NCBI GenBank assembly: GCA_020845955.1
Contig: JADLEU010000398.1
Span: 1 to 62,892, forward strand
Source: Anaerolineales bacterium
Lineage (GTDB): Bacteria > Chloroflexota > Anaerolineae > Anaerolineales > UBA6663
Direction: 5' to 3'
DNA length: 62,892 nt
Shown piece after piece: positions 1-62,892 of the stretch. Both the position numbers and the translations under genes were made by a program. Below the pieces are notes generated by a model. That model was not told where the DNA came from and did not search any database. It saw nothing but the letters and a program-made list of their open reading frames with translations. Position 1 is the first letter of the stretch, and every line of letters starts with the position of its first letter.

Positions 1-61
1 AGGTCAGGGGCCAGTGAGTGCGCCGGTCGTCTGGCGCACCCGCCGCAGTTACAGTCTGCGG

Positions 62-1522
62 CTAACCATTCATACGCCACGCTTCGTGGCACACGCCGGT
101 CGCCATCTCGCTCATGGCGATCCCGGCCCCATGTTGCAGGCAGATGCGGCCCAGGGCGATGGCCAGGTGCTTCTGAAAGTCGGTCAGGCCCGTCTCGGAC
201 CGCCCGGGCAGCCGGCGGCCGCGCGAGAGCGGGGTGAAGACCGCCCATTCCCATGCCTCCGGCTTCATGTCGTACTGCGGCACGTTGCGGGACTGCACGA
301 TCTCGGCCAGCTGCGCGACGTAGCGGTTGAGCAGGTCGCTGATGGCCTCGGCGCTGGCATGGGTGGTGAGCCCCCCGGCGCCATCCAGCGTCGTCAGCAG
401 GTTCTCGAAACGCTCCTCGATCTCGACCTTGCGCAGGTGGCGCTTCTTTTCGTCCTCGTTGTCCCGGCTGAAGTCGAACTCCTCCAGCTCACCACTTCGC
501 CGGACCGTGTACTTGCGGACGTTGCCCTTGAGCAGCAGCGTACGCCCGTTCGGGTCGCGCAGCAGGTTGGTGCCCAAGAGACCGCCGCTGACCTGCATAG
601 CGATGTGACCTTTCTTGGGCGTCATGGCCGGCTCGATCACCGGCGGCGCGACCTGCGGGACCAACTCAATCCACTCGCGGCCGGCATCGAGACGGGCGGC
701 GGCTTCGTCGGCTTCGCGGAGCATGTCGTCGTCGGAGACGACCTGGTACTGGAAGCGGAACGGCGCGCCGTGCCGGCCGCGAATAGGCGAGACCGGGATG
801 ACGTACTCGCCGTGGCCGGGCTGCAGGTGCGGCATGCCGGCCAGGACTGGGCGACGCACCTTCTTCCGTGTGCCGTCCGGCTCTTCGACGCTCTCAGTCC
901 AGTCCGCGACACCTTGCCCAGTGGCCCAGGCCTCCATCACCTCTCGCATCGCGTCGCCGGTGGGCGCGCGGTACTCGGTGCGGCGCAGACCGAAGGCCAC
1001 GACCTGCTTGAAGACCGGGTAGTCGTCGTCGGCCAGCTTGAAGCAGCGCAGCTCGCTGTACCAACCAAGCAGGTGACGGGCGATCTTCTCGTTCGCGAGG
1101 CGCCCCTGCGGGATGATGTAGATCAGCACCCCGCCGGGCACGAGGCGCAACGTGGTGTTGACCAGGAAGGTTTCTTCCAGCCGCGTGCCGCCGCCGGTTT
1201 CGGTCTCGCCGTCATACGGCGGATTGAGGAGGCAGAGACTGAACGTCTCGTCGGTCAGCACCGCATACTCGTAGCCGGTGTTGATGACGTGAGTCAGCAC
1301 CTGCCTGGCGTCAGCGGCCCGCAGGTCAGACAGCTCGATGCCGTAAGTCTGGGCGGGTCCGTGGGCGGCGGCAATGGCAGCGAGCGCCTCGCCCTTCCCG
1401 GCGCAAGGATCGAGATACCGCCGCGGGCCGTCGCCGCTGAGTGACAGCCAGGTGATGATGCGGTGCAGGCTGGTCTCGGGCGTTGGGTAGTAGCCCAACT
1501 TCGATTGGCCTTCGATGCGCAT
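62..1522 (-). CDS. DUF6094-type class I SAM-dependent DNA methyltransferase-like protein
   Basis: The product is 486 aa. The N-terminus reads YYPTPETSLHRIITWL, followed by the SAM-binding motif LDPCAGKGEAL (about residues 38-48) and an NPPYD motif (about residues 98-102), which is the catalytic motif IV of N6-adenine methyltransferases. This layout matches proteins I know as DUF6094, common on conjugative elements and often annotated as methyltransferases. The rest is unassigned. The ATG at 1522 follows AAGGAG at a good distance. It is the last gene seen in a leftward operon that starts with the helicase at 7300; the operon may continue beyond the window edge. The target is unknown; a role in protecting element DNA is inference. 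Confidence 0.8.
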   Translation of the reverse strand: MRIEGQSKLGYYPTPETSLHRIITWLSLSGDGPRRYLDPCAGKGEALAAIAAAHGPAQTYGIELSDLRAADARQVLTHVINTGYEYAVLTDETFSLCLLNPPYDGETETGGGTRLEETFLVNTTLRLVPGGVLIYIIPQGRLANEKIARHLLGWYSELRCFKLADDDYPVFKQVVAFGLRRTEYRAPTGDAMREVMEAWATGQGVADWTESVEEPDGTRKKVRRPVLAGMPHLQPGHGEYVIPVSPIRGRHGAPFRFQYQVVSDDDMLREADEAAARLDAGREWIELVPQVAPPVIEPAMTPKKGHIAMQVSGGLLGTNLLRDPNGRTLLLKGNVRKYTVRRSGELEEFDFSRDNEDEKKRHLRKVEIEERFENLLTTLDGAGGLTTHASAEAISDLLNRYVAQLAEIVQSRNVPQYDMKPEAWEWAVFTPLSRGRRLPGRSETGLTDFQKHLAIALGRICLQHGAGIAMSEMATGVCHEAWRMNG

Positions 1523-1544
1523 GGTTTACTCCTTTCATGCGGCC

Positions 1545-1593
1545 GACCGGGAGACGCGGTTCGCTCGCCGGAGCGACACCGCGTCTGCCGGTC
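1545..1593. repeat. 49-nt inverted repeat between minus-strand genes
   Basis: Arms 1545-1560 and 1578-1593 pair over 16 positions with one mismatch, and an inner TCGCTC/GAGCGA pair extends the stem to a GCCG loop. There is no T tract on either side, so this is an mRNA-folding or processing hairpin rather than a clear terminator. It lies just upstream of the methyltransferase gene. Confidence 0.75.
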
Positions 1594-1627
1594 AGTGGGC
1601 GGATAAGTAGTGGTGCCCGTGGTCGAT

Positions 1628-2305
1628 TTAGAGATTCACAGCTGCCGGCACAGACAATTGAGGCACGGGGATCGCGACCCGGCAGTCACCTTCGAGCGTG
1701 ATGCGGCCGTGCTTCACGCCGTCCGAGATGATGTCGGCCCAAGGCGTGTCAGGCTGAATGACGTAGCCTTCCGGCGCCGGACCGCCGGTGACGAGCGGCG
1801 CGGCCCAGCCTTCGGCCAGGGCTTCGGCCAGCAGGTACGGCCCCCAGCCGATGCGGATCGGCAGGTGAGTGCCCTGCTCCAGCATGGCGGCCAGGGCCGT
1901 GGCCGACGCGAGCTGCTGGCTGACGCCCTGGCTGTCGGTCCAGCGCCAGGCGCCGGCAAAGAACGGCTTCTTGCCGAACGTCGCGGCGTCCAGCTTGACC
2001 ATGGCTGGTGCGATCAGGCGCAGGAACTTGGGTCGCGCCCGGCCTGCGATGCGCGGCGCATCCATCGTCTTGCGGAGGTAGCGGCTGTTCAGGCCGCGGG
2101 CGGTGTACGCCTGGCCCGTGTCATCGTCGCGCAGCTTCAAGAACTCGCGCGTGCCGTTGACGAGTGACGCCCAGATGGCGCCGATGACCTTGGGGTGTTG
2201 GGGCGCCAGTTCCAGCCACACAATCGTGTCGCCCTGATCGAGCGGCGCAAGCGCGAAGCTGCGAACGACGGCCGAGACGCTGTTGTTGGTGATACGGATG
2301 GACAT
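1628..2305 (-). CDS. Hypothetical protein, 225 aa
   Basis: I do not recognise this family. The product is soluble, with no signal peptide or membrane segment. It starts MSIRITNNSVSAVVRSF and contains an aromatic stretch around KKPFFAGAWRWTDS near residue 115. The ATG at 2305 is preceded by AAGGAG, and codon use matches its neighbours, so it is a real gene. It belongs to the leftward operon between the zinc-ribbon protein and the methyltransferase. Confidence 0.65.
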   Translation of the reverse strand: MSIRITNNSVSAVVRSFALAPLDQGDTIVWLELAPQHPKVIGAIWASLVNGTREFLKLRDDDTGQAYTARGLNSRYLRKTMDAPRIAGRARPKFLRLIAPAMVKLDAATFGKKPFFAGAWRWTDSQGVSQQLASATALAAMLEQGTHLPIRIGWGPYLLAEALAEGWAAPLVTGGPAPEGYVIQPDTPWADIISDGVKHGRITLEGDCRVAIPVPQLSVPAAVNL

Positions 2306-2317
2306 GGCAGTGACTCC

Positions 2318-2692
2318 TTACCGGATGCCTTCCGGATGGCCGTCGTCGCCGGAGATGAGCGGCAGCCCGCGCAGCAGGCGGTAGGCGTTGGACAACCGCC
2401 GCCAGGTCTTGCGTGGGGAGATGCGCTGCAGGTGATGGGCCATGTAGGCCCGGCCCTTGGTCTCGGTCTGGGTGATGCCGCTGCGGTGGGCCAGCCACGC
2501 CATGCGCGAGCCGAAGACTTCGGCCTCCAGCCCGCAGCATGGGCAGCGCTCGGGCGGGGGCAGGCTGGCCGCGGCCTGACCCCCCTTGGACTGATGGCCG
2601 TCGAAGGGCTTGATGCCGCGTTCTTTTTTCGTCCGCCACGCGCGGCGAGCGGCGTCGCTGCGCAGGGGGTCCTTCTCGATGTCGCTGGACAT
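2318..2692 (-). CDS. Small CxxC-containing hypothetical protein
   Basis: The product is 124 aa. Its N-terminal half is basic (DAARRAWRTKKERG) and is followed by one CPCC motif near residue 50, which could be half of a zinc knuckle. The C-terminal half is rich in Arg and His. The ATG at 2692 has GGAG upstream. Basic composition and a Cys motif suggest nucleic-acid binding, but this is inference. It sits 12 bp before the next gene of the leftward operon. Confidence 0.6.
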   Translation of the reverse strand: MSSDIEKDPLRSDAARRAWRTKKERGIKPFDGHQSKGGQAAASLPPPERCPCCGLEAEVFGSRMAWLAHRSGITQTETKGRAYMAHHLQRISPRKTWRRLSNAYRLLRGLPLISGDDGHPEGIR

Positions 2693-2712
2693 GGGTGGTC
2701 TCCTGGAAAGCG

Positions 2713-2747
2713 AAAAGCGCCGGCAGGGCGGGGGCTCTGCCGGCGCT
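2713..2747 (-). terminator. Rho-independent terminator or attenuator, minus strand
   Basis: An 11-bp perfect stem (2716-2726 with 2737-2747) is followed on the minus strand by TTTT and then CGCTTT. It lies between the genes at 2776-3078 and 2318-2692, so it could lower expression of the distal genes of the leftward operon. Confidence 0.65.
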
Positions 2748-2775
2748 GGACGGAAAGTGACTGAGTTGGGGGACG

Positions 2776-3078
2776 TTACTTGGGGGTGTAGTCGGGGTAG
2801 TACCTGGCCAGGATGGCGCGGGCGGCGGTCTTGAGCGCCTTCTGGTAGGCCTGAACCGCGGCGCGTTCCTTGACTTCGGCGCGGCGCAGCACCAGGCGCA
2901 GGCGGCGCTTCACCGCCCGGTCGCTCTCGCGCCGGATGGCGCGGCGCAGGCTCTCGCAGATGCCCTGCCGGCGCGTCAGTTCCTGGAAGCAGCGGGCCGC
3001 GTGGGTGACGTCGGGCTGCACGGTCGCACGCGGTCGGCGGGGCGGGTCAATCTTGTGGGCACAGGGTGTTTGGTCCAT
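2776..3078 (-). CDS. Small basic hypothetical protein, 100 aa
   Basis: The start is the ATG at 3078, which has GGAG upstream; a much longer frame continues to 3963 but its upstream part is low-complexity Pro/Arg shadow of the neighbouring gene. The product is very rich in Arg (RRAIRRESDRAVKRRLRLVL) and is predicted as one long charged helix, ending ARYYPDYTPK. No family is recognised. Nucleic-acid binding is possible from charge alone. Confidence 0.55.
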   Translation of the reverse strand: MDQTPCAHKIDPPRRPRATVQPDVTHAARCFQELTRRQGICESLRRAIRRESDRAVKRRLRLVLRRAEVKERAAVQAYQKALKTAARAILARYYPDYTPK

Positions 3079-3173
3079 GGCAGTCTCCGGGGATAGGCGC
3101 AGGGGCACGGCCGGGCGGCGTGAGCGGGCCGGTCTGGCGCGTATTCGATGGATTGAACGGTGGGGGAGCGGGG

Positions 3174-3842
3174 CTACTGCGAACCGCTCGAAGGGAGCGG
3201 GTGGGTCAGGCTGGAGACGGTGACGCCGGCCTGGCCGAAGCCTTGGGCCATCAGGTTGCGCGCCCACAGGTTGGCGAACATCCGCAGCTCGCGCATCAGC
3301 GCCATGTGGATCGCGGGCCGGTCGCCCACCATCGTGTGGATCTCGGCGTAGCGGCCGACCGGGTCCTGGGTGATGGACAGCGGCTCGAAGGTCGGCCAGG
3401 TGAAAGTCAATTCGGGGTCCCTGATCGCATCCCCATTGAGCTCGCCATAGTGGGCGACCGAGATTACGTTGCCCTGCCGCTCGATGACCAGCGGCATGAA
3501 GGGCGGGTTCTCGATCCGCAGGTGAAACTCGGTGGCGGTGTTGAAGGATTTGTCCAGGTGGTGCCGGCGCAGGATCTCCAGCACGGCGGTCTGCATCAGG
3601 TTCATGAGTGGCTCCTTTCTCAGGTCCGAAAGACGGCGGACGTAACAGCGGTAGTAGCGACAGCAGCCATCGGGTGGCGCCAGGCGGCGCAGCGGAATGC
3701 TGAGCGCGGCCACGGGCGCGAAGCCCTGGCGGCGCTCTTCCAGGCAGCGCAGCCGGTACTGGCTGGCGGACAGGAACTTGGTGCGGCCCAACGCGTCCGC
3801 CAGGATCACGATGCGGGCTTTCTTCGGATATCCCTGGCGCAT
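3174..3842 (-). CDS. Hypothetical protein, DUF6908-like C-terminal part, with two in-frame starts
   Basis: The open frame codes 222 aa from the ATG at 3842, which follows the previous gene's stop by 2 bp and has GGAGG upstream. An internal ATG at 3605 also has a strong AAGGAG 6 nt upstream and would give a 143-aa protein starting MNLMQTAVLEILRRH. That C-terminal part has the look of the DUF6908 proteins found on mobile elements (recognised with moderate certainty). The first 79 residues, including KKARIVILADALGRTKF and a CCRYYRCY stretch, have no known match. Either the two parts are one protein, or two genes have been joined by loss of a stop codon. The function is unknown. Confidence 0.55.
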   Translation of the reverse strand: MRQGYPKKARIVILADALGRTKFLSASQYRLRCLEERRQGFAPVAALSIPLRRLAPPDGCCRYYRCYVRRLSDLRKEPLMNLMQTAVLEILRRHHLDKSFNTATEFHLRIENPPFMPLVIERQGNVISVAHYGELNGDAIRDPELTFTWPTFEPLSITQDPVGRYAEIHTMVGDRPAIHMALMRELRMFANLWARNLMAQGFGQAGVTVSSLTHPLPSSGSQ

Positions 3843-3844
3843 GG

Positions 3845-4291
3845 TCAGCCTCCGCAGGTTGGCTCGGGCTGCCACTGCTGCTCGCCGGTCTTGATCCAGC
3901 GGGCGCACTCGAAGCGGGCGTTGAGCGGCTGGACGCTGGCCGGCAAGGCGTAGTCGCCCTCACGCACGTCGTAGCCCAGCGACTGCAGATGGGCGCGGAC
4001 GATGTTGCGCAGAACCGGCAGGCCGGCGTAGATCGAGCGGTCGTCGCCGAAGCCGGGGCCGTCGGGCATCCACACGATCACGTGGCCCTCGTAGAGCCAC
4101 ACCAGCTCGCCCTGGGCGTTGACACCCTGCAGGGACAGGCCGACGGACTTGCGCGGGATGGCGGTCTTGCCGTTGGGCAAGAAGCTCTCAACGGCGTTGA
4201 GCCGGACCACGGCAGGCTTGCCGTTCACGGGCGGGATCTCCTGGACGAAGGCGGCCAGGGACGGGACGCGGAGCACACGAGTCGGTTTCAT
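3845..4291 (-). CDS. Hypothetical protein, 148 aa
   Basis: The product is 148 aa and soluble, starting MKPTRVLRVPSLAAFVQEI. The ATG at 4291 has AAAGGAA upstream. Its stop is 2 bp before the next start (TGACCATG), which suggests translational coupling. It contains a mixed beta-like central part (GLSLQGVNAQGELVWLYEGH). I do not recognise the family. Confidence 0.6.
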   Translation of the reverse strand: MKPTRVLRVPSLAAFVQEIPPVNGKPAVVRLNAVESFLPNGKTAIPRKSVGLSLQGVNAQGELVWLYEGHVIVWMPDGPGFGDDRSIYAGLPVLRNIVRAHLQSLGYDVREGDYALPASVQPLNARFECARWIKTGEQQWQPEPTCGG

Positions 4292-4330
4292 GGTGAGGTT
4301 CCTTTCCAGGTTGACTGATGAACGGATGCA

Positions 4331-4915
4331 TTACGACCAAGGGTTGTAACCTTCGGCCCGCCAGCGGCACTGGGTTGCATGCGCCTGCTCGCGCGCCGTG
4401 CGGACGTCGTCCACGGTGACGCCCGGGTAGAGTCGTTCACCGTGGGGTCCGATCGCTGGTGGTATCACCCAGCGTGGCTGGCCATTGAGCGCCTGCCTTG
4501 CGCGCAGGATCGGCCGTAGCCGAGCTTCCCAGTAGTGCAGGGTGCCGCCAGCGCGGCACCTCCAGCCCAGGCCATGGGCGACGAAGTCCAGCGGTGGGTA
4601 GGCGTCGCAGGCACTGCCGCAGATGGGGCAGGCGTCGGGGACGGCGGGCCAGTAGTCATCGGGGTAGTCGGGCGCGCGCTCGCCGCCGGATTCTAGGTAC
4701 TCGCGCACGCGCAGGACCGACGGGCAGGCCGGCCCGAGCGCGCACTGGCAGGTCTTGCGCTTGGTGACGTGATGGAAGCGGGGGCGCACGCCCTGGCCCC
4801 AGTCCACGCGGTAGGCATGCTTGACGACCGTGACCTGCGCCGGTCCCCAGTCGCCCAGACCTGGCAACAGCGGCTGCGCCGGGGCGATAGTGTGATGAAG
4901 CTTGCGGTCTAGCAT
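4331..4915 (-). CDS. Cysteine-rich hypothetical protein (zinc-finger-like)
   Basis: The product is 194 aa. Cysteines occur as CQCALGPAC near residue 56 and CPICGSAC near residue 96, with a later CRAGG; this spacing suggests a zinc ribbon or a SWIM-like finger. The C-terminal half ends with DDVRTAREQAHATQC. It may bind DNA or RNA; the basis is motif only. It lies 9 bp after the preceding gene of the leftward operon. Confidence 0.6.
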   Translation of the reverse strand: MLDRKLHHTIAPAQPLLPGLGDWGPAQVTVVKHAYRVDWGQGVRPRFHHVTKRKTCQCALGPACPSVLRVREYLESGGERAPDYPDDYWPAVPDACPICGSACDAYPPLDFVAHGLGWRCRAGGTLHYWEARLRPILRARQALNGQPRWVIPPAIGPHGERLYPGVTVDDVRTAREQAHATQCRWRAEGYNPWS

Positions 4916-4924
4916 CAGGCCGCC

Positions 4925-5278
4925 TTATTCGAAGCGATTGTCCCAATCGCCGTAGTCGCTGACCGTGCGGTCTTCGTACGCCATCTCCAGGAAGGCATCC
5001 GGCTCGGGGGCCGGCGGGGGCGGCGGCTGAAGGACCTGCTTCACAGCGGCCACGGCCGCGGCGTGCTGCTGGGGGTCCAGGCCCAGGCCGAGCGACCATT
5101 CCGTTTCCTCAACGACGCGGGTCGGGAAGTTGGTTGGCAGCTCTTCGAGCTGCGCGGCGTAGTAGCCCACGGCGTCGAGCGCGACCTCGTACTCCACGTC
5201 ATCCAGCGCCAGGCCGGCCGCGGCCAGCAGCGTATCCAGCATCTGTTGCTCCAGCGAGCGAGCGCGGGTGTAGCTCAT
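4925..5278 (-). CDS. Hypothetical acidic protein, 117 aa
   Basis: The ATG at 5278 follows AGGAG. The product is helical and acidic, with a proline run (PPPPPAPEP) around residues 88-96 and an acidic tail ending GDWDNRFE. No family is recognised. It is the first small gene after the helicase in the leftward operon. Confidence 0.6.
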   Translation of the reverse strand: MSYTRARSLEQQMLDTLLAAAGLALDDVEYEVALDAVGYYAAQLEELPTNFPTRVVEETEWSLGLGLDPQQHAAAVAAVKQVLQPPPPPAPEPDAFLEMAYEDRTVSDYGDWDNRFE

Positions 5279-5317
5279 GACAATCTCCTTTCGTGTCTCG
5301 AAAGCGGCTTAAACGGC

Positions 5318-5353
5318 GACAGCCCCACCGGGCATGTATCCGGTGGGGCTGTC
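5318..5353. repeat. 14-bp perfect inverted repeat downstream of the helicase gene
   Basis: Arms 5318-5331 and 5340-5353 are perfectly complementary around an 8-nt loop. No T tract follows on the minus strand. It separates the helicase gene from the small genes and may stabilise or process the operon mRNA. Confidence 0.8.
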
Positions 5354-5383
5354 ATGTGACTGGGTTATTCAGTTGCCGGGTCG

Positions 5384-7300
5384 TCAGGTTATGGGACCTC
5401 CTTTCGTGCTTGCGCCATTCGGCGGATAGCGGATAACGGCGGACTTCGGGATGGCGCCGAGATAGCGGCTGGGGCGCGGGTAGACGCGCCGGCCGCCCAG
5501 CTCGCGTGACCGGGCGCTGACCAGGTAGAGCAGGTCGCAGGCCCGGCTGAAGGCCACGTGCGCCAGCCGGCGCTCGCCCGCCTCGCCAGCGCCGTCCACC
5601 GCCTTCGCCGCCGGCAGCAGGCCCTCTTCCAGCCCGACCACAAACACGACCTTGAACTGCAGGCCCTTGGCGGCGTGGATGGTCAGGAAGGTCACGCCTT
5701 CGTCGTCCGGGCGCTCCAGGTCGGCCTCGATCTGCGCCTGGATCGCGGCCAGAAACCGGGCGATGTCGGGGTAACCTTCCGCTTCGCGCCGGAGCTCGTG
5801 GATCGAGTTGAGCCGGAGCGAGCCGTCCAGTTCCTCTGCCAGCCAGGCGCGATAGCCGGTGTCCTCGAGGACGCGGTCGATCAGCTCGGCGTGCGGTAGG
5901 TCCCTGGCGATCTTCCGCAGCGACTGCGCCAGGTCCCAAAACTGCTCGAGGGCTTGAACGGCACTGAGCTTTAGACCGACTGCGTCCGGCTCCGACATCG
6001 CTTCGACCAGCCGCGTCCAGGTCAAGTGGTTGTCGCTGCCGCGCAGCAGCCGCAGCGCCACCGGGCCCAGGCCGCGCGGCGGAGTATTGATGACCTGGTC
6101 GAGTGCCGCTTCTTCGCCGGTGGTGGCCAGCGTCAGGTAGGCCAGCACGTCGCGCACCTCGCGCCGGTGATAGAGTCGCTGCCGGCCCGGGAGCACGTAG
6201 GGCACACAGTGGCGCATGAAGGCGTGCTCCAGCAGCGCGCTCTGCCGGTTGGTGCGGAAGAGCACCGCCATCTGGTTCAGCCGCGTGCCGCCCCGTGCCA
6301 GCCGCTGTGCTTCGCCCGCCACGAACGCCGCCTCGTCGTGCTCGCTGGGCAGGCGCACGTCGCGGATCAGCTCGCCCGCGCCGCGCTGGGCGGTCAGGTC
6401 TACGTCCGGGTACTGCCCGGGCCGGAACAGTGCCCCTGCCGCCGCCACGATCTGGTGTGTAGAGCGGAAGTTGTCCTGCAGGCACACGCGGGGCGCGTCG
6501 GGGAAGTCCGTGCGGAACTGGGCTGAGAGGCGCGGGTAGTGGGCGTGGCGCCACTCGTAGATGGACTGCGCCGCCGAGGCCGCCACCAAGACGTTCCGGC
6601 CTGGCCCGGCCATCAGCCGGACCAGCGCGTACTGCCCCAGGCTGGTGTCCTGGAACTCGTCCACCATGAGGAAGCGGTAGCGCTGCTGCAGTTCAGCCAG
6701 CAGGCCGGCATCAGCCCGCAACAGCCGCGAGGCTTCGAGCACCAGGTCGGCGAAGTCTAGGGCGCGGGCCTGGGCCAGGCGCGCCTGGTAGCGCTCGTAC
6801 ACGCGGGCCAGGGCCTGCTGTGCCGGCGAGTCGGGCACGGTGGCGAATGCCTCCGGCCCAAGACCCTGTTCCTTGGTATCCGCCACCAGGCTGGCGACGA
6901 ACGCTGGCGGCCAGACCGTCTCCGGCAGGCGCACGTCAGCCATGGCGCGGCGCAGGACGCGGAACGCGTGATTGGGATCGTAGATTGTTATTGGTTTTTG
7001 CTTGCGGTCGGGCTGGCTGGCCAGGAGGCGGCGGGCGAAGGCGTGGAGGGTGAGGATGGGGAGGTCGTCGGTGTCTTCGTCAAGTAGGCACTGGAGCCGT
7101 TCGCGCAGCTCCAGCGCGGCCCGACGGGTGAAGGTGAGCAGGAGCACCTCGTGGGGCCAGGCGAGGCGCTCTCTCACCAGGCGGGCAAAGCGCGCCAGCA
7201 AGAGCGTGGTCTTGCCGGTTCCGTGCCCGGCCTGGACTTCCAGGGGCCCAGCGACATGCTGCACGACACGCTCGCGGGCCGGGCCATCGGTGGATGGCAC
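5384..7300 (-). CDS. UvrD/Rep-type superfamily 1 DNA helicase
   Basis: The product is 638 aa, a little shorter than UvrD (about 720). Seen motifs: Walker A AGHGTGKT (residues 24-31), motif Ia LLTFTRRAALEL, Walker B MVDEFQDTS (about 210), motif IV-like LQDNFRSTHQI, motif V VTFLTIHAAKGLQFK and motif VI RLAHVAFSRACDLLYL. All helicase motifs are present, so it is probably an active 3'-5' DNA translocase. The GTG start at 7300 has AGGAGG 7 nt upstream. It is the first gene of the leftward operon of unknown genes. Roles in transfer, repair or replication of the element are all possible. Confidence 0.92.
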   Translation of the reverse strand: MPSTDGPARERVVQHVAGPLEVQAGHGTGKTTLLLARFARLVRERLAWPHEVLLLTFTRRAALELRERLQCLLDEDTDDLPILTLHAFARRLLASQPDRKQKPITIYDPNHAFRVLRRAMADVRLPETVWPPAFVASLVADTKEQGLGPEAFATVPDSPAQQALARVYERYQARLAQARALDFADLVLEASRLLRADAGLLAELQQRYRFLMVDEFQDTSLGQYALVRLMAGPGRNVLVAASAAQSIYEWRHAHYPRLSAQFRTDFPDAPRVCLQDNFRSTHQIVAAAGALFRPGQYPDVDLTAQRGAGELIRDVRLPSEHDEAAFVAGEAQRLARGGTRLNQMAVLFRTNRQSALLEHAFMRHCVPYVLPGRQRLYHRREVRDVLAYLTLATTGEEAALDQVINTPPRGLGPVALRLLRGSDNHLTWTRLVEAMSEPDAVGLKLSAVQALEQFWDLAQSLRKIARDLPHAELIDRVLEDTGYRAWLAEELDGSLRLNSIHELRREAEGYPDIARFLAAIQAQIEADLERPDDEGVTFLTIHAAKGLQFKVVFVVGLEEGLLPAAKAVDGAGEAGERRLAHVAFSRACDLLYLVSARSRELGGRRVYPRPSRYLGAIPKSAVIRYPPNGASTKGGPIT

Positions 7301-7920
7301 ACTTCATCACCTCCTTTCTGGGCAACGCAAACAGGCCATCCCGGGCTGGCCTGTAGTCTTGCCTCTGTGCGTCTAGGATGTCACCCCAGTTGAACGAATC
7401 CGCGCGCAAACACTCCTTTGCTACGGCAGTTCACACTGGTGTAATTCTCGCATGGCATCTTCGGACGTCTCGGATCGGCGGGTTGAGGCATGGACCCGAG
7501 TCAACAACAGTGAGTGTGCGTTTGTTCGAGATGTGACTGCTCCGAATGAACGACAGCGCTTAACCCGTGGCTTGTACTGCTCGCTGAGACCAAACGGAAA
7601 GTTGGTGGTGCGAGGTTCACTGCCCAGTCGCAATCAGATAGTTACACGACCAGGACAGCAGGAAGGACAACAAATCAAAAGTGATACGCACAGTAGCATA
7701 CTGCAGCTAGGGATGTCAATGTGGTGCAGGACGCTAAGTAACAGTGGGTCAGCCAATCCCTACTTCTCATCGGGTCAAAATAACTGGTATTGCGCGTTCG
7801 AAATACACGACCCGAGTGCGCCGGTGAGCGTCTATTTCATTGGAGACTTCCTCCCTTTCAAGTCCCCAAGGGGCTCGGGTATTCCGGCTCTGGCGACGCT
7901 TGGTCGTTGCCAGACATTTC
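7301..7920. other. Gap without a supported gene
   Basis: No convincing gene is seen. A 166-codon open frame on the plus strand (7452-7952) lacks a ribosome site and any known motif. A copy of the operator/promoter repeat lies at its right edge and would fire leftward into this gap. Confidence 0.5.
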
Positions 7921-7978
7921 CTTCTTCGACCCGAGAATACAGACACATGTGATGAGGCGTCATCACCACAGGTGATGA
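7921..7978 (-). promoter_or_regulatory. Operator/promoter repeat, copy 1
   Basis: This stretch is about 75-80 percent identical to 11091-11150. It holds the palindrome TGATGA-GGCG-TCATCA (7950-7965) and an overlapping 8-bp inverted repeat (7960-7967 with 7971-7978). On the minus strand a TATTCT -10 (7939-7934) lies 17 bp from TGACGC. It probably binds the LuxR-type regulator encoded at 11235-13886. Nothing recognisable lies downstream in its direction. Confidence 0.5.
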
Positions 7979-7987
7979 TCCACAACG

Positions 7988-8854
7988 TTATCGAGGCTTC
8001 GACCACTTTGGTTGAGTCAGGTCAGCACTGACATCCCACAGTTGCCTCGCGACGGCGCCGTCGGCTGCGCGCGCCGCCGGGCGGGCTACTTTGGAATCAA
8101 CGAAGTACTTCCCGGTCACGCCCGCCACCTCGGGCGAAGATGCCAGGTACACCGATGTTTGCGCACCCTTTTCGGGTGCACGAGCGATGAGGGGGATGAT
8201 GGCGCCCATGATCGTCATGAGCCAGCCCGGGTTGTTCTTGCCGAACCCGGTGCTGGTCAGGCCCGGATGCAGCGCATTGGCGGTCACGCCCGTGCCGTCC
8301 AGGCGGCGCGCCAGCTCGAGGGTAAACAGGATATTCGCTAGCTTTGAATTTCCGTAAGGCCCGAGGCCCGAGAAGTCCCGCTCGCCCTGCAAGTTGTCAA
8401 ACTCAATCTTGCCGTTGGCATGCGCGTCCGACGAGACATTGATGATCCTCGCCGGCGCGCTGGCTTTGAGCATATCGAGCAGCAAGTTGGTCAGCAGGAA
8501 GTACGCCAGATGATTGAGCGCAAAGGTCATTTCAAGGCCATCCACGCTGAGTTGGCGGGTCAGGAAGGTTCCGCCGGCGTTGTTGAGCAGAACATGCAGG
8601 CGCGAATACATGCGCTGGAAGTCACTGGCCAGGCGGCGGACGTCCTGCTGTGACGACAGGTCGGCAAGCAGTGAGTCCACGTTAGGGTTGCCGGTGGCCA
8701 ATCGGATCTCCTCGACCACCTGGCTGGCCTTGTGCGCATCACGTCCGACGATGACCACTGTGGCGCCCAGGCCTGCGAGCTTCTGGGCGGCGCTCTTTCC
8801 AATTCCATTCGTGCCGCCTGTGATCAGGCAAACCTTGCCTTGCATGGTGTTCAT
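7988..8854 (-). CDS. Short-chain dehydrogenase/reductase (SDR)
   Basis: The product is 288 aa. It shows the classical SDR cofactor motif TGGTNGIG (about residues 12-19), NNAG (about 90), the catalytic serine region INVSSDAH and the YGNSK active site. It resembles the retinol-dehydrogenase-like/WWOX-like SDR group. The ATG at 8854 with GGGAAG upstream is preferred over the longer open frame to 8989. NAD(P)-dependent alcohol/carbonyl redox is expected; the substrate is unknown. It is the last gene of the four-gene leftward operon under the LuxR regulator. Confidence 0.9.
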   Translation of the reverse strand: MNTMQGKVCLITGGTNGIGKSAAQKLAGLGATVVIVGRDAHKASQVVEEIRLATGNPNVDSLLADLSSQQDVRRLASDFQRMYSRLHVLLNNAGGTFLTRQLSVDGLEMTFALNHLAYFLLTNLLLDMLKASAPARIINVSSDAHANGKIEFDNLQGERDFSGLGPYGNSKLANILFTLELARRLDGTGVTANALHPGLTSTGFGKNNPGWLMTIMGAIIPLIARAPEKGAQTSVYLASSPEVAGVTGKYFVDSKVARPAARAADGAVARQLWDVSADLTQPKWSKPR

Positions 8855-8895
8855 CGCTCTTCCCTTCGTATCAAGACCAGTACAGGTGCGCAGCG

Positions 8896-9873
8896 TTAGT
8901 TCTGGCCAATGGTAATCACGACTTTCCCCCGGGCGTGCCCAGTTTCCACGTAGTGGATCGCGTCGGCGACCTGGTTGAGCGGATAACACCGATCAATCAC
9001 CGGCACGATCTTGCCGGCTGCCAGCAGCGACCGCACAAATCCCAAGTCTTTCTGGTTCGGTCCCCCGCCGCCGCTGCCCATCTTCTGGGTGCCGGTCCTG
9101 AATTGCCACGGCCCCAGGAGCATGGCTTGAAACATTTGGGCATTGGACCCGCCCGTCATGACATACATGCCCGCCGGGCTCAGGGCGCGCTTATAGGATG
9201 AGATTGGTTGATAGCCGTTGGCGGCCAGGATCAGGTCATACTGCTGGCCGTTCTGGGTGAAGTCTTCTTGCGTGTAATCAATGACGTGGTCGGCGCCGAG
9301 CGAGCGGGCCTGCGCCACATTCCGCGTGCTGACCACGGCCGTCACTTCCGTCCCAAAGGCTTTGGCAATCTGGACGGCGAAGCTGCCCACACCCCCCGAC
9401 GCGCCATTCACCAGCACCTTTTGGCCGGGTTGAATCTTTCCCGTGGTGCGCAGGCCCTGCAAAGCCGTCACGGCCGCCATCGGCACGGCCGCGGCTTGCT
9501 CGAAGGTGATGTTGGCCGGCTTGAGTGCCAGCGCGTCCGCGCGAGCGCAGACGTACTCGGCAAAACCGCCAAAGCCGTCCGCGGACAGGTCACCAAAGAC
9601 CGCGTCGCCCGGCTGGAACGCTGTGACATTGGCGCCCACGGCTTCGACCACACCGGCGATGTCAGCGCCCAGGACGGGGTTCTTGGGCTTCAGCAGCCCA
9701 TACATGAAGCGGCCGACGAGCGGGTCGCCGCGCAGCCAGCGCCAGTCAGCGGCATTGACGCCCGCCGCGTAGACCTTCACCAGGACCTCATCATCCTTGT
9801 GCGTGGGCTTTGCGATTTCTTTGAACTCCATCACATCGGGTGATCCGTACTTGATGGAAACAATGGCTTTCAT
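8896..9873 (-). CDS. Zinc-free MDR oxidoreductase (quinone oxidoreductase-like)
   Basis: The product is 325 aa, the usual length for NADPH:quinone reductase-like members of the medium-chain family. The start MKAIVSIKYGSPDVMEF, the GVNAADW motif and the nucleotide-binding LVNGASGGVGSFAVQ loop (about residues 145-160) are typical. The zinc ligands of alcohol dehydrogenases are absent. AAAGGA precedes the ATG at 9873. It likely reduces an enone or quinone with NADPH. It sits between the SDR and the DUF4386-like gene. Confidence 0.9.
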   Translation of the reverse strand: MKAIVSIKYGSPDVMEFKEIAKPTHKDDEVLVKVYAAGVNAADWRWLRGDPLVGRFMYGLLKPKNPVLGADIAGVVEAVGANVTAFQPGDAVFGDLSADGFGGFAEYVCARADALALKPANITFEQAAAVPMAAVTALQGLRTTGKIQPGQKVLVNGASGGVGSFAVQIAKAFGTEVTAVVSTRNVAQARSLGADHVIDYTQEDFTQNGQQYDLILAANGYQPISSYKRALSPAGMYVMTGGSNAQMFQAMLLGPWQFRTGTQKMGSGGGGPNQKDLGFVRSLLAAGKIVPVIDRCYPLNQVADAIHYVETGHARGKVVITIGQN

Positions 9874-9944
9874 GTGCGTATCCTTTCTGGAAGGTTGCCA
9901 GTCGAGCAGTAATCAGGGTAAACGTAGGGATTGCTGTGGCCGGC

Positions 9945-9979
9945 GATCAGGGCGGCCAGCCCAACTGGCCGCCCTGATC
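9945..9979. repeat. 15-bp perfect hairpin between oxidoreductase and DUF4386-like genes
   Basis: Arms 9945-9959 and 9965-9979 are perfectly complementary with a 5-nt loop. There is no T tract in the minus direction, so it may be a processing or stability hairpin within the operon. Confidence 0.8.
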
Positions 9980-10001
9980 AGGTGTTTGCGTGGCCGGGTG
10001 G

Positions 10002-10739
10002 TTAGGCGTCCTGGCCGTAGGCAGCCGGTTGGAAACCCTTGAAGATGAGCCACAGCGGCAGGGCCAGCTCAAAGATCATGCCGGGCACCAGGAGCATCAG
10101 GCTGACATGGATCCCGAAGATCTCGGCGATGGCGCCGGCCAGGTGAATGACGTAGCCGACCAGGCCCCAGGCCGACAGGAAGCGGGGGAGCAGCCGGGCC
10201 CGGTACAGGACGGCGCACAGGAAGATCGCGCCGCCGGCGAGCGTCGCCTGGCCGATGTGGTAGGCCATCGTGTTCGCCTGCGTCAGGAGCGACCCCAGGC
10301 CAGTGGCCCAGGCAGCGCTCGCACCAGTGGCGTATTGGCTCAGAGGCACCAGCATCAGCAGACACAGCACACCGATGTCCAGGAAGACGACCTGGACACT
10401 AATCGCGGCCAGATAAGCCAGAGCCGAGCGCTTGCCATGGCGTTCCAGGATTGGGAAGAACAGCACGCCTTTCCCGATATCCACCACCGTGTTCAGCAGC
10501 ATCAGGAAGGCGCCGAGCACCAGGGTGGACTGATGCGCGGCCATCGCCGCCAGAAAGTCTGGGGCGCCGATCACTGACGTCACCAGGCCGAAACCGACGC
10601 CATAGGCGAGAAACCCGGCCAGAAAGAGCGCGCCAATCAGCGCCGAATAGCCTCGGCGCGAACATGCGCCTGTGCGATCGCGGCTTCCCGCAGTGAGCGG
10701 CGCGGTGGTGCTGGTTGGCTGCAAGGTTTGGGTGGTCAT
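10002..10739 (-). CDS. DUF4386-like integral membrane protein
   Basis: The product is 245 aa with about six to seven hydrophobic segments starting near residue 35 (ALIGALFLAGFLAYGVGFGL) and ending at LMLLVPGMIFELALPLWLIF. The pattern, with VVDIGKG after the second to third segment and a GMIFELALPLWLI end, is typical of DUF4386. The ATG at 10739 follows AGGAG. It has no known biochemical function. Such genes often travel with regulator and oxidoreductase genes as here. Confidence 0.8.
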   Translation of the reverse strand: MTTQTLQPTSTTAPLTAGSRDRTGACSRRGYSALIGALFLAGFLAYGVGFGLVTSVIGAPDFLAAMAAHQSTLVLGAFLMLLNTVVDIGKGVLFFPILERHGKRSALAYLAAISVQVVFLDIGVLCLLMLVPLSQYATGASAAWATGLGSLLTQANTMAYHIGQATLAGGAIFLCAVLYRARLLPRFLSAWGLVGYVIHLAGAIAEIFGIHVSLMLLVPGMIFELALPLWLIFKGFQPAAYGQDA

Positions 10740-10741
10740 GG

Positions 10742-11035
10742 TCAATCTCCTGTTTGTCCGAAATCTGGTTTCACAGCGGATGTGCCGGCTGAGCCGGGTT
10801 CGATGCGACTGACGGCGAGCAACGGCAGGCCCAAGTCACGTAATTTGCGGAGCTGGCTATGCAGCGCAGCCTGGTCGACGATGGGACCGGACAGGATCGT
10901 TTCGCCGTTCTCGGTCCGGGTGATGGCCAGCCCGTCGAACCAGGCTGCCCACTCGTCATCTAGGTGCCCTTGCAGGCGAATGGCGTATTGGCTTGGCTTG
11001 TCAGGCTCCTCCGCGGGTGCTGCTGCGTCGCTCAT
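10742..11035 (-). CDS. Small conserved protein of the oxidoreductase operon
   Basis: The product is 97 aa with the features YAIRLQGHLDDEWAAWF, a short ILSGPIVDQAALHSQL stretch and RDLGLPLLAVSRIEP. I recognise this as a common small conserved hypothetical protein found beside LuxR regulators and oxidoreductases. No enzyme motif is seen. It is the first gene of the leftward operon and its stop is 2 bp before the DUF4386-like start. Confidence 0.75.
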   Translation of the reverse strand: MSDAAAPAEEPDKPSQYAIRLQGHLDDEWAAWFDGLAITRTENGETILSGPIVDQAALHSQLRKLRDLGLPLLAVSRIEPGSAGTSAVKPDFGQTGD

Positions 11036-11090
11036 GGTGTGCCTCGGGTATTTTCCTCATAGGGCTGCCTCTCCGGTCGGTCGAGCAGTT

Positions 11091-11150
11091 ACTTCATTGG
11101 CCTGAGAATACAAACCAAAATGGTGAGGCGTCATCACATCACGATGTGAT
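11091..11150 (-). promoter_or_regulatory. Operator/promoter repeat, copy 2, upstream of the oxidoreductase operon
   Basis: The minus strand has TATTCT (11110-11105) 17 bp from TGACGC, about 70 bp before the first gene of the operon. Just upstream is a perfect inverted repeat (11133-11140 with 11143-11150). The 14 bases TGAGGCGTCATCAC are identical to copy 1 at 7952-7966 or so. This looks like an activator site for the LuxR-type regulator next door. Confidence 0.55.
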
Positions 11151-11174
11151 TTGTCGGCCGGGAGGCTGTGAAGG

Positions 11175-11215
11175 AAACAAAAAGCCCCGGCAGGTCGGTC
11201 GACGACTGCCGGGGC
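11175..11215 (-). terminator. Rho-independent terminator of the LuxR-type regulator gene
   Basis: A 10-bp perfect G+C-rich stem (11184-11193 with 11206-11215) is followed on the minus strand by TTTTTGTTT. It lies 20 bp after the stop of the regulator gene and isolates it from the operon promoter. Confidence 0.85.
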
Positions 11216-11234
11216 ATAGGTTGTAGCGCGCCTG

Positions 11235-13886
11235 TTATGACAATTCGAGCTCTTCTGCCTGGCGCACCGCCGCGCGCCGGTTGTTCACGCCAAGCTTGGT
11301 GTAGATGTTCTTGGTGTGGGTGCGCAGTGTATTCATGGACACGTTGAGTTCGCGCGCGATCGCTGGGCCGTCCAGCTCGGATCCCAGCAGGCTGAGCACT
11401 TCCCGCTCCCGGTCGCTGAGCGGTTCGCTGAGACGCTGCGTGATCGGTGCTCCGTTTTCGACCGGCTCAAATCCAGCCAGAATTCGGGCAGCGTAACCCT
11501 GGGCGATCCCGCGTTTTTCGACTTCGCGTAGCAGGCTCGCCATGGCCGGGCCTTCGTCGACAAAAGTCCGGATGAAGCCGCCTGGCTCGGCCAGCGCCAG
11601 GGCCTCACCCATCGCCACCAGCGCCGGTGCGGTCTCGCCCTGCGCCTGGAGTGCGAGCGCCTGCAGCACCAGCACCTTCAGCCTTCCATCCGGTTGATCC
11701 TTCGCCTCCACCTGTTGGCACAGGGGAGCCAGTACGGCCAGGGCGGCTACCGGGTCTCCCTGCGCCAGGAGAACGCGGGCGCGGCCCAGGGGGAGCTGGT
11801 GGGTCTCTGCCAGTTGCGTCGCCGCTGCCAATTGACCCTGGCGCAGCAAAGCCAATACTTGGACCGCGGCGACATCCGGCATCCGAAACATGAAGTTGTG
11901 CCGGCGCAAAAATGCCTCGGCCTCGGCCAGGGCAGCCACCGCGGCCGGCACATCACCCTGCGCCAACTTCAGGCGGGCCAAGATCACCCCATACTTGGCG
12001 AAGGTTTCAACAACCATGGACCGGGCCAACTCAGCGCACTGCTCAGCGTGCTGCGCGGCGGCGGCCAGGTCATTCCACTCGTAGCAGACCCGGGCCAGAC
12101 CCAATTGCACCTCGCCCGCCATCCGCTGCGGTGGATCACCGGCCAGTTCCAACGCGCGCCGGTAGCTCGCCGCCGCTGCATGCAATTGGTTATCGGCTTC
12201 TTGCACCTGGCCCAGGCTCAGGGTCGCCGCCAAGGTGTAAATGGAATACCCAGCCGATTGGCTGATGGCAATGACTTCCCGGTAGGCACGGCTGGCGGCG
12301 GCCCGGTCGCCCTGGAGCTGGTAGGCGTACCCGAGCGTCCAGGTCGTGGTGGTGCGGATGGTCAGGTTGTCTGGGTTCAGATACTCTAGCGCGCGCCGCG
12401 ACTGCGTGAGGATAGCCTGGGCATCTTGTTGAATAACGGCCGCCGTCGCGCGCAGTGCCGCGATCCGGCCGATGAGGTCGCGGTTCTGCTCGTCCGGCGC
12501 AATGCCGCGATGTCCGAGTACCGCTTCCGCCGCCTGCAGTTTCTCTTCCACAGCGGTGTTCTGGCCGGAGAACATCAGCGTGGTGGCATAGGTTACCCAC
12601 AACGCCGGCCGGGCATTCAGGACCCGCGTGGGCAACGACTTCAGCCAGGCCAACACGGGCGCCGCCGCCACGCGATAGTGCAAGGGTATGCCCTTACCTT
12701 CAATCAGCCGCTCGGCGCGCTCAATATCCTGGCCGGTCGTCGCGTGATGAAAGGCTTCCAGCTCCAGTCCCTGGTCTTCGTACCACTGGCTGGCGCGCCG
12801 GTGCAGCGCGTCCACGGCTTGGTCCGCAGCTCCTGCCTCCTGTACAGGGTCGGCGCCATGGCGCTGCCCGAGCCGCCGGCGCAGCAGATCCGCAAACAGG
12901 TGATGATACCGAAACCAGCGCCGCTCGCTATCCAGGGGAACGATGAACAAGTTGGCGCGTTCGATCGCTTCCAGCGTCGCTTGCCCAGAGCCCGGCGGAG
13001 TGAGCAGGACCGCCTCACACAACGGCCCGCACATGCGCTCCAGGATGGAGGTGTGCAGTAAGAATGATTGAGTCGGTTCGGGCTGCTGTTGCAGGACTTC
13101 CTCGACCAGGTAATCCAGCACGAAGTGGTGGCTGCCGGTGAAGGCGTGGATGAAGCCGGAAATGTCCTGATGTCCCTGCATAGACAGCGCGGCCAGTTGG
13201 AGACCGGCGATCCAGCCTTCTGTTCGCTGTTCGAGCGCGGCGATGTGCTCGGCGGGCAGGCTAAGACCCATGGCCGCGTTGAGGAAATCGCCAGCTTCGG
13301 CGGGCGTAAAACGCAGGTCGGCGGCGCGCAGTTCGGTGAGTTGTCCCCGGGCACGCAGCCGGGCCAGCGGGAGGCGCGGATCTTCACGGGTGGTGACGAC
13401 CAGGTGCAGCGGTGGCGGCAGGTGCTCGATGACGAAGGTCAGGACGTCGTCAACTGCTTTGGTCTCGATGGCGTGGTAGTCGTCCAGGACCACGACAAGT
13501 TGGTCCTGGAAGGTGGCGATTTCATTCAGGAGCGGTGTCAGCAGGACCGCAGTGGCCGGCGGCGGCCCTGGAGCGTGAAGCAGCGCCAGCGTCTCTTGGC
13601 CGAGACTGGGCGCAACCGTCTGTAACGCCGCGATGAAGTAGGCCAGAAACAGGGCCAGGTCGTTATCCGCGTCGTCCAGCGACAGCCAGGCCACCGGTCG
13701 CTCGCCGCCGGTGATCCACTCGCTGACCAGCGTGGTTTTGCCAAAGCCGGCCGGGGCCGAGATGACCGTCAGGCTCGGCCGACGCTTGAGCCCTTCATTC
13801 AGCCGCTCTGTCAGGCGCGGACGGACGACCACCCTGGCTCGGGGTGGAGGGATGTAGAGTTTTGTGGCGAGCAGACGCGCCGTCAT
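11235..13886 (-). CDS. MalT-like LuxR family ATP-binding transcriptional regulator
   Basis: The product is 883 aa from the ATG at 13886 (ATGs further upstream to 13970 are possible; ribosome sites are weak). It starts TARLLATKLYIPPPR, the usual entry of this family. Walker A SAPAGFGKTT and Walker B VVVLDDYHAIE mark the NTPase part. A long helical repeat region (about residues 400-790, TPR-like) follows, and then the LuxR HTH with LSDREREVLSLL at the C-terminus. It is a ligand- and ATP-dependent activator. It probably controls the four-gene operon at 7988-11035 through the repeats at 7921 and 11091. Confidence 0.92.
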   Translation of the reverse strand: MTARLLATKLYIPPPRARVVVRPRLTERLNEGLKRRPSLTVISAPAGFGKTTLVSEWITGGERPVAWLSLDDADNDLALFLAYFIAALQTVAPSLGQETLALLHAPGPPPATAVLLTPLLNEIATFQDQLVVVLDDYHAIETKAVDDVLTFVIEHLPPPLHLVVTTREDPRLPLARLRARGQLTELRAADLRFTPAEAGDFLNAAMGLSLPAEHIAALEQRTEGWIAGLQLAALSMQGHQDISGFIHAFTGSHHFVLDYLVEEVLQQQPEPTQSFLLHTSILERMCGPLCEAVLLTPPGSGQATLEAIERANLFIVPLDSERRWFRYHHLFADLLRRRLGQRHGADPVQEAGAADQAVDALHRRASQWYEDQGLELEAFHHATTGQDIERAERLIEGKGIPLHYRVAAAPVLAWLKSLPTRVLNARPALWVTYATTLMFSGQNTAVEEKLQAAEAVLGHRGIAPDEQNRDLIGRIAALRATAAVIQQDAQAILTQSRRALEYLNPDNLTIRTTTTWTLGYAYQLQGDRAAASRAYREVIAISQSAGYSIYTLAATLSLGQVQEADNQLHAAAASYRRALELAGDPPQRMAGEVQLGLARVCYEWNDLAAAAQHAEQCAELARSMVVETFAKYGVILARLKLAQGDVPAAVAALAEAEAFLRRHNFMFRMPDVAAVQVLALLRQGQLAAATQLAETHQLPLGRARVLLAQGDPVAALAVLAPLCQQVEAKDQPDGRLKVLVLQALALQAQGETAPALVAMGEALALAEPGGFIRTFVDEGPAMASLLREVEKRGIAQGYAARILAGFEPVENGAPITQRLSEPLSDREREVLSLLGSELDGPAIARELNVSMNTLRTHTKNIYTKLGVNNRRAAVRQAEELELS

Positions 13887-14031
13887 CGTTCCAGTATACC
13901 GTGTACCTGCCATGACAACGCTACCACTTGTTGACGAAGTAGTTAGGGGGCACGCGATGGCGGCCAGCATGACACTGCAGTGTCACGGCCAACGTAGCGC
14001 AAAGATGTCATGATTTTGGGTCGATTGACTA

Positions 14032-14060
14032 TTGACCGGTGGGAACGCCAGACGTAACAT
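14032..14060 (+). promoter_or_regulatory. Sigma-70-type promoter for a short transcript
   Basis: TTGACC (14032-14037) and TAACAT (14055-14060) are separated by 17 bp. The terminator at 14090-14123 follows directly, so the predicted transcript is only about 57 nt. Confidence 0.5.
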
Positions 14061-14066
14061 GGTTCC

Positions 14067-14123
14067 AACTCCATAGCACTCATCGCTGGCCGCACGGGCT
14101 AACCGTGCGGTCTTTTTGTTTTT
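14067..14123 (+). ncRNA. Candidate short RNA or attenuator leader upstream of parA
   Basis: The stretch runs from the expected start of the promoter at 14032-14060 to the end of a strong terminator. No open frame of useful length fits inside. It could be a counter-transcribed or regulatory RNA, or a leader that blocks read-through into parA. It is predicted from the promoter and terminator only. Confidence 0.4.
14090..14123 (+). terminator. Strong Rho-independent terminator
   Basis: A perfect 8-bp stem (14090-14097 with 14103-14110) around a 5-nt loop is followed by TCTTTTTGTTTTT. It points rightward although no plus-strand gene lies before it. Confidence 0.85.
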
Positions 14124-14147
14124 GCGAGCTGTACCAGAGGAAAGAAT

Positions 14148-14179
14148 TTATGTCCTGTCCAAGCTTGGACAAGACATAA
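14148..14179. promoter_or_regulatory. 32-bp near-perfect palindrome, candidate parS or operator
   Basis: Arms TTATGTCCTGTCCA and TGGACAAGACATAA pair over 14 positions with one mismatch around AGCT. It lies about 310 bp before parA. Its size and position suit a ParB centromere site or an autoregulatory operator. Confidence 0.5.
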
Positions 14180-14220
14180 TGATTTCGGGCATGCCTTCCG
14201 AGAAGTTTCCCCGAAATCAT
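14179..14220. repeat. 11-bp perfect inverted repeat with 20-bp spacer
   Basis: ATGATTTCGGG (14179-14189) and CCCGAAATCAT (14210-14220) are exact complements. It follows directly after the 32-bp palindrome, so the two form one compact site ahead of parA. Confidence 0.75.
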
Positions 14221-14487
14221 CCAAACTGCCGGAAAAATCAACAATAACGACCCTCGGTAGTATGAGGTTACTTCTCGAAACGCCTGTTTTGGACTGCTCC
14301 CAATGTTGCTGCCTGCCCATCAAGCAAGCCACCCGCCATGTCGGCCGTATCGATGGTGGTCTTGGGTCTCGTCCTGATTATTACTTTCGCCTCCTCTTCC
14401 TTCGATCCGAAACCGTCGCTCTCTTGAGGACTCCCTGAGGAGTTAATCCGTAGCACTTCCCGTAGCATGGTCAGCGAAGGAGTTACC

Positions 14488-15390
14488 ATGCGTCAGATTG
14501 CCTTCTTCTCTCAAAAGGGTGGCTGTGGAAAGACGACCGCCTGCGTCAACATTGCCGCTGCCCTCGGTGGCCTGGGGCGCCGTGTCCTGGTGATTGACCT
14601 GGACAGCAACGCCTGTGCCTCGCGCACGTTCGGCGTGCTTGAGACCCTCGAGAACTCGATCGCCGCGGCGCTCCTCGGCCTCCGTTCGCTGGCCAGTGTC
14701 GTCATTGATACGGCCGTCCCCAACGTCTGGCTCGCACCGGGCGCAACCGATCTATACACCCTGGACGACGCAGACGGTGTGCGCGACGCTAGCCGACTGG
14801 ATGCCTCGGGCCGCCTGAGCCCCATTGTGCTCAACCTGGAGCTGGCCCGGCTGGATCCAGCCCAATTCGACTACGTCCTGCTCGATTGCGCTGGCGGACA
14901 CCCCTTCATTGCCCATCTCGCGCTGCTGGCCTGTGACGAGGTCATCATTCCGACCGGCCTGGCTGTTTATGACCTGTACGCTGCCACGCCGGCCATGCAC
15001 CTGATTTTGATGGCGCGCGAGGCGCGCGGCGACGACAAGCCGGACTTTCTCGGCTTCTTGCCCAACGGGGCGGGCCGCCAGGGCGTGCCTGGTCGGATCC
15101 AGGCCAAGCTGGACCAATATGCGCTGCCGTGCCTGCCGGCGATTCGGCACTCGGAGTTGCTCAAGACACTAGCCGGCGCGCAGGAGATTGCGAAGCGGTT
15201 CGTGGTCCTATCGCGGCCCAACACGGCCGTGGCGGCCAGTTTTCAGCAAGCGGCGAGGCAAATCGATAGCGGAGCAGTCGAAGAGCCGACCATCGATAGC
15301 GTCGAGCCAGTCGACGTAGGCGATTTCGCGGTTGCCGCAAGCGCCGAGAATGGCTCAACGGCGACAGCTATTGACTCGGCCGTCCTTTAA
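14488..15390 (+). CDS. parA: ParA family partition ATPase
   Basis: The product is 300 aa. The deviant Walker A KGGCGKTT spans residues 10-17, Walker A' is VIDLDSN (about 37-43) and Walker B YVLLDCAGG (about 130). The N-terminal HTH of plasmid P1-type ParA is absent, so it is the short form. The ATG at 14488 follows GAAGGAG. With ParB at 15799 it should segregate or position the element when it is circular. The C-terminal 50 residues are acidic and low in complexity. Confidence 0.9.
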   Translation: MRQIAFFSQKGGCGKTTACVNIAAALGGLGRRVLVIDLDSNACASRTFGVLETLENSIAAALLGLRSLASVVIDTAVPNVWLAPGATDLYTLDDADGVRDASRLDASGRLSPIVLNLELARLDPAQFDYVLLDCAGGHPFIAHLALLACDEVIIPTGLAVYDLYAATPAMHLILMAREARGDDKPDFLGFLPNGAGRQGVPGRIQAKLDQYALPCLPAIRHSELLKTLAGAQEIAKRFVVLSRPNTAVAASFQQAARQIDSGAVEEPTIDSVEPVDVGDFAVAASAENGSTATAIDSAVL

Positions 15391-15398
15391 GTGATAAC

Positions 15399-15809
15399 AT
15401 GCGCGCACTAGGGATTACAAGAACAGAGTGGACGGTAACATTTACCCTAGTACTATCCCAGACCTCGGCGATGCGCCTGGTTGCACTGGTCTTCCTCTTG
15501 CTGGTCGCTATGCCCCCGGGGCCGACCACGTCTAGTGCCGGCGGTCAGGGCGCGCTCATGGCCGCCCTGGTTGCAGCCCGCCCCTGGCTGCTAATGGTGC
15601 CCATCCTGATCTCGCTGCGAGTGCCCTGGCCGTCATGCGTGCTGGGCGGCCTGTGTCTAGTCGGCCTGACGGTGATAACCGGCCTGGGCGCAGAGTCAAT
15701 CCAATTCGGCGTGGCAGTCCTCGGCGGCGGCTGGTTGTTGGCCAGCCTGACCTGGATCAACTCCCCACAACCGGGGGCTCGCACCTTTGGAAAACACAAT
15801 GACCACTGA
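15399..15809 (+). CDS. Small membrane protein between parA and parB
   Basis: The product is 136 aa with three to four hydrophobic segments (AMRLVALVFLLLVAMPPG; PWLLMVPILISL; VLGGLCLVGLTVITGLG; FGVAVLGGGWLLASLTW). It begins 9 bp after parA and its end overlaps the parB start by 11 bp, so it is translated with them. No family is recognised. Membrane proteins within par operons are unusual. Confidence 0.6.
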   Translation: MRALGITRTEWTVTFTLVLSQTSAMRLVALVFLLLVAMPPGPTTSSAGGQGALMAALVAARPWLLMVPILISLRVPWPSCVLGGLCLVGLTVITGLGAESIQFGVAVLGGGWLLASLTWINSPQPGARTFGKHNDH

Positions 15810-17043
15810 GCTCTACCTGGGCGACGAATCCAAGCTCCGGATGCCAAACCGCTTCGGGCGACAGAACATACCCGCGCTACACCTGGCGCATGCCACCCAA
15901 GCAAGCCAGACAATGGCCGACGGCGAAGAACTCCGGCAAGTCCCTCTTACGGCCGTGGCCGGCCAAAGCCCGCTGCAGGTGCGCGCCGCGTTTGATCCCG
16001 ACGCTGATACCGAAGATCGGGCGCTGGCGGAAAGTCTGAAGGCCGATGGTCAAAGGGTGCCGGTGCTGCTCGTCGAGGCCGGGTCCGACAGCGCCAGCCA
16101 GTACACACCCCTGGACGGGCACCGCCGGATCGCGGCCCTGCGATACCTTGGCCACCCAACCGTCAAGGCCGTCATCGTCCGAGCCGGCACACTGGATTGC
16201 GACTTGATTTCCCTGACGGCGAACGTACGTAAGAACCTGACGCCCGTCGAACTGGCGCATGCGGTGGACCGACTCGAGAACCAGCATGGCCTCGAGCCCG
16301 ATGACATCGCGCAACGCGTCGGGCTGGCCCGATCGTATGTCTGGCAGCTGCGGCGGCTGACGAAGACGCCCAATGTCCTGGCGGCGGTGCAAGAGAACCG
16401 CATCACGGCCAACGTCGCCTATGCCATTCTCAAGGCGCCGGAGGATCTGCAGCAAAAGGTCCTGGAGTTGGCGGAGAAGGGCCAATTGTCGGAGCCTCAG
16501 GTTTCCAGGGTGCTGGCCGAGAGCAAGAAGCACAACTTGCCGTTGGTTGAAGCAGCAAACCGGTTGCACATCGTCCTACCGATTACAGAACCTGCCCAGA
16601 CGACTGATCCGGCCAGCGCTTCAGCCCAGACCGATGCCGTAGAGCCGGGTAGCCAGGGGAGCGCTCGTCCAGCCGCCCAGCCTGAGATGACACGCGATGA
16701 CATTGTGGCGTTCGTCCGGGAGATCTGCCCCGACGTAACCGCCGAACAGGCTGGAGACGTGGCCGACCTGGCCCTCGATCATGCTCAGCCCCGCAAGGTC
16801 GTGAAGGCGGCCTGCCTGCTAGTGTTGTCCAACTGGGAGCCTGTCAATGCAATCGAGGGCGCCGAGCTGTCCTCACGCGATCCACTCGTGCGCCTGGTTG
16901 TCGCCATGCTGGACCTGTGTCTTGAGCTTGAGGGCCTGGTACGCCGCGGCGGCCGGTCTCGTGAGTGCGCGCCGATGCTCGTTGGCCTGATGAAGCGCCT
17001 TGCGTCGACAAAGCGAATCACCCTGCAGCTTGACAAGGAATAG
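15799..17043 (+). CDS. parB: ParB/Spo0J-type partition protein
   Basis: The product is 414 aa. The N-terminal ParB domain has ALAESLKADGQRVPVLL and the CTPase-region box GHRRIAALRYLG; the central HTH follows with TPVELAHAVDRL and IAQRVGLARSYVWQLRRL. The C-terminal 170 residues are less conserved. The ATG at 15799 is preferred to the in-frame TTG at 15787. It should bind a centromere site; the palindromes at 14148-14220 are the best candidates. Confidence 0.9.
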   Translation: MTTELYLGDESKLRMPNRFGRQNIPALHLAHATQASQTMADGEELRQVPLTAVAGQSPLQVRAAFDPDADTEDRALAESLKADGQRVPVLLVEAGSDSASQYTPLDGHRRIAALRYLGHPTVKAVIVRAGTLDCDLISLTANVRKNLTPVELAHAVDRLENQHGLEPDDIAQRVGLARSYVWQLRRLTKTPNVLAAVQENRITANVAYAILKAPEDLQQKVLELAEKGQLSEPQVSRVLAESKKHNLPLVEAANRLHIVLPITEPAQTTDPASASAQTDAVEPGSQGSARPAAQPEMTRDDIVAFVREICPDVTAEQAGDVADLALDHAQPRKVVKAACLLVLSNWEPVNAIEGAELSSRDPLVRLVVAMLDLCLELEGLVRRGGRSRECAPMLVGLMKRLASTKRITLQLDKE

Positions 17044-17052
17044 GTACTCACG

Positions 17053-18021
17053 ATGCGTGCAATTCTCCAAGGTGTCCTGGTGGGCGTGATGATCCTCGGT
17101 CCCGTGGCTTGCTCGACAGCCACCATTACTCCTACACACATGCAGACGCCTTCCGCTACGAGCACGCCCATTGCCTCCACGGAGGTGCCAACGGGTTTGA
17201 CGCGCGTGGTCGCCACAGCAACCGCAACGGCCCAACCCTCAGAAACCCCAAGCCCCACCGCCACGCTAGACCCGACACGATGGGCCGCCATGACCCTGGA
17301 AGCCATCCGGGTGGCCGTGACGGCCAGCGGCGTCCCAGAGGGCTCGACAGAATTCGAGGCGCAAGTGGCAGCCACGCGGTGCGCCCTGATTCCCCCGCCG
17401 ACCGCGACGCCGATGCCGTGGCGCCTGGCGCCCGAGGAGCCATTCGTGGTGAGTACGAATTGCCTGGGAAGTGACCTGCCGGGTCAGGGCGTTCAGCTGT
17501 GGCAGGACGGCGCATGGATTGAGGCGAGTTCCTTTTCTTTCGCCAATGCAGTGGACCTCGAGATCCCCCGACAGCGTTACCTCGCCTATCTCGATGTGAT
17601 TTCACTACGCGAAAGCAATGCCTTCCAAGATTTTGCCGCGCGTCTTGCCGACTACATGGACTCCACGGGAGTGGCACAAGCTCCCGAGAGCTGTCTGGCA
17701 GATGAAATCATCGATCAAGTCGCGACACTCGCCGAGAGCGGCTTCTACGTGAGGCTAACGTTTACTCAGCCCATTCAATGGTCAGAGCAGTCTCATTTGT
17801 TCTTGTCAGTCGGCGATATCCGACTTGCACTGCCCTGGTCAACCAGGGCCGTCCAACAGGAGCTCGTTGAAAGCGCGACGGGTCGGATTACCAAGCAAGC
17901 CTTACTTGCGCGGTTTGCCGGTACGGTGTGGCTCACATATTCCAGCTCTCGTCACGAATGGTTCGTTGCTGACGACGATAGCGGCTACTACTGTGCGGAA
18001 CTACCAGCGTTTCTGGACTGA
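17053..18021 (+). CDS. Lipoprotein with Thr/Pro-rich linker, unknown function
   Basis: The product is 322 aa. A signal peptide ends in the lipobox GPVACS (Cys about residue 20), followed by a Thr/Pro-rich linker (residues 25-75) of the kind common on Chloroflexota surface proteins. The rest, with four further cysteines, matches no family known to me. It starts 10 bp after parB and 3 bp before the TadG-like gene, so it may be a surface part of the pilus or mating system (inference). Confidence 0.7.
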   Translation: MRAILQGVLVGVMILGPVACSTATITPTHMQTPSATSTPIASTEVPTGLTRVVATATATAQPSETPSPTATLDPTRWAAMTLEAIRVAVTASGVPEGSTEFEAQVAATRCALIPPPTATPMPWRLAPEEPFVVSTNCLGSDLPGQGVQLWQDGAWIEASSFSFANAVDLEIPRQRYLAYLDVISLRESNAFQDFAARLADYMDSTGVAQAPESCLADEIIDQVATLAESGFYVRLTFTQPIQWSEQSHLFLSVGDIRLALPWSTRAVQQELVESATGRITKQALLARFAGTVWLTYSSSRHEWFVADDDSGYYCAELPAFLD

Positions 18022-18024
18022 TCA

Positions 18025-18495
18025 ATGAACCGAGTACTTGCCTCTATGGAACGCTTTCCAAAGAGCACGAAGTGGTCGACGGGCCGCGGTCAAATCGCTG
18101 TCACCTTCGCGCTCCTTGTTCCCGTGTTACTGGGCATCGTGGGGTTAGTCGTCGACGGCGGTATAGCAATGGTCCAGTTCCGCCGTGGTCAGGTCACGCT
18201 CGATAGCGCAGCGTTGGCCGCAGCAACGCAGCTCGATCGAGCAACGTTTGTGGAAGAAAACGCCGTGGAGCTAAGCGTGTCGGAAGCCGTTGCATTGGCT
18301 ACAAGGTACGCTAATCAGAATGGGCAAGGCCGTGTCGTCGTAACTGGCATCGATGTATCAGGTACACAGGTTGCGGTCTATGGAACAGTAGCGTCTCCGA
18401 CCATATTCATGCGCATCTTTGGCATCAACCAGGTTCGTTTTGATCTGTCGGCCCGGGCCGAGCTCACGTATGGGATCACGGAGGAAGGTCAATGA
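18025..18495 (+). CDS. TadE/TadG-like pseudopilin
   Basis: The product is 156 aa. The N-terminal pattern GQIAVTFALLVPVLLGIVGL, then VVDGGIAMVQFRRGQVTLDSAALAAATQL, is that of TadG N-terminal (Flp pilus assembly TadE/G-like) proteins: one membrane helix followed by a helix at the membrane surface. It lacks the von Willebrand domain of long TadG. It is probably a minor pseudopilin of the Tad pilus encoded from 20751 on. Confidence 0.75.
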   Translation: MNRVLASMERFPKSTKWSTGRGQIAVTFALLVPVLLGIVGLVVDGGIAMVQFRRGQVTLDSAALAAATQLDRATFVEENAVELSVSEAVALATRYANQNGQGRVVVTGIDVSGTQVAVYGTVASPTIFMRIFGINQVRFDLSARAELTYGITEEGQ

Positions 18496-19631
18496 GAGAC
18501 GCAGGGAGTACTCAGCTGGGCTCGGCCAAGGCTGCTCGCTGCATCTTCGCCTTGACCCTAACAATGGGCCTTCTCATCGGGTTGGCCGTGGCGCCCAGGC
18601 CTTCGACAGCCGAAGCGGCCCAGACCGTGCCGACCGCCACGCCCACGCCAGACTGCCCGCCAGGCGAGTACTGGGATCCGGTGATGGGGCGCTGCTGGCC
18701 GATCGGGCGCGACTGCCCGGCGGGCCTGATTGACGTGACCGGCGATGGCTCGGTGTGTGAGTCGCTCGATCCTATTGCCCCGCCCGGCGCCTGTCTCGCC
18801 TGGCCCTCGGCCCCGATGCTACCCGCAACCGGGTCCGTGGAATGCGCCCTGCCACTCCAGGTGGGCGGCCAACTGCTACGGATCAGCGGCTCGGTGGGAT
18901 GCCTAAACGTGAGCCGGCGACCGTATCCGCGGGCTCTGGTCAACCTTCCGGTCGAGTATCGCGTCACCGGGGTCATCCCGCCCAACCAGCTCTCCGGCCT
19001 CTCCTTTGGGGACCCCGGCAGCTACCGCCTGTCGGCCAGCGATCCGTGGGCGACCGAAGGCCTTTTCCTGCACGAGCGCTATGGCGCCGTCGCACCGGAC
19101 AGCTTTGGGCAGCCGGCCTTCAACACGCGAGCAATGCTTGCCGGCGATGCCTACCCCTACCCCAGTGTCAACAACGTGCGGGCGCGCCTCATCTTCAAGA
19201 TGGCGACCCGGGCCGACGCCCTGACGTGGACGACGGCCGGGCGGCCGAGCCCGTTCTACGGCGGGCTGACGGGGTGGGCCGAGGCCACCTACACCTGGGC
19301 CAGCTATCCCCTGCCGGGCAGCCTGCAGCACATCTCGTCGCTTGGACCGGCCCTGAATGGCACCAACTCACTGCCCGCCTTCAAGGTGGCGGTCCAGTCT
19401 CGCTGGGACCTGTACCTAAACGCCGAGTGGGACGAGTACACGGTCAACGACGCACACGAATACGTGTGGGCCAATCATCGGCAGGTCGAGGTGCGCGTCG
19501 CGCCTACCTACGTCAGCTATCGGGCCTGGGACAACCGCCAGCAGCCGGTCAACGCGGCCTCGATCTACTGCAACGCGGCGAATGGCTTTATCCCGGTGCC
19601 GGTGATTGAAGCGCAGACGGTGCTCCGATGA
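18492..19631 (+). CDS. Secreted protein of unknown function, 379 aa
   Basis: The product has a basic N-terminus and a hydrophobic signal segment (about residues 17-35) ending AAPRP/AEAA. A short TPTPDCPPGEYWD linker and a Cys-rich segment (about residues 55-130) follow. The remaining 250 residues look beta-rich with many Tyr and Trp. It overlaps the TadG-like gene by 4 bp. A pilus tip or surface adhesin is a reasonable guess from position, not from homology. Confidence 0.65.
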   Translation: MRDAGSTQLGSAKAARCIFALTLTMGLLIGLAVAPRPSTAEAAQTVPTATPTPDCPPGEYWDPVMGRCWPIGRDCPAGLIDVTGDGSVCESLDPIAPPGACLAWPSAPMLPATGSVECALPLQVGGQLLRISGSVGCLNVSRRPYPRALVNLPVEYRVTGVIPPNQLSGLSFGDPGSYRLSASDPWATEGLFLHERYGAVAPDSFGQPAFNTRAMLAGDAYPYPSVNNVRARLIFKMATRADALTWTTAGRPSPFYGGLTGWAEATYTWASYPLPGSLQHISSLGPALNGTNSLPAFKVAVQSRWDLYLNAEWDEYTVNDAHEYVWANHRQVEVRVAPTYVSYRAWDNRQQPVNAASIYCNAANGFIPVPVIEAQTVLR

Positions 19632-20023
19632 CTTCCCTGACCGACGAGTACGCGCAGGCCATCGGTGTGGCCGGGCTGAGCGATGAGCGACAGACACGTT
19701 TACTAACCCATCTCCTCAGCCTGAACGAGGCCCTGCCCAACGTCTCGCCCGTTTCGCCCGCAGTGGCGCGCACCGCCGCGGCGCTCATGGCCGCCGACCC
19801 CGACCGTCTGGCTGGACCGACGGCGGTCGCACAGGCGGAGGCGGTTGCCCGATTGAGCCAGATTGGACCGCCCCTGATCCAGATCCAGGCCGGCGTGATG
19901 GCGCTCGAAGCGGTAGGCGACCTGCCGGCAGCGGCGGCCCACGGCCCGCACACCGCGGCGCTGCGCCGTATCCTGTGGCAACTGATCGGTGCCGCATCTA
20001 ATCTGTTGGATCGATTGGGTTAG
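19628..20023 (+). CDS. Hypothetical helical protein, 131 aa
   Basis: The start overlaps the previous stop by 4 bp, so translation is coupled. The product is Ala/Leu-rich, helical and without signal peptide or clear membrane segment. I recognise no family. It is the last gene of the run that begins with parA. Confidence 0.55.
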   Translation: MTSLTDEYAQAIGVAGLSDERQTRLLTHLLSLNEALPNVSPVSPAVARTAAALMAADPDRLAGPTAVAQAEAVARLSQIGPPLIQIQAGVMALEAVGDLPAAAAHGPHTAALRRILWQLIGAASNLLDRLG

Positions 20024-20137
20024 CCGGAGGATTGGATGACCCCAAGTAGACGCGAGTGCTTGCTAGGAATAGGACTGTTCTCAGGCTCGGTTACTGACTT
20101 CGCCACTTGAATGAGCCGATGCCTGCGTACACCAAGG

Positions 20138-20578
20138 TCAGTGGGCCTGGGAAGCTCGAAAATGCGCCAGTATTGAGTTTAGGTTATCGCCCAGGCCTTG
20201 GAGGTTTCGGACTGTGTACTGCGCATGCCCATCAATACCTCGATGCAGGATTGTATTCATGGTGGGGTGGTGCGCAGGATTAGCGGCATCGATGCAGTCC
20301 TGTATGGCTCGAGCCGCTGCATCCGCCGAGTAATGCAACGAGTCTCTAAATGCGATGAGGGCGAGTGCGTGTATCTCGGGCGGCTCAAGACTATTCGCCA
20401 TTCCATGAGCGGTGATCATTCCAAAGAAGAACGTCCCAATAAGCGCCTGCTCAAGTGGAGTGGCTTGATCAAAAGTTGCATCCGCTACGTCTAGCAACGT
20501 CTTCGCCATGTCGCTTATATCGTGGCGATGACCTGCCAACCGCTCGCTAGTTTCAGTCTTCTTGCGCTTCCGAAACAC
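20138..20578 (-). CDS. Imm48-like immunity protein candidate
   Basis: The product is 146 aa from a GTG at 20578. The stretch IGTFFFGMITAHGMA and the following helices resemble the Imm48 family of polymorphic-toxin immunity proteins (recognised from pattern, moderate certainty). It lies alone on the opposite strand between two pilus gene blocks, with no toxin nearby. It could protect against a toxin of other elements or be a small regulatory protein. Confidence 0.5.
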   Translation of the reverse strand: MFRKRKKTETSERLAGHRHDISDMAKTLLDVADATFDQATPLEQALIGTFFFGMITAHGMANSLEPPEIHALALIAFRDSLHYSADAAARAIQDCIDAANPAHHPTMNTILHRGIDGHAQYTVRNLQGLGDNLNSILAHFRASQAH

Positions 20579-20750
20579 TGGCTATGTCTCTCTTACTCTG
20601 TAGTGGCTGCTCCGACAAGTGGCAACATTCGCGGTCATCAGCGCGGAGGCGTGATGCAACGACTCTGGGCAGCTTAAGGGATTGTAATGCAGATCAGTAA
20701 TGCTGTTGAGCGGTTCACATGCCTGACTGGAACCAGAAGAGGAGCGTGAC

Positions 20751-21800
20751 ATGACGAGACGAAACTCCGCCGTGATTGTCCTGGCGATCATCCTAATGGT
20801 AGGCGGCTTCCTGGGGGTCCTGTTCATCGGCCAGCTCGTAAATCCGGCGCCGGCGCCCGTAGCCGTCGCCGTACTGGACATCCCGGCTGGCACGACGCTG
20901 TCCGCCGACATGATCGCGATTGACAGCGTCCATATGGATCCAAAGGTCCTGGCGGGTCTCGTGCTGGAAGGCGAGTTGGCCAACTACGTGGGGGGCGTGG
21001 TCGTCGAGCCGATCCATGCCTTTCAGCCGGTGCACAAGGCCGCCATCAGCGTCAGCGGAAACCCGGCGTCGGATCACCGGCTGGCCCTCGCGCTCTTCGA
21101 TCCGAGTCTGGTGGCGATGGTCGTGCCTGTGACGGTTGGTACCGCGCCGGACGCGATCGTGGAGGGCGACTACGTGGACCTGAACTTCGGTGTTGGCTCA
21201 ACGACGGCCTTCGGCGGGATGTTGTCCACCGCGCCGACCGAGATGCCGTTTGCCGCGGGCTTCGGCGCGCTGGAGCAGACCGCCGGCGAGTTGCTGGCCA
21301 CGCCCGCGGTGAGCCCGACCCCGACCCCCGAGCCGCTCCTGATGCTGCCGGTTGCCAAGACCGTCGTGCGCAGCGCCCGAATCCTGGCCGTCATTCGGGA
21401 GGAGCGGGCCACCACGGTGCAGAGCGAGCCCGGCGCTGAAGCCCGGACGGTCGCCGTCAAGGGCAAGATCATCGCCCTGGTCGTGGCCATCCCGCGCGAG
21501 GCGCAGGAACTGCTGGAGTTCGCCATTGATAACGGCACCGTGCGGGTCGCGCTGCTGTCAGCCCAGATCTCGGATCACTCCGATAGCGTGGCGCCATCGC
21601 TGGGCATGACGTGGAACGACCTGGTGGCGCTGGTGCGCATGGAGCGCGAGGCAGCGCTGGCGGCCGGCCTGCCCACCGACGTGCTCGGGCCAGGGGCGTA
21701 CGCCGTCGAAGCGACGCGCAGCGCCGCGACCCAGGCGGCCCAGCCCGCGAGTCCCACCGCAACACCGCTGCCCTTCCTGACGTTGACACCGACACCCTGA
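20751..21800 (+). CDS. cpaB: CpaB/RcpC-type Tad pilus assembly protein
   Basis: The product is 349 aa. One N-terminal membrane helix (residues 8-29) is followed by the SAF domain (VAVLDIPAGTTLSADMIAID) and a CpaB/RcpC domain with ALFDPSLVAMVVPV and VEGDYVDLNFG. In diderm bacteria it works with the secretin; no secretin is encoded here. The ATG at 20751 follows GAGGAG. The C-terminus carries a Pro/Thr-rich tail. Confidence 0.85.
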   Translation: MTRRNSAVIVLAIILMVGGFLGVLFIGQLVNPAPAPVAVAVLDIPAGTTLSADMIAIDSVHMDPKVLAGLVLEGELANYVGGVVVEPIHAFQPVHKAAISVSGNPASDHRLALALFDPSLVAMVVPVTVGTAPDAIVEGDYVDLNFGVGSTTAFGGMLSTAPTEMPFAAGFGALEQTAGELLATPAVSPTPTPEPLLMLPVAKTVVRSARILAVIREERATTVQSEPGAEARTVAVKGKIIALVVAIPREAQELLEFAIDNGTVRVALLSAQISDHSDSVAPSLGMTWNDLVALVRMEREAALAAGLPTDVLGPGAYAVEATRSAATQAAQPASPTATPLPFLTLTPTP

Positions 21801-21813
21801 TCGCGAGGCCCAC

Positions 21814-23220
21814 ATGCTCAAAACGCTGCTGAAACGCGGAACCGAAGAGGTTGCCGAGGCGACAGCCTTGGGTGTCGTCATCGCCGCGCCGCCCGAGCTC
21901 TTCCAGCCCTTCCTGGCCCTGGGCGGTCCCGACCACCATGTGACCATCCTGGCGACGGCCCGGGATGCCGCCGACCTGGCAGGTGACGTGCAGGCCTACC
22001 GGCCGCAGGTGGTGCTCCTCTCACCCGAGGTGCGCGGCTACACGCCCGAGCTCGTGGCCCAGCTCGCCAACTGGCCCGAGTTCCCGATTGCCGTGGTCGG
22101 CCTGGTGCCTCCGAACGGCAACTGGGGCGCCGAGATGTCGGCCAGTGGCGCCACCGCTTTCTACACCACGCCCGTGACGCCCGCCATCGTGGCGCAGTTC
22201 GACCGGCAGGCGCGGCTGCTCTTCGACCAGGCCCGCCAGGGCTGGAACGCCCCCGTCGCGGCGGCCGGCGTGCCCCGCCAGGTGGTGGCAGCCGTGGGCG
22301 CCACCGGCTACGCCTACCGCACCGGCGTCATCGCCTTCTGGTCCACCAAGGGCGGTGACGGCAAGACGACACTGGCCGTCAACGTCGCCTGCCTGCTGTC
22401 GCAGGTGGCGGGCAAGAAGGTGCTGCTCGTGGACGCGGACATGAACTGCGGCCGGGCGGCGCTACATCTGAACATGCAGCCGGACCAGAACACGTTGTTA
22501 CACCTGGCCAGCGACTACGCCGAGGCCAATGGGCAGCTCACCGGCAAGATGCTGCGGCGGCGGGTGGTGGGTGCGGACCGGCATCTGGACCCGCGCACGC
22601 GCGTGGTGGAGAGCCGGCTCGACGTGCTCTTTGGCATCACCAAGATCCAGCAGGCCAGCACGCCGGAGCTGCACGGGCGCCAGGGTCAGGAGTTCACGGG
22701 CGACCTGCTGCGGCTGGCGCGCGAGCTCTACGACTTCGTCATCGTCGATCTCGGCTCCAGCACCCAGGTCGGGCCGCACTTTGGCGCGCTGAACGCCGCC
22801 GATGTGGTGGTCTTCATCTGCACCTCCGACCGCACCAGCCTGTTCCACAACCGCGCCACGCTCCAGGCGCTGACGGCCGAGGCCGACCTGCGCCCGGACA
22901 AATTCAAGCTCGTGATGAACCGCTTCGACCCGGCCGACCGGATCGACCTCAAGGACGCGGCGGATTTCATGGGCATGCCGATCTTCGCCACCGTGCCTGA
23001 AGACCGGAGCCGGACGGTGATCGCCGCCGTCAACGAAGGCCGGCCCTTCGTCTTGCAGCACATGGGCAAGAACGTGCCCGACGCCGAGGCCACGCTGCGC
23101 GGGCTGCTGGCCATCACCGAGGAGATCTTCCCGCCGATGGGGGCCATCATCAAGGCGCGGGCGGGACAAAACGGACGCCGGTCGCGCTTCGGCTTCGGTC
23201 GCGGGGGAGGCAGCCGATGA
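21814..23220 (+). CDS. tadZ: TadZ/CpaE-type pilus localisation ATPase
   Basis: The product is 468 aa. Residues 1-150 form a receiver-like domain without a clear phosphorylation site. Then comes a ParA/MinD ATPase with deviant Walker A TKGGDGKTT (about residue 176), VLLVDADMNCG and FVIVDLGSS. TadZ directs the pilus machine to its place in the cell. It overlaps tadA by 4 bp. Confidence 0.88.
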   Translation: MLKTLLKRGTEEVAEATALGVVIAAPPELFQPFLALGGPDHHVTILATARDAADLAGDVQAYRPQVVLLSPEVRGYTPELVAQLANWPEFPIAVVGLVPPNGNWGAEMSASGATAFYTTPVTPAIVAQFDRQARLLFDQARQGWNAPVAAAGVPRQVVAAVGATGYAYRTGVIAFWSTKGGDGKTTLAVNVACLLSQVAGKKVLLVDADMNCGRAALHLNMQPDQNTLLHLASDYAEANGQLTGKMLRRRVVGADRHLDPRTRVVESRLDVLFGITKIQQASTPELHGRQGQEFTGDLLRLARELYDFVIVDLGSSTQVGPHFGALNAADVVVFICTSDRTSLFHNRATLQALTAEADLRPDKFKLVMNRFDPADRIDLKDAADFMGMPIFATVPEDRSRTVIAAVNEGRPFVLQHMGKNVPDAEATLRGLLAITEEIFPPMGAIIKARAGQNGRRSRFGFGRGGGSR

Positions 23221-24701
23221 GCACCACGACCTGGCCGCTCACAGTCGACGCCTACAACCCGCTCGCCGGCCAACCGCATCCAGCCCGGCACCCGGCCGAG
23301 GGCGCGCTGCTGGCCGCCCAGCCCTATGACCTGGTCAAAACCCAGCTGCGCGACCGGGCGCTGGCGCAGTTCTCGGCGGCTGAGCTCGCCGAGGCCAAAC
23401 CCGACACGCTCGCCTGGCTGGCGGAGTGTGCGCACGAGCTGATCGCGGCGGCGCGGGACCAGGCGCTCTCCGCCAGCGCGCAGCCCGCCTTTACCCAGCC
23501 GGCCGAGGCCGTCGTCCAGGCGCTGCTTAACGACGTGCTGGGCATGGGGCCGATTGAAGCGCTGCTGCGGCTGCCGGACGTGGAAGACATCGCTATCAAC
23601 GGTCCCACCGACATCTGGTACCGCCGGCATGGCTACTGGGAGCGCAGCGACGCCACCTATCCCGATGCGCAGAGCCTGCTGCTCACGCTCAATCGCGCCA
23701 TCGTCCACACCAATCGTCAGGCCGGGCCGCTCACGCCCATTGTGGACGCGACGCTCCGCAGCGGACACCGCATGAGCATCGTCACCGAGCCGGTGGCCGA
23801 GCCGTGGCCGGTGGCCACGATCCGCGTGCATCGGGACCGGGGCTTGAGCCTGGAGGACCTGGTGGCGGGCGGCGGGCAGGACCGGATCACGCCGCCCTCC
23901 CGGAAGCTGCCGAATTACTACGCCCACGACCAGGGCCAGGGGCTGTTCACGGGCTTGGTCGCCTCGTTCCTCCACATGGCCGTCGTGGCGGGCCTCAACC
24001 TCCTGGTGGTCGGGGCCACCGGCGTGGGGAAGACCACCGTGCTGGGGGCGCTGGGCCGCATGATCCCGACCGAGCGGCGCGTGATCGTCATCGAAGACAC
24101 GCGCGAATTGCGCCTGCGTGTGCGGGCCTCGGAGGGCGGCGCGGCACAGAACTGCGTGTACTTCACCACCCGGGCCGAGAGCCTGGAAGGCCTCGCCCCG
24201 ATCCAGCAGGATGCCCTGGTCCGGGCGGCGCTGCGCCAGCGTCCGGACGCGCTCACAGTCGGTGAGGCACGCGGCGCTGAAGTGTTCGACCTGCTCAAGT
24301 CCATGTGGACCGGCCACCGCAACGGCCTGACATCCATCCACGCCGACTCGTTGGAAGACGTACCCAACCGGATCCGCATGATGCTGCAGGAGGCCCGCTT
24401 TCAGACGGAGGTCAGCGATGCGGCGGTCGCGCTGTGGATCGCCAAGGCCTTCGACCTGGGGATCATGCTGCGGATGACCGAGACCGGCCGCCGCTACGTG
24501 GAGGAGATCGCCGAGTTCACCGGCGGGGTCGAAGGCCACGTCCCGGTGCGCACCGGCCTGTTTGCCTACGCGCCGGAAGCGCGGCGCCTACGCTGCACAG
24601 GCCATCAACTGCACCCCACGCACGAGGCCCGGCTGCGCGGCGAGGGCTATAGCTACGGGGCCATCTTGCAGGCCGCCGCCGAGCGAGGAGAGCTGGGATG
24701 A
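23217..24701 (+). CDS. tadA: TadA/CpaF secretion ATPase
   Basis: The product is 494 aa. Walker A GATGVGKTT (about residues 265-273), the Asp box VIVIEDTREL, Walker B DALTVGEARGAE and the His box SIHADS are all visible. This GspE/VirB11 superfamily ATPase drives pilus extension and retraction. As the only VirB11-like ATPase seen in the window it might also serve the conjugation machine (inference). Confidence 0.93.
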   Translation: MSTTTWPLTVDAYNPLAGQPHPARHPAEGALLAAQPYDLVKTQLRDRALAQFSAAELAEAKPDTLAWLAECAHELIAAARDQALSASAQPAFTQPAEAVVQALLNDVLGMGPIEALLRLPDVEDIAINGPTDIWYRRHGYWERSDATYPDAQSLLLTLNRAIVHTNRQAGPLTPIVDATLRSGHRMSIVTEPVAEPWPVATIRVHRDRGLSLEDLVAGGGQDRITPPSRKLPNYYAHDQGQGLFTGLVASFLHMAVVAGLNLLVVGATGVGKTTVLGALGRMIPTERRVIVIEDTRELRLRVRASEGGAAQNCVYFTTRAESLEGLAPIQQDALVRAALRQRPDALTVGEARGAEVFDLLKSMWTGHRNGLTSIHADSLEDVPNRIRMMLQEARFQTEVSDAAVALWIAKAFDLGIMLRMTETGRRYVEEIAEFTGGVEGHVPVRTGLFAYAPEARRLRCTGHQLHPTHEARLRGEGYSYGAILQAAAERGELG

Positions 24702-25765
24702 GCTTCATTAATCCACTCAATGTGCTGCTGGCAGCGCTGGTGGGCGCGGGAGTTTTTGCGCTGACGGTCGCCCTGCTGTCCCAGCGCCCCGTGAACCTAT
24801 CCGAAACCGAGAAACTCTTCGGCGCCGGCTCCGTCGATCTCCCCTGGCACGTGCGGCTGCAGCGCCAGCTCGACCTGGCCGGCATCGATCTGACGGTCGC
24901 GACGTTCCTGCCCATGCTGCTTATGCTCTCGCTCCTGGCCGGGCTTGCGGCTTACCTTGTTTCGGGGGCCTGGCTGGCCGGCGTGCTCGGCCTGGTGCTC
25001 GGCGCTCTGGGCTACTGGCTGTACCTGTCACAGAAAGCGGACCGGGCGCTGGAAACCTACGAAGAAGAGTTGCCGCAGGTGTTAGCGCGTCTCGTCGCGG
25101 GCGCGCGGCTGGGCAACAGCCTGCCGGTGGCCGCCGAGCACGTGGCCCAGTTTGGCCCGCCGCTCTGCCGGGCGGACTGGGCTTACATCGCCGCGCAGCT
25201 GCGTGCGAACGCGCCGGCCGAGCAGGTCTTCAAGGTGATCGGCCTGCGGCGCGGCAGCCAGCTCCTCAACAGCATCCTGGAGCTGCTCCTGCTGCAGCAG
25301 GCCCGCCGCACGCCGCTCAGCGAGGCGCTGCCACTCATCCAGGCGTCGCTCGAAGACCGGGTGAGGACGATCCGCCGCGCCCGCACCCAGATGAAGGGAC
25401 CGATCCGGGAGCTGTGGATCGTGTGCTCCGCCCCGTTTGCCGCGGTGCTGGTGCTGCGGCTGATGTCGCCCGAGTTCACCGCCATCTACAGCACGCCGCT
25501 CGGCCAGGTGCTCTTGCTCATCGGCTGGGGCATGGCCCTGGTCGCCCTTGCCCTGGCGCACCGTTCCTTCAGCCAGGCGCTACGGCGCGAGACCGATTTC
25601 TCGGGCGGGCTGAAGCCCGCGCCCCGGCCCACGCTGCCGCCCAAGGCGCCGCCTGGAGGCCACGCCGGCGGCGGGCCGTCACACCGGGCGCCTGTCTCGC
25701 TGGCGGGCCTGACGGGCCAGGCCCAGGCCGAAGCCATCCGCGAAGGGAGCGCGCCCCATGCCTGA
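24698..25765 (+). CDS. tadB: TadB inner-membrane pilus assembly protein
   Basis: The product is 355 aa with N-terminal hydrophobic segments (NVLLAALVGAGVFALTVALL and LAAYLVSGAWLAGVLGLVLG), a GspF-type domain (ETYEEELPQVLARLVAGARLG) and C-terminal helices near VLLLIGWGMALVALAL. A Pro/Gly-rich tail follows. It overlaps tadA by 4 bp and tadC by 8 bp. Confidence 0.85.
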   Translation: MSFINPLNVLLAALVGAGVFALTVALLSQRPVNLSETEKLFGAGSVDLPWHVRLQRQLDLAGIDLTVATFLPMLLMLSLLAGLAAYLVSGAWLAGVLGLVLGALGYWLYLSQKADRALETYEEELPQVLARLVAGARLGNSLPVAAEHVAQFGPPLCRADWAYIAAQLRANAPAEQVFKVIGLRRGSQLLNSILELLLLQQARRTPLSEALPLIQASLEDRVRTIRRARTQMKGPIRELWIVCSAPFAAVLVLRLMSPEFTAIYSTPLGQVLLLIGWGMALVALALAHRSFSQALRRETDFSGGLKPAPRPTLPPKAPPGGHAGGGPSHRAPVSLAGLTGQAQAEAIREGSAPHA

Positions 25766-26702
25766 CCTTCTGCACTACCACCTGTTCTTCGGCCTGATGG
25801 CTGCTTTGGGCGGCTGGCTCCTCGTCGTTGGGGTGCGACGCGGCGCTGACAGGCATCCAGCCGTGCCGCTGACCTCCACGGGCGCGCCGCCCGCGGAACC
25901 GGCTGATGCTGTCAGCGCGCTGCCACGCCCGGTTCGGCGACGTTGGTCGCAGCCGGTCAGTGCCTTGGGCCGGCGGCTGCTGGGACAGCGTGATGTCTCC
26001 CGGCTCGAAGACCGGCTGCGGCGCTCCGGCTGGCGCTACGGCTCGGTGGGCGACTACTACGGCTCCAAGATTGCCACGGCGGTGACCTTCTTCGTTGCGG
26101 GCGCCATGAGCGGCCTGCTGCTCGGCTTTCCGGCGCTGGCGCTCACCGTCATCGCGGCCGGGCTCGGCGCCTGGGGCCTGTTCCTGCCCGACCTGGAGCT
26201 GCGCACGACACTGCGCGAGCGCCGTGAGGCGCTGTATCGCGAGATGGCCTGGACGCTCGACCGCGTGGCCCTCGTCATGGGGACCGGCGAAGCGCTGGAA
26301 CCCGCGCTGCACCGCGTCGCCGGTGAGTCCTTCGCCTGGCTCTCGGGTGGGGCAGGCGGCCTGTTTACCGCGCTCCTGCGCGATATCGCGGCGGGCCTGG
26401 CCACGCAACGGCACGACGTGGCCGCACTCCTGGCCGACCTGCGCCGCGGTCTGCCCGAGGACATTCCAGAGCTGGATGAGTTCCTTCAGTCCGTGCAGCT
26501 CAACCTGGAGAAGCGGCAGCCGATTGTTGACCCGCTCCGCGCCCTGGCGCGCACCATGCGTGACCGGCTCAACAACCGGGTCGAGGAGCTGGCGCAGAAG
26601 GCGGAGCTCAAGGTCGTGGCGCTGACATCGGGCGTGATCGTGCCGGCGCTCCTGGTCGTGGTGTTGGGAGCCGCCGTCCTGGGGTTCGTGAGTTCATTCT
26701 AG
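25758..26702 (+). CDS. tadC: TadC inner-membrane pilus assembly protein
   Basis: The product is 314 aa with a GspF-like domain. Visible features: LEDRLRRSGWRYGS, two helices (VTFFVAGAMSGLLLGFPALA and onward), LRTTLRERREALYREMAWTLDRVAL and a C-terminal helix ending GAAVLGFVSSF. It forms the platform with TadB and TadA. Confidence 0.85.
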   Translation: MPDLLHYHLFFGLMAALGGWLLVVGVRRGADRHPAVPLTSTGAPPAEPADAVSALPRPVRRRWSQPVSALGRRLLGQRDVSRLEDRLRRSGWRYGSVGDYYGSKIATAVTFFVAGAMSGLLLGFPALALTVIAAGLGAWGLFLPDLELRTTLRERREALYREMAWTLDRVALVMGTGEALEPALHRVAGESFAWLSGGAGGLFTALLRDIAAGLATQRHDVAALLADLRRGLPEDIPELDEFLQSVQLNLEKRQPIVDPLRALARTMRDRLNNRVEELAQKAELKVVALTSGVIVPALLVVVLGAAVLGFVSSF

Positions 26703-26768
26703 GAAGGCTTACCGAATTTGCGAAAGGAATGCGAGTGAAGCGCGGTCGGTATGGTGGCCACCAGAGCG

Positions 26769-27230
26769 TTACCAAAACTCCGCCATGTATTTCACTGCCA
26801 AGAACAGCCACGTCAAATTCCATGGGAGCGCGAGCAGATTTCCAGATTTCTCTCTAGACCCGGCAACTTCAAGGGCCGCAATCACTGCGAACACGAGTCC
26901 AATCGGCCAAATAGGGCACGTAGACCAGGCAAGAGTAGACCAGGCAAGAGCGATGACCGGAATATTGCCCAACATGGGCCATGCAAGAGCCAAACTACCC
27001 TCCCAGGACATATGGGGTACGTCTTTGCGAATAGTGCGGATGAGAAAGACCGCCCCCGTGCAGGCGAAGATCGCAAACGGGATTCCAAATCGCCGGAACA
27101 ACTCACTTCCGTATTGCTCCCAACCTGGCCACAAGACAAGGAAATGGAACAGTGCTGTGCCTGCCCCTGCGACGCCTGCAGATATGGCCTCAATGGCAGT
27201 AAGGCTTAGTGCCGAGCGCTTCCCAAGCAT
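26769..27230 (-). CDS. Small integral membrane protein on the opposite strand
   Basis: The product is 153 aa with about four membrane segments (AGTALFHFLVLWPGW; FGIPFAIFACTGAVFLI; LAWPMLGNIPVIALAW; PIGLVFAVIAALEVAG). The ATG at 27230 has GGGAG 7 nt upstream, which supports a real gene, unlike the overlapping plus-strand frames. It interrupts the Tad locus between tadC and the pilin gene. No family is recognised. Confidence 0.55.
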   Translation of the reverse strand: MLGKRSALSLTAIEAISAGVAGAGTALFHFLVLWPGWEQYGSELFRRFGIPFAIFACTGAVFLIRTIRKDVPHMSWEGSLALAWPMLGNIPVIALAWSTLAWSTCPIWPIGLVFAVIAALEVAGSREKSGNLLALPWNLTWLFLAVKYMAEFW

Positions 27231-27404
27231 GGCACTTCTCCCGTGTGATAGCTGAGGACTCAATGAGGACGCCGCACATGGTGGAGATCATATAGTAGTT
27301 CTGGGATTGCGATTGGAGACGACCTTGATTTGGAGATCCTATGCAGTGAACAGCACACGTCGACCACGAACTCACCCGACATTGTAGCCAAAGGAGATAT
27401 GTCC

Positions 27405-27590
27405 ATGCTGACGGAAGCAAAGGCACAGCTGCAAGCGTTCTGGAACGACGAGGCCGGCCTCTCGGCGACCGAATACGCCATCCTGTTCGTGGTCCTGCTC
27501 GTCTTCATCGTCGCGGGCATCCGGGTCCTGGGCCCCAAGATCGTGGACCTCTTCAACCGAGCCGGGGCGGCGCTGGACGCGGCCGGCTAA
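27405..27590 (+). CDS. flp: Flp-type pilin
   Basis: The prepilin is 61 aa. The class IVb signature EAG/LSATEYAILFVV gives a cleavage after Gly18, leaving Glu5 and Tyr6 in the mature pilin, and one long hydrophobic helix follows. The ATG at 27405 is best placed for AGGAG (8 nt); an ATG at 27399 is too close. The peptidase at 46555 should process it. It is the likely major subunit of the pilus. Confidence 0.9.
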   Translation: MLTEAKAQLQAFWNDEAGLSATEYAILFVVLLVFIVAGIRVLGPKIVDLFNRAGAALDAAG

Positions 27591-27604
27591 GGCCGACCAG
27601 GCAC

Positions 27605-27638
27605 GGCGGCGGCCGGGCGCGTATGCCTGGCCGCCGCC
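27605..27638 (+). repeat. 10-bp G+C-rich hairpin after the pilin gene
   Basis: Arms 27605-27614 and 27629-27638 are perfect complements with a 14-nt loop and no T tract. Placed 15 bp after the pilin stop, it could protect the pilin mRNA and give more pilin than the TadE-like proteins encoded after it. Confidence 0.75.
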
Positions 27639-27652
27639 AGAAGGCACTTCAC

Positions 27653-28081
27653 ATGCCGTACGGATTTCGAAGATCATGCGAGAGGGGTGTGTCCTCGGCC
27701 GAGTTTGCGCTGGTCATGCCGGCGTTCTTCCTGGCCGTCATGGTCGTCCTGGCGTTGGCGTTGTGGCTGTTCAGTCTGTTGCTGGCGGCCACTGGTGTGC
27801 CTGCTGGCGCGCGCGTGGCCGGGACCGAGGCCGGCCTCAGCAGCGGCTATGCCCGCGTACAGACCATCATGGGCGTGGTGCAGCCGGCGGCCGGGGCATC
27901 TGGTGCCACTCAGTTCAGCCAGGGCGCGCCCGGTTGTGAACGCGCCATCTTCGCCCGCCTCAACGGCACAGGCGGGTTCCGTCTGCCGCTCCTGGGCGAC
28001 CTGTCCGCCCGGCTCCAGGCCGGCGCGCAGGGCCGCGACTGGCGCTTCTGGGCCGGCAAGCCGAGCGACGGCTGTGACTGA
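27653..28081 (+). CDS. TadE-like pseudopilin 1
   Basis: The product is 142 aa with the TadE pattern ERGVSSAEFALVMPAFFLAV followed by one membrane helix. It carries Glu at position 5-like spacing after the Gly. The C-terminal part has two cysteines that may pair. It is the most divergent of the three consecutive TadE-like genes. Confidence 0.7.
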   Translation: MPYGFRRSCERGVSSAEFALVMPAFFLAVMVVLALALWLFSLLLAATGVPAGARVAGTEAGLSSGYARVQTIMGVVQPAAGASGATQFSQGAPGCERAIFARLNGTGGFRLPLLGDLSARLQAGAQGRDWRFWAGKPSDGCD

Positions 28082-28094
28082 GACAGGAGGATCC

Positions 28095-28568
28095 ATGAAA
28101 AGGAACACGACGCTACGCGGCCACATGCCGGAGCGCGGCCAGGCGTCGGTTGAGTTGGTGCTTGTGCTGCCGCTCATCGTGTTGATGATCGTCGGGCTGC
28201 TGGCGCTCGGCCGGCTGCTGTATGTCCACCTGGCCATTCTGACGGCAGCGAATGACTGCGCGACGAGCGCGGCCCAGGCGACGGCGTTTGACGGGATGAT
28301 GGGCCAGGGCTTTGCCGCGCGCGAAAACAGCCTATCCACCTTCCGGGTCTCTCAAAACGTGACTACCGGCGGCATCTACTCGGCAGTCTCGCCGCACAAC
28401 GCCTTCGGCAACATCGCCTGCCAGGTGGGCTACCCGCAGGAACTGCGCTGGCTCGGGACCTTTGACGGCACCATCTTCGTCGGCCCGCAGTTCTTCACCG
28501 TCGAGTACACCATCCATCTCCCCTGGCAGCCGTATAAGTCCAACTGGGACGAGGCCCCCTCGCCATGA
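28095..28568 (+). CDS. tadE: TadE-like pseudopilin 2
   Basis: The product is 157 aa. ERGQASVELVLVLPLIVLMI and then VGLLALGRLLYVHLAILTAANDCA are typical TadE. AGGAGG precedes the ATG at 28095. It is closely related to the next gene, with shared ANDCAT/TNDCAT and PYKSNW/PYKSDW positions, and so arose by duplication. Confidence 0.82.
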   Translation: MKRNTTLRGHMPERGQASVELVLVLPLIVLMIVGLLALGRLLYVHLAILTAANDCATSAAQATAFDGMMGQGFAARENSLSTFRVSQNVTTGGIYSAVSPHNAFGNIACQVGYPQELRWLGTFDGTIFVGPQFFTVEYTIHLPWQPYKSNWDEAPSP

Positions 28569-28999
28569 ATAGCGATCATAGATTTCGGCGTGGCCACGAG
28601 CAGGGGCAGGCTTCCGTGGAACTGGTCATGGTTCTGCCCCTGCTGGTGCTCATGATCCTAGGGATGCTGGTGTTGGGCCGTATGCTCTACATCCACCTGG
28701 CTCTGATCACGGCGACGAACGATTGCGCGACGGCCGCCGCCCAGGCCGTACGCTCCGACCAGGCCTACCGGCAGGGCAACGCGGCGCGTAGCCAGAGCCT
28801 GGCTACCTTTGCCGTGCCGCAGGAGAACCCCGGCGGCCTGGCATTCTCCAACGATGCCACCTGCCAGACCGGCTACACGGCCGAGCCCGAGTGGTTCTTC
28901 TGGGGCGGCGGCACATGGCACCCGCGAGTCTTCACCATCTACTACGAGTTCAGCCAGCCCCGGCAGCCCTACAAGTCGGACTGGCGCCTGGTGGAGTAG
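28565..28999 (+). CDS. TadE-like pseudopilin 3
   Basis: The product is 144 aa with EQGQASVELVMVLPLLVLMI and one membrane helix. It overlaps the previous gene by 4 bp and shares its architecture through to the PYKSDWRLVE end. The pair probably forms a heteromeric minor pilin complex. Confidence 0.82.
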   Translation: MNSDHRFRRGHEQGQASVELVMVLPLLVLMILGMLVLGRMLYIHLALITATNDCATAAAQAVRSDQAYRQGNAARSQSLATFAVPQENPGGLAFSNDATCQTGYTAEPEWFFWGGGTWHPRVFTIYYEFSQPRQPYKSDWRLVE

Positions 29000-29007
29000 G
29001 CAGCGTG

Positions 29008-29517
29008 ATGGATCTGGCACGCAGTGCGGCGCTGATGGCGGTGTTGACCGAGGTGATGCAATGGGCCGGCGGGCTGGGCGCCATCTACTTCACCGTGGCG
29101 CTGGTGACCACCCTGGCCCAGGCGCATGTCGGCGCCAGCGCCGGGCGGACGGGCGTGCTGGTCGAGCTCTACGAGCGCCTGATCCCGATCATAGTCTGCC
29201 TGGCGGTGGTGGCGAGCGCCGCAGCCTTGGGCGACGCCGTGGGCCAATGGATGACGTCCGGTGTGCAGGACGCAGCGGGGGCTGTCGCGCTGTGGCGCGG
29301 CCTGGCTGAGATCGTGGTGCAGGCGGTGCTTCTATCGGTGGGGGCGAGCCTGGCGGTCGGTTTTGTGAGCGGTGTGCTCGGGGCTCAGCTCAGTGTGTTG
29401 GCCGGGCAGCCGGGCACCCTGGCGGCGCTGGCCGCGCGGCTGTTGCTGGTCGCGCTCACGGGCGTGCTTACGCTGCTGGCGGTGCGGCTGGCGGGGATGG
29501 TGATTGGCCTGATCTGA
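29008..29517 (+). CDS. Polytopic membrane protein at the Tad/T4SS junction
   Basis: The product is 169 aa with four predicted membrane segments. It begins MDLARSAALMAVLTEVMQW and ends LLAVRLAGMVIGLI. No family is recognised with certainty. Its position right before secretion genes suggests a channel component. A GTG at 29005 is an alternative start. Confidence 0.6.
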   Translation: MDLARSAALMAVLTEVMQWAGGLGAIYFTVALVTTLAQAHVGASAGRTGVLVELYERLIPIIVCLAVVASAAALGDAVGQWMTSGVQDAAGAVALWRGLAEIVVQAVLLSVGASLAVGFVSGVLGAQLSVLAGQPGTLAALAARLLLVALTGVLTLLAVRLAGMVIGLI

Positions 29518-29534
29518 CTCTGGGAGCGATAGCG

Positions 29535-29960
29535 ATGATCAAACGACAGCAAGTGTGCAAAGGAACGAAATGGCTGGCGATCGTGCTCGCGCTGGCAAGC
29601 TTGCTTGCCGGCCCGGTGATGCCAGCACAGGCAAGCAATCCCCAACAGGACAACCCGCCCGGCGGCAGCGCGTCGGTGCAGCCGCTCGTGGAGTTGGTGA
29701 CCAACGTGGCCCGGCTGTTCATCCAGTTCTTTGTGTTCTCGAGCGTGGCGGTCTTCGCCGTCAGCGTGGCGCGCGGCTTCTGGTCGGCCCAGATTGCGAA
29801 CCTGGTGGGCAGTCCGATGGGGGTGAGCCAGGCCTGGCTCAACATCATCGCCGCGGTCTTCATCTTCATCCTGGCTGTGATGTCCACGACGTTCGTCGGC
29901 ATCGTGTTCGACGCCGTCCGCGGCTACGTGGACACCTCGATCCCCATCCCGCAGTTCTGA
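29535..29960 (+). CDS. Small secreted/membrane protein, possible VirB2-like conjugation component
   Basis: The product is 141 aa. It has a signal peptide (cleavage near AQA/SN, residue 35) and two hydrophobic helices (LFIQFFVFSSVAVFAVSVA; LNIIAAVFIFILAVMSTT). A small exported protein with two helices directly before VirB6-like and VirB3/PrgI genes is the usual layout of a VirB2-type component, but the sequence is not diagnostic. Confidence 0.55.
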   Translation: MIKRQQVCKGTKWLAIVLALASLLAGPVMPAQASNPQQDNPPGGSASVQPLVELVTNVARLFIQFFVFSSVAVFAVSVARGFWSAQIANLVGSPMGVSQAWLNIIAAVFIFILAVMSTTFVGIVFDAVRGYVDTSIPIPQF

Positions 29961-29971
29961 GGAGCCGTGTG

Positions 29972-32239
29972 ATGCGCAATTGGCGTCTGGTGTGGGGTGT
30001 TTGTCTCTCGCTATTGATACTGTCTGCGGCAGCCATATCGGCGAGTCCGGTCATGGCCACCGGGCCAATGCCCGAGCCAGCCCGGCAGGCCACGCCCGTG
30101 CCGACGCCGCAGTATGTGCCGACGGCGAGGCCTACGCCGGAGCCCGGCTCAACACCCACCGCCACGCCGACACCGGTCGCACCGCCGCCCATTGTGGAGA
30201 ACATCTTCCACATCATCCGCTTCCCGTTCCAGACCATGATGGACGCCGTGGTGCAGATGAGCAACAAGATCCTGTTGCAGTCCTACCGTGAAGCTGGCCA
30301 CCGGTTCACCGGTGCGCTCGATGCCCTGGTGGCCGGGCCCTACGGTCTTGCCCCGGACGTCGCCGCCGGCGCGCCGACGCCCCTGTTTGAGAACCTGGTG
30401 CTGCCCCACTGGCGGGTCACGCTGGCCGCCGGCCTGCTGCTGTTGCCGGTGACGCTCCTGCTCACGGCGGTCAGTGCCTTGCGCTTCGGCGCGACTTCGG
30501 CCCTGGGATTGGCCGACTTGAAAGAAGCGCTCCTGGGCTGGCTGATCTCGGCCGGGGCGGCGGGCAGCTCGTATTACCTGCTGAGCCTGGCCCATCGCCT
30601 GAGCGTCGCGACCGCCGGCGGCCTGCTCGCCGCCGACTTCGGCACGCGCGTGACGGGGGCCACCCTGGCCGGCGCCTTCTTCAACGTGAACGCGCTGCTG
30701 GCCCTGGCCGGCAACCTGCTGACCTCGCCTATCGTGCTCTACCTGGCGTTCTTCGGCCTGTTCCTGGCGTCGAGTGTCATGCTGGGCCTTGGGCTGGCGC
30801 TGGCCGCGTACACGGCGCTGGCCTACCTCCTGACGACCTTAGCACCCGTGGTGCTGATTCTTGGCAGCCTGCCGCCCATGCGCTGGCTGCAGGCCCTGTG
30901 GCTAAAGGCCGTCGTCGTGACCTTCCTGATCCCGATCGTCGATGCCCTGCTGCTCAAGGCCGCCGTCTCGCTGTTCTACAACCTGCTCTCGGCGGAAGGC
31001 AGCGGCGACATTGGCACCTTTGTGACCGGCGTGTTCGTCACGGCCGGCGTTGTCAGCGTCCTGATCGCCATCAATTTCAAGGTGGGAGAGGCGGTCTTTG
31101 GTGCGCTGGCCGAGGTCCACCGGCAGGCCCTGGACGCCACGATGGGCGTGGTGAAGCTCGCGGCCGTAGCCGTGGGGTTCGCCGCCGGCGGGCTCGCAGT
31201 CGGGGCGGCGGCCGGCGCTGGGGCAGGGGGGCTGGGCGCGGCCGGCAGTACGGCTGCGGCGGGCGGGGCACCCCTCGCGGGCGCGCCTTCGGGCGGGGCA
31301 GCGAGCGCAGCCGCCTCAGCCTCATCCGGAACAGGCTCAGGGGGTACGTCTGTAGCAACACCGGGGCCGACCGCATCGACTGCCGGATTCAGCCTTCGTT
31401 CCGGCCTGGGCGGGGTTGGCCGGCGGATGCTGCAGCTGCTGGGCGGCACACCTGGCGGCGCGCCCGCGAACCAGGCGGATCCGGCCTTGACTCAGCCTGT
31501 TACGTCGGATGCGCCCGCTCCAGAAGGTAATAGCTCGGGTCCAACGCATGAACCGTCGGCATCCGAGCCTGCCGCGACAGGCGCCAGTGCGACGGATCGG
31601 CCGATGCCTCAGTCGACCGCGAACGATGGCCAGCTTCGGCGAGCGCGCCTGGCCGGCAGCTTTGGTCGGGCGCTGGCCCTGGGCACCCGCAATCCAGTTC
31701 TCCAGGGCCTGGGGCTCGGCCTGCAGGCTGGCGGGCTGGCTGGAGAAATGAAGGCCGAACGCACCCCGTCTGGGGTCAGCGCCGCAGCAACACCGCCGGA
31801 AGGGAACAGCGCCGCGTCCCTGGCGGGCGCGTTGCGCTGGTCGAACCGCGATCTCAGCCACATGCCCAATGAATTGTTCGACCCTGGCCGCGACAACACC
31901 GAGCTTATGGCCGGCGGCATGCACCAATCGTTCGTCAGCGCGGGGCGCGCGGTGCCGATGCCGGCCGTATTCCGCCTGGCGAACGAGAGTTATGGCGCGT
32001 GGCGGCAGCAGGGCCAGCCGGGCGGCATGGCCGCCCAGCGGGACCTATTCGAGGCGATGCTGGACCCCAACACCAAGGCGGACCCACAGACGCTGGTCAG
32101 CCAACTGGAGACTCTGGCATCGCGGCACGGCTTCAGGCTGGCCGGCCAGATCGCCAGCACCGCGCGCGATGCCTTCGCGCGCAGCCAGGACATCGCGGGC
32201 AGTGACACCCACAGCCCGTCCACCCCAAGGAGAAGCTAG
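29972..32239 (+). CDS. VirB6/TrbL-like polytopic membrane protein of the conjugation channel
   Basis: The product is 755 aa. A signal segment (residues 8-30) and a Thr/Pro-rich linker are followed by about seven to eight membrane helices between residues 140 and 400, then a long Gly/Ala/Ser-rich cytoplasmic or exposed tail. This is the layout of VirB6/TrbL proteins from monoderm conjugation systems. The ATG at 29972 follows GAGGAG. It is the first gene of the core secretion block. Confidence 0.75.
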   Translation: MRNWRLVWGVCLSLLILSAAAISASPVMATGPMPEPARQATPVPTPQYVPTARPTPEPGSTPTATPTPVAPPPIVENIFHIIRFPFQTMMDAVVQMSNKILLQSYREAGHRFTGALDALVAGPYGLAPDVAAGAPTPLFENLVLPHWRVTLAAGLLLLPVTLLLTAVSALRFGATSALGLADLKEALLGWLISAGAAGSSYYLLSLAHRLSVATAGGLLAADFGTRVTGATLAGAFFNVNALLALAGNLLTSPIVLYLAFFGLFLASSVMLGLGLALAAYTALAYLLTTLAPVVLILGSLPPMRWLQALWLKAVVVTFLIPIVDALLLKAAVSLFYNLLSAEGSGDIGTFVTGVFVTAGVVSVLIAINFKVGEAVFGALAEVHRQALDATMGVVKLAAVAVGFAAGGLAVGAAAGAGAGGLGAAGSTAAAGGAPLAGAPSGGAASAAASASSGTGSGGTSVATPGPTASTAGFSLRSGLGGVGRRMLQLLGGTPGGAPANQADPALTQPVTSDAPAPEGNSSGPTHEPSASEPAATGASATDRPMPQSTANDGQLRRARLAGSFGRALALGTRNPVLQGLGLGLQAGGLAGEMKAERTPSGVSAAATPPEGNSAASLAGALRWSNRDLSHMPNELFDPGRDNTELMAGGMHQSFVSAGRAVPMPAVFRLANESYGAWRQQGQPGGMAAQRDLFEAMLDPNTKADPQTLVSQLETLASRHGFRLAGQIASTARDAFARSQDIAGSDTHSPSTPRRS

Positions 32240-32241
32240 CG

Positions 32242-32736
32242 ATGCGGCCTCCAACACGCATTGACGTTTCTGAGCGGCGGTTCTTCGGCCTGACGTTTCG
32301 CCAGCTCGCCATCCTGTCCACCGCGGCCGGCCTGGCGCTGGCCTGTCTGGTTGGCCTGAGGACCTGGCCTTTCTGGCTACGGATCGTGCTGGTGTTGGCC
32401 TTCGCCGCGGTGGGTCTGATCTGGGCGTTCTGGCAGAGCCAGGGTCAGAACCTTGAGCAGCGTCTACTGGATGTCTTGATCTTCCATCGGCGCACCCGCT
32501 ACCTGCTGCACCGTGCTGTGCGGGATCACGCTCAGGCCCGGACCGCCTGGCCGGCAGTGGAGGCCAGGCCCGCCGCACAACCGCGCAAGGCACGCGCGGC
32601 CACGGCGTTGACCTGGCGGCCAGCGCTGCTGTGGATCACGGCCAACGCCCTGGGAATCGCCATTCTGAGCGGATTGACGCTCTGGCTCGCGCAGGGTGGG
32701 GCGCACCAGCTGCGCCTGATCTGGCACGGCTTCTAG
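32242..32736 (+). CDS. PrgI/VirB3-like conjugation protein
   Basis: The product is 164 aa with two adjacent membrane helices (LAILSTAAGLALACLVGL; IVLVLAFAAVGLIWAFW) after a short RIDVSERRFFGLTFRQ lead, as in the PrgI family. It lies 2 bp after the VirB6-like gene and just before virB4, the usual order. A C-terminal third helix is an extension over the common PrgI form. Confidence 0.8.
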   Translation: MRPPTRIDVSERRFFGLTFRQLAILSTAAGLALACLVGLRTWPFWLRIVLVLAFAAVGLIWAFWQSQGQNLEQRLLDVLIFHRRTRYLLHRAVRDHAQARTAWPAVEARPAAQPRKARAATALTWRPALLWITANALGIAILSGLTLWLAQGGAHQLRLIWHGF

Positions 32737-32745
32737 GGTGATGCG

Positions 32746-35652
32746 ATGAGCCTCCGTTCCCGCTTCGCAACCCTGCGCCAGCCGAATGGCAAAGCACAGA
32801 AAGCGGCTTCGGTAGCATCGCCTGCCTTTCCCGGTCCAAGTGAAGTCGGGCCGACGGAGCCGCTGGTGGACGTCACGGCCTTCGTCGGCGAGGCCATCGT
32901 GCTGGACAACGGCTCTTTCGTGCGGGGCATCGAGGTCGCGCCGATTGACCTGGAGCGGGGCGATCCCGCCGCTCGCCAGCAATTCTGGGGGCTGTTCGCC
33001 ACGGCCCTGCGCCGCCTGCGCGCGCCCATGGCCATTCAGCTCGTCATCGTCACCCAGCCGCAGGACCTGGCCGGCTACCTCGATCGTTGGCACGCGTCGG
33101 CAGTAGACTGGCAACAGCGCGCCGAGGCGGCGGTTGAGCCCGAGACGAAGGCGCGCCGCCAGCGCATGCAGGGCTGCGCGGAAGAAACAGCCGCCTTTCT
33201 GACAGCGGCCCATGAACAGCTTTCACCCAGGCAGCAGCGCTACCTGGTCGTCATCGCCCACAATCCCTTCCCGGAGGCCGTTTCGGGTAAGCGCCGGGAG
33301 CGGGTGCTGAGCGAGCTCATCGTGAAGGCCGCGCTGGAGCAGCTCGAGGAGTACGTGCAGGTCGCGACTTCGGCCTTGACCGAGATCGGCCTGCAGCTGC
33401 GGCCCTGGTCTCCGGCTCGTCTGAGTCAGGCGCTCTGGGACCACTACCATCATTCGCCGAACCTCCTGGGCACACCGCGCGGGCCAGGAAGCGTCCTCTC
33501 AAGTAACGGAAACTCGCCTGCCTGGGCGCCGCGGTCACCGGTGGATCAATGCCCGCAGGATGTGAAGTTGGATCAGGCGGCTCGCGACCCTGAAAAGCTA
33601 GCCGACCTGCTGGCACCGGCACTGATTGAGGAGCATGAGCACTATCTGCGTGTGGGCGAGGTCGTGGCCCGTGGCTACCTGCTCTACGACTTCGATCCGC
33701 GCGCGCCGGTGGACCTGGCCGCTATCGTGGCGCTGCCCCTCGATACCACGCACGCGCTCTATCTCACTGCGGCAGACCCAGTCCAGATCCGTCAGCAGTT
33801 CAAGGAAACAGAGACCGAGCTCAAGGCTTCGACCCTCGTGGACGCGCGGCGGGGCGCTATCACCGACTGGGGCCGGCAGGCCGCGATCCAGTCCGTGGAG
33901 GCCGCCCGCGCGGAGCTCGAGATCGCGCTGCAAGCGCCGTACTTTCTGCACTGGTACGTGCTGGTGTGGGCCAACGACCTGGCGGGCCTGGACCGGCAGT
34001 GCCGGGAGTTCGAGACCGCCCTGAAGGTGAAGGACATCCGCTTCTACCCGGCAACCCGCCGGCATCTGAGCGTGCTGCAGTCGACCCGCCCGCTGGCCCG
34101 CCCGGCCTACAAGCTCAAGCCGCGCAACATGTCGGCGGAGTCGCTGGGCTCGTTCTTCCCCTTCGTTCGCCGGGAGTACCTGGACCCCGAAGGCTGGCAT
34201 TTCGGCCTGCACCGCGGCAACGGCCTCTTCGTGGCGCTGAACCCGTTTGAGCGCGGCCAGAGCAACGCCTCGGAGCTCGTGATCGGCGCGCCCGGCGGCG
34301 GCAAGTCGGTCTATCTCAAGCAGGCCATCGAGACCGTGCTGGCGCTGGGGCACCGGGTGTTCGTGATCGACCCCGAGCGCGAGTATCTGCGGCTGGCGAT
34401 TGACTTCCACGCACCCTATGTGGAGCTGGGCAAACACTCCGAACCCAAACGCCTCGAGCTGCCGGCCGGGCCGGAGGGTTACCGGGATGGCCTGGTGGCG
34501 CTGGGGGAGCTGTATGAAGCGCTGAGCGCGGCGCCGCTGGCCGAGATCCAGGTCCAGGCGCTGACCCAGTCTTACCAGGCTGTCTGCGCCGCAGCCGGGA
34601 TCCTGCCCGATCAGCCGGCGACCTGGTCCAGGCCGGTGCCGCCCCTGGCCGCGCTGGTCTCCGCGCTGGCGGCATCAGGCACACCAGACGCCCAGGAGCT
34701 GGCGCGGGTCCTGCGCTATGCGGAGGCCCTTACCGGCGGCCAGGTGCTCAACATCATGGACCTCAACCTGGCCTCCGAAAACCCCTGGACCAGCGCCGCC
34801 GAGTCGCTGGCGGCCTTCGTGGAAGCCATCCTGGGCGAGCACCTCGACGCGCCGGCCTTCAACGCCCTGGTGGAGTGCTACCAGACCACGATGGAGAAGT
34901 GGGGCTTCCGCGCCGACGACCTTGCTCACGGGCAGGCCAGGCGTGCCGCGCCGACGTTGTCTGCACTGGTGGACACACTGACGGCCCACGCCAACCCCCG
35001 CAGCCAGGCGCTGGCGCAGGTGCTGCTGCAGTATGCCTACGGCCTCTACGCCGACCTGTTTAATCAGCCCACGACCGTGGATGTCGGGCAGGCGCCGCTG
35101 GTGGTGTTTGGCATGCGGTCGCTGCGCGAAAACGTCGAGCGGACGCTGGCGCCGGTCTTCGCCTGGCAGGTGCTGCGGCTCGTCTGGAACGAAGTCGTGG
35201 CCGGCGGCGCGGCACAGCCGGTCCACCTCTTCATTGATGAGGCCTGGTACCTGCTCGAGCAGCCGGGCGCCGCCCACCGGCTGGAGCGCATGGCGCGCAG
35301 CTTTCGGAAATACAACGCCGCGCTGCACCTGGCGACCCAGGACACCCACCGGCTGGTGAGCAGCCCCGAGGCGCGGGTGATCGCCGAGATCGCCCGGATC
35401 AAGATGCTGTTTGGGCAGGAATCGGACAGCGCCGTGCGCCGGCTGGGCGACCTCTTCGGCCTCTCACCGGCGGAACAATCGGATCTGCTGCACGTGCGCA
35501 AGGGCGAAGGGCTGCTGCTCTTCGGCAACGACGTGCGCCTGCCGCTCTACGTGGCGGTGAACCCGCTGCGGCTGGCGCGCCTGGCCACCAACCGCGAGCA
35601 GCAGCAGGCCGTGGCCATCGCCTCGGGCCGGCGGGCAGAGCCGATCTGGTAG
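32746..35652 (+). CDS. virB4: VirB4/TraE-type conjugation ATPase
   Basis: The product is 968 aa. Walker A GAPGGGKS lies at about residues 513-520, followed by VFVIDPEREY; Walker B LFIDEAWYLLEQ is at about 828, and then ATQDTHRL. The N-terminal half is the VirB4 domain. It energises the secretion channel. Its strong conservation is the best evidence that this is a conjugation locus. Confidence 0.95.
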   Translation: MSLRSRFATLRQPNGKAQKAASVASPAFPGPSEVGPTEPLVDVTAFVGEAIVLDNGSFVRGIEVAPIDLERGDPAARQQFWGLFATALRRLRAPMAIQLVIVTQPQDLAGYLDRWHASAVDWQQRAEAAVEPETKARRQRMQGCAEETAAFLTAAHEQLSPRQQRYLVVIAHNPFPEAVSGKRRERVLSELIVKAALEQLEEYVQVATSALTEIGLQLRPWSPARLSQALWDHYHHSPNLLGTPRGPGSVLSSNGNSPAWAPRSPVDQCPQDVKLDQAARDPEKLADLLAPALIEEHEHYLRVGEVVARGYLLYDFDPRAPVDLAAIVALPLDTTHALYLTAADPVQIRQQFKETETELKASTLVDARRGAITDWGRQAAIQSVEAARAELEIALQAPYFLHWYVLVWANDLAGLDRQCREFETALKVKDIRFYPATRRHLSVLQSTRPLARPAYKLKPRNMSAESLGSFFPFVRREYLDPEGWHFGLHRGNGLFVALNPFERGQSNASELVIGAPGGGKSVYLKQAIETVLALGHRVFVIDPEREYLRLAIDFHAPYVELGKHSEPKRLELPAGPEGYRDGLVALGELYEALSAAPLAEIQVQALTQSYQAVCAAAGILPDQPATWSRPVPPLAALVSALAASGTPDAQELARVLRYAEALTGGQVLNIMDLNLASENPWTSAAESLAAFVEAILGEHLDAPAFNALVECYQTTMEKWGFRADDLAHGQARRAAPTLSALVDTLTAHANPRSQALAQVLLQYAYGLYADLFNQPTTVDVGQAPLVVFGMRSLRENVERTLAPVFAWQVLRLVWNEVVAGGAAQPVHLFIDEAWYLLEQPGAAHRLERMARSFRKYNAALHLATQDTHRLVSSPEARVIAEIARIKMLFGQESDSAVRRLGDLFGLSPAEQSDLLHVRKGEGLLLFGNDVRLPLYVAVNPLRLARLATNREQQQAVAIASGRRAEPIW

Positions 35653-35658
35653 GCCGAT

Positions 35659-36357
35659 GTGCGTGTGCTCAAGGCACTTTTTGCGCTGGGGCTGGCGGTC
35701 TGGATGTGCAGCTTCTGTTTTTTCATCGTCATGCCGAACCTGATGGTGGCCAACGCCATTCCCCAGATGCCATTTGGCCGCCGCGAGTTGGCCGAGTGGC
35801 AGCTGGATATCCCCCAGGACTCGGATGGCGCGACCGGCAGCAGCGGGGTGGGGGCAGGGGCCAGCGCGGTTGGGCGTGATGGCTACCGTAGCGCGGACGC
35901 GCAGGCGCCCTGGGGCGTGCCGCTCCGCGGCCCGATCCAGCATTGGGGCAATACCCACGACCGGCCGCTGCTGGGCTGCGAGTTTCAGGACGCCAACTAT
36001 GTCGATCACGTCGGCGTCGACTTTCCAGTCAACGCCGGCACGCCTGTCTATGCCACGATGAGCGGCAAGGTGGTCTGGGCCGGCGATAACGGCGCCTGGG
36101 GCGGCCTGGTCGTGATCGAGAACGGCGACTACCAGACCTGGTTTGCCCACAACGAGTCGATCTCGGTGCAGGTGGGCGACATCGTACAGGGCGGCCAGGT
36201 CATCGCCGCGAGCGGCAACACCGGGAACTCCACCGGGCCGCACGTGCACTACGGGATCAAGCAGTTTCAAGGGGAGAGGGATACGACCGGGGTCTGGCTC
36301 GACCCGGCGTTGTTCTTCAGCCCTGAGGATGTCCTGGATTGGCCGTGTGGCGACTGA
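35659..36357 (+). CDS. M23 family peptidase (cell-wall hydrolase of the conjugation system)
   Basis: The product is 232 aa from a GTG. It has one N-terminal membrane anchor and an M23 domain with the zinc motifs DHVGVD (HxxxD) and PHVHYG (HxH). It should cut peptidoglycan to make room for the channel, the VirB1-like role. It lies between the virB4 and coupling protein genes. Confidence 0.88.
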   Translation: MRVLKALFALGLAVWMCSFCFFIVMPNLMVANAIPQMPFGRRELAEWQLDIPQDSDGATGSSGVGAGASAVGRDGYRSADAQAPWGVPLRGPIQHWGNTHDRPLLGCEFQDANYVDHVGVDFPVNAGTPVYATMSGKVVWAGDNGAWGGLVVIENGDYQTWFAHNESISVQVGDIVQGGQVIAASGNTGNSTGPHVHYGIKQFQGERDTTGVWLDPALFFSPEDVLDWPCGD

Positions 36358-36364
36358 GGCACGT

Positions 36365-39124
36365 ATGACCCCAACGGTACCCACTAACGGATCTGACATG
36401 GTCGCCCGGCTGGTGCTCCCGCCGCCTGAGAACCTGCGGGACGCCACCGCCATGGAGCAACTGGCGGGCACACTCGGGCAATTGCCGGGTCCGGTGGCCC
36501 TTGAGATCGTGGGCCACCACCATCAGCGGCTGCTGGCCATCCGCGGCTCAGCGGCGGCCGTGCAGCGGGTCAGCGCACAACTCTATTCCGTTTACCGGCA
36601 GGTCGAAGCGCGTCCCCTCCCCGCGGCGCTGGATCCACTGGCGTGCCTACCGGCTAGCCCAAACGCCTGGTTGGCTGCTCAGCTGGTGACGACTGGCCCG
36701 GAGTTCTTGCCCATCAAGACGTGGCGCGAGTTTGAAGGCAGCGAGCCGCTGGACGCCCTCCTCGGCGCCTTCGATGGCCTTCAGCCGGAGGAGTGTGTGC
36801 TGTCGCAGGTCATTGTGCGCGGCGCGGCCCGGGCCGCATGGGCGGAACCGCATCTGCGCCAACTGGCGGCGCTCAAGCGGCGCGGTTACGGGGCGGATAT
36901 ACCGGCGCCGACGCGAAATATCACGGCGGTGACCGGCGCCTCGGTGTTGTTGCTGTGCGTGGCGACGCTCGCGTTGTGGGCGCTCGTCGGCGCGTGGACG
37001 CGTTGGCTGGTGGCCCTGCCAATTGGGGCGGCGCTTGGGTTGCTGGCCGGGTGGCTTTTCAGTCTCAATGACAACCAGTGGGCACGAGTTTTGGAAGAAG
37101 AAGCGGCCGCCAAGCTGCGCGACCAGGCGCTGGCGGTCGAGGTGCGGTTATTCGCCAGCGCGACGAGCATCAGCCGCGCGCAGGTCCTGTTGGACCAACT
37201 GGTGGCCGCCTACCAGCTCTTCAACACGACTTCCGGCAATCGCTGGCGCGTCGTGACCTTGCCCGCCGGCGCGAAGCCTGATGACCTTAGGCCGGCCGTC
37301 GGAATTCGACCCAATGTATTGAGCGTGAAAGAACTGGCGGGCCTGTGGCACATGCCGGTGGGCGAGTCGCTGGAACTCGTGCGACGGCAGAGTTATGAAC
37401 ATTTCCTGCCCCTGCCACCGGATGTCACCCACAGCGCTGGCGCCCGGGTAGGCATATCGGAGAAGAACGGGACCTCAATCGAGGTAATGCTGTCGCCCGA
37501 GGCGCTTCGCCGCAATGTGTTCATCATTGGCAAGACGCAGCACGGGAAAAGCACCCTCATGGAGCATATCGCCGCTCAGTGGATGCGTGACCCGATCCGT
37601 TCGGTACTGATCATCGATCCTCACGGCGATCTGGCGCGACGCGCAATTGGGCTCGTGCCGCCTGAGCGGGTGAATGATGTGGTCTACATCGATTTGTCGG
37701 ACGAAACTCGATCGGTCGGCTTGAACCTGCTGGATGTCGGCGAAGGTTTTGACCCTGACAGTTTGGCGGAGAACTTCGTGGATGTGGGCCGGGCGCTGTG
37801 GCAGAAGTATTGGGGGCCACGGATGCTGATTCCGCTGGGTCTTGGTCTGCGTGCCCTGGCTCACGCCAACCTACGCCGGCCACCCGAGCGGCAGTACACC
37901 CTCCTGGCCCTGGCGCCTTTGCTCACCTGCGAACCAGAGCTGCGCGACCGTTTCTTGACCCAGGAGGTCAAGGGCGCAGATCGCCCGGATATCATCCAGT
38001 ACTTTCTCGGCGAGTATGCTCTGCTCAGCGGCTCGCAGCGTGAACAAGTTATTTCGCCGGTGCTCTCCAAGAGCCACGCCTTTGAGCGCTCGGCTGCCAT
38101 TCGCCGGCTGGTCGGCCAGCCTCGCTCCACCCTACACCTGTTCCGGGCCATTCGCAGCCGCAAGATCATCGTGGTCAATATCAACGCCGGCATCCTCGGT
38201 GACGACCTCGCCGGTTTCATCGGCTCACTCCTGTTGAATGTGATGCGCCGCGTCATTATGCGCCAGACGACACTGCCGCGCGATCAGCGGGTGCCGGTGT
38301 CAGTCGTGGCGGATGAGTTTCAGACGATGACGGGCACTGACTTTGGAGCCCTGTTGGGCGAACTGCAGAAGAACGGCGGCAATTTTGTGCTTGGCACACA
38401 GGCGTTGGATAACCTCCGCCGCATCGAAGAGACGGGCACGCTGGCTGGCAGCCTCTTTGCGGGTGTCGCGACCAAGTTTGTTTTCCAGGTCAACGGCGAC
38501 GATGCCCGCTACCTGGTCGAGCGCGAATTGGACATTGACCGTCTGCGGGCCGAGAGCCTGGTCAACCTGCCGCGACACCACGCCTACGTCAAGACCATCT
38601 CCGAAGACGGCCGGCCACTGCCGGTCTTTCTGGTAAAGGTCGCGGCCCCACTTACACCTGATCCGACTGTCGCCAGTCAGGTGGTGGCACAACGAGGCTT
38701 GTACACCGTGGCCGGCGACGAGGCGGATCGGCTGGCTCGCCGTTCCGCCACCATGCTGCTGGATGAACACGGAGGGGCGCAAACTGCGCACACCAGTACA
38801 GGGCGTGAGTCAGGGATGGGTCAAGCCGCCGAGGCTGACCAAGAAAGGGCGACGCCCCCGAACTCGCCAGGATTCATCCGCCGCTCAGCGGAGGTCACAG
38901 GCGGTGAAGCGGCCGATGCCGAAACGAACCGCGTTACACAACATGCGGTCGCGTCATCATCCCGGCCCAAGGCACGTCCGCCGACAGCGGGCGCCTGGGG
39001 ACCGACCGCACCCCCGGATGAGGCCGGGTTCGAACGAATTGCAGAAGGAATCGGACTGAGGCAGTCGTCTCGACGAGGCGCAGATGGTACGTCGTCAACG
39101 GATCGAGGATCGGGAACGGCTTAG
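36365..39124 (+). CDS. VirD4/TraD-like coupling protein
   Basis: The product is 919 aa from the ATG at 36365; the open frame further upstream is a shadow of the peptidase gene. Two membrane helices lie near residues 190-230. Walker A GKTQHGKST is at about 389-397, followed by VLIIDPHGD; Walker B VVADEFQTM is at about 649, and then GTQALDNL. It is a HerA/FtsK-like motor that brings DNA to the channel. The C-terminal 130 residues are disordered. Confidence 0.88.
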   Translation: MTPTVPTNGSDMVARLVLPPPENLRDATAMEQLAGTLGQLPGPVALEIVGHHHQRLLAIRGSAAAVQRVSAQLYSVYRQVEARPLPAALDPLACLPASPNAWLAAQLVTTGPEFLPIKTWREFEGSEPLDALLGAFDGLQPEECVLSQVIVRGAARAAWAEPHLRQLAALKRRGYGADIPAPTRNITAVTGASVLLLCVATLALWALVGAWTRWLVALPIGAALGLLAGWLFSLNDNQWARVLEEEAAAKLRDQALAVEVRLFASATSISRAQVLLDQLVAAYQLFNTTSGNRWRVVTLPAGAKPDDLRPAVGIRPNVLSVKELAGLWHMPVGESLELVRRQSYEHFLPLPPDVTHSAGARVGISEKNGTSIEVMLSPEALRRNVFIIGKTQHGKSTLMEHIAAQWMRDPIRSVLIIDPHGDLARRAIGLVPPERVNDVVYIDLSDETRSVGLNLLDVGEGFDPDSLAENFVDVGRALWQKYWGPRMLIPLGLGLRALAHANLRRPPERQYTLLALAPLLTCEPELRDRFLTQEVKGADRPDIIQYFLGEYALLSGSQREQVISPVLSKSHAFERSAAIRRLVGQPRSTLHLFRAIRSRKIIVVNINAGILGDDLAGFIGSLLLNVMRRVIMRQTTLPRDQRVPVSVVADEFQTMTGTDFGALLGELQKNGGNFVLGTQALDNLRRIEETGTLAGSLFAGVATKFVFQVNGDDARYLVERELDIDRLRAESLVNLPRHHAYVKTISEDGRPLPVFLVKVAAPLTPDPTVASQVVAQRGLYTVAGDEADRLARRSATMLLDEHGGAQTAHTSTGRESGMGQAAEADQERATPPNSPGFIRRSAEVTGGEAADAETNRVTQHAVASSSRPKARPPTAGAWGPTAPPDEAGFERIAEGIGLRQSSRRGADGTSSTDRGSGTA

Positions 39125-40916
39125 GATGCTGCTGCGGGCAGTTGGCGCTCATCCCTGGGCCCGAGCCGGGTTGCTTCGGTCTCACAGCGGGCTTCACCAG
39201 GGCGAGTTCGAAGCGGCTGTCAAGCTGGCGGTGCGCTATCGCCTTGCCACGGCCGCTGCCGTCCGCGGGCTGGGGCACGCGCCGGCGCGCTACGGGCTGA
39301 CGCCCGCGGGCGCTGAGCGCGAGGGCATACCGTACTCTGAACCTCGCCAGGTACGGACGTTGTTGGCCGCCCTGAAGCTCGATTACGCACGGGCTCTGTT
39401 GAACGAGTGGCACAAGCAGCCGGGAGTCGTCTGGTCGCTGTCGCCTTACGACCTTCCAGCCCAGGCGGTGCGATCCGATCACCCACCCAATCCCGGCCGG
39501 CAAGACTACTCAGGCCTGGCCTACCGATCGCTTCCGCTGGACGGCCTCGCCTGTCTGAAGCTGACCCCCGGCGCCTATCGCAATGTCGCCATCCTGGTAG
39601 ATCCCGGGAATCTTGCCCTGGATTGGGTCTACCAGCAGTTTCGCAGTGTCCACGCCTGGCGGCGCCGGCCGGAATTCGGGCGTGACGGGCACACCTACTT
39701 TCCCGTGTTTGTCGTGATCACGAGCGATCAGCGGCGACTGACTCAGATGGTGCAGATTTGGCGAGAGACCGTGCGTGGCGGCGACTGGCCGGGACCCTTG
39801 CGTGTCACCACGCTGGATGATCTCGGCCACAATCGCTGGTGGAACGAGCGCCGACAGGCGACGCCCCTGTGGGCCGACGTGGTGCCCTGCGCCCGACCGA
39901 GCCAACGGCCCGCGGCAACCGGGGCCGGCTGGTGGGGAGAGGCAGCGCCAGATGAGATCAGGGCCAACCAGCCGATCAACCTGCCAAGGCGAGCGACGGC
40001 ACCGGCATCCGCGGGCTTGACCGTGCGCGTTCTTCGGCAATTAGTCGGTATTCACCAGGCGATCAGCCAGAAGTCCAGGGAATTGCTCGACCGGGTTGGA
40101 CAATACCCGCTTATCACAGCGGATGATCTCGCGGTGGTCCTGGCGTTCACGGAGCGGCACGTGCGGGAGGGTATCCGAGAGCTGCTGGCTCACCAGTTGA
40201 TTGACGTGGCCCCATCGGGCAGCGGCTACGTGCTTTCCTGGCTCGGTCTTTGCCTGTTGGCCACCCAGGTGCGCCTGCCGCCGGTTGAGTACGCTCGGCT
40301 GCGGGGCTGGCCGCTGCGGCGAACGGCGAATGGACCCGAGTACGCCGTTGGCTGGTTCGACACCGTGCGGGTTCACACACAGCTCGTTCTCGACTTTCTC
40401 GTCGGCTTCTGCCGGCATGGACCCCCTCGTCAGTCACTGCTGCGTTGGGATCACGTGCAGTGCCTGTTTGAGCTGCCTGAACGTACCCCGCGCGAACTGC
40501 GCACGAGCCAGCAGGCGCTCAAAGCTGTCTTGCCGGATGCGACGGGCGTCGTGGTGATCCGGGAACCGAGTGGAGCGAAAGGCGAAGTGCCCTTCTGGCT
40601 TGAGGTGGATCGCGATTCTGTACACGGCCAGGCATTGACCGATAAGCTAAGCCGCTACTACCGCCTGGGCGGCACGTGGGACGGGCTTGGCGGAAGCCTG
40701 CCGCGCCTGCTCATCTTGGTCGAACGTGGTGGGGAAGGGCGTCTGCAGTCGCTGCGCCGCCGGATTAGGGAGTTGAATGAGCAGCATCGGACACGGCTCG
40801 ATGTCCGACTTGCCCGTGCGGATCTTCTGGCGGATGAGAGCGGCCGGCTGAACCCGGTCAAGCGAGCCTGGCGCATGGTCGAGGCGCCCGAGTTCGTATA
40901 CGCGTTTGAAGGTTAA
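39084..40916 (+). CDS. Replication-relaxation family protein
   Basis: The product is 610 aa. The N-terminal winged-helix part (LRMLLRAVGAHPWARAGLL) is followed by a second one near residue 320 (QYPLITADDLAVVLAFTERHV). The C-terminal nuclease-like fold, with PFWLEVDRDS, DKLSRYYRLGG and RLLILVERG, is characteristic of replication-relaxation proteins, the candidate relaxase/initiators of such elements. Its start overlaps the coupling protein gene by 41 bp. No classical HUH relaxase is present in the window. Confidence 0.8.
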   Translation: MVRRQRIEDRERLRMLLRAVGAHPWARAGLLRSHSGLHQGEFEAAVKLAVRYRLATAAAVRGLGHAPARYGLTPAGAEREGIPYSEPRQVRTLLAALKLDYARALLNEWHKQPGVVWSLSPYDLPAQAVRSDHPPNPGRQDYSGLAYRSLPLDGLACLKLTPGAYRNVAILVDPGNLALDWVYQQFRSVHAWRRRPEFGRDGHTYFPVFVVITSDQRRLTQMVQIWRETVRGGDWPGPLRVTTLDDLGHNRWWNERRQATPLWADVVPCARPSQRPAATGAGWWGEAAPDEIRANQPINLPRRATAPASAGLTVRVLRQLVGIHQAISQKSRELLDRVGQYPLITADDLAVVLAFTERHVREGIRELLAHQLIDVAPSGSGYVLSWLGLCLLATQVRLPPVEYARLRGWPLRRTANGPEYAVGWFDTVRVHTQLVLDFLVGFCRHGPPRQSLLRWDHVQCLFELPERTPRELRTSQQALKAVLPDATGVVVIREPSGAKGEVPFWLEVDRDSVHGQALTDKLSRYYRLGGTWDGLGGSLPRLLILVERGGEGRLQSLRRRIRELNEQHRTRLDVRLARADLLADESGRLNPVKRAWRMVEAPEFVYAFEG

Positions 40917-40917
40917 A

Positions 40918-42138
40918 GTGACTCAACCGACTGCCCGCGCCAGGGTTGAAGAGATCAAGGCCCGTCATCCACTGCATGAGGTGGTGGTGCGCTACGTGGC
41001 AGACCTTCGGCACACGGGGAGCCACCTGGTTGGCCGTTGCCCATTTCACGACGACCGACACCCGAGCTTCGCGGTTCATCTGCCGACAGAAACTTGGACG
41101 TGTTATGCGGCGTCGTGTGACCTTGGCGGTGACGTCATTGACCTGGTGGGACATGCCCGTTTCGGGCGAGCCTGGAACAGCCGTGACAAGGCGATGTTCA
41201 AGGAGGTGCTGGCTGAATTGGAGGGCAACCGCCTGCCGCCACTGCGCCAGGTGCCGCCGCCTTCCTGGACTGCGCCGCAGTCCTGGCGACTCATCGAACT
41301 GAGTCCACACGTCCAAATGCTGCTGCATACCGCGGCCCGTCTTTACCATACGGCCCTCTTGGCATCGGGCCAGGGCGAGGGTACGCCTTACAACTATCTG
41401 CGCCGGCGTGGATTCAGCGATGCCACTATCCGGCAGGAGGCGATGGGTTATGCCGCCGGCGATCTGCTGGTGCCGGCCCTGCTCTCCTGCGGCCTATCCA
41501 TCACTGCTGCAGCCGAGATCAACCTGCTTCAGGCCAACCACGGCTATCGGGAGTTCATGGCCGGCCGCGTGGTCTTTGTCGAACGGGATCGGAGCGGGCG
41601 AGTGTTGCATCTGATCGGACGGGCCTTCTCTCCGTCGTTGAGCACGCAGGCACCCAAGTACCTGAGCCTGAAGGAGATGGCAAAGCCGCTATACGGCTAC
41701 GCCCGGCTCGACCGGCGCGAGAGCGCTCGACCTGTGCTGCTCGTTGAAAGCCCGCCCGATGCGATTACTGCCCGGCAGTGGGGCTTTGACGCGCTGGCCA
41801 ACATTGGCACGCACATGAAGGCCGAGCACGCGGCCCTTCTGGCCCGCCTCAAGCGACCACTGGTCATCGTGCCGCACAACGATGGTGGCGCCGGCCTGGC
41901 CGCGGCCGAGCGATGGCGTGAGCTCATTGGACGTGGCACCCTGGCGGAACTGCCGGATGGCGTGAAAGACCTCAACGAGCTGGGCTTGCGCCAGGAAGGC
42001 GAGCGCGAATTCCAGGTGTTGATGAAGGCGCTGGGTTTTGAGCGCCAGGCGGTCGATCAAGGCGCGGCGCCGCCTGGCGCATCGGCTCCGGTCCCGTATC
42101 CGACCCGCAAACGGCAATCGCTAGCGAGTCAGCTGTAG
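40918..42138 (+). CDS. CHC2 zinc-finger and Toprim primase-like protein
   Basis: The product is 406 aa from a GTG at 40918 with AAGG upstream. The DnaG-type zinc finger uses Cys41, His44, Cys62 and Cys67 (CPFHDDRHPSF). A Toprim domain follows with VLLVESPPDAITARQWG (about residue 280) and PLVIVPHNDGGAG; the usual DxD is partly replaced. The catalytic core is compact. It likely primes DNA synthesis during transfer or replication. Confidence 0.85.
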   Translation: MTQPTARARVEEIKARHPLHEVVVRYVADLRHTGSHLVGRCPFHDDRHPSFAVHLPTETWTCYAASCDLGGDVIDLVGHARFGRAWNSRDKAMFKEVLAELEGNRLPPLRQVPPPSWTAPQSWRLIELSPHVQMLLHTAARLYHTALLASGQGEGTPYNYLRRRGFSDATIRQEAMGYAAGDLLVPALLSCGLSITAAAEINLLQANHGYREFMAGRVVFVERDRSGRVLHLIGRAFSPSLSTQAPKYLSLKEMAKPLYGYARLDRRESARPVLLVESPPDAITARQWGFDALANIGTHMKAEHAALLARLKRPLVIVPHNDGGAGLAAAERWRELIGRGTLAELPDGVKDLNELGLRQEGEREFQVLMKALGFERQAVDQGAAPPGASAPVPYPTRKRQSLASQL

Positions 42139-42145
42139 GGTCGGC

Positions 42146-43489
42146 ATGTCTTCCATTAATGGCGCAGCCATTGGGTGGACCGTGATTGTCACTGCCCTAT
42201 TCTGCGGAGCCGTGTTGTTGACCGTGTGGCGTGTGGGGCAGTGGCTACTTCGGCGTGAAAGGGCATGGAACGATGCCCTTGGTCAAATCATGGCGGCGAC
42301 TGTGCAGCGGCGCAATCGTGAACAGACCCTTGGGATCATTCTCGAGCAAAGCGTTAAGACGCTTGGTGCTTACAGCGGTACGCTGCACAGAACGTGTGGC
42401 GATGGCACAGAATATGAATTGGCGCAGGCGGTGAATGTTGACAGACTCGATTGGCTGGCCCGGGTGCCTGCCGACGACACTTTGGTGGACCGTGTCCGCA
42501 CCTCAAGTGGGCCGGCGTTGTCGGAGGCGGGCCGGCTGGGTGCGCGCTGGCAGGCACTCGACGTGGGCCGAGAAGGCGGTGTTGCAGCGCTCCTTTTGAG
42601 AGCGTATGGGTCGATGGTGCTGGCCTGGCCGTCGGCCCAAATCGCCGAACGCCACGTGCCAGCCATGCAGGCGATCCAGCGTTACGCAGAGCAGGTGTTG
42701 GCCGAATTCGTCGAACTTGAAGCGCGGGCGGCCGACATTCAGGCGTTGAGCGACGCCCTGAACCGCCACGAGCGGCTCAGCAGAACGGCAGCTCACGACC
42801 TGGCCAACAAACTGGCTGCGGCAAGTTCCTTGCTGGAGCTGGCGGTTGAGGGCGAGGCCTCCGGCAGCCTGGCAACCCATCTCGTCGAGCAGGCCAAGGA
42901 GCAATTGAGCCTAAGCCGGCCCCTGCTTGACGAGCTCAGTGATCCCGAACGGCAAATCGAGTTGGAGCCGCTCCAAGTCGAGGAGCTGATTCGATTGGCG
43001 GCGGCGATGGTGGCGCGAAGACGACGCGAGGCGGGCTTTACCTTCACCGTGGATGTCGAGCCAGGGCTGCCCGCAGTGTGGGGGGAGCGCCTGGCCGTGC
43101 TGCGCATCTTCGACAACCTCCTATCCAATTCAATCAAGCATAACGCCCAGCAACCTGACCTTCGCGTTTGGCTGTCGGTGTGGATGGAGGGCGACAACAT
43201 CGTGTTCGCGGTCGACGACAACGGCGCCGGCATCTCAGGGCAGGCACGGTCACAGCTCTTCGAATTCGGCATTCGCACGGATGGCACCGGCAAGGTGCGG
43301 GGGCACGGCCTTGGGCTGTGGTCGAGCCGGCGCCTGGTCGAGGCCATGGGTGGCCAAATCTGGGCTCCGACTGATCAACGCCAAGGGGCATCGTTTTGCT
43401 TCAAGCTTGCCGCGGTAGTGACTTCCGGCGCATCTGAAGGGTCGACGTGTATCGAAGACGCCTCTCCCGTTAGCAAGGTGGCAACGTAA
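42146..43489 (+). CDS. Membrane sensor histidine kinase
   Basis: The product is 447 aa with one N-terminal helix (WTVIVTALFCGAVLLTVW), a GAF-like segment (residues 60-180), an H box AAHDLANKL (about residue 215) and an ATPase domain with FDNLLSNSIKHN, VDDNGAGI and GHGLGLWSSRR. The H box resembles the HDLxN type rather than the common HELRTP. It overlaps the next start by 1 bp. Confidence 0.85.
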   Translation: MSSINGAAIGWTVIVTALFCGAVLLTVWRVGQWLLRRERAWNDALGQIMAATVQRRNREQTLGIILEQSVKTLGAYSGTLHRTCGDGTEYELAQAVNVDRLDWLARVPADDTLVDRVRTSSGPALSEAGRLGARWQALDVGREGGVAALLLRAYGSMVLAWPSAQIAERHVPAMQAIQRYAEQVLAEFVELEARAADIQALSDALNRHERLSRTAAHDLANKLAAASSLLELAVEGEASGSLATHLVEQAKEQLSLSRPLLDELSDPERQIELEPLQVEELIRLAAAMVARRRREAGFTFTVDVEPGLPAVWGERLAVLRIFDNLLSNSIKHNAQQPDLRVWLSVWMEGDNIVFAVDDNGAGISGQARSQLFEFGIRTDGTGKVRGHGLGLWSSRRLVEAMGGQIWAPTDQRQGASFCFKLAAVVTSGASEGSTCIEDASPVSKVAT

Positions 43490-44697
43490 TGGACGAGCGC
43501 GCATTGGTTATCCAATTGGATGAGTTGCGGACCTATGCACGGTGTCCGCTCGAGTGGTTCTGGGAGAGGCGCGCCGGCGTGGCGAGGCCTCACACCATTG
43601 CGGCTTTGGTGCCGACCGCAATTCGAACCGGGCTCGCCTTCTACTACGGCGGCCATGCCGAAAGCCTGACGGCCGCGATCGGCCTGGTCTGGCATGATTG
43701 GTGCGAAGGGTGGGGCGAAGCGGCCTTGGCCCGCGACCTGGCCCGGTATGCTGATGGCCGCGCCAGAATCCTGGGCCTATTTTTGGCCGGCCGGATCCAG
43801 CGGCCCGATGGCGGTCGCTACGCTGTGCCCGAGATGACCAGTGAGTACCGAACGCGGATGCACTCAGCAGGGTTGTCGACCCTTGGCCGAAGCCTGGACG
43901 ACTTCGCGCGCACACACGGCCTCCTGGCGCCTGACGTGGGCGACCGGCCTGGAAGTGCGTTCGGCGATGCCTTCGCCGAGGGCTTGAGCATGGCGGAGCG
44001 CGTGGCGCCTGACCTGCCCGCACCAGGCGTCGTGCTCGGTTGGGAGGTGCCCTTCGAAGCGAATCTGGGCAACGGCATGTGTCTCCAGGGGACGGCCGAC
44101 CTGTTGGTCAAAGGTGCGGCTGACCCGAAAACGGTGTTGGTCGAAGTGCATGACTTCGAACCTGCGCCATGGGTGCGGGCTGGCCTCGCCGGTCGTGATC
44201 TGCGGGTCATTGCTGCGGCGCTGGCACAACCCCCGGCTCGCCCGGACGAATCGGCTGGGGTGTCGTGGGACCGAGTTGAGCATGTTATGTACCGCCATTG
44301 GCCCACCGGCCAGACCTACACGTTTCGAGAAACCAGTTCTGGGCACTTACTGGCGCTCGTTGCTGCGATCGCCCGTGGGATGCGGCATCATGTCGTCGTT
44401 CCCCGCGCAGTGACGGGCTATGACGCCTGCCGGGCCTGCGCTTATCGCGAGAGTTGTTGGGGCAAACCCGGCTGGGAGGCGCTGCCCCTGGTGGATGCTG
44501 GCCTGCTCGGCTGGGCGGAGGCGCATCGTGACTCATTTCAACGGCTGCGCCAGGCGGTGGCCAGTGACGCGGGCCTGGCCAGTCACATGCGAGTTTCGAT
44601 TGCCGCATTGGAGCAAGTCCTACGGGGACTGCCGGAAGCCTCGCTTCTGAGCCCGGTTCGGCAGGTGCTGGAAGCCGTCGACCATGACCAATCCTGA
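43489..44697 (+). CDS. Fe-S PD-(D/E)XK nuclease-like protein (Cas4/AddB type), possibly inactive
   Basis: The product is 402 aa. Cys19 plus Cys314-x2-Cys317-x5-Cys323 form the cysteine set of 4Fe-4S nucleases such as Cas4 and AddB. The core GTAD (Asp204) and VEVHDFE (Glu219, His221) match the PD-(D/E)XK motif, but His stands where Lys is expected. It lies inside a cluster of kinase and response regulator genes, an odd place for a nuclease. It may process DNA in transfer or have become a regulatory Fe-S sensor. Confidence 0.65.
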   Translation: MDERALVIQLDELRTYARCPLEWFWERRAGVARPHTIAALVPTAIRTGLAFYYGGHAESLTAAIGLVWHDWCEGWGEAALARDLARYADGRARILGLFLAGRIQRPDGGRYAVPEMTSEYRTRMHSAGLSTLGRSLDDFARTHGLLAPDVGDRPGSAFGDAFAEGLSMAERVAPDLPAPGVVLGWEVPFEANLGNGMCLQGTADLLVKGAADPKTVLVEVHDFEPAPWVRAGLAGRDLRVIAAALAQPPARPDESAGVSWDRVEHVMYRHWPTGQTYTFRETSSGHLLALVAAIARGMRHHVVVPRAVTGYDACRACAYRESCWGKPGWEALPLVDAGLLGWAEAHRDSFQRLRQAVASDAGLASHMRVSIAALEQVLRGLPEASLLSPVRQVLEAVDHDQS

Positions 44698-45445
44698 TCC
44701 GCCACAACAAACGCTCGAGCAGCTTCAAGAGCGGCATGCTCTATTCCTGCGGACAGCCGCGCATGCGTTGAGAACTCCTCTTCAATCGCTGCAGGGCTTC
44801 GCCGAGCTGCTGGAGCCCGGCCTCCCGCCGGCGCTGGCCGAGCACTATATCAGCTTCATCAAGCGCGATGCTGTCTACCTGGCGGGTGTTGTGGATGACT
44901 TGTGCCTGCGGCACGAGCTCGCCCGAGGCCCGCTGCGGCTGTTCCAAACCGTCGTGGACGTGGGATCCCTGCTGGGCGAGCTGGCGCAGACGTTCGAGGC
45001 GCGCTTTCCCGATTGCCTGGTGTCGCTCGGCTATGCCGACGACCTTCCCCCAATCTACGCCGACCAGGACCGGTTGTTTCAGGCCCTATGGACGCTGCTG
45101 CGCAATGCGGAGCGCTGCCGGCCGGATCGTGGGCGGCTGGGCGGATTGGACGTAGCGGCGTACTTGAAGGATGAGGCCAGACGAGTGGTATTCGTGGTGG
45201 AAGATGACGGCCCGAGCGTACCGCCCGAGTATGCTGAAATCATCTTCGAGCCTCTGGCGGCCTTGCCGTCCGACCTGGGGCGACCCAGGCTTGGCATTGG
45301 CCTTGGGCTGTACGTCGCTCGCGAGGTCACTCGGCAGATGGGTGGGCATCTCTGGCTGGCTCCCTGCGTGGGTGATCCGAGCCGGCATGGCAACACCTTC
45401 ATGCTCGAAGTTCCTGTCTGGAGTGGGCAGGTGAGCCATGCCTGA
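44684..45445 (+). CDS. Cytoplasmic sensor histidine kinase
   Basis: The product is 253 aa with an early H box AHALRTPLQSL (about residue 27), DRLFQALWTLLRNAE (N box), VVEDDGPSVP and GIGLGLYVAREV. There is no input domain, so it must receive its signal from a partner, perhaps the membrane kinase two genes before. It overlaps both neighbours. Confidence 0.85.
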   Translation: MTNPDPPQQTLEQLQERHALFLRTAAHALRTPLQSLQGFAELLEPGLPPALAEHYISFIKRDAVYLAGVVDDLCLRHELARGPLRLFQTVVDVGSLLGELAQTFEARFPDCLVSLGYADDLPPIYADQDRLFQALWTLLRNAERCRPDRGRLGGLDVAAYLKDEARRVVFVVEDDGPSVPPEYAEIIFEPLAALPSDLGRPRLGIGLGLYVAREVTRQMGGHLWLAPCVGDPSRHGNTFMLEVPVWSGQVSHA

Positions 45446-45818
45446 CCTGCTCGTCGTAGAAGATGAGTTCGCCTTGGGTGAGTTTGTGCGTCGGTCGCTG
45501 GAGCGTGCGGGACTGCCTCACCGCCTGGCGCAGAACGGCCAACAGGCGCTGAGCCTGGCAGATGAGCGTTGGCCCGGAGCGGTGCTGTTGGATCTCACCC
45601 TTCCGGGCGAGTTGGACGGTTGGGGCGTATGGGACAGGCTGAGAGCAAAAAGCACACACGAGCCGCTGCGCGTCGTCGTGTTCGCCGCGGAACTGGACAC
45701 GTCGGACGAGTTCGAGGCTCGGCGGAGAGGCGCCTGGGCCATTCTCCGCAAGCCGGTGGCGCGTGCGCGCCTCGTGGAGGTCTTGCGCGACGCCCTGGCG
45801 GAAGGCGCGAATGGCTGA
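45438..45818 (+). CDS. Single-domain response regulator
   Basis: The product is 126 aa, a receiver only: VVEDEFALGEF, phosphoacceptor Asp in LLDLTLPG and the conserved Lys in RKPVARARL. Without an output domain it may act as a phosphate relay between the two kinases and the DNA-binding regulator next to it. Confidence 0.85.
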   Translation: MPDLLVVEDEFALGEFVRRSLERAGLPHRLAQNGQQALSLADERWPGAVLLDLTLPGELDGWGVWDRLRAKSTHEPLRVVVFAAELDTSDEFEARRRGAWAILRKPVARARLVEVLRDALAEGANG

Positions 45819-46551
45819 GCGGCAACTGCCTGGCCAGCGTATCTTGATCGTCGAGGACGAAACGGCGCTGCTTGTCTTCTACCGGCAGGTGCTGGAAGAG
45901 GCTGGCTATCGCATTCGGGCGGTGCGCAGCGGTACCGAAGCCATGGCAGCGTTTACCGAATTCGCGCCGGACTTGGTGATCCTGGACCTGATGCTCCTCG
46001 GCGACATGGATGGTTTCGAAGTGCTGGCGATGCTGCGCGCCCGCAGCCCGGTGCGCATCATCATCCTGACGGGTCAGATCGGCGACGCGCGCGTGGTCCG
46101 CGGGCTGAACCTGGGAGCAGACAACTACCTTGTGAAGCCGTTGTCCCGGGAACAACTTGTGGCCCGAGTGCGGGCTCATCTGCGGCGGACGCCGGCCGGC
46201 AACCTGACCCCTGAACGGATGCGAAAGCTGTTCTACTACGGTGGACTGGTGATTGACCTGGCGCGAGCCCAGGCTTTGCAGCGCGGCAGGCGCTTCACCT
46301 TTGGCGATGTTGAGCGCCGAGTTCTTGAGCGGCTGCTGCGAACCCCTGGCCAACTGGTGACCTACGTCGAGTTGATGGAAGTCGGATGGGGGATGGTTCA
46401 GCCCACGTTCGCAGGCGAAGATGCCAGGATCCTTCTCAACGTCGCCTATCGTCTTCGTCGCAAGCTGCGACATACCGAGGGCCACGACCTCATTGAGACC
46501 GTGGATAACGCCGGATTAATCATCAAGCCGCCGGACCGGGAAGCCGATTGA
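45811..46551 (+). CDS. OmpR-type response regulator
   Basis: The product is 246 aa. The receiver has IVEDETALLVFYRQVL, ILDLMLLGDMDG and KPLSREQLVARV; the C-terminal winged helix has TFGDVERRVLERLLRTPGQLV and VAYRLRRKLRH. It overlaps the previous gene by 8 bp. It probably controls transfer or pilus genes in this element (inference from position). Confidence 0.88.
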   Translation: MAERQLPGQRILIVEDETALLVFYRQVLEEAGYRIRAVRSGTEAMAAFTEFAPDLVILDLMLLGDMDGFEVLAMLRARSPVRIIILTGQIGDARVVRGLNLGADNYLVKPLSREQLVARVRAHLRRTPAGNLTPERMRKLFYYGGLVIDLARAQALQRGRRFTFGDVERRVLERLLRTPGQLVTYVELMEVGWGMVQPTFAGEDARILLNVAYRLRRKLRHTEGHDLIETVDNAGLIIKPPDREAD

Positions 46552-46554
46552 GCC

Positions 46555-47097
46555 ATGAGCACCGAAGCAGCGACTCTCCTCAGCGTTGGCACGCGGTTTG
46601 CTGTGACAGGCGTGTTGTTGGTTCTGGCCGTCCAGGACCTGCGCCACAAACGTCTACCGAATGCCCTGATGCGGCCGGCCGTGATCGCTGGGTGGATCCT
46701 ACTGCTGGCGCGGTTGGTGCTGGGCCAAGTCATGGGAACACAGGTGGCGGTCACTGCGCTGACTGCAATCGTTTGCCTCGGGCTTTGGTGGCTACATGCC
46801 TTTGGTGGCGGTGACATGAAGCTCGTGATGGCCCTAGTTGCGCTGTTCCCAGACCATCGCCTGGTCTACGTGCTTCTGACGGCAGGGCTGCTTGGCTCAT
46901 TGCTGGCACTGATTGTTTGGGAAGGACAGGCCGGCGTGCAACGCCTGTCGGCGCTGTTTGTTATGGTGAGTCAGGGCGTGTGGCCGGGCCGGAGCGAGGT
47001 CGCCGCTGCGTATCGAAGGCGTGGCCGGCCGATCACATTTGCGTTCAGCATGGGCGCCGTTGTGTATGTGTGGCTTGTGTGGCCAGGGTGGGTCTGA
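46555..47097 (+). CDS. tadV: TadV/CpaA-type prepilin peptidase
   Basis: The product is 180 aa with about six membrane segments. The two catalytic aspartates are Asp28 (VQDLRHKRLPN) and Asp87 in GGGDMK. It lacks the N-methylase domain, as in TadV. It should cut the Flp pilin of 27405 and the pseudopilins, though its gene is 19 kb away among regulatory genes. Confidence 0.88.
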   Translation: MSTEAATLLSVGTRFAVTGVLLVLAVQDLRHKRLPNALMRPAVIAGWILLLARLVLGQVMGTQVAVTALTAIVCLGLWWLHAFGGGDMKLVMALVALFPDHRLVYVLLTAGLLGSLLALIVWEGQAGVQRLSALFVMVSQGVWPGRSEVAAAYRRRGRPITFAFSMGAVVYVWLVWPGWV

Positions 47098-48185
47098 TGC
47101 CAGATATACCGCCCAGCATTCGCCTGCCCAATACAGACGCCTTCCGACCACAGAACTTGTGGGAGACCGTCCAGGCCTTCAACCAGCGACTGCGCTCGGG
47201 CAACCTAGAGAACTACCGGCCTGCGCCGCTTGGCTTTCCGCAGCTCGACGAATGCCTGGGCGGCGGCCTGCGCGCCGAGGATCTGTGCCTGGTGGGCGGG
47301 ATGCAGAACGTGGGCAAGACCATCTTCGTGCTGCAGGTGGCGCGCAACCTGGCCGCTACCGGTGGTGTACTGCCCATCCTGGTCTGCTACGAGCACCGGC
47401 CGGAGACTCTCCTACACCGCTTGCTCTGCCTGGAGTCGGTCGACAATGCCGACAGCCCGGACCCGCAGGGCGTGACGCGCGATGCCATTGAGAAGGCAGT
47501 GCTGGCCTACTACGACGCGCACCCCTCGCGCGAAGCGCGCCAGGGCCTGGACCTGGATTGGCTGCTGGCCAACGTGCCTGGCGTGGATCGCGCTTGGTAC
47601 CGCCTGCGCGAATACCTTTGGCGATTGTGGTTGGTGGCTGGTGATGGGCTGGAAACCACCCTGCCGGTGCTGCACGAATACGTCCGCATGGCCCAGCACC
47701 AGGGATTTGCCCGAATTATGTTGATCGTGGACTACGCCCAGCGTGTTCCGCTGCAGCCCAGGTTGGGGGGCGCCGAGCTCACGGACCATCAGCGGATTGA
47801 CCTGGTAATGCGCGGGCTTAAGGCAATAGCGATGGAACTCGGCGTGCCGGTGATGGCCGTGGCTGCCGCTGACGAAGCGGCGCTAAGGCGTCAACGCGTT
47901 CACTTCGAGGATCTGTGGGGGCCGGCCACCGTGCAGTACGAGCCTGATGTAGCGATAATCCTAAACCGTGATGCTCTAAGCGCTAACTCAGGAGAGCAGT
48001 GGGTGCGAATTGCGATCGAGAAGAACCGGCATGGACCATCAGAATCCGAACACCGCGTTCGGCTGCTTGGAAGGCAGTACCGCCTAGCGAAGCACGGCAC
48101 GCCTGTAAGAGGAGTTGAGAGTCATCAATGGGAACGGTTGCGCATGAAATCTGACGCCGACTGCGCCCAAGGATCTGGCCTGTGA
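47097..48185 (+). CDS. DnaB-like replicative helicase ATPase domain protein
   Basis: The product is 362 aa; the start overlaps the previous stop (TGATG). It has the DnaB/KaiC-type core: a GFPQLDECLGGGLRAEDL lead, Walker A GGMQNVGKTIF and Walker B MLIVDYAQRVPL, then AIAMELGVPVMAVAA. The N-terminal DnaB domain that binds primase is missing. Together with the primase-like gene at 40918 it forms a small replication set. Confidence 0.82.
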   Translation: MPDIPPSIRLPNTDAFRPQNLWETVQAFNQRLRSGNLENYRPAPLGFPQLDECLGGGLRAEDLCLVGGMQNVGKTIFVLQVARNLAATGGVLPILVCYEHRPETLLHRLLCLESVDNADSPDPQGVTRDAIEKAVLAYYDAHPSREARQGLDLDWLLANVPGVDRAWYRLREYLWRLWLVAGDGLETTLPVLHEYVRMAQHQGFARIMLIVDYAQRVPLQPRLGGAELTDHQRIDLVMRGLKAIAMELGVPVMAVAAADEAALRRQRVHFEDLWGPATVQYEPDVAIILNRDALSANSGEQWVRIAIEKNRHGPSESEHRVRLLGRQYRLAKHGTPVRGVESHQWERLRMKSDADCAQGSGL

Positions 48186-48262
48186 CGTGACTCCAAAGTG
48201 GCGATAAGCGTTGACTGTCCCTAGAGATGTCCGGCCCGATGTATCCAATGTGCGGCGCGACC

Positions 48263-48483
48263 ATGAAATGTCAAATGACGGCGTTGGTGACCCATGTGAA
48301 GTGCTATGTGGCCCTGCGCCTCATCGGGATAGGGCGGCGTTTCTGAGCGGCGCGCGAGAAGAAGGGGCTCTCGCAGGCGGCCCAGGTGTTGGGCTGCACG
48401 CGCGTGACCTACAGCCGCATCTTGTCCGGCTGGCGGTCGTTTGGATTAGGCCAGTGCCAATCTTTGGCGACACAGGGGCGGCT
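48263..48483 (+). pseudogene. Remnant of an HTH-coding gene
   Basis: Reading from the ATG at 48263, the frame meets TGA at 48344-48346 and then continues with EKKGLSQAAQVLGCTRVTY and SRILSGW, an XRE-like helix-turn-helix. The in-frame stop and the repeat array that follows suggest a decayed gene. Confidence 0.4.
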
Positions 48484-48570
48484 TAGGCCAGTGCCAGACT
48501 ATTCATTCACCCTTACGTTGAGGGTCGGGCCGCCAGTGCCAAACTTCAGGCGCACAGTGCCAAACTTTAG
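48446..48570. repeat. Four-copy CAGTGCCAAACTT repeat array
   Basis: Copies begin at 48452, 48489, 48534 and 48555. The first two share the 14-mer TTAGGCCAGTGCCA (48446-48459 and 48483-48496); the last two share CAGTGCCAAACTT exactly. Spacing is 37, 45 and 21 bp. It lies about 100-210 bp before the first HTH gene and could be an operator array, iterons or ends of a lost insertion. Confidence 0.6.
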
Positions 48571-48663
48571 AAGAACCTACAAACAAAGCCCCTGGCAAGG
48601 TATTGCGTAGAGTGATATAGTATGCTCACTTCACACTACGGCACTGAATGCCCAGAGGAAAGC

Positions 48664-49059
48664 ATGGCCCGCGCCCTCACTCTCGCTGAGAAAATCCAAA
48701 TCCTCTTTGATTACGGCGACTCCCGGGGGATTTCCCCGGCCTACCGTGCCATCGCGGAGGCAACAGGCGAAAACGCCACCAATATTCGGAAAATCCATCG
48801 GGGCGAGAACAAGAACCCTGGCCTCAAAATACTGCGCGCCCTCGTCAAGTACTTCGGCGTCGGGCTGAGTTACTTCGATTACGACACGCGGGCCGAATGC
48901 GAGGCCTATTTGGCCCAATACGCGCCGGCGCGCGAAGTGGACGAAATCAAGTTGCGGGCCAACGGGATGTCGGAGGATGGTCTGGCTGCAGTGCGCAGCA
49001 TGCTCGACTACGTGCGCAAGGCTGAAGGTTTGCCGCCACCAAAGACACCCGAAAAGTAG
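48664..49059 (+). CDS. XRE-like HTH regulator 1
   Basis: The product is 131 aa. The HTH region has SPAYRAIAEATGENATNIRKIHRGEN and then LVKYFGVGLSYFDYDT, as in the XRE regulators that accompany ImmA peptidases. The ATG at 48664 follows GAGGAAAG. It is a paralogue of the next gene; the C-terminal helix VRSMLDYVRKAE is shared. Confidence 0.75.
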   Translation: MARALTLAEKIQILFDYGDSRGISPAYRAIAEATGENATNIRKIHRGENKNPGLKILRALVKYFGVGLSYFDYDTRAECEAYLAQYAPAREVDEIKLRANGMSEDGLAAVRSMLDYVRKAEGLPPPKTPEK

Positions 49060-49095
49060 CGACTGGCCCCTGAGTTGGCAGGGTGGGAGGCGCCG

Positions 49096-49482
49096 ATGGC
49101 AAGGAGAATGACGTTGGCTAGGCAGCTTGAGCTGCTGTTCGAGTATGGCAGGGCGCGCGGGCTGCCGGTGACATACCGGGCCATTGCGGAGGCCACCGGC
49201 GAAACCGCTTACATCCTGCGCAAGCTCTATATAGGCGAAAACACGAACCCAGGGCTCAGGACCATCGCGGCCATTGCTAGGTACTTTGGCGTCGGGCTTG
49301 ACTACTTCCAGTGCACCACCAGGGCGCAGTGCAAGGATTTCTTGAGTGGTGCCGGTCCGGGCGGGCACAAGGATGCCATTACCCGGCAGGCGGCTGACCT
49401 CTCTGAAGAAGGGGTGGCCACCGTACTGTCGATGATTGAGTACGTCCGGCGGGCCGAGAAACTGCCAGCGATTCGGGAGTAA
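49096..49482 (+). CDS. XRE-like HTH regulator 2
   Basis: The product is 128 aa and shares YRAIAEATGE, GENTNPGL, YFGVGLDYF and VLSMIEYVRRAE with the preceding gene. The ATG at 49096 follows GGGAGG. Tandem duplicates with different recognition residues (NATNIRKIHRG against TAYILRKLYIG) suggest two operators or a heterodimer. Confidence 0.75.
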   Translation: MARRMTLARQLELLFEYGRARGLPVTYRAIAEATGETAYILRKLYIGENTNPGLRTIAAIARYFGVGLDYFQCTTRAQCKDFLSGAGPGGHKDAITRQAADLSEEGVATVLSMIEYVRRAEKLPAIRE

Positions 49483-49536
49483 CGACCGGCGTGTGGTGCG
49501 CGTTGGTGTTGAAGTGTCGACAAGGCTGGTAACCGC

Positions 49537-50064
49537 ATGAGCCCCGGAACACTGCAAAGGTATCTCGCCGAGGAGCTGGACGGGTGGGATTACGACTTCT
49601 CGCGTTTTGAGATATCGGACTTCATCGCCTGGGTGGCCGCTCGGCACGGAAAACCAATTCACCTCGTCCCCTGGCGTCTGCCACCGGAGCTATTTGGGGC
49701 CTGGGTGGTCAACGACTCCGCCGACTATGTCTTCTACGAGGCGGGACCCCTCCACGTCCACACGGTCCACATCATCCTTCACGAGCTGTGCCACATCTTG
49801 CTTGGACACCGCACCGTACATGCTGGCAGGGAGCTCGACGCACTCTTGACGGACAGGGGCCCACGGATTGAGGCTCAGGCAGCTCTTCGTTCCCTCCTTC
49901 GGCAGAGCGCCACGGACGAGCAAGAGCTTGAAGCCGAGACCCTGTCAACCTTGATTCAGCAGCGTGTCTATCAGCGAGCGGGTATCGCTGCGCTGAGCCA
50001 TGTGAGTGACGTTGATGCGATGCGGCAGTTCATGCAAGGCTTGGGGATGGATGAGGCCGAGTAG
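49537..50064 (+). CDS. ImmA/IrrE family metallopeptidase
   Basis: The product is 175 aa. The zinc peptidase motif HELCH sits in VHIILHELCHILLGH (about residues 83-97). Acidic residues further on (ATDEQELEAETL) supply the third ligand region. In this family the peptidase cuts a partner XRE repressor upon a signal. The two HTH genes just upstream are the natural substrates. Confidence 0.85.
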   Translation: MSPGTLQRYLAEELDGWDYDFSRFEISDFIAWVAARHGKPIHLVPWRLPPELFGAWVVNDSADYVFYEAGPLHVHTVHIILHELCHILLGHRTVHAGRELDALLTDRGPRIEAQAALRSLLRQSATDEQELEAETLSTLIQQRVYQRAGIAALSHVSDVDAMRQFMQGLGMDEAE

Positions 50065-50079
50065 GAGCGGGCCACGTCG

Positions 50080-51063
50080 ATGAATGGCATCGCCGCGCTG
50101 GTGGGCTGGGCCATGATCCTCTGGCGGCTCCCCCGCGTTCAGCTTCACTCCGCTCACGCCCGGTACACGTTTGCCACGCTGGTCTGCTTCACCCTGGCCG
50201 CCACCTTTAGCACGCCGCTTGTCATAGCATGGGTGGATGGTAGAACTGGCCTGCCCGGCCTGAGCTTCGTTACAGAGTACCTATTCGCCATCGCTGCCGC
50301 CGTGGTGTGGGCTTTGAGTTGTCTGAGCCTGGACAACACGCTCCTTTCACGAGGCTGGTTGCTTTGGTTGGCACCCGTGGTTATGGCCTGCCTGTTGGCC
50401 ATTTGGTGGTTTTTCCAACCCGAGCTTAGGGCAGAAAGCCTCAGCAGATCAGATGGTGAAATCCTTTTGACCGTCCTGGCGCAAGGTTATGCGTTCGCCA
50501 TCGTGACGAGTATCGCCGTACCTGCCCTTGCGCGCCGGGTAACCAATGAAACAGCGCTTCCCATCCGGCTGCGCCTTGTGTGCATCCTGGCAACGCAGGT
50601 TATCCTCGCCGTATGGCTCGGCGCTACGATGACGCTTGGCCCTCTTGTGCTATTCGGTGTTGCGCCTCGCAGTTCTTCCTTCTCATTCGTAAACGTTCTG
50701 ATCGGCCTAATGATCCTGGCCTACACCATGTCGCTGTTGCCGCCGCCAGCTCTTGTGTACGTGGCGAAGCGGATGATCCGTGTGAGAGACTGGATTGCAC
50801 TGCGCCGATTGCGCGGTGTTGAGCGGCGTATCGCGCGAATTCTGGATGTCGCGCCCATTGGCATCTCCCGAGAGGAGGCGTGGGATGCGCCTGAGTATGC
50901 TCTATACCGCGTGACCATTGCGATCCTCGACCGTCGTAAGTCTCTAGACGCGGCAGCGAGTGACAGCGCCAAGCGCCTCGGCTGGCGGCTCAATGAATTG
51001 GTGACGACCACGCCCGACTACTTCCAGCTCGTTCGTGAGCTGCAGCGCATTGATGCTCGATGA
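50080..51063 (+). CDS. DUF6545-like (MAB_1171c-type) membrane protein
   Basis: The product is 327 aa. Seven hydrophobic segments fill residues 1-235, then a cytoplasmic tail of about 90 residues rich in Arg (WIALRRLRGVERRIARIL). The layout and the ALYRVTIAILDRRKSL region recall the MAB_1171c putative transporters often found next to ImmA and XRE genes. The tail could be a signalling part. Its stop overlaps the next start. Confidence 0.7.
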   Translation: MNGIAALVGWAMILWRLPRVQLHSAHARYTFATLVCFTLAATFSTPLVIAWVDGRTGLPGLSFVTEYLFAIAAAVVWALSCLSLDNTLLSRGWLLWLAPVVMACLLAIWWFFQPELRAESLSRSDGEILLTVLAQGYAFAIVTSIAVPALARRVTNETALPIRLRLVCILATQVILAVWLGATMTLGPLVLFGVAPRSSSFSFVNVLIGLMILAYTMSLLPPPALVYVAKRMIRVRDWIALRRLRGVERRIARILDVAPIGISREEAWDAPEYALYRVTIAILDRRKSLDAAASDSAKRLGWRLNELVTTTPDYFQLVRELQRIDAR

Positions 51064-51968
51064 AATCAACAGCGAGTATGGCGACCGGGCATCGAACCAT
51101 GCAGGTGCATGATGCCTACGTGGCGGCTGAACACTTTGTACGGCACCGCGAGGGCTTGTTCTACTCCGTCTCCAGATTCCTGCCGCCCGATCGCCGCACG
51201 GCCATGCGTATCGCCTTCGCCTTCTTTCGGGCGGCCGACAACATGGTGGATCGGGATCGGGCATCGGTAGAAGAATTCCGCGCCTGGCGTCAAACGGCAC
51301 TGCGGCCCGCTTCCGAGCAGACCGATCCCATCCTGGCAGCCTGGGCCGATGTGCGCGAGCGCTACGCGATTGAGCCTCGCTATGTCAATGATTTGCTTGA
51401 CGGCATCGAGATGGATGCATCACCACACCGCTACTCGACGTTGGATGAACTGAAGGACTATTGCTATCACGTGGCCGGAACCGTCGGCCTGATGTCACTT
51501 AAGCTGCTGCATCTTACGCCCGGCGTCACCTTTGAGGAGGCCGCACCGCACGCGGTGGAGCTATGCACGGCGCTCCAATTGACGAATATCCTTCGAGATG
51601 TTGGCGAGGATCTAGAGGCCGGCCGGATTTACCTCCCTGCTGCGGAGCTGGCCGTGTTCGGACTCGACTACGGCGACGTTGAGGGTCGCATTTACGACGA
51701 GCGCTTCCGAGCGCTTATGGCGCATATGTGCGGCATTACGCGCCAGTTATACGCTTCCGCTTGGCCGAAGCTGAGCCTGCTTTCACGGACGGGGCGCTTT
51801 GTCGCTGGGGCGGGGGGGATTTACTACCAGGCTGTGCTGGATGAGTTGGAGCGCCGCGAGTTCAATGTGTTTGCGGACACAGTGCACTTTTCGAAAGCTC
51901 GAAAGTTGTGGCTACTGCTAACGCGGTGGCCGCACATCGCCTGGCCTGAGGCTCGACAAGTGGGCTGA
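51060..51968 (+). CDS. Squalene/phytoene synthase family protein
   Basis: The product is 302 aa. The second Asp-rich motif LTNILRDVGEDLEAGRIYLP is fully typical. The first, FFRAADNMVDRD, has Asp-x3-Asp in place of the usual DDxxD, so the preferred substrate or activity may differ. It condenses two prenyl diphosphates head to head in known members. No other isoprenoid gene is nearby, and the 4-bp overlap ties it to the membrane protein and peptidase module. Confidence 0.88.
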   Translation: MKSTASMATGHRTMQVHDAYVAAEHFVRHREGLFYSVSRFLPPDRRTAMRIAFAFFRAADNMVDRDRASVEEFRAWRQTALRPASEQTDPILAAWADVRERYAIEPRYVNDLLDGIEMDASPHRYSTLDELKDYCYHVAGTVGLMSLKLLHLTPGVTFEEAAPHAVELCTALQLTNILRDVGEDLEAGRIYLPAAELAVFGLDYGDVEGRIYDERFRALMAHMCGITRQLYASAWPKLSLLSRTGRFVAGAGGIYYQAVLDELERREFNVFADTVHFSKARKLWLLLTRWPHIAWPEARQVG

Positions 51969-52305
51969 GCGACATAGCCAGCCAGTTCATCAAAGCCCAG
52001 CATGAGATGTACCGATTTGGGATATCTTGTGCCATTCACCGACTCAATGAACGGATGCCATAACGTCTGCCTGGAAACCACGCACGCTGAAGCCATCGAC
52101 CGGAAGTTTGGCTTTTGGCCGCCCAGTGTGCGGATGCAATACAGTGCCCAATTGACGGTCATGCAGTTGGATCGGGACAGGCAATAATAGTCCACTCATT
52201 GTCGGGTTGCAGCTCATGGCGTTTCGCTCGCTGGGGATTCACAGGCCGCCATATGTGTGCTATCCTGCCTTATAGACCAGGTGTTCTTTTGGGCGGAGGT
52301 GCAAT
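51969..52305. other. Gap before the integrase gene, no gene seen
   Basis: Small open frames here have no ribosome site or family motif. Base composition is lower in G+C than the flanks. It may contain the integrase promoter and part of the attachment or control region. Confidence 0.45.
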
Positions 52306-53400
52306 ATGGCCAAGAAACGCGGAAACAACGAAGGTTCGGTCTACAAGCGGAGCGACGGCTTATGGGCTGCTCAAATCACTCTGCCGGACGGAAAGAGGAA
52401 GTACAAGTACGCCAAGACCCAGAAGGAGGCCAACGAGTGGCTGCTCTCGCAGCGCCAATTGGTGCGGTCAAACACCTGGGTCTCGGACGACACGGTGACT
52501 GTGGGCGCCTTCCTGGAGCATTACCTGACGACCGTTTTGCCGTCGACCCTTAGGCGCAGCACCCTCGTCTCGTATACCCGCATTATCCGGATGCACCTCA
52601 AAGCCGCCCTGGGGGAAGTCCGCCTCTCGCGCCTCACGCCCCAGCTGGTCCAAAACTTCTACGCGAACAAGCTCGCCGAGGGTCAGTCTCCCCGCTCAGT
52701 CCAGTACATGCACGCGGTCTTTCACAAGGCCCTTGATAAGGCTGTGCGGATGGATCTGGTGCCTAGAAATGTGTCAGATTTCGTGGATGTGCCCTCAGTG
52801 AAACGCCATACCCCCGTGGTCTGGTCGCTGGAACAGGTGAAATCCTTTGTGGAAGCAGCCAAGACTCATCGGCATTATGCCCTCTTTGTCCTGGCCCTTT
52901 CCTGTGGCCTTCGGCAAGGGGAGCTTCTGGGCCTGCAGGTGGAAGATATAGAGTTCGCGACCGGCTATCTGAACGTTCGAAGGGCCTTGGAAGTGGTCTC
53001 CGGGCAGGGGCTGCAACTCACCCAGCCCAAGACACAAAAGTCCCGCCGACGAATAAGAATCCCCGGACCGGCGCTGGAGGTTCTGAAATCTCACGTTGCG
53101 GCTCTCGGACGACAAGACGGGTTTCTCTTTGTCACCACTGTCGGAACGCCAATACGGGCTCGAGACCTGGTGATTCAGTTCAAGGGCCTTCTGGAGAAGG
53201 CGGGACTGCCGGACATCCGGTTCCATGATCTGCGACACTTGTGCGCTACGTTGCATTTGATGGCCGGAACGAATCCGGCCGTGGTTGCCCAGATATTGGG
53301 CCATAGTACAATTACCCTTACCCTGCAAACCTATTCACACGTCTTGGCGCCCGTGGAAGAGGAAGCTGCGGACCGTATGGGCAAGCTCTTGACGGCGTGA
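52306..53400 (+). CDS. int: Tyrosine recombinase/integrase
   Basis: The product is 364 aa. It has an AP2-like N-terminus (KKRGNNEGSVYKRSDGLW), a core-binding domain (TVGAFLEHYLTTVLPSTLR) and the catalytic set Arg in CGLRQGELL, HDLRH, LGHS and the Tyr nucleophile in QTYSHVL. GGAGG precedes the ATG. It points at the tRNA-Leu gene 105 bp away, the likely attachment site. A decayed relative lies at 62286-62641. Confidence 0.94.
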   Translation: MAKKRGNNEGSVYKRSDGLWAAQITLPDGKRKYKYAKTQKEANEWLLSQRQLVRSNTWVSDDTVTVGAFLEHYLTTVLPSTLRRSTLVSYTRIIRMHLKAALGEVRLSRLTPQLVQNFYANKLAEGQSPRSVQYMHAVFHKALDKAVRMDLVPRNVSDFVDVPSVKRHTPVVWSLEQVKSFVEAAKTHRHYALFVLALSCGLRQGELLGLQVEDIEFATGYLNVRRALEVVSGQGLQLTQPKTQKSRRRIRIPGPALEVLKSHVAALGRQDGFLFVTTVGTPIRARDLVIQFKGLLEKAGLPDIRFHDLRHLCATLHLMAGTNPAVVAQILGHSTITLTLQTYSHVLAPVEEEAADRMGKLLTA

Positions 53401-53504
53401 AGCAACCTCTACAGCATTGGCCTTTGCGGCTACTGTGTGACGGGCCTGGATACTGCGAAGGGAGGATGGACACTAGCAGGCTTGATTTGCAGTGGTCAGT
53501 GAAC

Positions 53505-53587
53505 GGGCCGGTGGCGGAATGGCAGACGCCGTGGACTTAAAATCCACTGAGGGCAACCTCGTGAGAGTTCGACTCTCTCCCGGCCCA
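53505..53587 (+). tRNA. tRNA-Leu(UAA), copy 1
   Basis: It folds as an 83-nt class II tRNA: acceptor GGGCCGG/CCGGCCC, anticodon loop CTTAAAA within GTGGA/TCCAC, a long variable arm and a TTCGACT T loop; CCA is not fully encoded. Its first 27 bases equal those of copy 2 at 62767. It lies at the right end of the integrase segment, so it is probably part of an attachment site. Confidence 0.93.
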
Positions 53588-54083
53588 CCTTGTGAAGTGG
53601 TCTCCCGCAATGGATCTAGTGACGGTGGCTGTAATGCTCAATCGTACAGAAGTCTCAATGAATATGGTTTAGGATCGAAGAGCACTGTTTTCGATGAAGG
53701 GCATATACGTAGCGATGGACTCCGCAGAGTGAAACAAAATGGGAAGTCTGGTTGAAGGGGAACTATGTCCTATTCGAAAGGCGCTGAGGTCGCCCCCAAT
53801 GCTCTCCATAAGGCAGGAGACTCCCTCGGCACTTAGCCGCAAAATGCCCTGATAAACAAGGCAAAGGCGCCACTCCCATCGGAGTGGCGCTTTGTTTGTA
53901 CGCCCAACAACCAAAGTCCCAGAAAGCCCTTACTCGTAAGCTAATACTCGTGATAGATGCTTGGATCATGGCAGACCATATTTACAGCAGCCCCCTGGCG
54001 CCATGGACCATTGTTGCACCATATACATCGCGGTGATAAGCCAAGCCTAAGTCACTCGATCGACCACGAATATCTCCAGCAAC
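53588..54083. other. Left flank of the second element, no gene seen
   Basis: This stretch has lower G+C than the flanks and only short open frames without support. It contains the terminator at 53867-53899 and leads up to the mer control region. Confidence 0.5.
53867..53899 (+). terminator. Rho-independent terminator
   Basis: A perfect 10-bp stem (53867-53876 with 53881-53890) with loop CATC is followed by TTTGTTTGT. It could end transcription from the tRNA or shield the mer promoter. Confidence 0.8.
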
Positions 54084-54111
54084 GTGAACAGGATACTCGT
54101 CGCCTGTTCAC
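54084..54111. promoter_or_regulatory. 9-bp inverted repeat upstream of the mer promoter
   Basis: GTGAACAGG (54084-54092) and CCTGTTCAC (54103-54111) are exact complements 4 bp before the -35 box. It is separate from the MerR-type operator and could bind another regulator. Confidence 0.5.
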
Positions 54112-54115
54112 CCCC

Positions 54116-54146
54116 TTGACCTTATAGCCACTATAAGGTTTACAAT
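54116..54146 (+). promoter_or_regulatory. mer promoter with MerR-type operator
   Basis: TTGACC (54116-54121) and TACAAT (54141-54146) are 19 bp apart, the stretched spacing of MerR-controlled promoters. The spacer carries the dyad CCTTATAG-CCA-CTATAAGG. The first ATG comes 7 bases after the -10 box, so the mRNA should have no leader. The regulator is probably encoded at 57010-57459. Confidence 0.85.
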
Positions 54147-54152
54147 CCCCAC

Positions 54153-54788
54153 ATGGACGATCCTGCTGCGTTAGCGTCATCGCTCAAATTGGCCCTGTGC
54201 ATTTGCCCGTCCGGCTGTGAAGCCCGAACATGCCTGGACGACTTGCCCCTGTACCATGCGCTTATCCGGCTCTTGGCAGCTGGACGGCCGCTGTCGGACG
54301 ACGAGATCGCGCAAGTCACGGGCCTTTCCCCGGAACTCTTGAGCGACCGTCTGGCCAAAATGGATCTCGACTACGATGCGGTCGGCCGAGTCATTGGCGC
54401 CGGCCTCACCTTGGGCCCAACGCCACATCGCTTTGCAATCAGTGGCCGCCAGCTGTTCACCTGGTGTGCTCTCGACGCACTCATGTATCCCGCGCTGCTG
54501 TCGGAGACGGTTCACGTCGAGTCGCCCTGTCGGACCACTGGCCAGCCGGTGCGCGTCACCGTCACGCCCGATGGCGTGACCACAGTTGATCCGCCCGAGG
54601 CGGTAGTCTCACTCGTGCTGCCAGAGCCGAGCCAGCCACCGCGGCAGGCCTTTTGCGGCGAAGTCCACTTTTTCGCCTCGGCGCAGGCCGCAGAAAGTTG
54701 GCTGGCCACGCGTCCGCAGGCGCAGGTGGTACCGGTGGAAACCGCCTATACGCTAGGAAAGCTGCTAATTGCCAGACGTGGCGCCTGA
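54153..54788 (+). CDS. merB: Alkylmercury lyase MerB (first copy)
   Basis: The product is 211 aa. Cys105, Asp108 and Cys168 match the catalytic Cys96, Asp99 and Cys159 of known MerB with a constant offset of nine, and Cys126 matches the structural Cys117. It cleaves the carbon-mercury bond of organomercurials, passing Hg(II) to MerA. It is first in the operon and its ATG sits at the predicted transcription start. Confidence 0.93.
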
Positions 54789-54789
54789 T

Positions 54790-56277
54790 ATGACAAGAGT
54801 GACCCCCCTCGAAGCGCGACGACAAGCTGACCTTTCCACAGGTCATGTCGAAAAATACGACCTTGTGATCCTGGGCTCAGGCTCGACGGCCTTTGCGGCA
54901 GCTCTGCGAGCGGCCGAATTGGGCAAGACTGCTGTCATGACCGAAAACCGCACTCTCGGGGGTACCTGCGTCAACCGCGGCTGCCTGCCGAGCAAGAACC
55001 TGATTGAAGCCGCCCGCATCGTCTGGCAAGCGCAGCATCCCCGCTACCCCGGTCTGCGCCCCGCCAAAATTGACTTCGATTTCCAGACCCTTATCCAGCA
55101 GAAAGACGACGTTGTTCACGATTACCGGGACCGCAAGTATCGTTCCATCGTGGATGAGGCGGACCGGATCAAGGTCCTGGCCGGCCACGCCCGTATGGCT
55201 GGCCCGCATGCGGTCGAAGTTGATGGCCGTGAAATCATCGGTGAACAGATTCTCGTTGCGACCGGCAGCCGGCCACAAGTTCCCTCCATTGAAGGGATTG
55301 ACGAGATTCCTTATCTCACGTCTGATTTGCTCACATCCGATGAACCCTCAGAACTGTTTGAGCTTCCCCGGTCCCTCGTGATTGTGGGCGGCGGCTATGT
55401 GGCCCTGGAGCTGGGCCAAATGTTCCACCGCTTCGGCACCCAGGTCACCATCCTGGAGCGCAGCCGCCGGGTTCTCAAGGCCTATGAACCGGAGGTGTCG
55501 ATCGCTATCGCCCAGGCGCTCGTGGACGAGGGTATTCAGCTTGTGACCAGCGCGTCGGTGCAGCGCGTCTACCAGGAACCGGACGGGACGATCGTCGCCG
55601 TTGCGCGGACGCGTGCCGGGGAGCAGGCGATTCGGGCTCAACGGCTGCTGGTGGCCACGGGCCGCACCCCCAATACGGATGGCTTGGGCCTGGAGAATGT
55701 GGGCGTAGGCCTGGACGATCGGGGGTTCGTGAAAGTCAACGACTACTTGCAGACAGACGTTCCGCATATCTGGGCGGCCGGCGATGTCGTCGGTCGCCAC
55801 ACCGGGAGTCAAATGGCCACCCCGGTGGGTGCCCATGATGGCGGGATCGCCTCACACAATGCTTTCAGCGGCGAACGCCGTCAGGTCGATCACCACGTCA
55901 TTCCGCGCGCCATCTTCACCGATCCCCAGGTGGCGGTGGTCGGCCTGACCGACGCCGAGGCCAATGCCCTGGGCCATCGCTGCTGGTGCAACACTGTTCC
56001 AGTCGAGCTTGTTCCCCGCGCTGGCGCCGTTCACGATCCGCGCGGCATCGCCAAAATGGTCATTGACGATGATACCCGCCAGATGCTGGGGGTGTCGCTG
56101 GTCATGCGTGACGCGGCCGAAGTCATCCACGAAGCGGCGATGGGGTTGCGCCTGGGCGCAACGATTTTTGACTTCATCGATATGCTGCACGTTTACCCCA
56201 CGATGGCGGAGGCGCTCAAGATCGTGGCGATCTCACGCTTCAAAGATCCGAAGAAGCTATCGTGCTGCGCGGAGTGA
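54790..56277 (+). CDS. merA: Mercuric reductase MerA
   Basis: The product is 495 aa from 54790; an ATG at 54769 would add seven residues and overlap merB. It has the FAD motif [10 protein letters not shown], the redox pair [12 protein letters not shown], the NAD(P)H motif [13 protein letters not shown] and the C-terminal vicinal cysteines of MerA in LSCCAE. The N-terminal metal-binding NmerA domain is absent. It reduces Hg(II) to Hg(0) with NADPH. Confidence 0.96.
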
Positions 56278-56309
56278 GAACATCAGCCATACCCACAGGA
56301 GAGACTGTC

Positions 56310-56996
56310 ATGAACATCGCGCGTGCGACCAACACGACAAAGAAGCTGATTGTGGAAGGCGGCCTGCTCGACTATGGGCCGGCGCAGTCACGGCTGATCA
56401 TCCGGGTCATGCGAACGCTGGCTCTCGGCCGCCCGGTCAGCCAGGCGCAGGTCGCCCAGATCGCTTCGGCCCTGAACATCGAATGGGATGAGGCCACTCA
56501 GGTGCTAGGGAAGGTGACCGAACGCGATGCCGGCGGAAATGTGACCGGCATTCTTGGGCTGTCTTTGAACGAGACGCCGCATCGGCTGATCATCGGCAGC
56601 CAGCGGTTTTCAGCCTGGTGCGCAGTGGACACGCTCTTCCTCCCGGCCATGCTCAACCAAGCCGTGGTCATCGAGTCGCAGCCCCCGGGGAGCCAGGCCC
56701 GGGTCCGGCTGGTGGTCAGTCACGAGCGGATCGAAGCGGTGGACCCCGCCACTGCCGTAGTATCCATGGTCGTGATGGAGGCTGAGGCCAAAGATTTGCA
56801 TACGGTCGAGGCTATTTGGAGCAACTTCTGCCATCACATCCACTTCTTTCGCTCGCGCGAGGAAGCCGAGCAGTGGGCCGCCGGCCGGCGGGATATTGAA
56901 ATCCTTACCCTGGACGAAGGCTTCGAAAGTGGCCGGCAGGTGGCAGCGCACTTGCTGCAGCATGCTCAAGCAGCTGACCAACCGGTCGTGGCGTGA
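56310..56996 (+). CDS. merB: Alkylmercury lyase MerB (second copy, divergent)
   Basis: The product is 228 aa with AGGAGAG before the ATG at 56310. The catalytic residues Cys104, Asp107 (WCAVDTLF) and Cys174 (NFCHHIHFF) are kept, but the structural Cys117 position is Pro125 (IESQPP). It differs widely from the first copy, so the two are not a recent duplication and may act on different organometals. Confidence 0.9.
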   Translation: MNIARATNTTKKLIVEGGLLDYGPAQSRLIIRVMRTLALGRPVSQAQVAQIASALNIEWDEATQVLGKVTERDAGGNVTGILGLSLNETPHRLIIGSQRFSAWCAVDTLFLPAMLNQAVVIESQPPGSQARVRLVVSHERIEAVDPATAVVSMVVMEAEAKDLHTVEAIWSNFCHHIHFFRSREEAEQWAAGRRDIEILTLDEGFESGRQVAAHLLQHAQAADQPVVA

Positions 56997-57009
56997 TAAA
57001 AACGTGACC

Positions 57010-57459
57010 ATGCGCATCAAAGAACTAGCCAACCAAACCGGCGTAGCCGCCGAGACCATTCGCTACTACGAAGCGGTGGGTCTCTTACCCGCACCGAAAC
57101 GCGCAGCCAACAACTACCGCGAGTATGGCCCAGCGGATGTTGAGCGCCTGCGCTTCATTGCTAGCGCCCGCAGCCTGGGGCTGAGTCCGGCCGATGTGGG
57201 TGAGATCCTGGCGGCCCGGGACCAGGGGATCGCCCCGTGCGAGCGCGTCCTAACGGCCTTGGACCAGAGTCTCGTTGATCTGGATCGCCGCCTGGCGGAC
57301 ATGCTGGCCTTGCGGGATACCTTGCTCAGTCTCCGCCGGGAAGGCGCCACGCTGCCATTGGACGATGTACAAGGCGAGCAGTGCGTCTGTTATCTGATCA
57401 AGGCTTACGGCGAAACAGGAAAAGTGCTGATCCAACGCCAGGAGGCTGAGCATGACTGA
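57010..57459 (+). CDS. merR: MerR family metal-responsive regulator
   Basis: The product is 149 aa with the N-terminal HTH (MRIKELANQTGVAAETIRYY) and dimerisation helix. The metal ligands are Cys77 (APCERV) and Cys125/Cys127 as CxC, unlike the Cx8C of classical Hg-MerR. It could therefore read Hg(II), Cd/Pb or an organometal. It is encoded within the operon it likely controls; it overlaps the next gene by 8 bp. Confidence 0.9.
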   Translation: MRIKELANQTGVAAETIRYYEAVGLLPAPKRAANNYREYGPADVERLRFIASARSLGLSPADVGEILAARDQGIAPCERVLTALDQSLVDLDRRLADMLALRDTLLSLRREGATLPLDDVQGEQCVCYLIKAYGETGKVLIQRQEAEHD

Positions 57460-57976
57460 CATGTGCTGCTGTGTTCCTGAGGCGGGGAGCGCCCTGTGTG
57501 AGCAACCCGCTCCGGAGCTGATGCGCCGCAGTATTTCACCGGGCACGTGCCCGTGCTGCGGTGAGCGGGGCAAGCCTGTACAGGGCCAAACGGTCAAGAG
57601 CCTGCTGGCGATCAGCCTGCGGACCGTCCGAGACGTGCAGTATCACTTCTGCCGGCGCCGCGACTGCCCGGTAGTTTACTTCTCGGACGACGGCCAACAA
57701 CAGTTTGTGACCAGCGATATCCGCGAGTTGGTCTATCAAAAGGAGCCTGACACCGATCAGGTGCAGGTGTGCTACTGTTTTGGTTATCGGGCCGGCGCGC
57801 TACGGGCGGCCTCAGCCGCCGAGCGTGACTCCATTATTGCCGACATCAACGCCGGCATCCAGGCCAGCCAGTGCGCCTGCGACCTTCGCAACCCGCAAGG
57901 TTCGTGCTGCCTGGGCAATGTACGCGCCTTTGGGCGCCAGCGAACAGCGGCGCTTGCCGTCAACTCCGAGGCTTGA
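57452..57976 (+). CDS. CopZ-like Fe-S/zinc metallochaperone of the mer operon
   Basis: The product is 174 aa and carries about 14 cysteines: CCC at the start, CPCC near residue 33, FCRRRDCP, and the C-terminal set CYCFGYR, CACDL and CCLG. This resembles the N-terminal zinc and [2Fe-2S] part of the Archaeoglobus CopZ and the iron-sulfur cluster-binding metallochaperones found in mer operons. There is no C-terminal HMA domain. It may deliver or accept Hg or electrons. Confidence 0.82.
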   Translation: MTDMCCCVPEAGSALCEQPAPELMRRSISPGTCPCCGERGKPVQGQTVKSLLAISLRTVRDVQYHFCRRRDCPVVYFSDDGQQQFVTSDIRELVYQKEPDTDQVQVCYCFGYRAGALRAASAAERDSIIADINAGIQASQCACDLRNPQGSCCLGNVRAFGRQRTAALAVNSEA

Positions 57977-58005
57977 TAAGCAACTCGCGGGCTGAGAAGT
58001 CGAAC

Positions 58006-58608
58006 ATGGGATGGGGACGCTCGCCATTGGATTGGCTCAAGCGCAATCGGCTGTGGCTGGTGTTGCTCGGTCTGGCGGCGTTGCTGGGATACACCCTATG
58101 GTCGGACGCCCAGCATGTCCCTGCCACCGAAGATCAACTTAGCAATATCGCGGATCTTGACGAACTGCGCATGCAGTTCAACCAGGATGCCGGACACCCA
58201 CGCCTGATACTGCTGCTCTCGCCGACTTGAGCGGTGTGCCAAGCTGGCGCCCGGTGGGTGCAGCGCGATTTGCTCGAATCGAACATAGACGCCGATGTGC
58301 GCGTCTATGCCGTCTGGTTCGCCATGTTGGCAGGCGACGCACGCGATGAGTGGGACCAGGCGCTCTTGCCAGATGCCCGTGTCCGCCACTTCTGGGACGA
58401 GGAACGGCTGGTAGGCCGCTGGTTTGCGCGCAAGGTCGAAGGCTGGGACGGCATTGTCTGGGACGCTTATTACCTTTATGACGCCGAGGCCCGCTGGGAA
58501 GGCACCCTCCCGGTTGCGGTCAGTTCCGGCGCCACGGTGATCGACCGGCGGGAGACGCTGTTGGCTGGCGTTCAGGCGTTGATGGCGCTTCCCGAGCCAG
58601 CCCCGTAG
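58006..58608 (+). CDS. Candidate thioredoxin-like selenoprotein with UxxC active site
   Basis: The reading frame spans 200 residues if TGA at 58228-58230 is read as selenocysteine (Sec75). The N-terminus has one membrane helix (residues 14-33). The active site reads LLLSPT-Sec-AVC, so Sec75 and Cys78 form a UxxC in place of the thioredoxin CxxC, preceded by the beta strand PRLILLLSP. The frame continues intact for 126 codons with protein-like sequence (HFWDEERLVGRWFARKV). A hairpin at 58243-58264 has the place and loop of a bacterial SECIS. As an ordinary annotation it would be split into 58006-58230 and 58234-58608. It is probably a membrane-bound thiol/selenol redox partner of mercury or organomercury detoxification. 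Confidence 0.75.
58243..58264 (+). promoter_or_regulatory. SECIS-like hairpin after the in-frame TGA
   Basis: GCTG (58243-58246) pairs with CAGC (58261-58264), G58247 bulges out, and CGCCC (58248-58252) pairs with GGGTG (58256-58260) including one G-U. The loop is GGT at 58253-58255, 23-25 bases after the TGA. A short loop starting with G at that distance fits the bacterial SECIS pattern. Confidence 0.6.
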
Positions 58609-58639
58609 TCGCACTGTCCCTAGCGGTAGCAGGTCAACC

Positions 58640-58670
58640 TTGACTCTGCCACCGTGTCAGGGTGTATGCT
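58640..58670 (+). promoter_or_regulatory. MerR-type promoter of the regulator-exporter pair
   Basis: TTGACT (58640-58645) and TATGCT (58665-58670) are 19 bp apart, again the long spacing of MerR promoters, with a partial dyad ACC/GGT inside. The GTG at 58679 lies 9 bases after the -10 box, so this mRNA also looks leaderless. Confidence 0.7.
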
Positions 58671-58750
58671 CTCCTCACGTGACACCCAATAACAACCGTC
58701 CCGTTCGCAAGCTCCGGATTGGCAGGTTTGCCCGTTTGGGCCGTACCTAG

Positions 58751-60100
58751 GTGCGCATGCTTTGGCACTATGACGGGCTTGGCCTGCTCAAGCCCGTGCA
58801 GGTGGACCCTGCGACCGGTTACCGGTATTACAGCCTTGAGCAATTGGAGCACCTGCAACGCCTCCGCACCTTGACCGAATGGGGCCTATCTCAGCGGGAG
58901 ATCACCAGCTTGCTGGCCCTAGCCGATCCTGAGCAGGCACTGGCTGGACTGCTGCAGCGTCGCCAACGCCTGCTTCGGCGGCGGATCGCCACTGATCAGG
59001 CCCGCCTGATCCAGGTCGAGGCCCAGCTACACAGCCTGGGGAGGGAGCCAACGATGTCCACCGGCCCTGACTCACAACGGATCGCCGGCCTGCTGCTGGC
59101 GCAATACCAGCGGGCCGACGCCCGGGTTGAGCCATTCCCCGACGGCCCCAAGGATGGCTTATGGCGTCATCGGGTGCAATTCGCCGGCGGCGACGTTGGC
59201 CTCGTCTACAGCGGCCGGGCCGACCACCCGCAGACGGAGTGGCTACACGGGCATGGAGGCCGGCCGACCGTGGACTTTCTCCTGGGCCAGGCCAGCTTGC
59301 TGCGACACCTGGCTGAGCATGGCTACCCGGCGCCGCGCGTGGTCGCCAACACCGCCGGCCAGGATCTCAGCCACGCTTCGGGCTGGACCGTCCTGGTGAC
59401 ACAGGCCGTGAGCGGTGCGGCGGTCGAAGGCGCGCCAGAGAGCTTCCGAGGCCTTGGCGCCGCCCTGGGGTGGCTTCATACCTTGCCACTGGAGTCTGAG
59501 CGAGGTATGCTTCTGCCCCCCTCGTGGCTGTACGCCGATCATGCCCTGGCCGCAGCACGGCACTTTCTCGAGGCTGCCAGGGCACAGCCTCCCGCGGATG
59601 ATTGGCCGTGGCTGGCTGCGTTTGAAGCTACTCTTTTGCAGGTTCAATCCGCAACGCGTCTTCCTCGCTGTGTCGTTCACGGCGGCGCCTGGCTGGCCAA
59701 TGCCGTCTGGACCGCCGGCGCAGAATTTGCCTTCGGGGAGTGGCACAGCGGCGGCGCTGGTGTGGCCATCCTGGACCTGGGCCGGCTGCTGCTGGGCGGC
59801 CATCGGGAGAGGAATAGTTCTCTGTCGCGCTCGATCACACCGGATGATCGGCGGGTGCAGGCTGTCTTGGAAGGCTATTGCCAATACCGTATCCCCACGT
59901 CCCAGGAAGTCGAGCTCCTGCCAGCGGCGATTCGCTCTAGCGTTGCCTATGGCGCAGCCGAGCACCTTGCCCACGGGCTTGAAACCGGCTGGACGCCCCG
60001 AATTGAGAATAAACTGGCTCGGCGGTGGCAGTGGTACCAGGCGGCGGGCGAAATCGCGACCCTGAGCCAGTCGGGCTTACAGGCTCTCGGGGTTGTCTAG
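58751..60100 (+). CDS. MerR-type HTH fused to a phosphotransferase-like domain, N-terminus cut by an amber codon
   Basis: From the GTG at 58679 the frame reads LRIGRFARLGRT, then TAG at 58748-58750, then VRMLWHYDGLGLLKP, so the DNA-binding helix pair of a MerR regulator is split by one stop. The open part from 58751 codes 449 aa: most of the HTH, a coiled linker to about residue 100 and a C-terminal domain like aminoglycoside/choline phosphotransferases. The kinase motif is VVHGGAWLAN, with Gly instead of the catalytic Asp. It probably senses a ligand and controls the exporter gene 3 bp downstream. It may be a recent nonsense mutant. Confidence 0.7.
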   Translation: MRMLWHYDGLGLLKPVQVDPATGYRYYSLEQLEHLQRLRTLTEWGLSQREITSLLALADPEQALAGLLQRRQRLLRRRIATDQARLIQVEAQLHSLGREPTMSTGPDSQRIAGLLLAQYQRADARVEPFPDGPKDGLWRHRVQFAGGDVGLVYSGRADHPQTEWLHGHGGRPTVDFLLGQASLLRHLAEHGYPAPRVVANTAGQDLSHASGWTVLVTQAVSGAAVEGAPESFRGLGAALGWLHTLPLESERGMLLPPSWLYADHALAAARHFLEAARAQPPADDWPWLAAFEATLLQVQSATRLPRCVVHGGAWLANAVWTAGAEFAFGEWHSGGAGVAILDLGRLLLGGHRERNSSLSRSITPDDRRVQAVLEGYCQYRIPTSQEVELLPAAIRSSVAYGAAEHLAHGLETGWTPRIENKLARRWQWYQAAGEIATLSQSGLQALGVV

Positions 60101-60103
60101 GCG

Positions 60104-61924
60104 ATGCCTGGGCTGACGCTTTCCCGGCTCAAACTGTCCGAGCGCTGGCAGACACTCCGCGCGACGTTGCGGCTGCTCTATGCCAGCCAGCCGCGCGCCT
60201 TCGTGGTCAGTGCCATCGCCTCCCTGGCCGAGCCGCTGTTCTTCCCCGCCTTTCTGCTGGTCCTTCAGCTCACGCTCCAGCAGGCGACGGCGTCGCCCAC
60301 CGGCACACTCCAGGCCACGCCCGCTGTGGGCTGGCTGGGGCTGGCCCTAGTGGCCCTGATCGTCACCCAGCGTCTGGGCATCATCGTCCGCGATGGCTCT
60401 TCGACCCTCCTGCGTCAGGAAGCCTGGGTCGTCATCAGCAAGCGCATCCTGGCCAAGCTGCCGGCGGTGCCGTATCCGCTGTTTGAAAACAATGCTTTCC
60501 AGGCCCGCTATGGCCTGGTCATCCGCGAAGCCGCTCATCGCTCCATCACCCTGGTCGACTCGCTCCTGTCGACAGCACCGATCTTCTTCGGGATGCTGGG
60601 CCTGGCTCTGACCGTGCTAGCGATGGCACCCCTGCTGGTGCTGGCGATGGTTGTCATCGCCATCCCGGCAGCCCTGATCGAGCAGCGCTTCAGCGGTGCG
60701 ATGTACGACCTGCAGGAACACTCCGCGCCCGACCAACTGCGCATGGAAGCCCTGACCAACATGCAGGTGGATGCTACCTGGCAGCGCGACCTGCGCGTCT
60801 ACCGCAGTGACATCCTGAGCCGCGAACATGCCACGCTGGCCGAGAAATACCTGAGCAATCTCAAGCGGCTAACCTTCCAGTTTGTGCGCCTGCGCTCGGC
60901 TGCCGCCACGGTCGAGGCACTCGGCATCGCGCTGGCGCTCACCGCCGCCTACGTGCTGATCGGCCGCGGCCAGCTCAGCCTGCCAAACCTGGCCGTGCTG
61001 ATCCCCGGCCTGGCACTGCTCTTCGGCATGATCCAGGCGCTGATCTACCATGTGCGCTCGCTCATCGAGTCGCTCAATTACGCGGCCACCTTGTTTGAGT
61101 TTCTGAACCGGGAGAGTTTTGCCGACCTGGGTGGGGAGGCGCGTGCGCCTGTCATCTCTGCCCTGCCGCGCCAAGCGCTGCAGGCGATTCATCTGTGCGA
61201 CGTGGGATACACCTACCCGGAGCAGCAGAAGACCGCGCTCATTGATGTCTCCTGCGAGCTGCGGCCCGGCCTAACCGCAGTGGTGGGCACCAATGGCGCC
61301 GGCAAGAGCACCCTGGTGAAGCTGCTCACTGGGCTCATCCCGCCCACCACTGGCACCCTGCAAGCCGAACTACCTGGAGGCGAGCGAGTGCCGCTGGCGA
61401 CGTGCGTCAAGGCCGTGCTGTTTCAAGACCCGTCACACTTCCCGTTCAGCATCCGCCAGAACGTCACCATGGCGGATAAGCCCACGCCCGGCGAAGAGAC
61501 CCGCATTCAGGAGGCACTCGAGCTGGCCGGCCTGTGGTACGCAGTGGCCGCGCTGCCCGGCGGGATCGAAACGGTGGTGGGCTCTGGCTTTGGCGGCGTG
61601 ACCGACCTGTCGGGCGGGCAATGGCAGCGGCTGGCGCTGGCCCGTCTGCTTTACCACGACTCGCCGCTCATCATCCTGGACGAGCCGACGGCCAGCCTCG
61701 ACCCGGTGGGCGAGCGCCAGATCTTCGACCTGTTGGCCACCTTTGCCAAGGAGAAGATTATTGTCTTCGCCACCCACCGTTACGACACCATTCGCAAGGC
61801 GGACATGATCATGGTGCTGCTCGATGGTCGCTTGGCCGAGATGGGCACACACGAGCAGCTGGCCGCCAGCGCCCGCGAGTTCTGGTCCTTGTTCCTGGCA
61901 CAAGGTTCGCACGTTGACACCTAA
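60104..61924 (+). CDS. ABC exporter half-transporter (fused membrane and ATPase domains)
   Basis: The product is 606 aa. Residues 1-330 hold about six helices; the ATPase domain has Walker A GTNGAGKST (about 394-402), the signature LSGGQWQRLALARLL (about 502), Walker B LIILDEPTASLD and ATHRYDT. It should act as a homodimer exporting a drug, peptide or lipid. It is paired with the MerR-type regulator just upstream. Confidence 0.92.
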   Translation: MPGLTLSRLKLSERWQTLRATLRLLYASQPRAFVVSAIASLAEPLFFPAFLLVLQLTLQQATASPTGTLQATPAVGWLGLALVALIVTQRLGIIVRDGSSTLLRQEAWVVISKRILAKLPAVPYPLFENNAFQARYGLVIREAAHRSITLVDSLLSTAPIFFGMLGLALTVLAMAPLLVLAMVVIAIPAALIEQRFSGAMYDLQEHSAPDQLRMEALTNMQVDATWQRDLRVYRSDILSREHATLAEKYLSNLKRLTFQFVRLRSAAATVEALGIALALTAAYVLIGRGQLSLPNLAVLIPGLALLFGMIQALIYHVRSLIESLNYAATLFEFLNRESFADLGGEARAPVISALPRQALQAIHLCDVGYTYPEQQKTALIDVSCELRPGLTAVVGTNGAGKSTLVKLLTGLIPPTTGTLQAELPGGERVPLATCVKAVLFQDPSHFPFSIRQNVTMADKPTPGEETRIQEALELAGLWYAVAALPGGIETVVGSGFGGVTDLSGGQWQRLALARLLYHDSPLIILDEPTASLDPVGERQIFDLLATFAKEKIIVFATHRYDTIRKADMIMVLLDGRLAEMGTHEQLAASAREFWSLFLAQGSHVDT

Positions 61925-62154
61925 TCTCAAATAGCGGTCTGGTTGGAATGCTACGTGCCAATTTGATAAGGTATGCAATTGGCCCTAGATCCTTGACAGT
62001 GCTGTTTGTCTAATAGTACAACTTGATCTACATCTCGTCAGGCTGCCAGCAGCCTCAGATCGTCGGGCTAGGCACAGAAGCCAGCCCGAAGGCCAAAACC
62101 TAACACTCTGAGAGCACGGCTCACACCTGTCCAGACCGCAGGTACTGGGTAACC

Positions 62155-62190
62155 CCGAGGCCGGTGGTTCGAATCCACTCCCAGCAACAA
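62155..62190 (+). pseudogene. 3' fragment of a tRNA gene
   Basis: The stretch contains a T arm (GGTGG-TTCGAAT-CCACT, 62163-62179) and a 3' acceptor strand CCCAGCA (62180-62186). No matching 5' acceptor TGCTGGG is found upstream, so only the 3' half is present. It differs from the tRNA-Leu copies. It looks like an attachment-site scar of another integration. Confidence 0.6.
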
Positions 62191-62197
62191 AAAACAA

Positions 62198-62227
62198 CGC
62201 CAATCAGTGCGATTGGCGGTGTTTTCG
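62198..62227 (+). terminator. Rho-independent terminator after the tRNA fragment
   Basis: CGCCAATC (62198-62205) pairs with GATTGGCG (62211-62218) around a 5-nt loop and is followed by GTGTTTTCG. It is a typical tRNA-operon terminator. Confidence 0.75.
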
Positions 62228-62285
62228 TATCGGTCCCAGGAGCGCGGCTAAGAACCCGCAGGTGATCTGTTCTTAGGCATTAGAA

Positions 62286-62641
62286 TCCAAATCGCCGCGT
62301 CCGGGGTCCACATCCCTGGGCCGGCCCTGGAGGTCTTGAAAAATAACGTGGCAGTTCAAAGTCAGGTCAAAGGATTCTTGTTCCAATCTGAGGAGGATAC
62401 GCCTATTCTTCCCCGGAACGTGGTGCGGGGTTTCAAAGGGTTGATTGGGCAGTTGGATTGCCAGATATCCGATTCCATGACCTACGACACTTGTGCGCTA
62501 CACTCCATTTGATGGCCGGAACTGATCCAGCGGTGGTTGCCCAAACATCGGGCCATAGTATTATCATCCGCACCATACAACCCATTTCCACGCCCCGGTC
62601 TTCGTGGAAACGGCGGACCGATGGGCATGCTCTTGGCGTGA
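62286..62641 (+). pseudogene. Decayed tyrosine integrase, C-terminal part
   Basis: One frame codes VHIPGPALEVLKNNVAV and onward; another resumes with LPDIRFHDLRHLCATLHLMAG. Both parallel the integrase at 52306 (IPGPALEVLKS, DIRFHDLRHLCATLHL). The N-terminal two thirds are gone, there are frameshifts, and the catalytic Tyr region is altered. The stop and the following bases GAAGCAACC match the region after the intact gene. Confidence 0.85.
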
Positions 62642-62766
62642 AGCAACCCCGACAGCATTGGACCTTACAGCTACTACAGCAACGCTACAGCAACGGGAGT
62701 GGAAAGGGTGCGGAGAGCGGAGAGGGTGGACACAAGATAGGGCTTGTTTTATAGTGGATCGTGAAT

Positions 62767-62849
62767 GGGCCGGTGGCGGAATGGCAGACGCCGGGGACTT
62801 AAAATCCCCTGCTCTTCGGAGCGTGAGGGTTCGACTCCCTCCCGGCCCA
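62767..62849 (+). tRNA. tRNA-Leu(UAA), copy 2
   Basis: It is an 83-nt class II tRNA with acceptor GGGCCGG/CCGGCCC, anticodon loop CTTAAAA in GGGGA/TCCCC, variable arm CTCTTCGGAG and T loop TTCGACT. The anticodon stem, variable arm and T stem differ from copy 1, each with compensating bases, so both copies look functional. It marks the right end of the second element. Confidence 0.93.
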
Positions 62850-62892
62850 CTTCCCGCGGTGAGGGGACATGGAGGGCAGTCCACGACCAAGG

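Follow-up and report, generated by a model that had tools for sequence, protein, structure and literature searches.

In the window, which is the whole 62,892-nucleotide stretch of Anaerolineales DNA analysed here, six genes lie on one strand in the order merB-merA-merB-merR-copZ-trxU and are closely spaced or overlapping. The first five belong to mercury and metal handling, and the sixth, trxU, almost certainly encodes a selenoprotein with a thioredoxin fold:

54153-54788, forward strand: merB1, organomercurial lyase (NF009710, 227 bits, over the cut-off)
54769-56277, forward strand: merA, mercuric reductase core without an NmerA domain and with a C-terminal CC (TIGR02053, 513 bits, over the cut-off)
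56262-56996, forward strand: merB2, organomercurial lyase with Cys/Asp/Cys active-site residues visible (PF03243, E 1e-28)
57010-57459, forward strand: MerR-family metal-responsive regulator (Pfam and NCBIfam matches)
57452-57976, forward strand: CopZ-type N-terminal [2Fe-2S] metallochaperone (NF047645, over the cut-off)
58006-58608, forward strand: trxU, 200-residue membrane-anchored thioredoxin-fold selenoprotein with Sec75 (TAG stop at 58606-58608)

The two merB genes on either side of merA differ from each other and both keep their catalytic residues. No ccdA gene is present in the window, and MerT was not detected in the host genome by a search that was likewise silent in the control genomes. 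The mer-selenoprotein cluster is flanked by an integrase 3' end with tRNA-Leu(TAA) in two diverged copies (80-87%), located at 53203-53589 and 62455-62850, 9.25 kb apart, and resembles a tRNA-Leu genomic island whose integrase lies at 52306-53400. Downstream of trxU, the gene at 58751-60100 reads as a MerR-type DNA-binding domain apparently fused to an aminoglycoside-phosphotransferase-like domain; an ABC exporter gene comes next (60104-61924).

The coding part of trxU (58006-58605) comprises 200 codons, and its sole in-frame break is a TGA at codon 75 within a thioredoxin-like active site. The predicted product reads MGWGRSPLDWLKRNRLWLVLLGLAALLGYTLWSDAQHVPATEDQLSNIADLDELRMQFNQDAGHPRLILLLSPT-U-AVCQAGARWVQ... 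with two active-site positions:

58228-58230, forward strand: Sec codon TGA (U75) in the active site SPT-U-AVC, aligned with TGA in at least 60 relatives and with Cys in 12
58237-58239, forward strand: TGC codon of the resolving cysteine C78 of the UxxC motif, Cys throughout the family with Sec in two loci

A sequence-only reading of this DNA had described a single frame from 58006 to 58608 with a lone TGA at 58228 and 126 codons behind it; the frame and its lone TGA hold, while the count is corrected to 125 sense codons plus the TAG stop. It had also expected standard annotation to split the gene, and mechanical open reading frame calling does yield two pieces, 57871-58230 and 58234-58608. 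All five upstream genes (merB1, merA, merB2, merR and copZ) end in TGA. The codon is therefore an ordinary stop in this operon and no alternative code is needed; an altered genetic code at the trxU TGA is ruled out by these normal TGA stops. The same usage is what a decayed thioredoxin-like gene interrupted by a recent premature stop would show, a reading that we consider vanishingly improbable given the conservation, selection and hairpin results described below.

The trxU family is found in three phyla and retains TGA at the active site. Our sample spans 73 loci of Chloroflexota, Actinomycetota (Rubrobacter) and Acidobacteriota and comprises 76 family segments. Judged by a simple motif test, the SPT-x position is TGA in 60 segments and Cys in 12, the rest being fragments besides L145, which reads GPTUGVC and adds one more TGA-bearing member. 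TGA-bearing homologues share about 30-50% identity, and homologues with Cys or Sec aligned at position 75, the search proposed from sequence alone, thus exist in number. An identical TGA in at least 60 relatives from three phyla already refutes a pseudogene. Downstream of the TGA, dN/dS is 0.06-0.32 in close pairs with unsaturated synonymous sites, well below 1, which indicates that the part behind the TGA is translated and under purifying selection, again contrary to a premature stop. At least nine interchanges between Sec and Cys are found on a tree of 69 sequences. Two loci, L109 (near 2062) and L119 (near 7483, reverse-complement strand), contain two in-frame TGAs in the motif SPTUPKU and are predicted to encode double-Sec UxxU proteins. 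A separate acidobacterial clade (L121-L123, L125-L129, L131-L136, L142 and others) carries the motif SPT-U/C-GHC or PHC and shows no mer genes in its vicinity; its Cys members are recent. Whole-genome searches of 400 genomes from the window's phylum identified nine carriers besides the host, with further carriers in 9 of 346 genomes of the Rubrobacter phylum and 47 of 347 Acidobacteriota genomes. An eleventh match to P0001, in G062, is a thioredoxin-like protein unrelated to the family and was not counted. A plasmid search returned no match.

A bacterial SECIS-type hairpin follows the Sec codon:

58243-58264, forward strand: bacterial SECIS-type hairpin with core stem 58247-58252/58256-58261 and GGU loop 58253-58255

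It pairs through a 6 bp GCGCCC/GGGTGC core and 3 bp of GCT/AGC across one bulged G. Its energy is -8.5 kcal/mol when only the 15-nt core is folded, and the lower stem brings it to -12.3 to -14.0 kcal/mol. The 9-bp hairpin noticed in the sequence-only reading, whose GGT loop spans +23 to +25 behind the TGA, is thus present. The bacterial SECIS model calls for a loop of 3-9 nt with G in the first two positions, a stem of 4-16 bp, a spacing of 16-37 nt and a minimum free energy of at most -7.5 kcal/mol (PMC13188914), and the window agrees with these published constraints (6 bp core, GGU loop, 22 nt spacing, -8.5 kcal/mol core). Taken alone, the window hairpin is not unusual (p = 0.26 against synonymous-codon shuffles; z = -0.76 against dinucleotide shuffles), which is the one respect besides codon usage in which a premature stop would fit. 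Across the family, a simple fixed-position hairpin score is 15.7 for the 60 Sec members; synonymous-codon shuffles reach 8.8 (p = 1e-11) and the 11 Cys members no more than 4.2 (Sec versus Cys, p = 4e-7), with p-values that overstate independence because family members are related. This contrast between Sec and Cys members speaks against a premature stop and is visible only by the fixed-position statistic, whole-region folding energy showing none (mean z -0.42 versus -0.51). Two hairpin registers are used: the loop lies at +23 to +25 in the window's clade and at +18 to +20 in most other members, where several pair types at the same positions represent covariation.

The host genome (6.06 Mb, 431 contigs, 100% complete, 4.4% contaminated) encodes the machinery for selenocysteine decoding, as had been asked of it: SelA, SelB, tRNA-Sec (72.8 bits) and SelD were all found. 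SelD (L146, host contig C162:12747-13688) is itself a selenoprotein candidate, with an in-frame TGA in its active-site region CAGUASKMG; decoding of UGA as Sec is consequently very probable at other sites in this host as well. In G337, two trxU-family genes, SelA and tRNA-Sec are found on a single closed contig, so that binning is no longer a concern for the family overall. SelA is present in 330 of 400 genomes of the phylum and so its presence is uninformative as an association test. Searches for tRNA-Sec gave background matches to tRNA-Ser/Leu in all controls and were trusted only above about 57 bits; 12 of 15 carriers exceed this score, and tRNA-Sec was not clearly found in three draft genomes (G233, G402 and G405). 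Overall, we regard it as nearly certain that trxU at 58006-58605 is a genuine selenoprotein gene in which the UGA at codon 75 is read as Sec with the aid of the downstream SECIS hairpin.

The trxU family is absent from the libraries that we searched. Neither the joined window protein nor the relatives as a set match Pfam or NCBIfam, apart from one weak protein-disulfide-isomerase match for the set (E 0.006), and a profile search of the PDB gave no match. The Sao genes named in the sequence-only reading are real: a table of prokaryotic selenoproteins in a 2026 review includes SaoL and SaoT, along with a mercuric transport protein, CopZ types and HgcA/HgcB (PMC13188914). Like trxU, the Sao system (SaoL, a MerB-like lyase, NF040728; SaoT, NF040730) consists of selenoproteins tied to organometal chemistry, and SaoT is thioredoxin-like with a UxxC motif. 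In contrast, the SaoT model NF040730 has no match to the window protein at E <= 1 nor to relatives at E <= 0.1 (10 relatives) or 0.01 (9 relatives), and no Sao NCBIfam model matches the trxU family at the thresholds used. The window MerB proteins are ordinary MerB and not SaoL (about 31 bits against a SaoL cut-off of 140), and the ABC-transport genes of Sao systems were not seen with trxU. The selenoproteins MerT_CopZ_Se (NF045683) and Csac_0668-type CopZ (NF045877) likewise belong to mercury or heavy-metal transport; the CopZ-like neighbour in the window is a Cys version of this kind, while trxU belongs to a different family. No entry in the review table could be identified with the trxU family (PMC13188914), a literature motif search found no paper on it, and neither of two extensive mer gene surveys (PMC3466566, PMC8261052) mentions selenium. 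We conclude that trxU represents a selenoprotein family missing from the libraries searched; its novelty relative to Sao is judged from the NCBIfam models and from the review, and a passing mention elsewhere is possible.

The trxU family is associated with mercury genes in independent operon arrangements. Using profiles seeded from the window mer genes and from MerT and CcdA of relatives, we scanned the loci for MerA, MerB, MerT, CopZ and CcdA markers and found 31 marker genes within 4 kb of a trxU-family gene as opposed to 0 among 319 open reading frames farther out (p = 5e-7). At least one marker lies within 4 kb at 23 of 73 loci, and the mercury context seen in the window recurs in other phyla. 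Gene orders include merR-(short trxU)-merA-(membrane protein)-(lipoprotein trxU) in G337, merB-arsR-ccdA-trxU-(thioredoxin-like) in Rubrobacteraceae L036 and copZ-merR-merT-trxU in Acidobacteriota L041. The merT gene adjoins trxU in L041, L101, L102 and L145, and ccdA is found within 1 kb in seven loci, directly upstream of trxU in Chloroflexota L024 and L025. MerA lacks the NmerA domain in the window, G337, L031 and L106. Two fusions are directly observed. In L042, a single frame places a Sec domain N-terminal to a complete MerA (TIGR02053, 525 bits, cut-off 454), with merB nearby, and in L110 (near 6744, reverse-complement strand) a Cys member lies behind an N-terminal periplasmic HMA (MerP-like) domain and is adjoined by a CopZ-type gene. 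Flavin reductases near the L099 and L137 members are MerA-like without a C-terminal CC and were not counted as MerA.

None of the five markers is found nearby at 50 of 73 loci, many of them on short contigs, or in a well-supported acidobacterial clade of 17, which indicates that mercury may not be the only or the ancestral substrate. In line with this, TrxU could be a genuine selenoprotein with a general role in peroxide or metal-stress redox chemistry that was recruited into metal operons only sometimes: most acidobacterial members lie outside mer loci, and trxU is found beside copper ATPase or RND efflux genes at several loci. We consider this unlikely since mer genes are what independent operon arrangements in three phyla have in common and the MerA fusion ties that branch to mercury.

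AlphaFold modelling of nine family sequences (pLDDT 86) yields one N-terminal transmembrane helix followed by a thioredoxin domain with the UxxC motif at the start of helix alpha2, as in TlpA/ResA-like folds. The closest solved structures are DsbE, DsbF, DipZ and ResA (VIA Z about 12-13, Foldseek E 9e-5). Model and fold searches thus agree with the membrane-anchored thioredoxin-like protein read from the sequence. The L042 fusion model, built from a single sequence (pLDDT 35), was excluded from the fold evidence. The structural elements of the window protein are:

58024-58110, forward strand: N-terminal transmembrane helix, residues 7-35 (AlphaFold secondary structure)
58459-58464, forward strand: Trp152-Asp153, just before strand beta4 by model secondary structure (Trp in 65 of 68 sequences, Asp in 64 of 68)

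Basic residues preceding the helix suggest that the TrxU domain faces out of the cell. Other family members possess lipoprotein or signal-like N-termini; the members in L042, L013 (G337) and L010 (G032) have no such sequence and are probably cytosolic. Invariant residues are Arg66, Pro73, Sec/Cys75, Cys78 (counting as Cys the Sec found in two loci) and Trp104. Thioredoxins normally carry a cis-Pro before strand beta4. In TrxU, the model secondary structure puts Trp152-Asp153 at this place, the comparison with a ResA profile being weak and ending before the cis-Pro region. In the copper chaperone Sco1, a metal-binding His lies close to the cis-Pro place, which makes Asp153 a candidate ligand.

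Two further functions have to be weighed against this structural background. Should Asp153 occupy the cis-Pro position, the nearly invariant Sec, Cys and Asp would lie close together, and Sec75, Cys78 and Asp153 could act like the MerB triad (Cys96/Cys159/Asp99, cited in PMC8261052) as a second type of organomercurial-cleaving centre, structurally unrelated to MerB, for C-Hg cleavage or demethylation outside the cytoplasm. We judge this very unlikely: MerB is already nearby in the window, L042 and L036, and other loci have only MerA or MerT. The nearest folds, and a thioredoxin fold that itself suggests redox work, are also compatible with a genuine selenoprotein that is a dedicated TlpA/ResA/DipZ-type thiol-disulfide reductase, receiving electrons from CcdA and keeping cysteines of MerT, MerB or the envelope reduced under mercury stress while carrying no mercury itself. 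The seven ccdA neighbours and the large subfamily without mer context fit such an enzyme, and TrxU resembles TlpA/ResA/DsbE/DipZ oxidoreductases in fold, in anchoring outside the cytoplasm and, for some of their genes, in a position beside ccdA. It differs from them by the lack of a sequence-level match (Pfam, NCBIfam, PDB), by Sec as first active-site residue, by its place in mer operons and by the conserved Trp-Asp where cis-Pro is expected. Because the cis-Pro typical of such enzymes is seemingly replaced by Asp, and because the MerA and HMA fusions and the operons with merT and without ccdA suit a mercury carrier better, a purely reducing function seems to us less likely than mercury carriage, although it is the main rival.

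We favor a function of TrxU as a Sec/Cys domain for mercury capture and handover, which would probably do the job of MerP or NmerA and be kept reduced by CcdA where that protein is present. Classically, Hg(II) is picked up outside the cell by MerP and imported by MerT (PMC3466566); NmerA, according to the title of Ledwidge 2005 (cited in PMC8261052), acquires Hg(II) from proteins and passes it to the MerA core. TrxU occupies the corresponding places: outside the cell beside merT, as a separate protein beside MerA proteins that lack NmerA, and in fusions, either N-terminal to MerA or with an HMA domain. Mercury is bound more strongly by selenolate than by thiolate. From these placements we infer a selenium-based mercury carrier, in which the paired Sec and Cys, perhaps assisted by the conserved Asp153, would capture Hg(II) or organomercury and hand it to the next mer component, that is, to MerT at the membrane or to MerA or MerB in the cytosol. 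Where ccdA is adjacent, a CcdA/DsbD-type membrane protein could supply the electrons that keep the pair reduced; carrier and CcdA-driven reductase roles are not mutually exclusive. The sequence-only reading had the selenol protein act with MerB, MerA and the Fe-S chaperone on organomercurials, and such direct action by TrxU may occur. The likeness to MerP and NmerA extends to the proposed mercury binding, its passing to MerT or MerA and the shared operon or fusion positions (L042, L110). Fold and motif are unrelated (SPTUxxC in TrxU as opposed to GMTCxxC), TrxU uses selenium, and the window protein has no HMA match and a thioredoxin fold instead, so that it is not an HMA family member. The TrxU system can be described as a selenium variant of mer mercury handling.

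In animals, selenium protects against mercury toxicity via selenol-mercury chemistry. The trxU family, a new selenoprotein family that standard gene callers split in two and that is missing from the curated libraries searched, links selenium directly to bacterial mercury detoxification. Soil bacteria appear to embed selenol-mercury chemistry in mer operons, even fused to mercuric reductase, and the carrier model predicts that Sec in place of Cys would confer higher mercury affinity or faster release.
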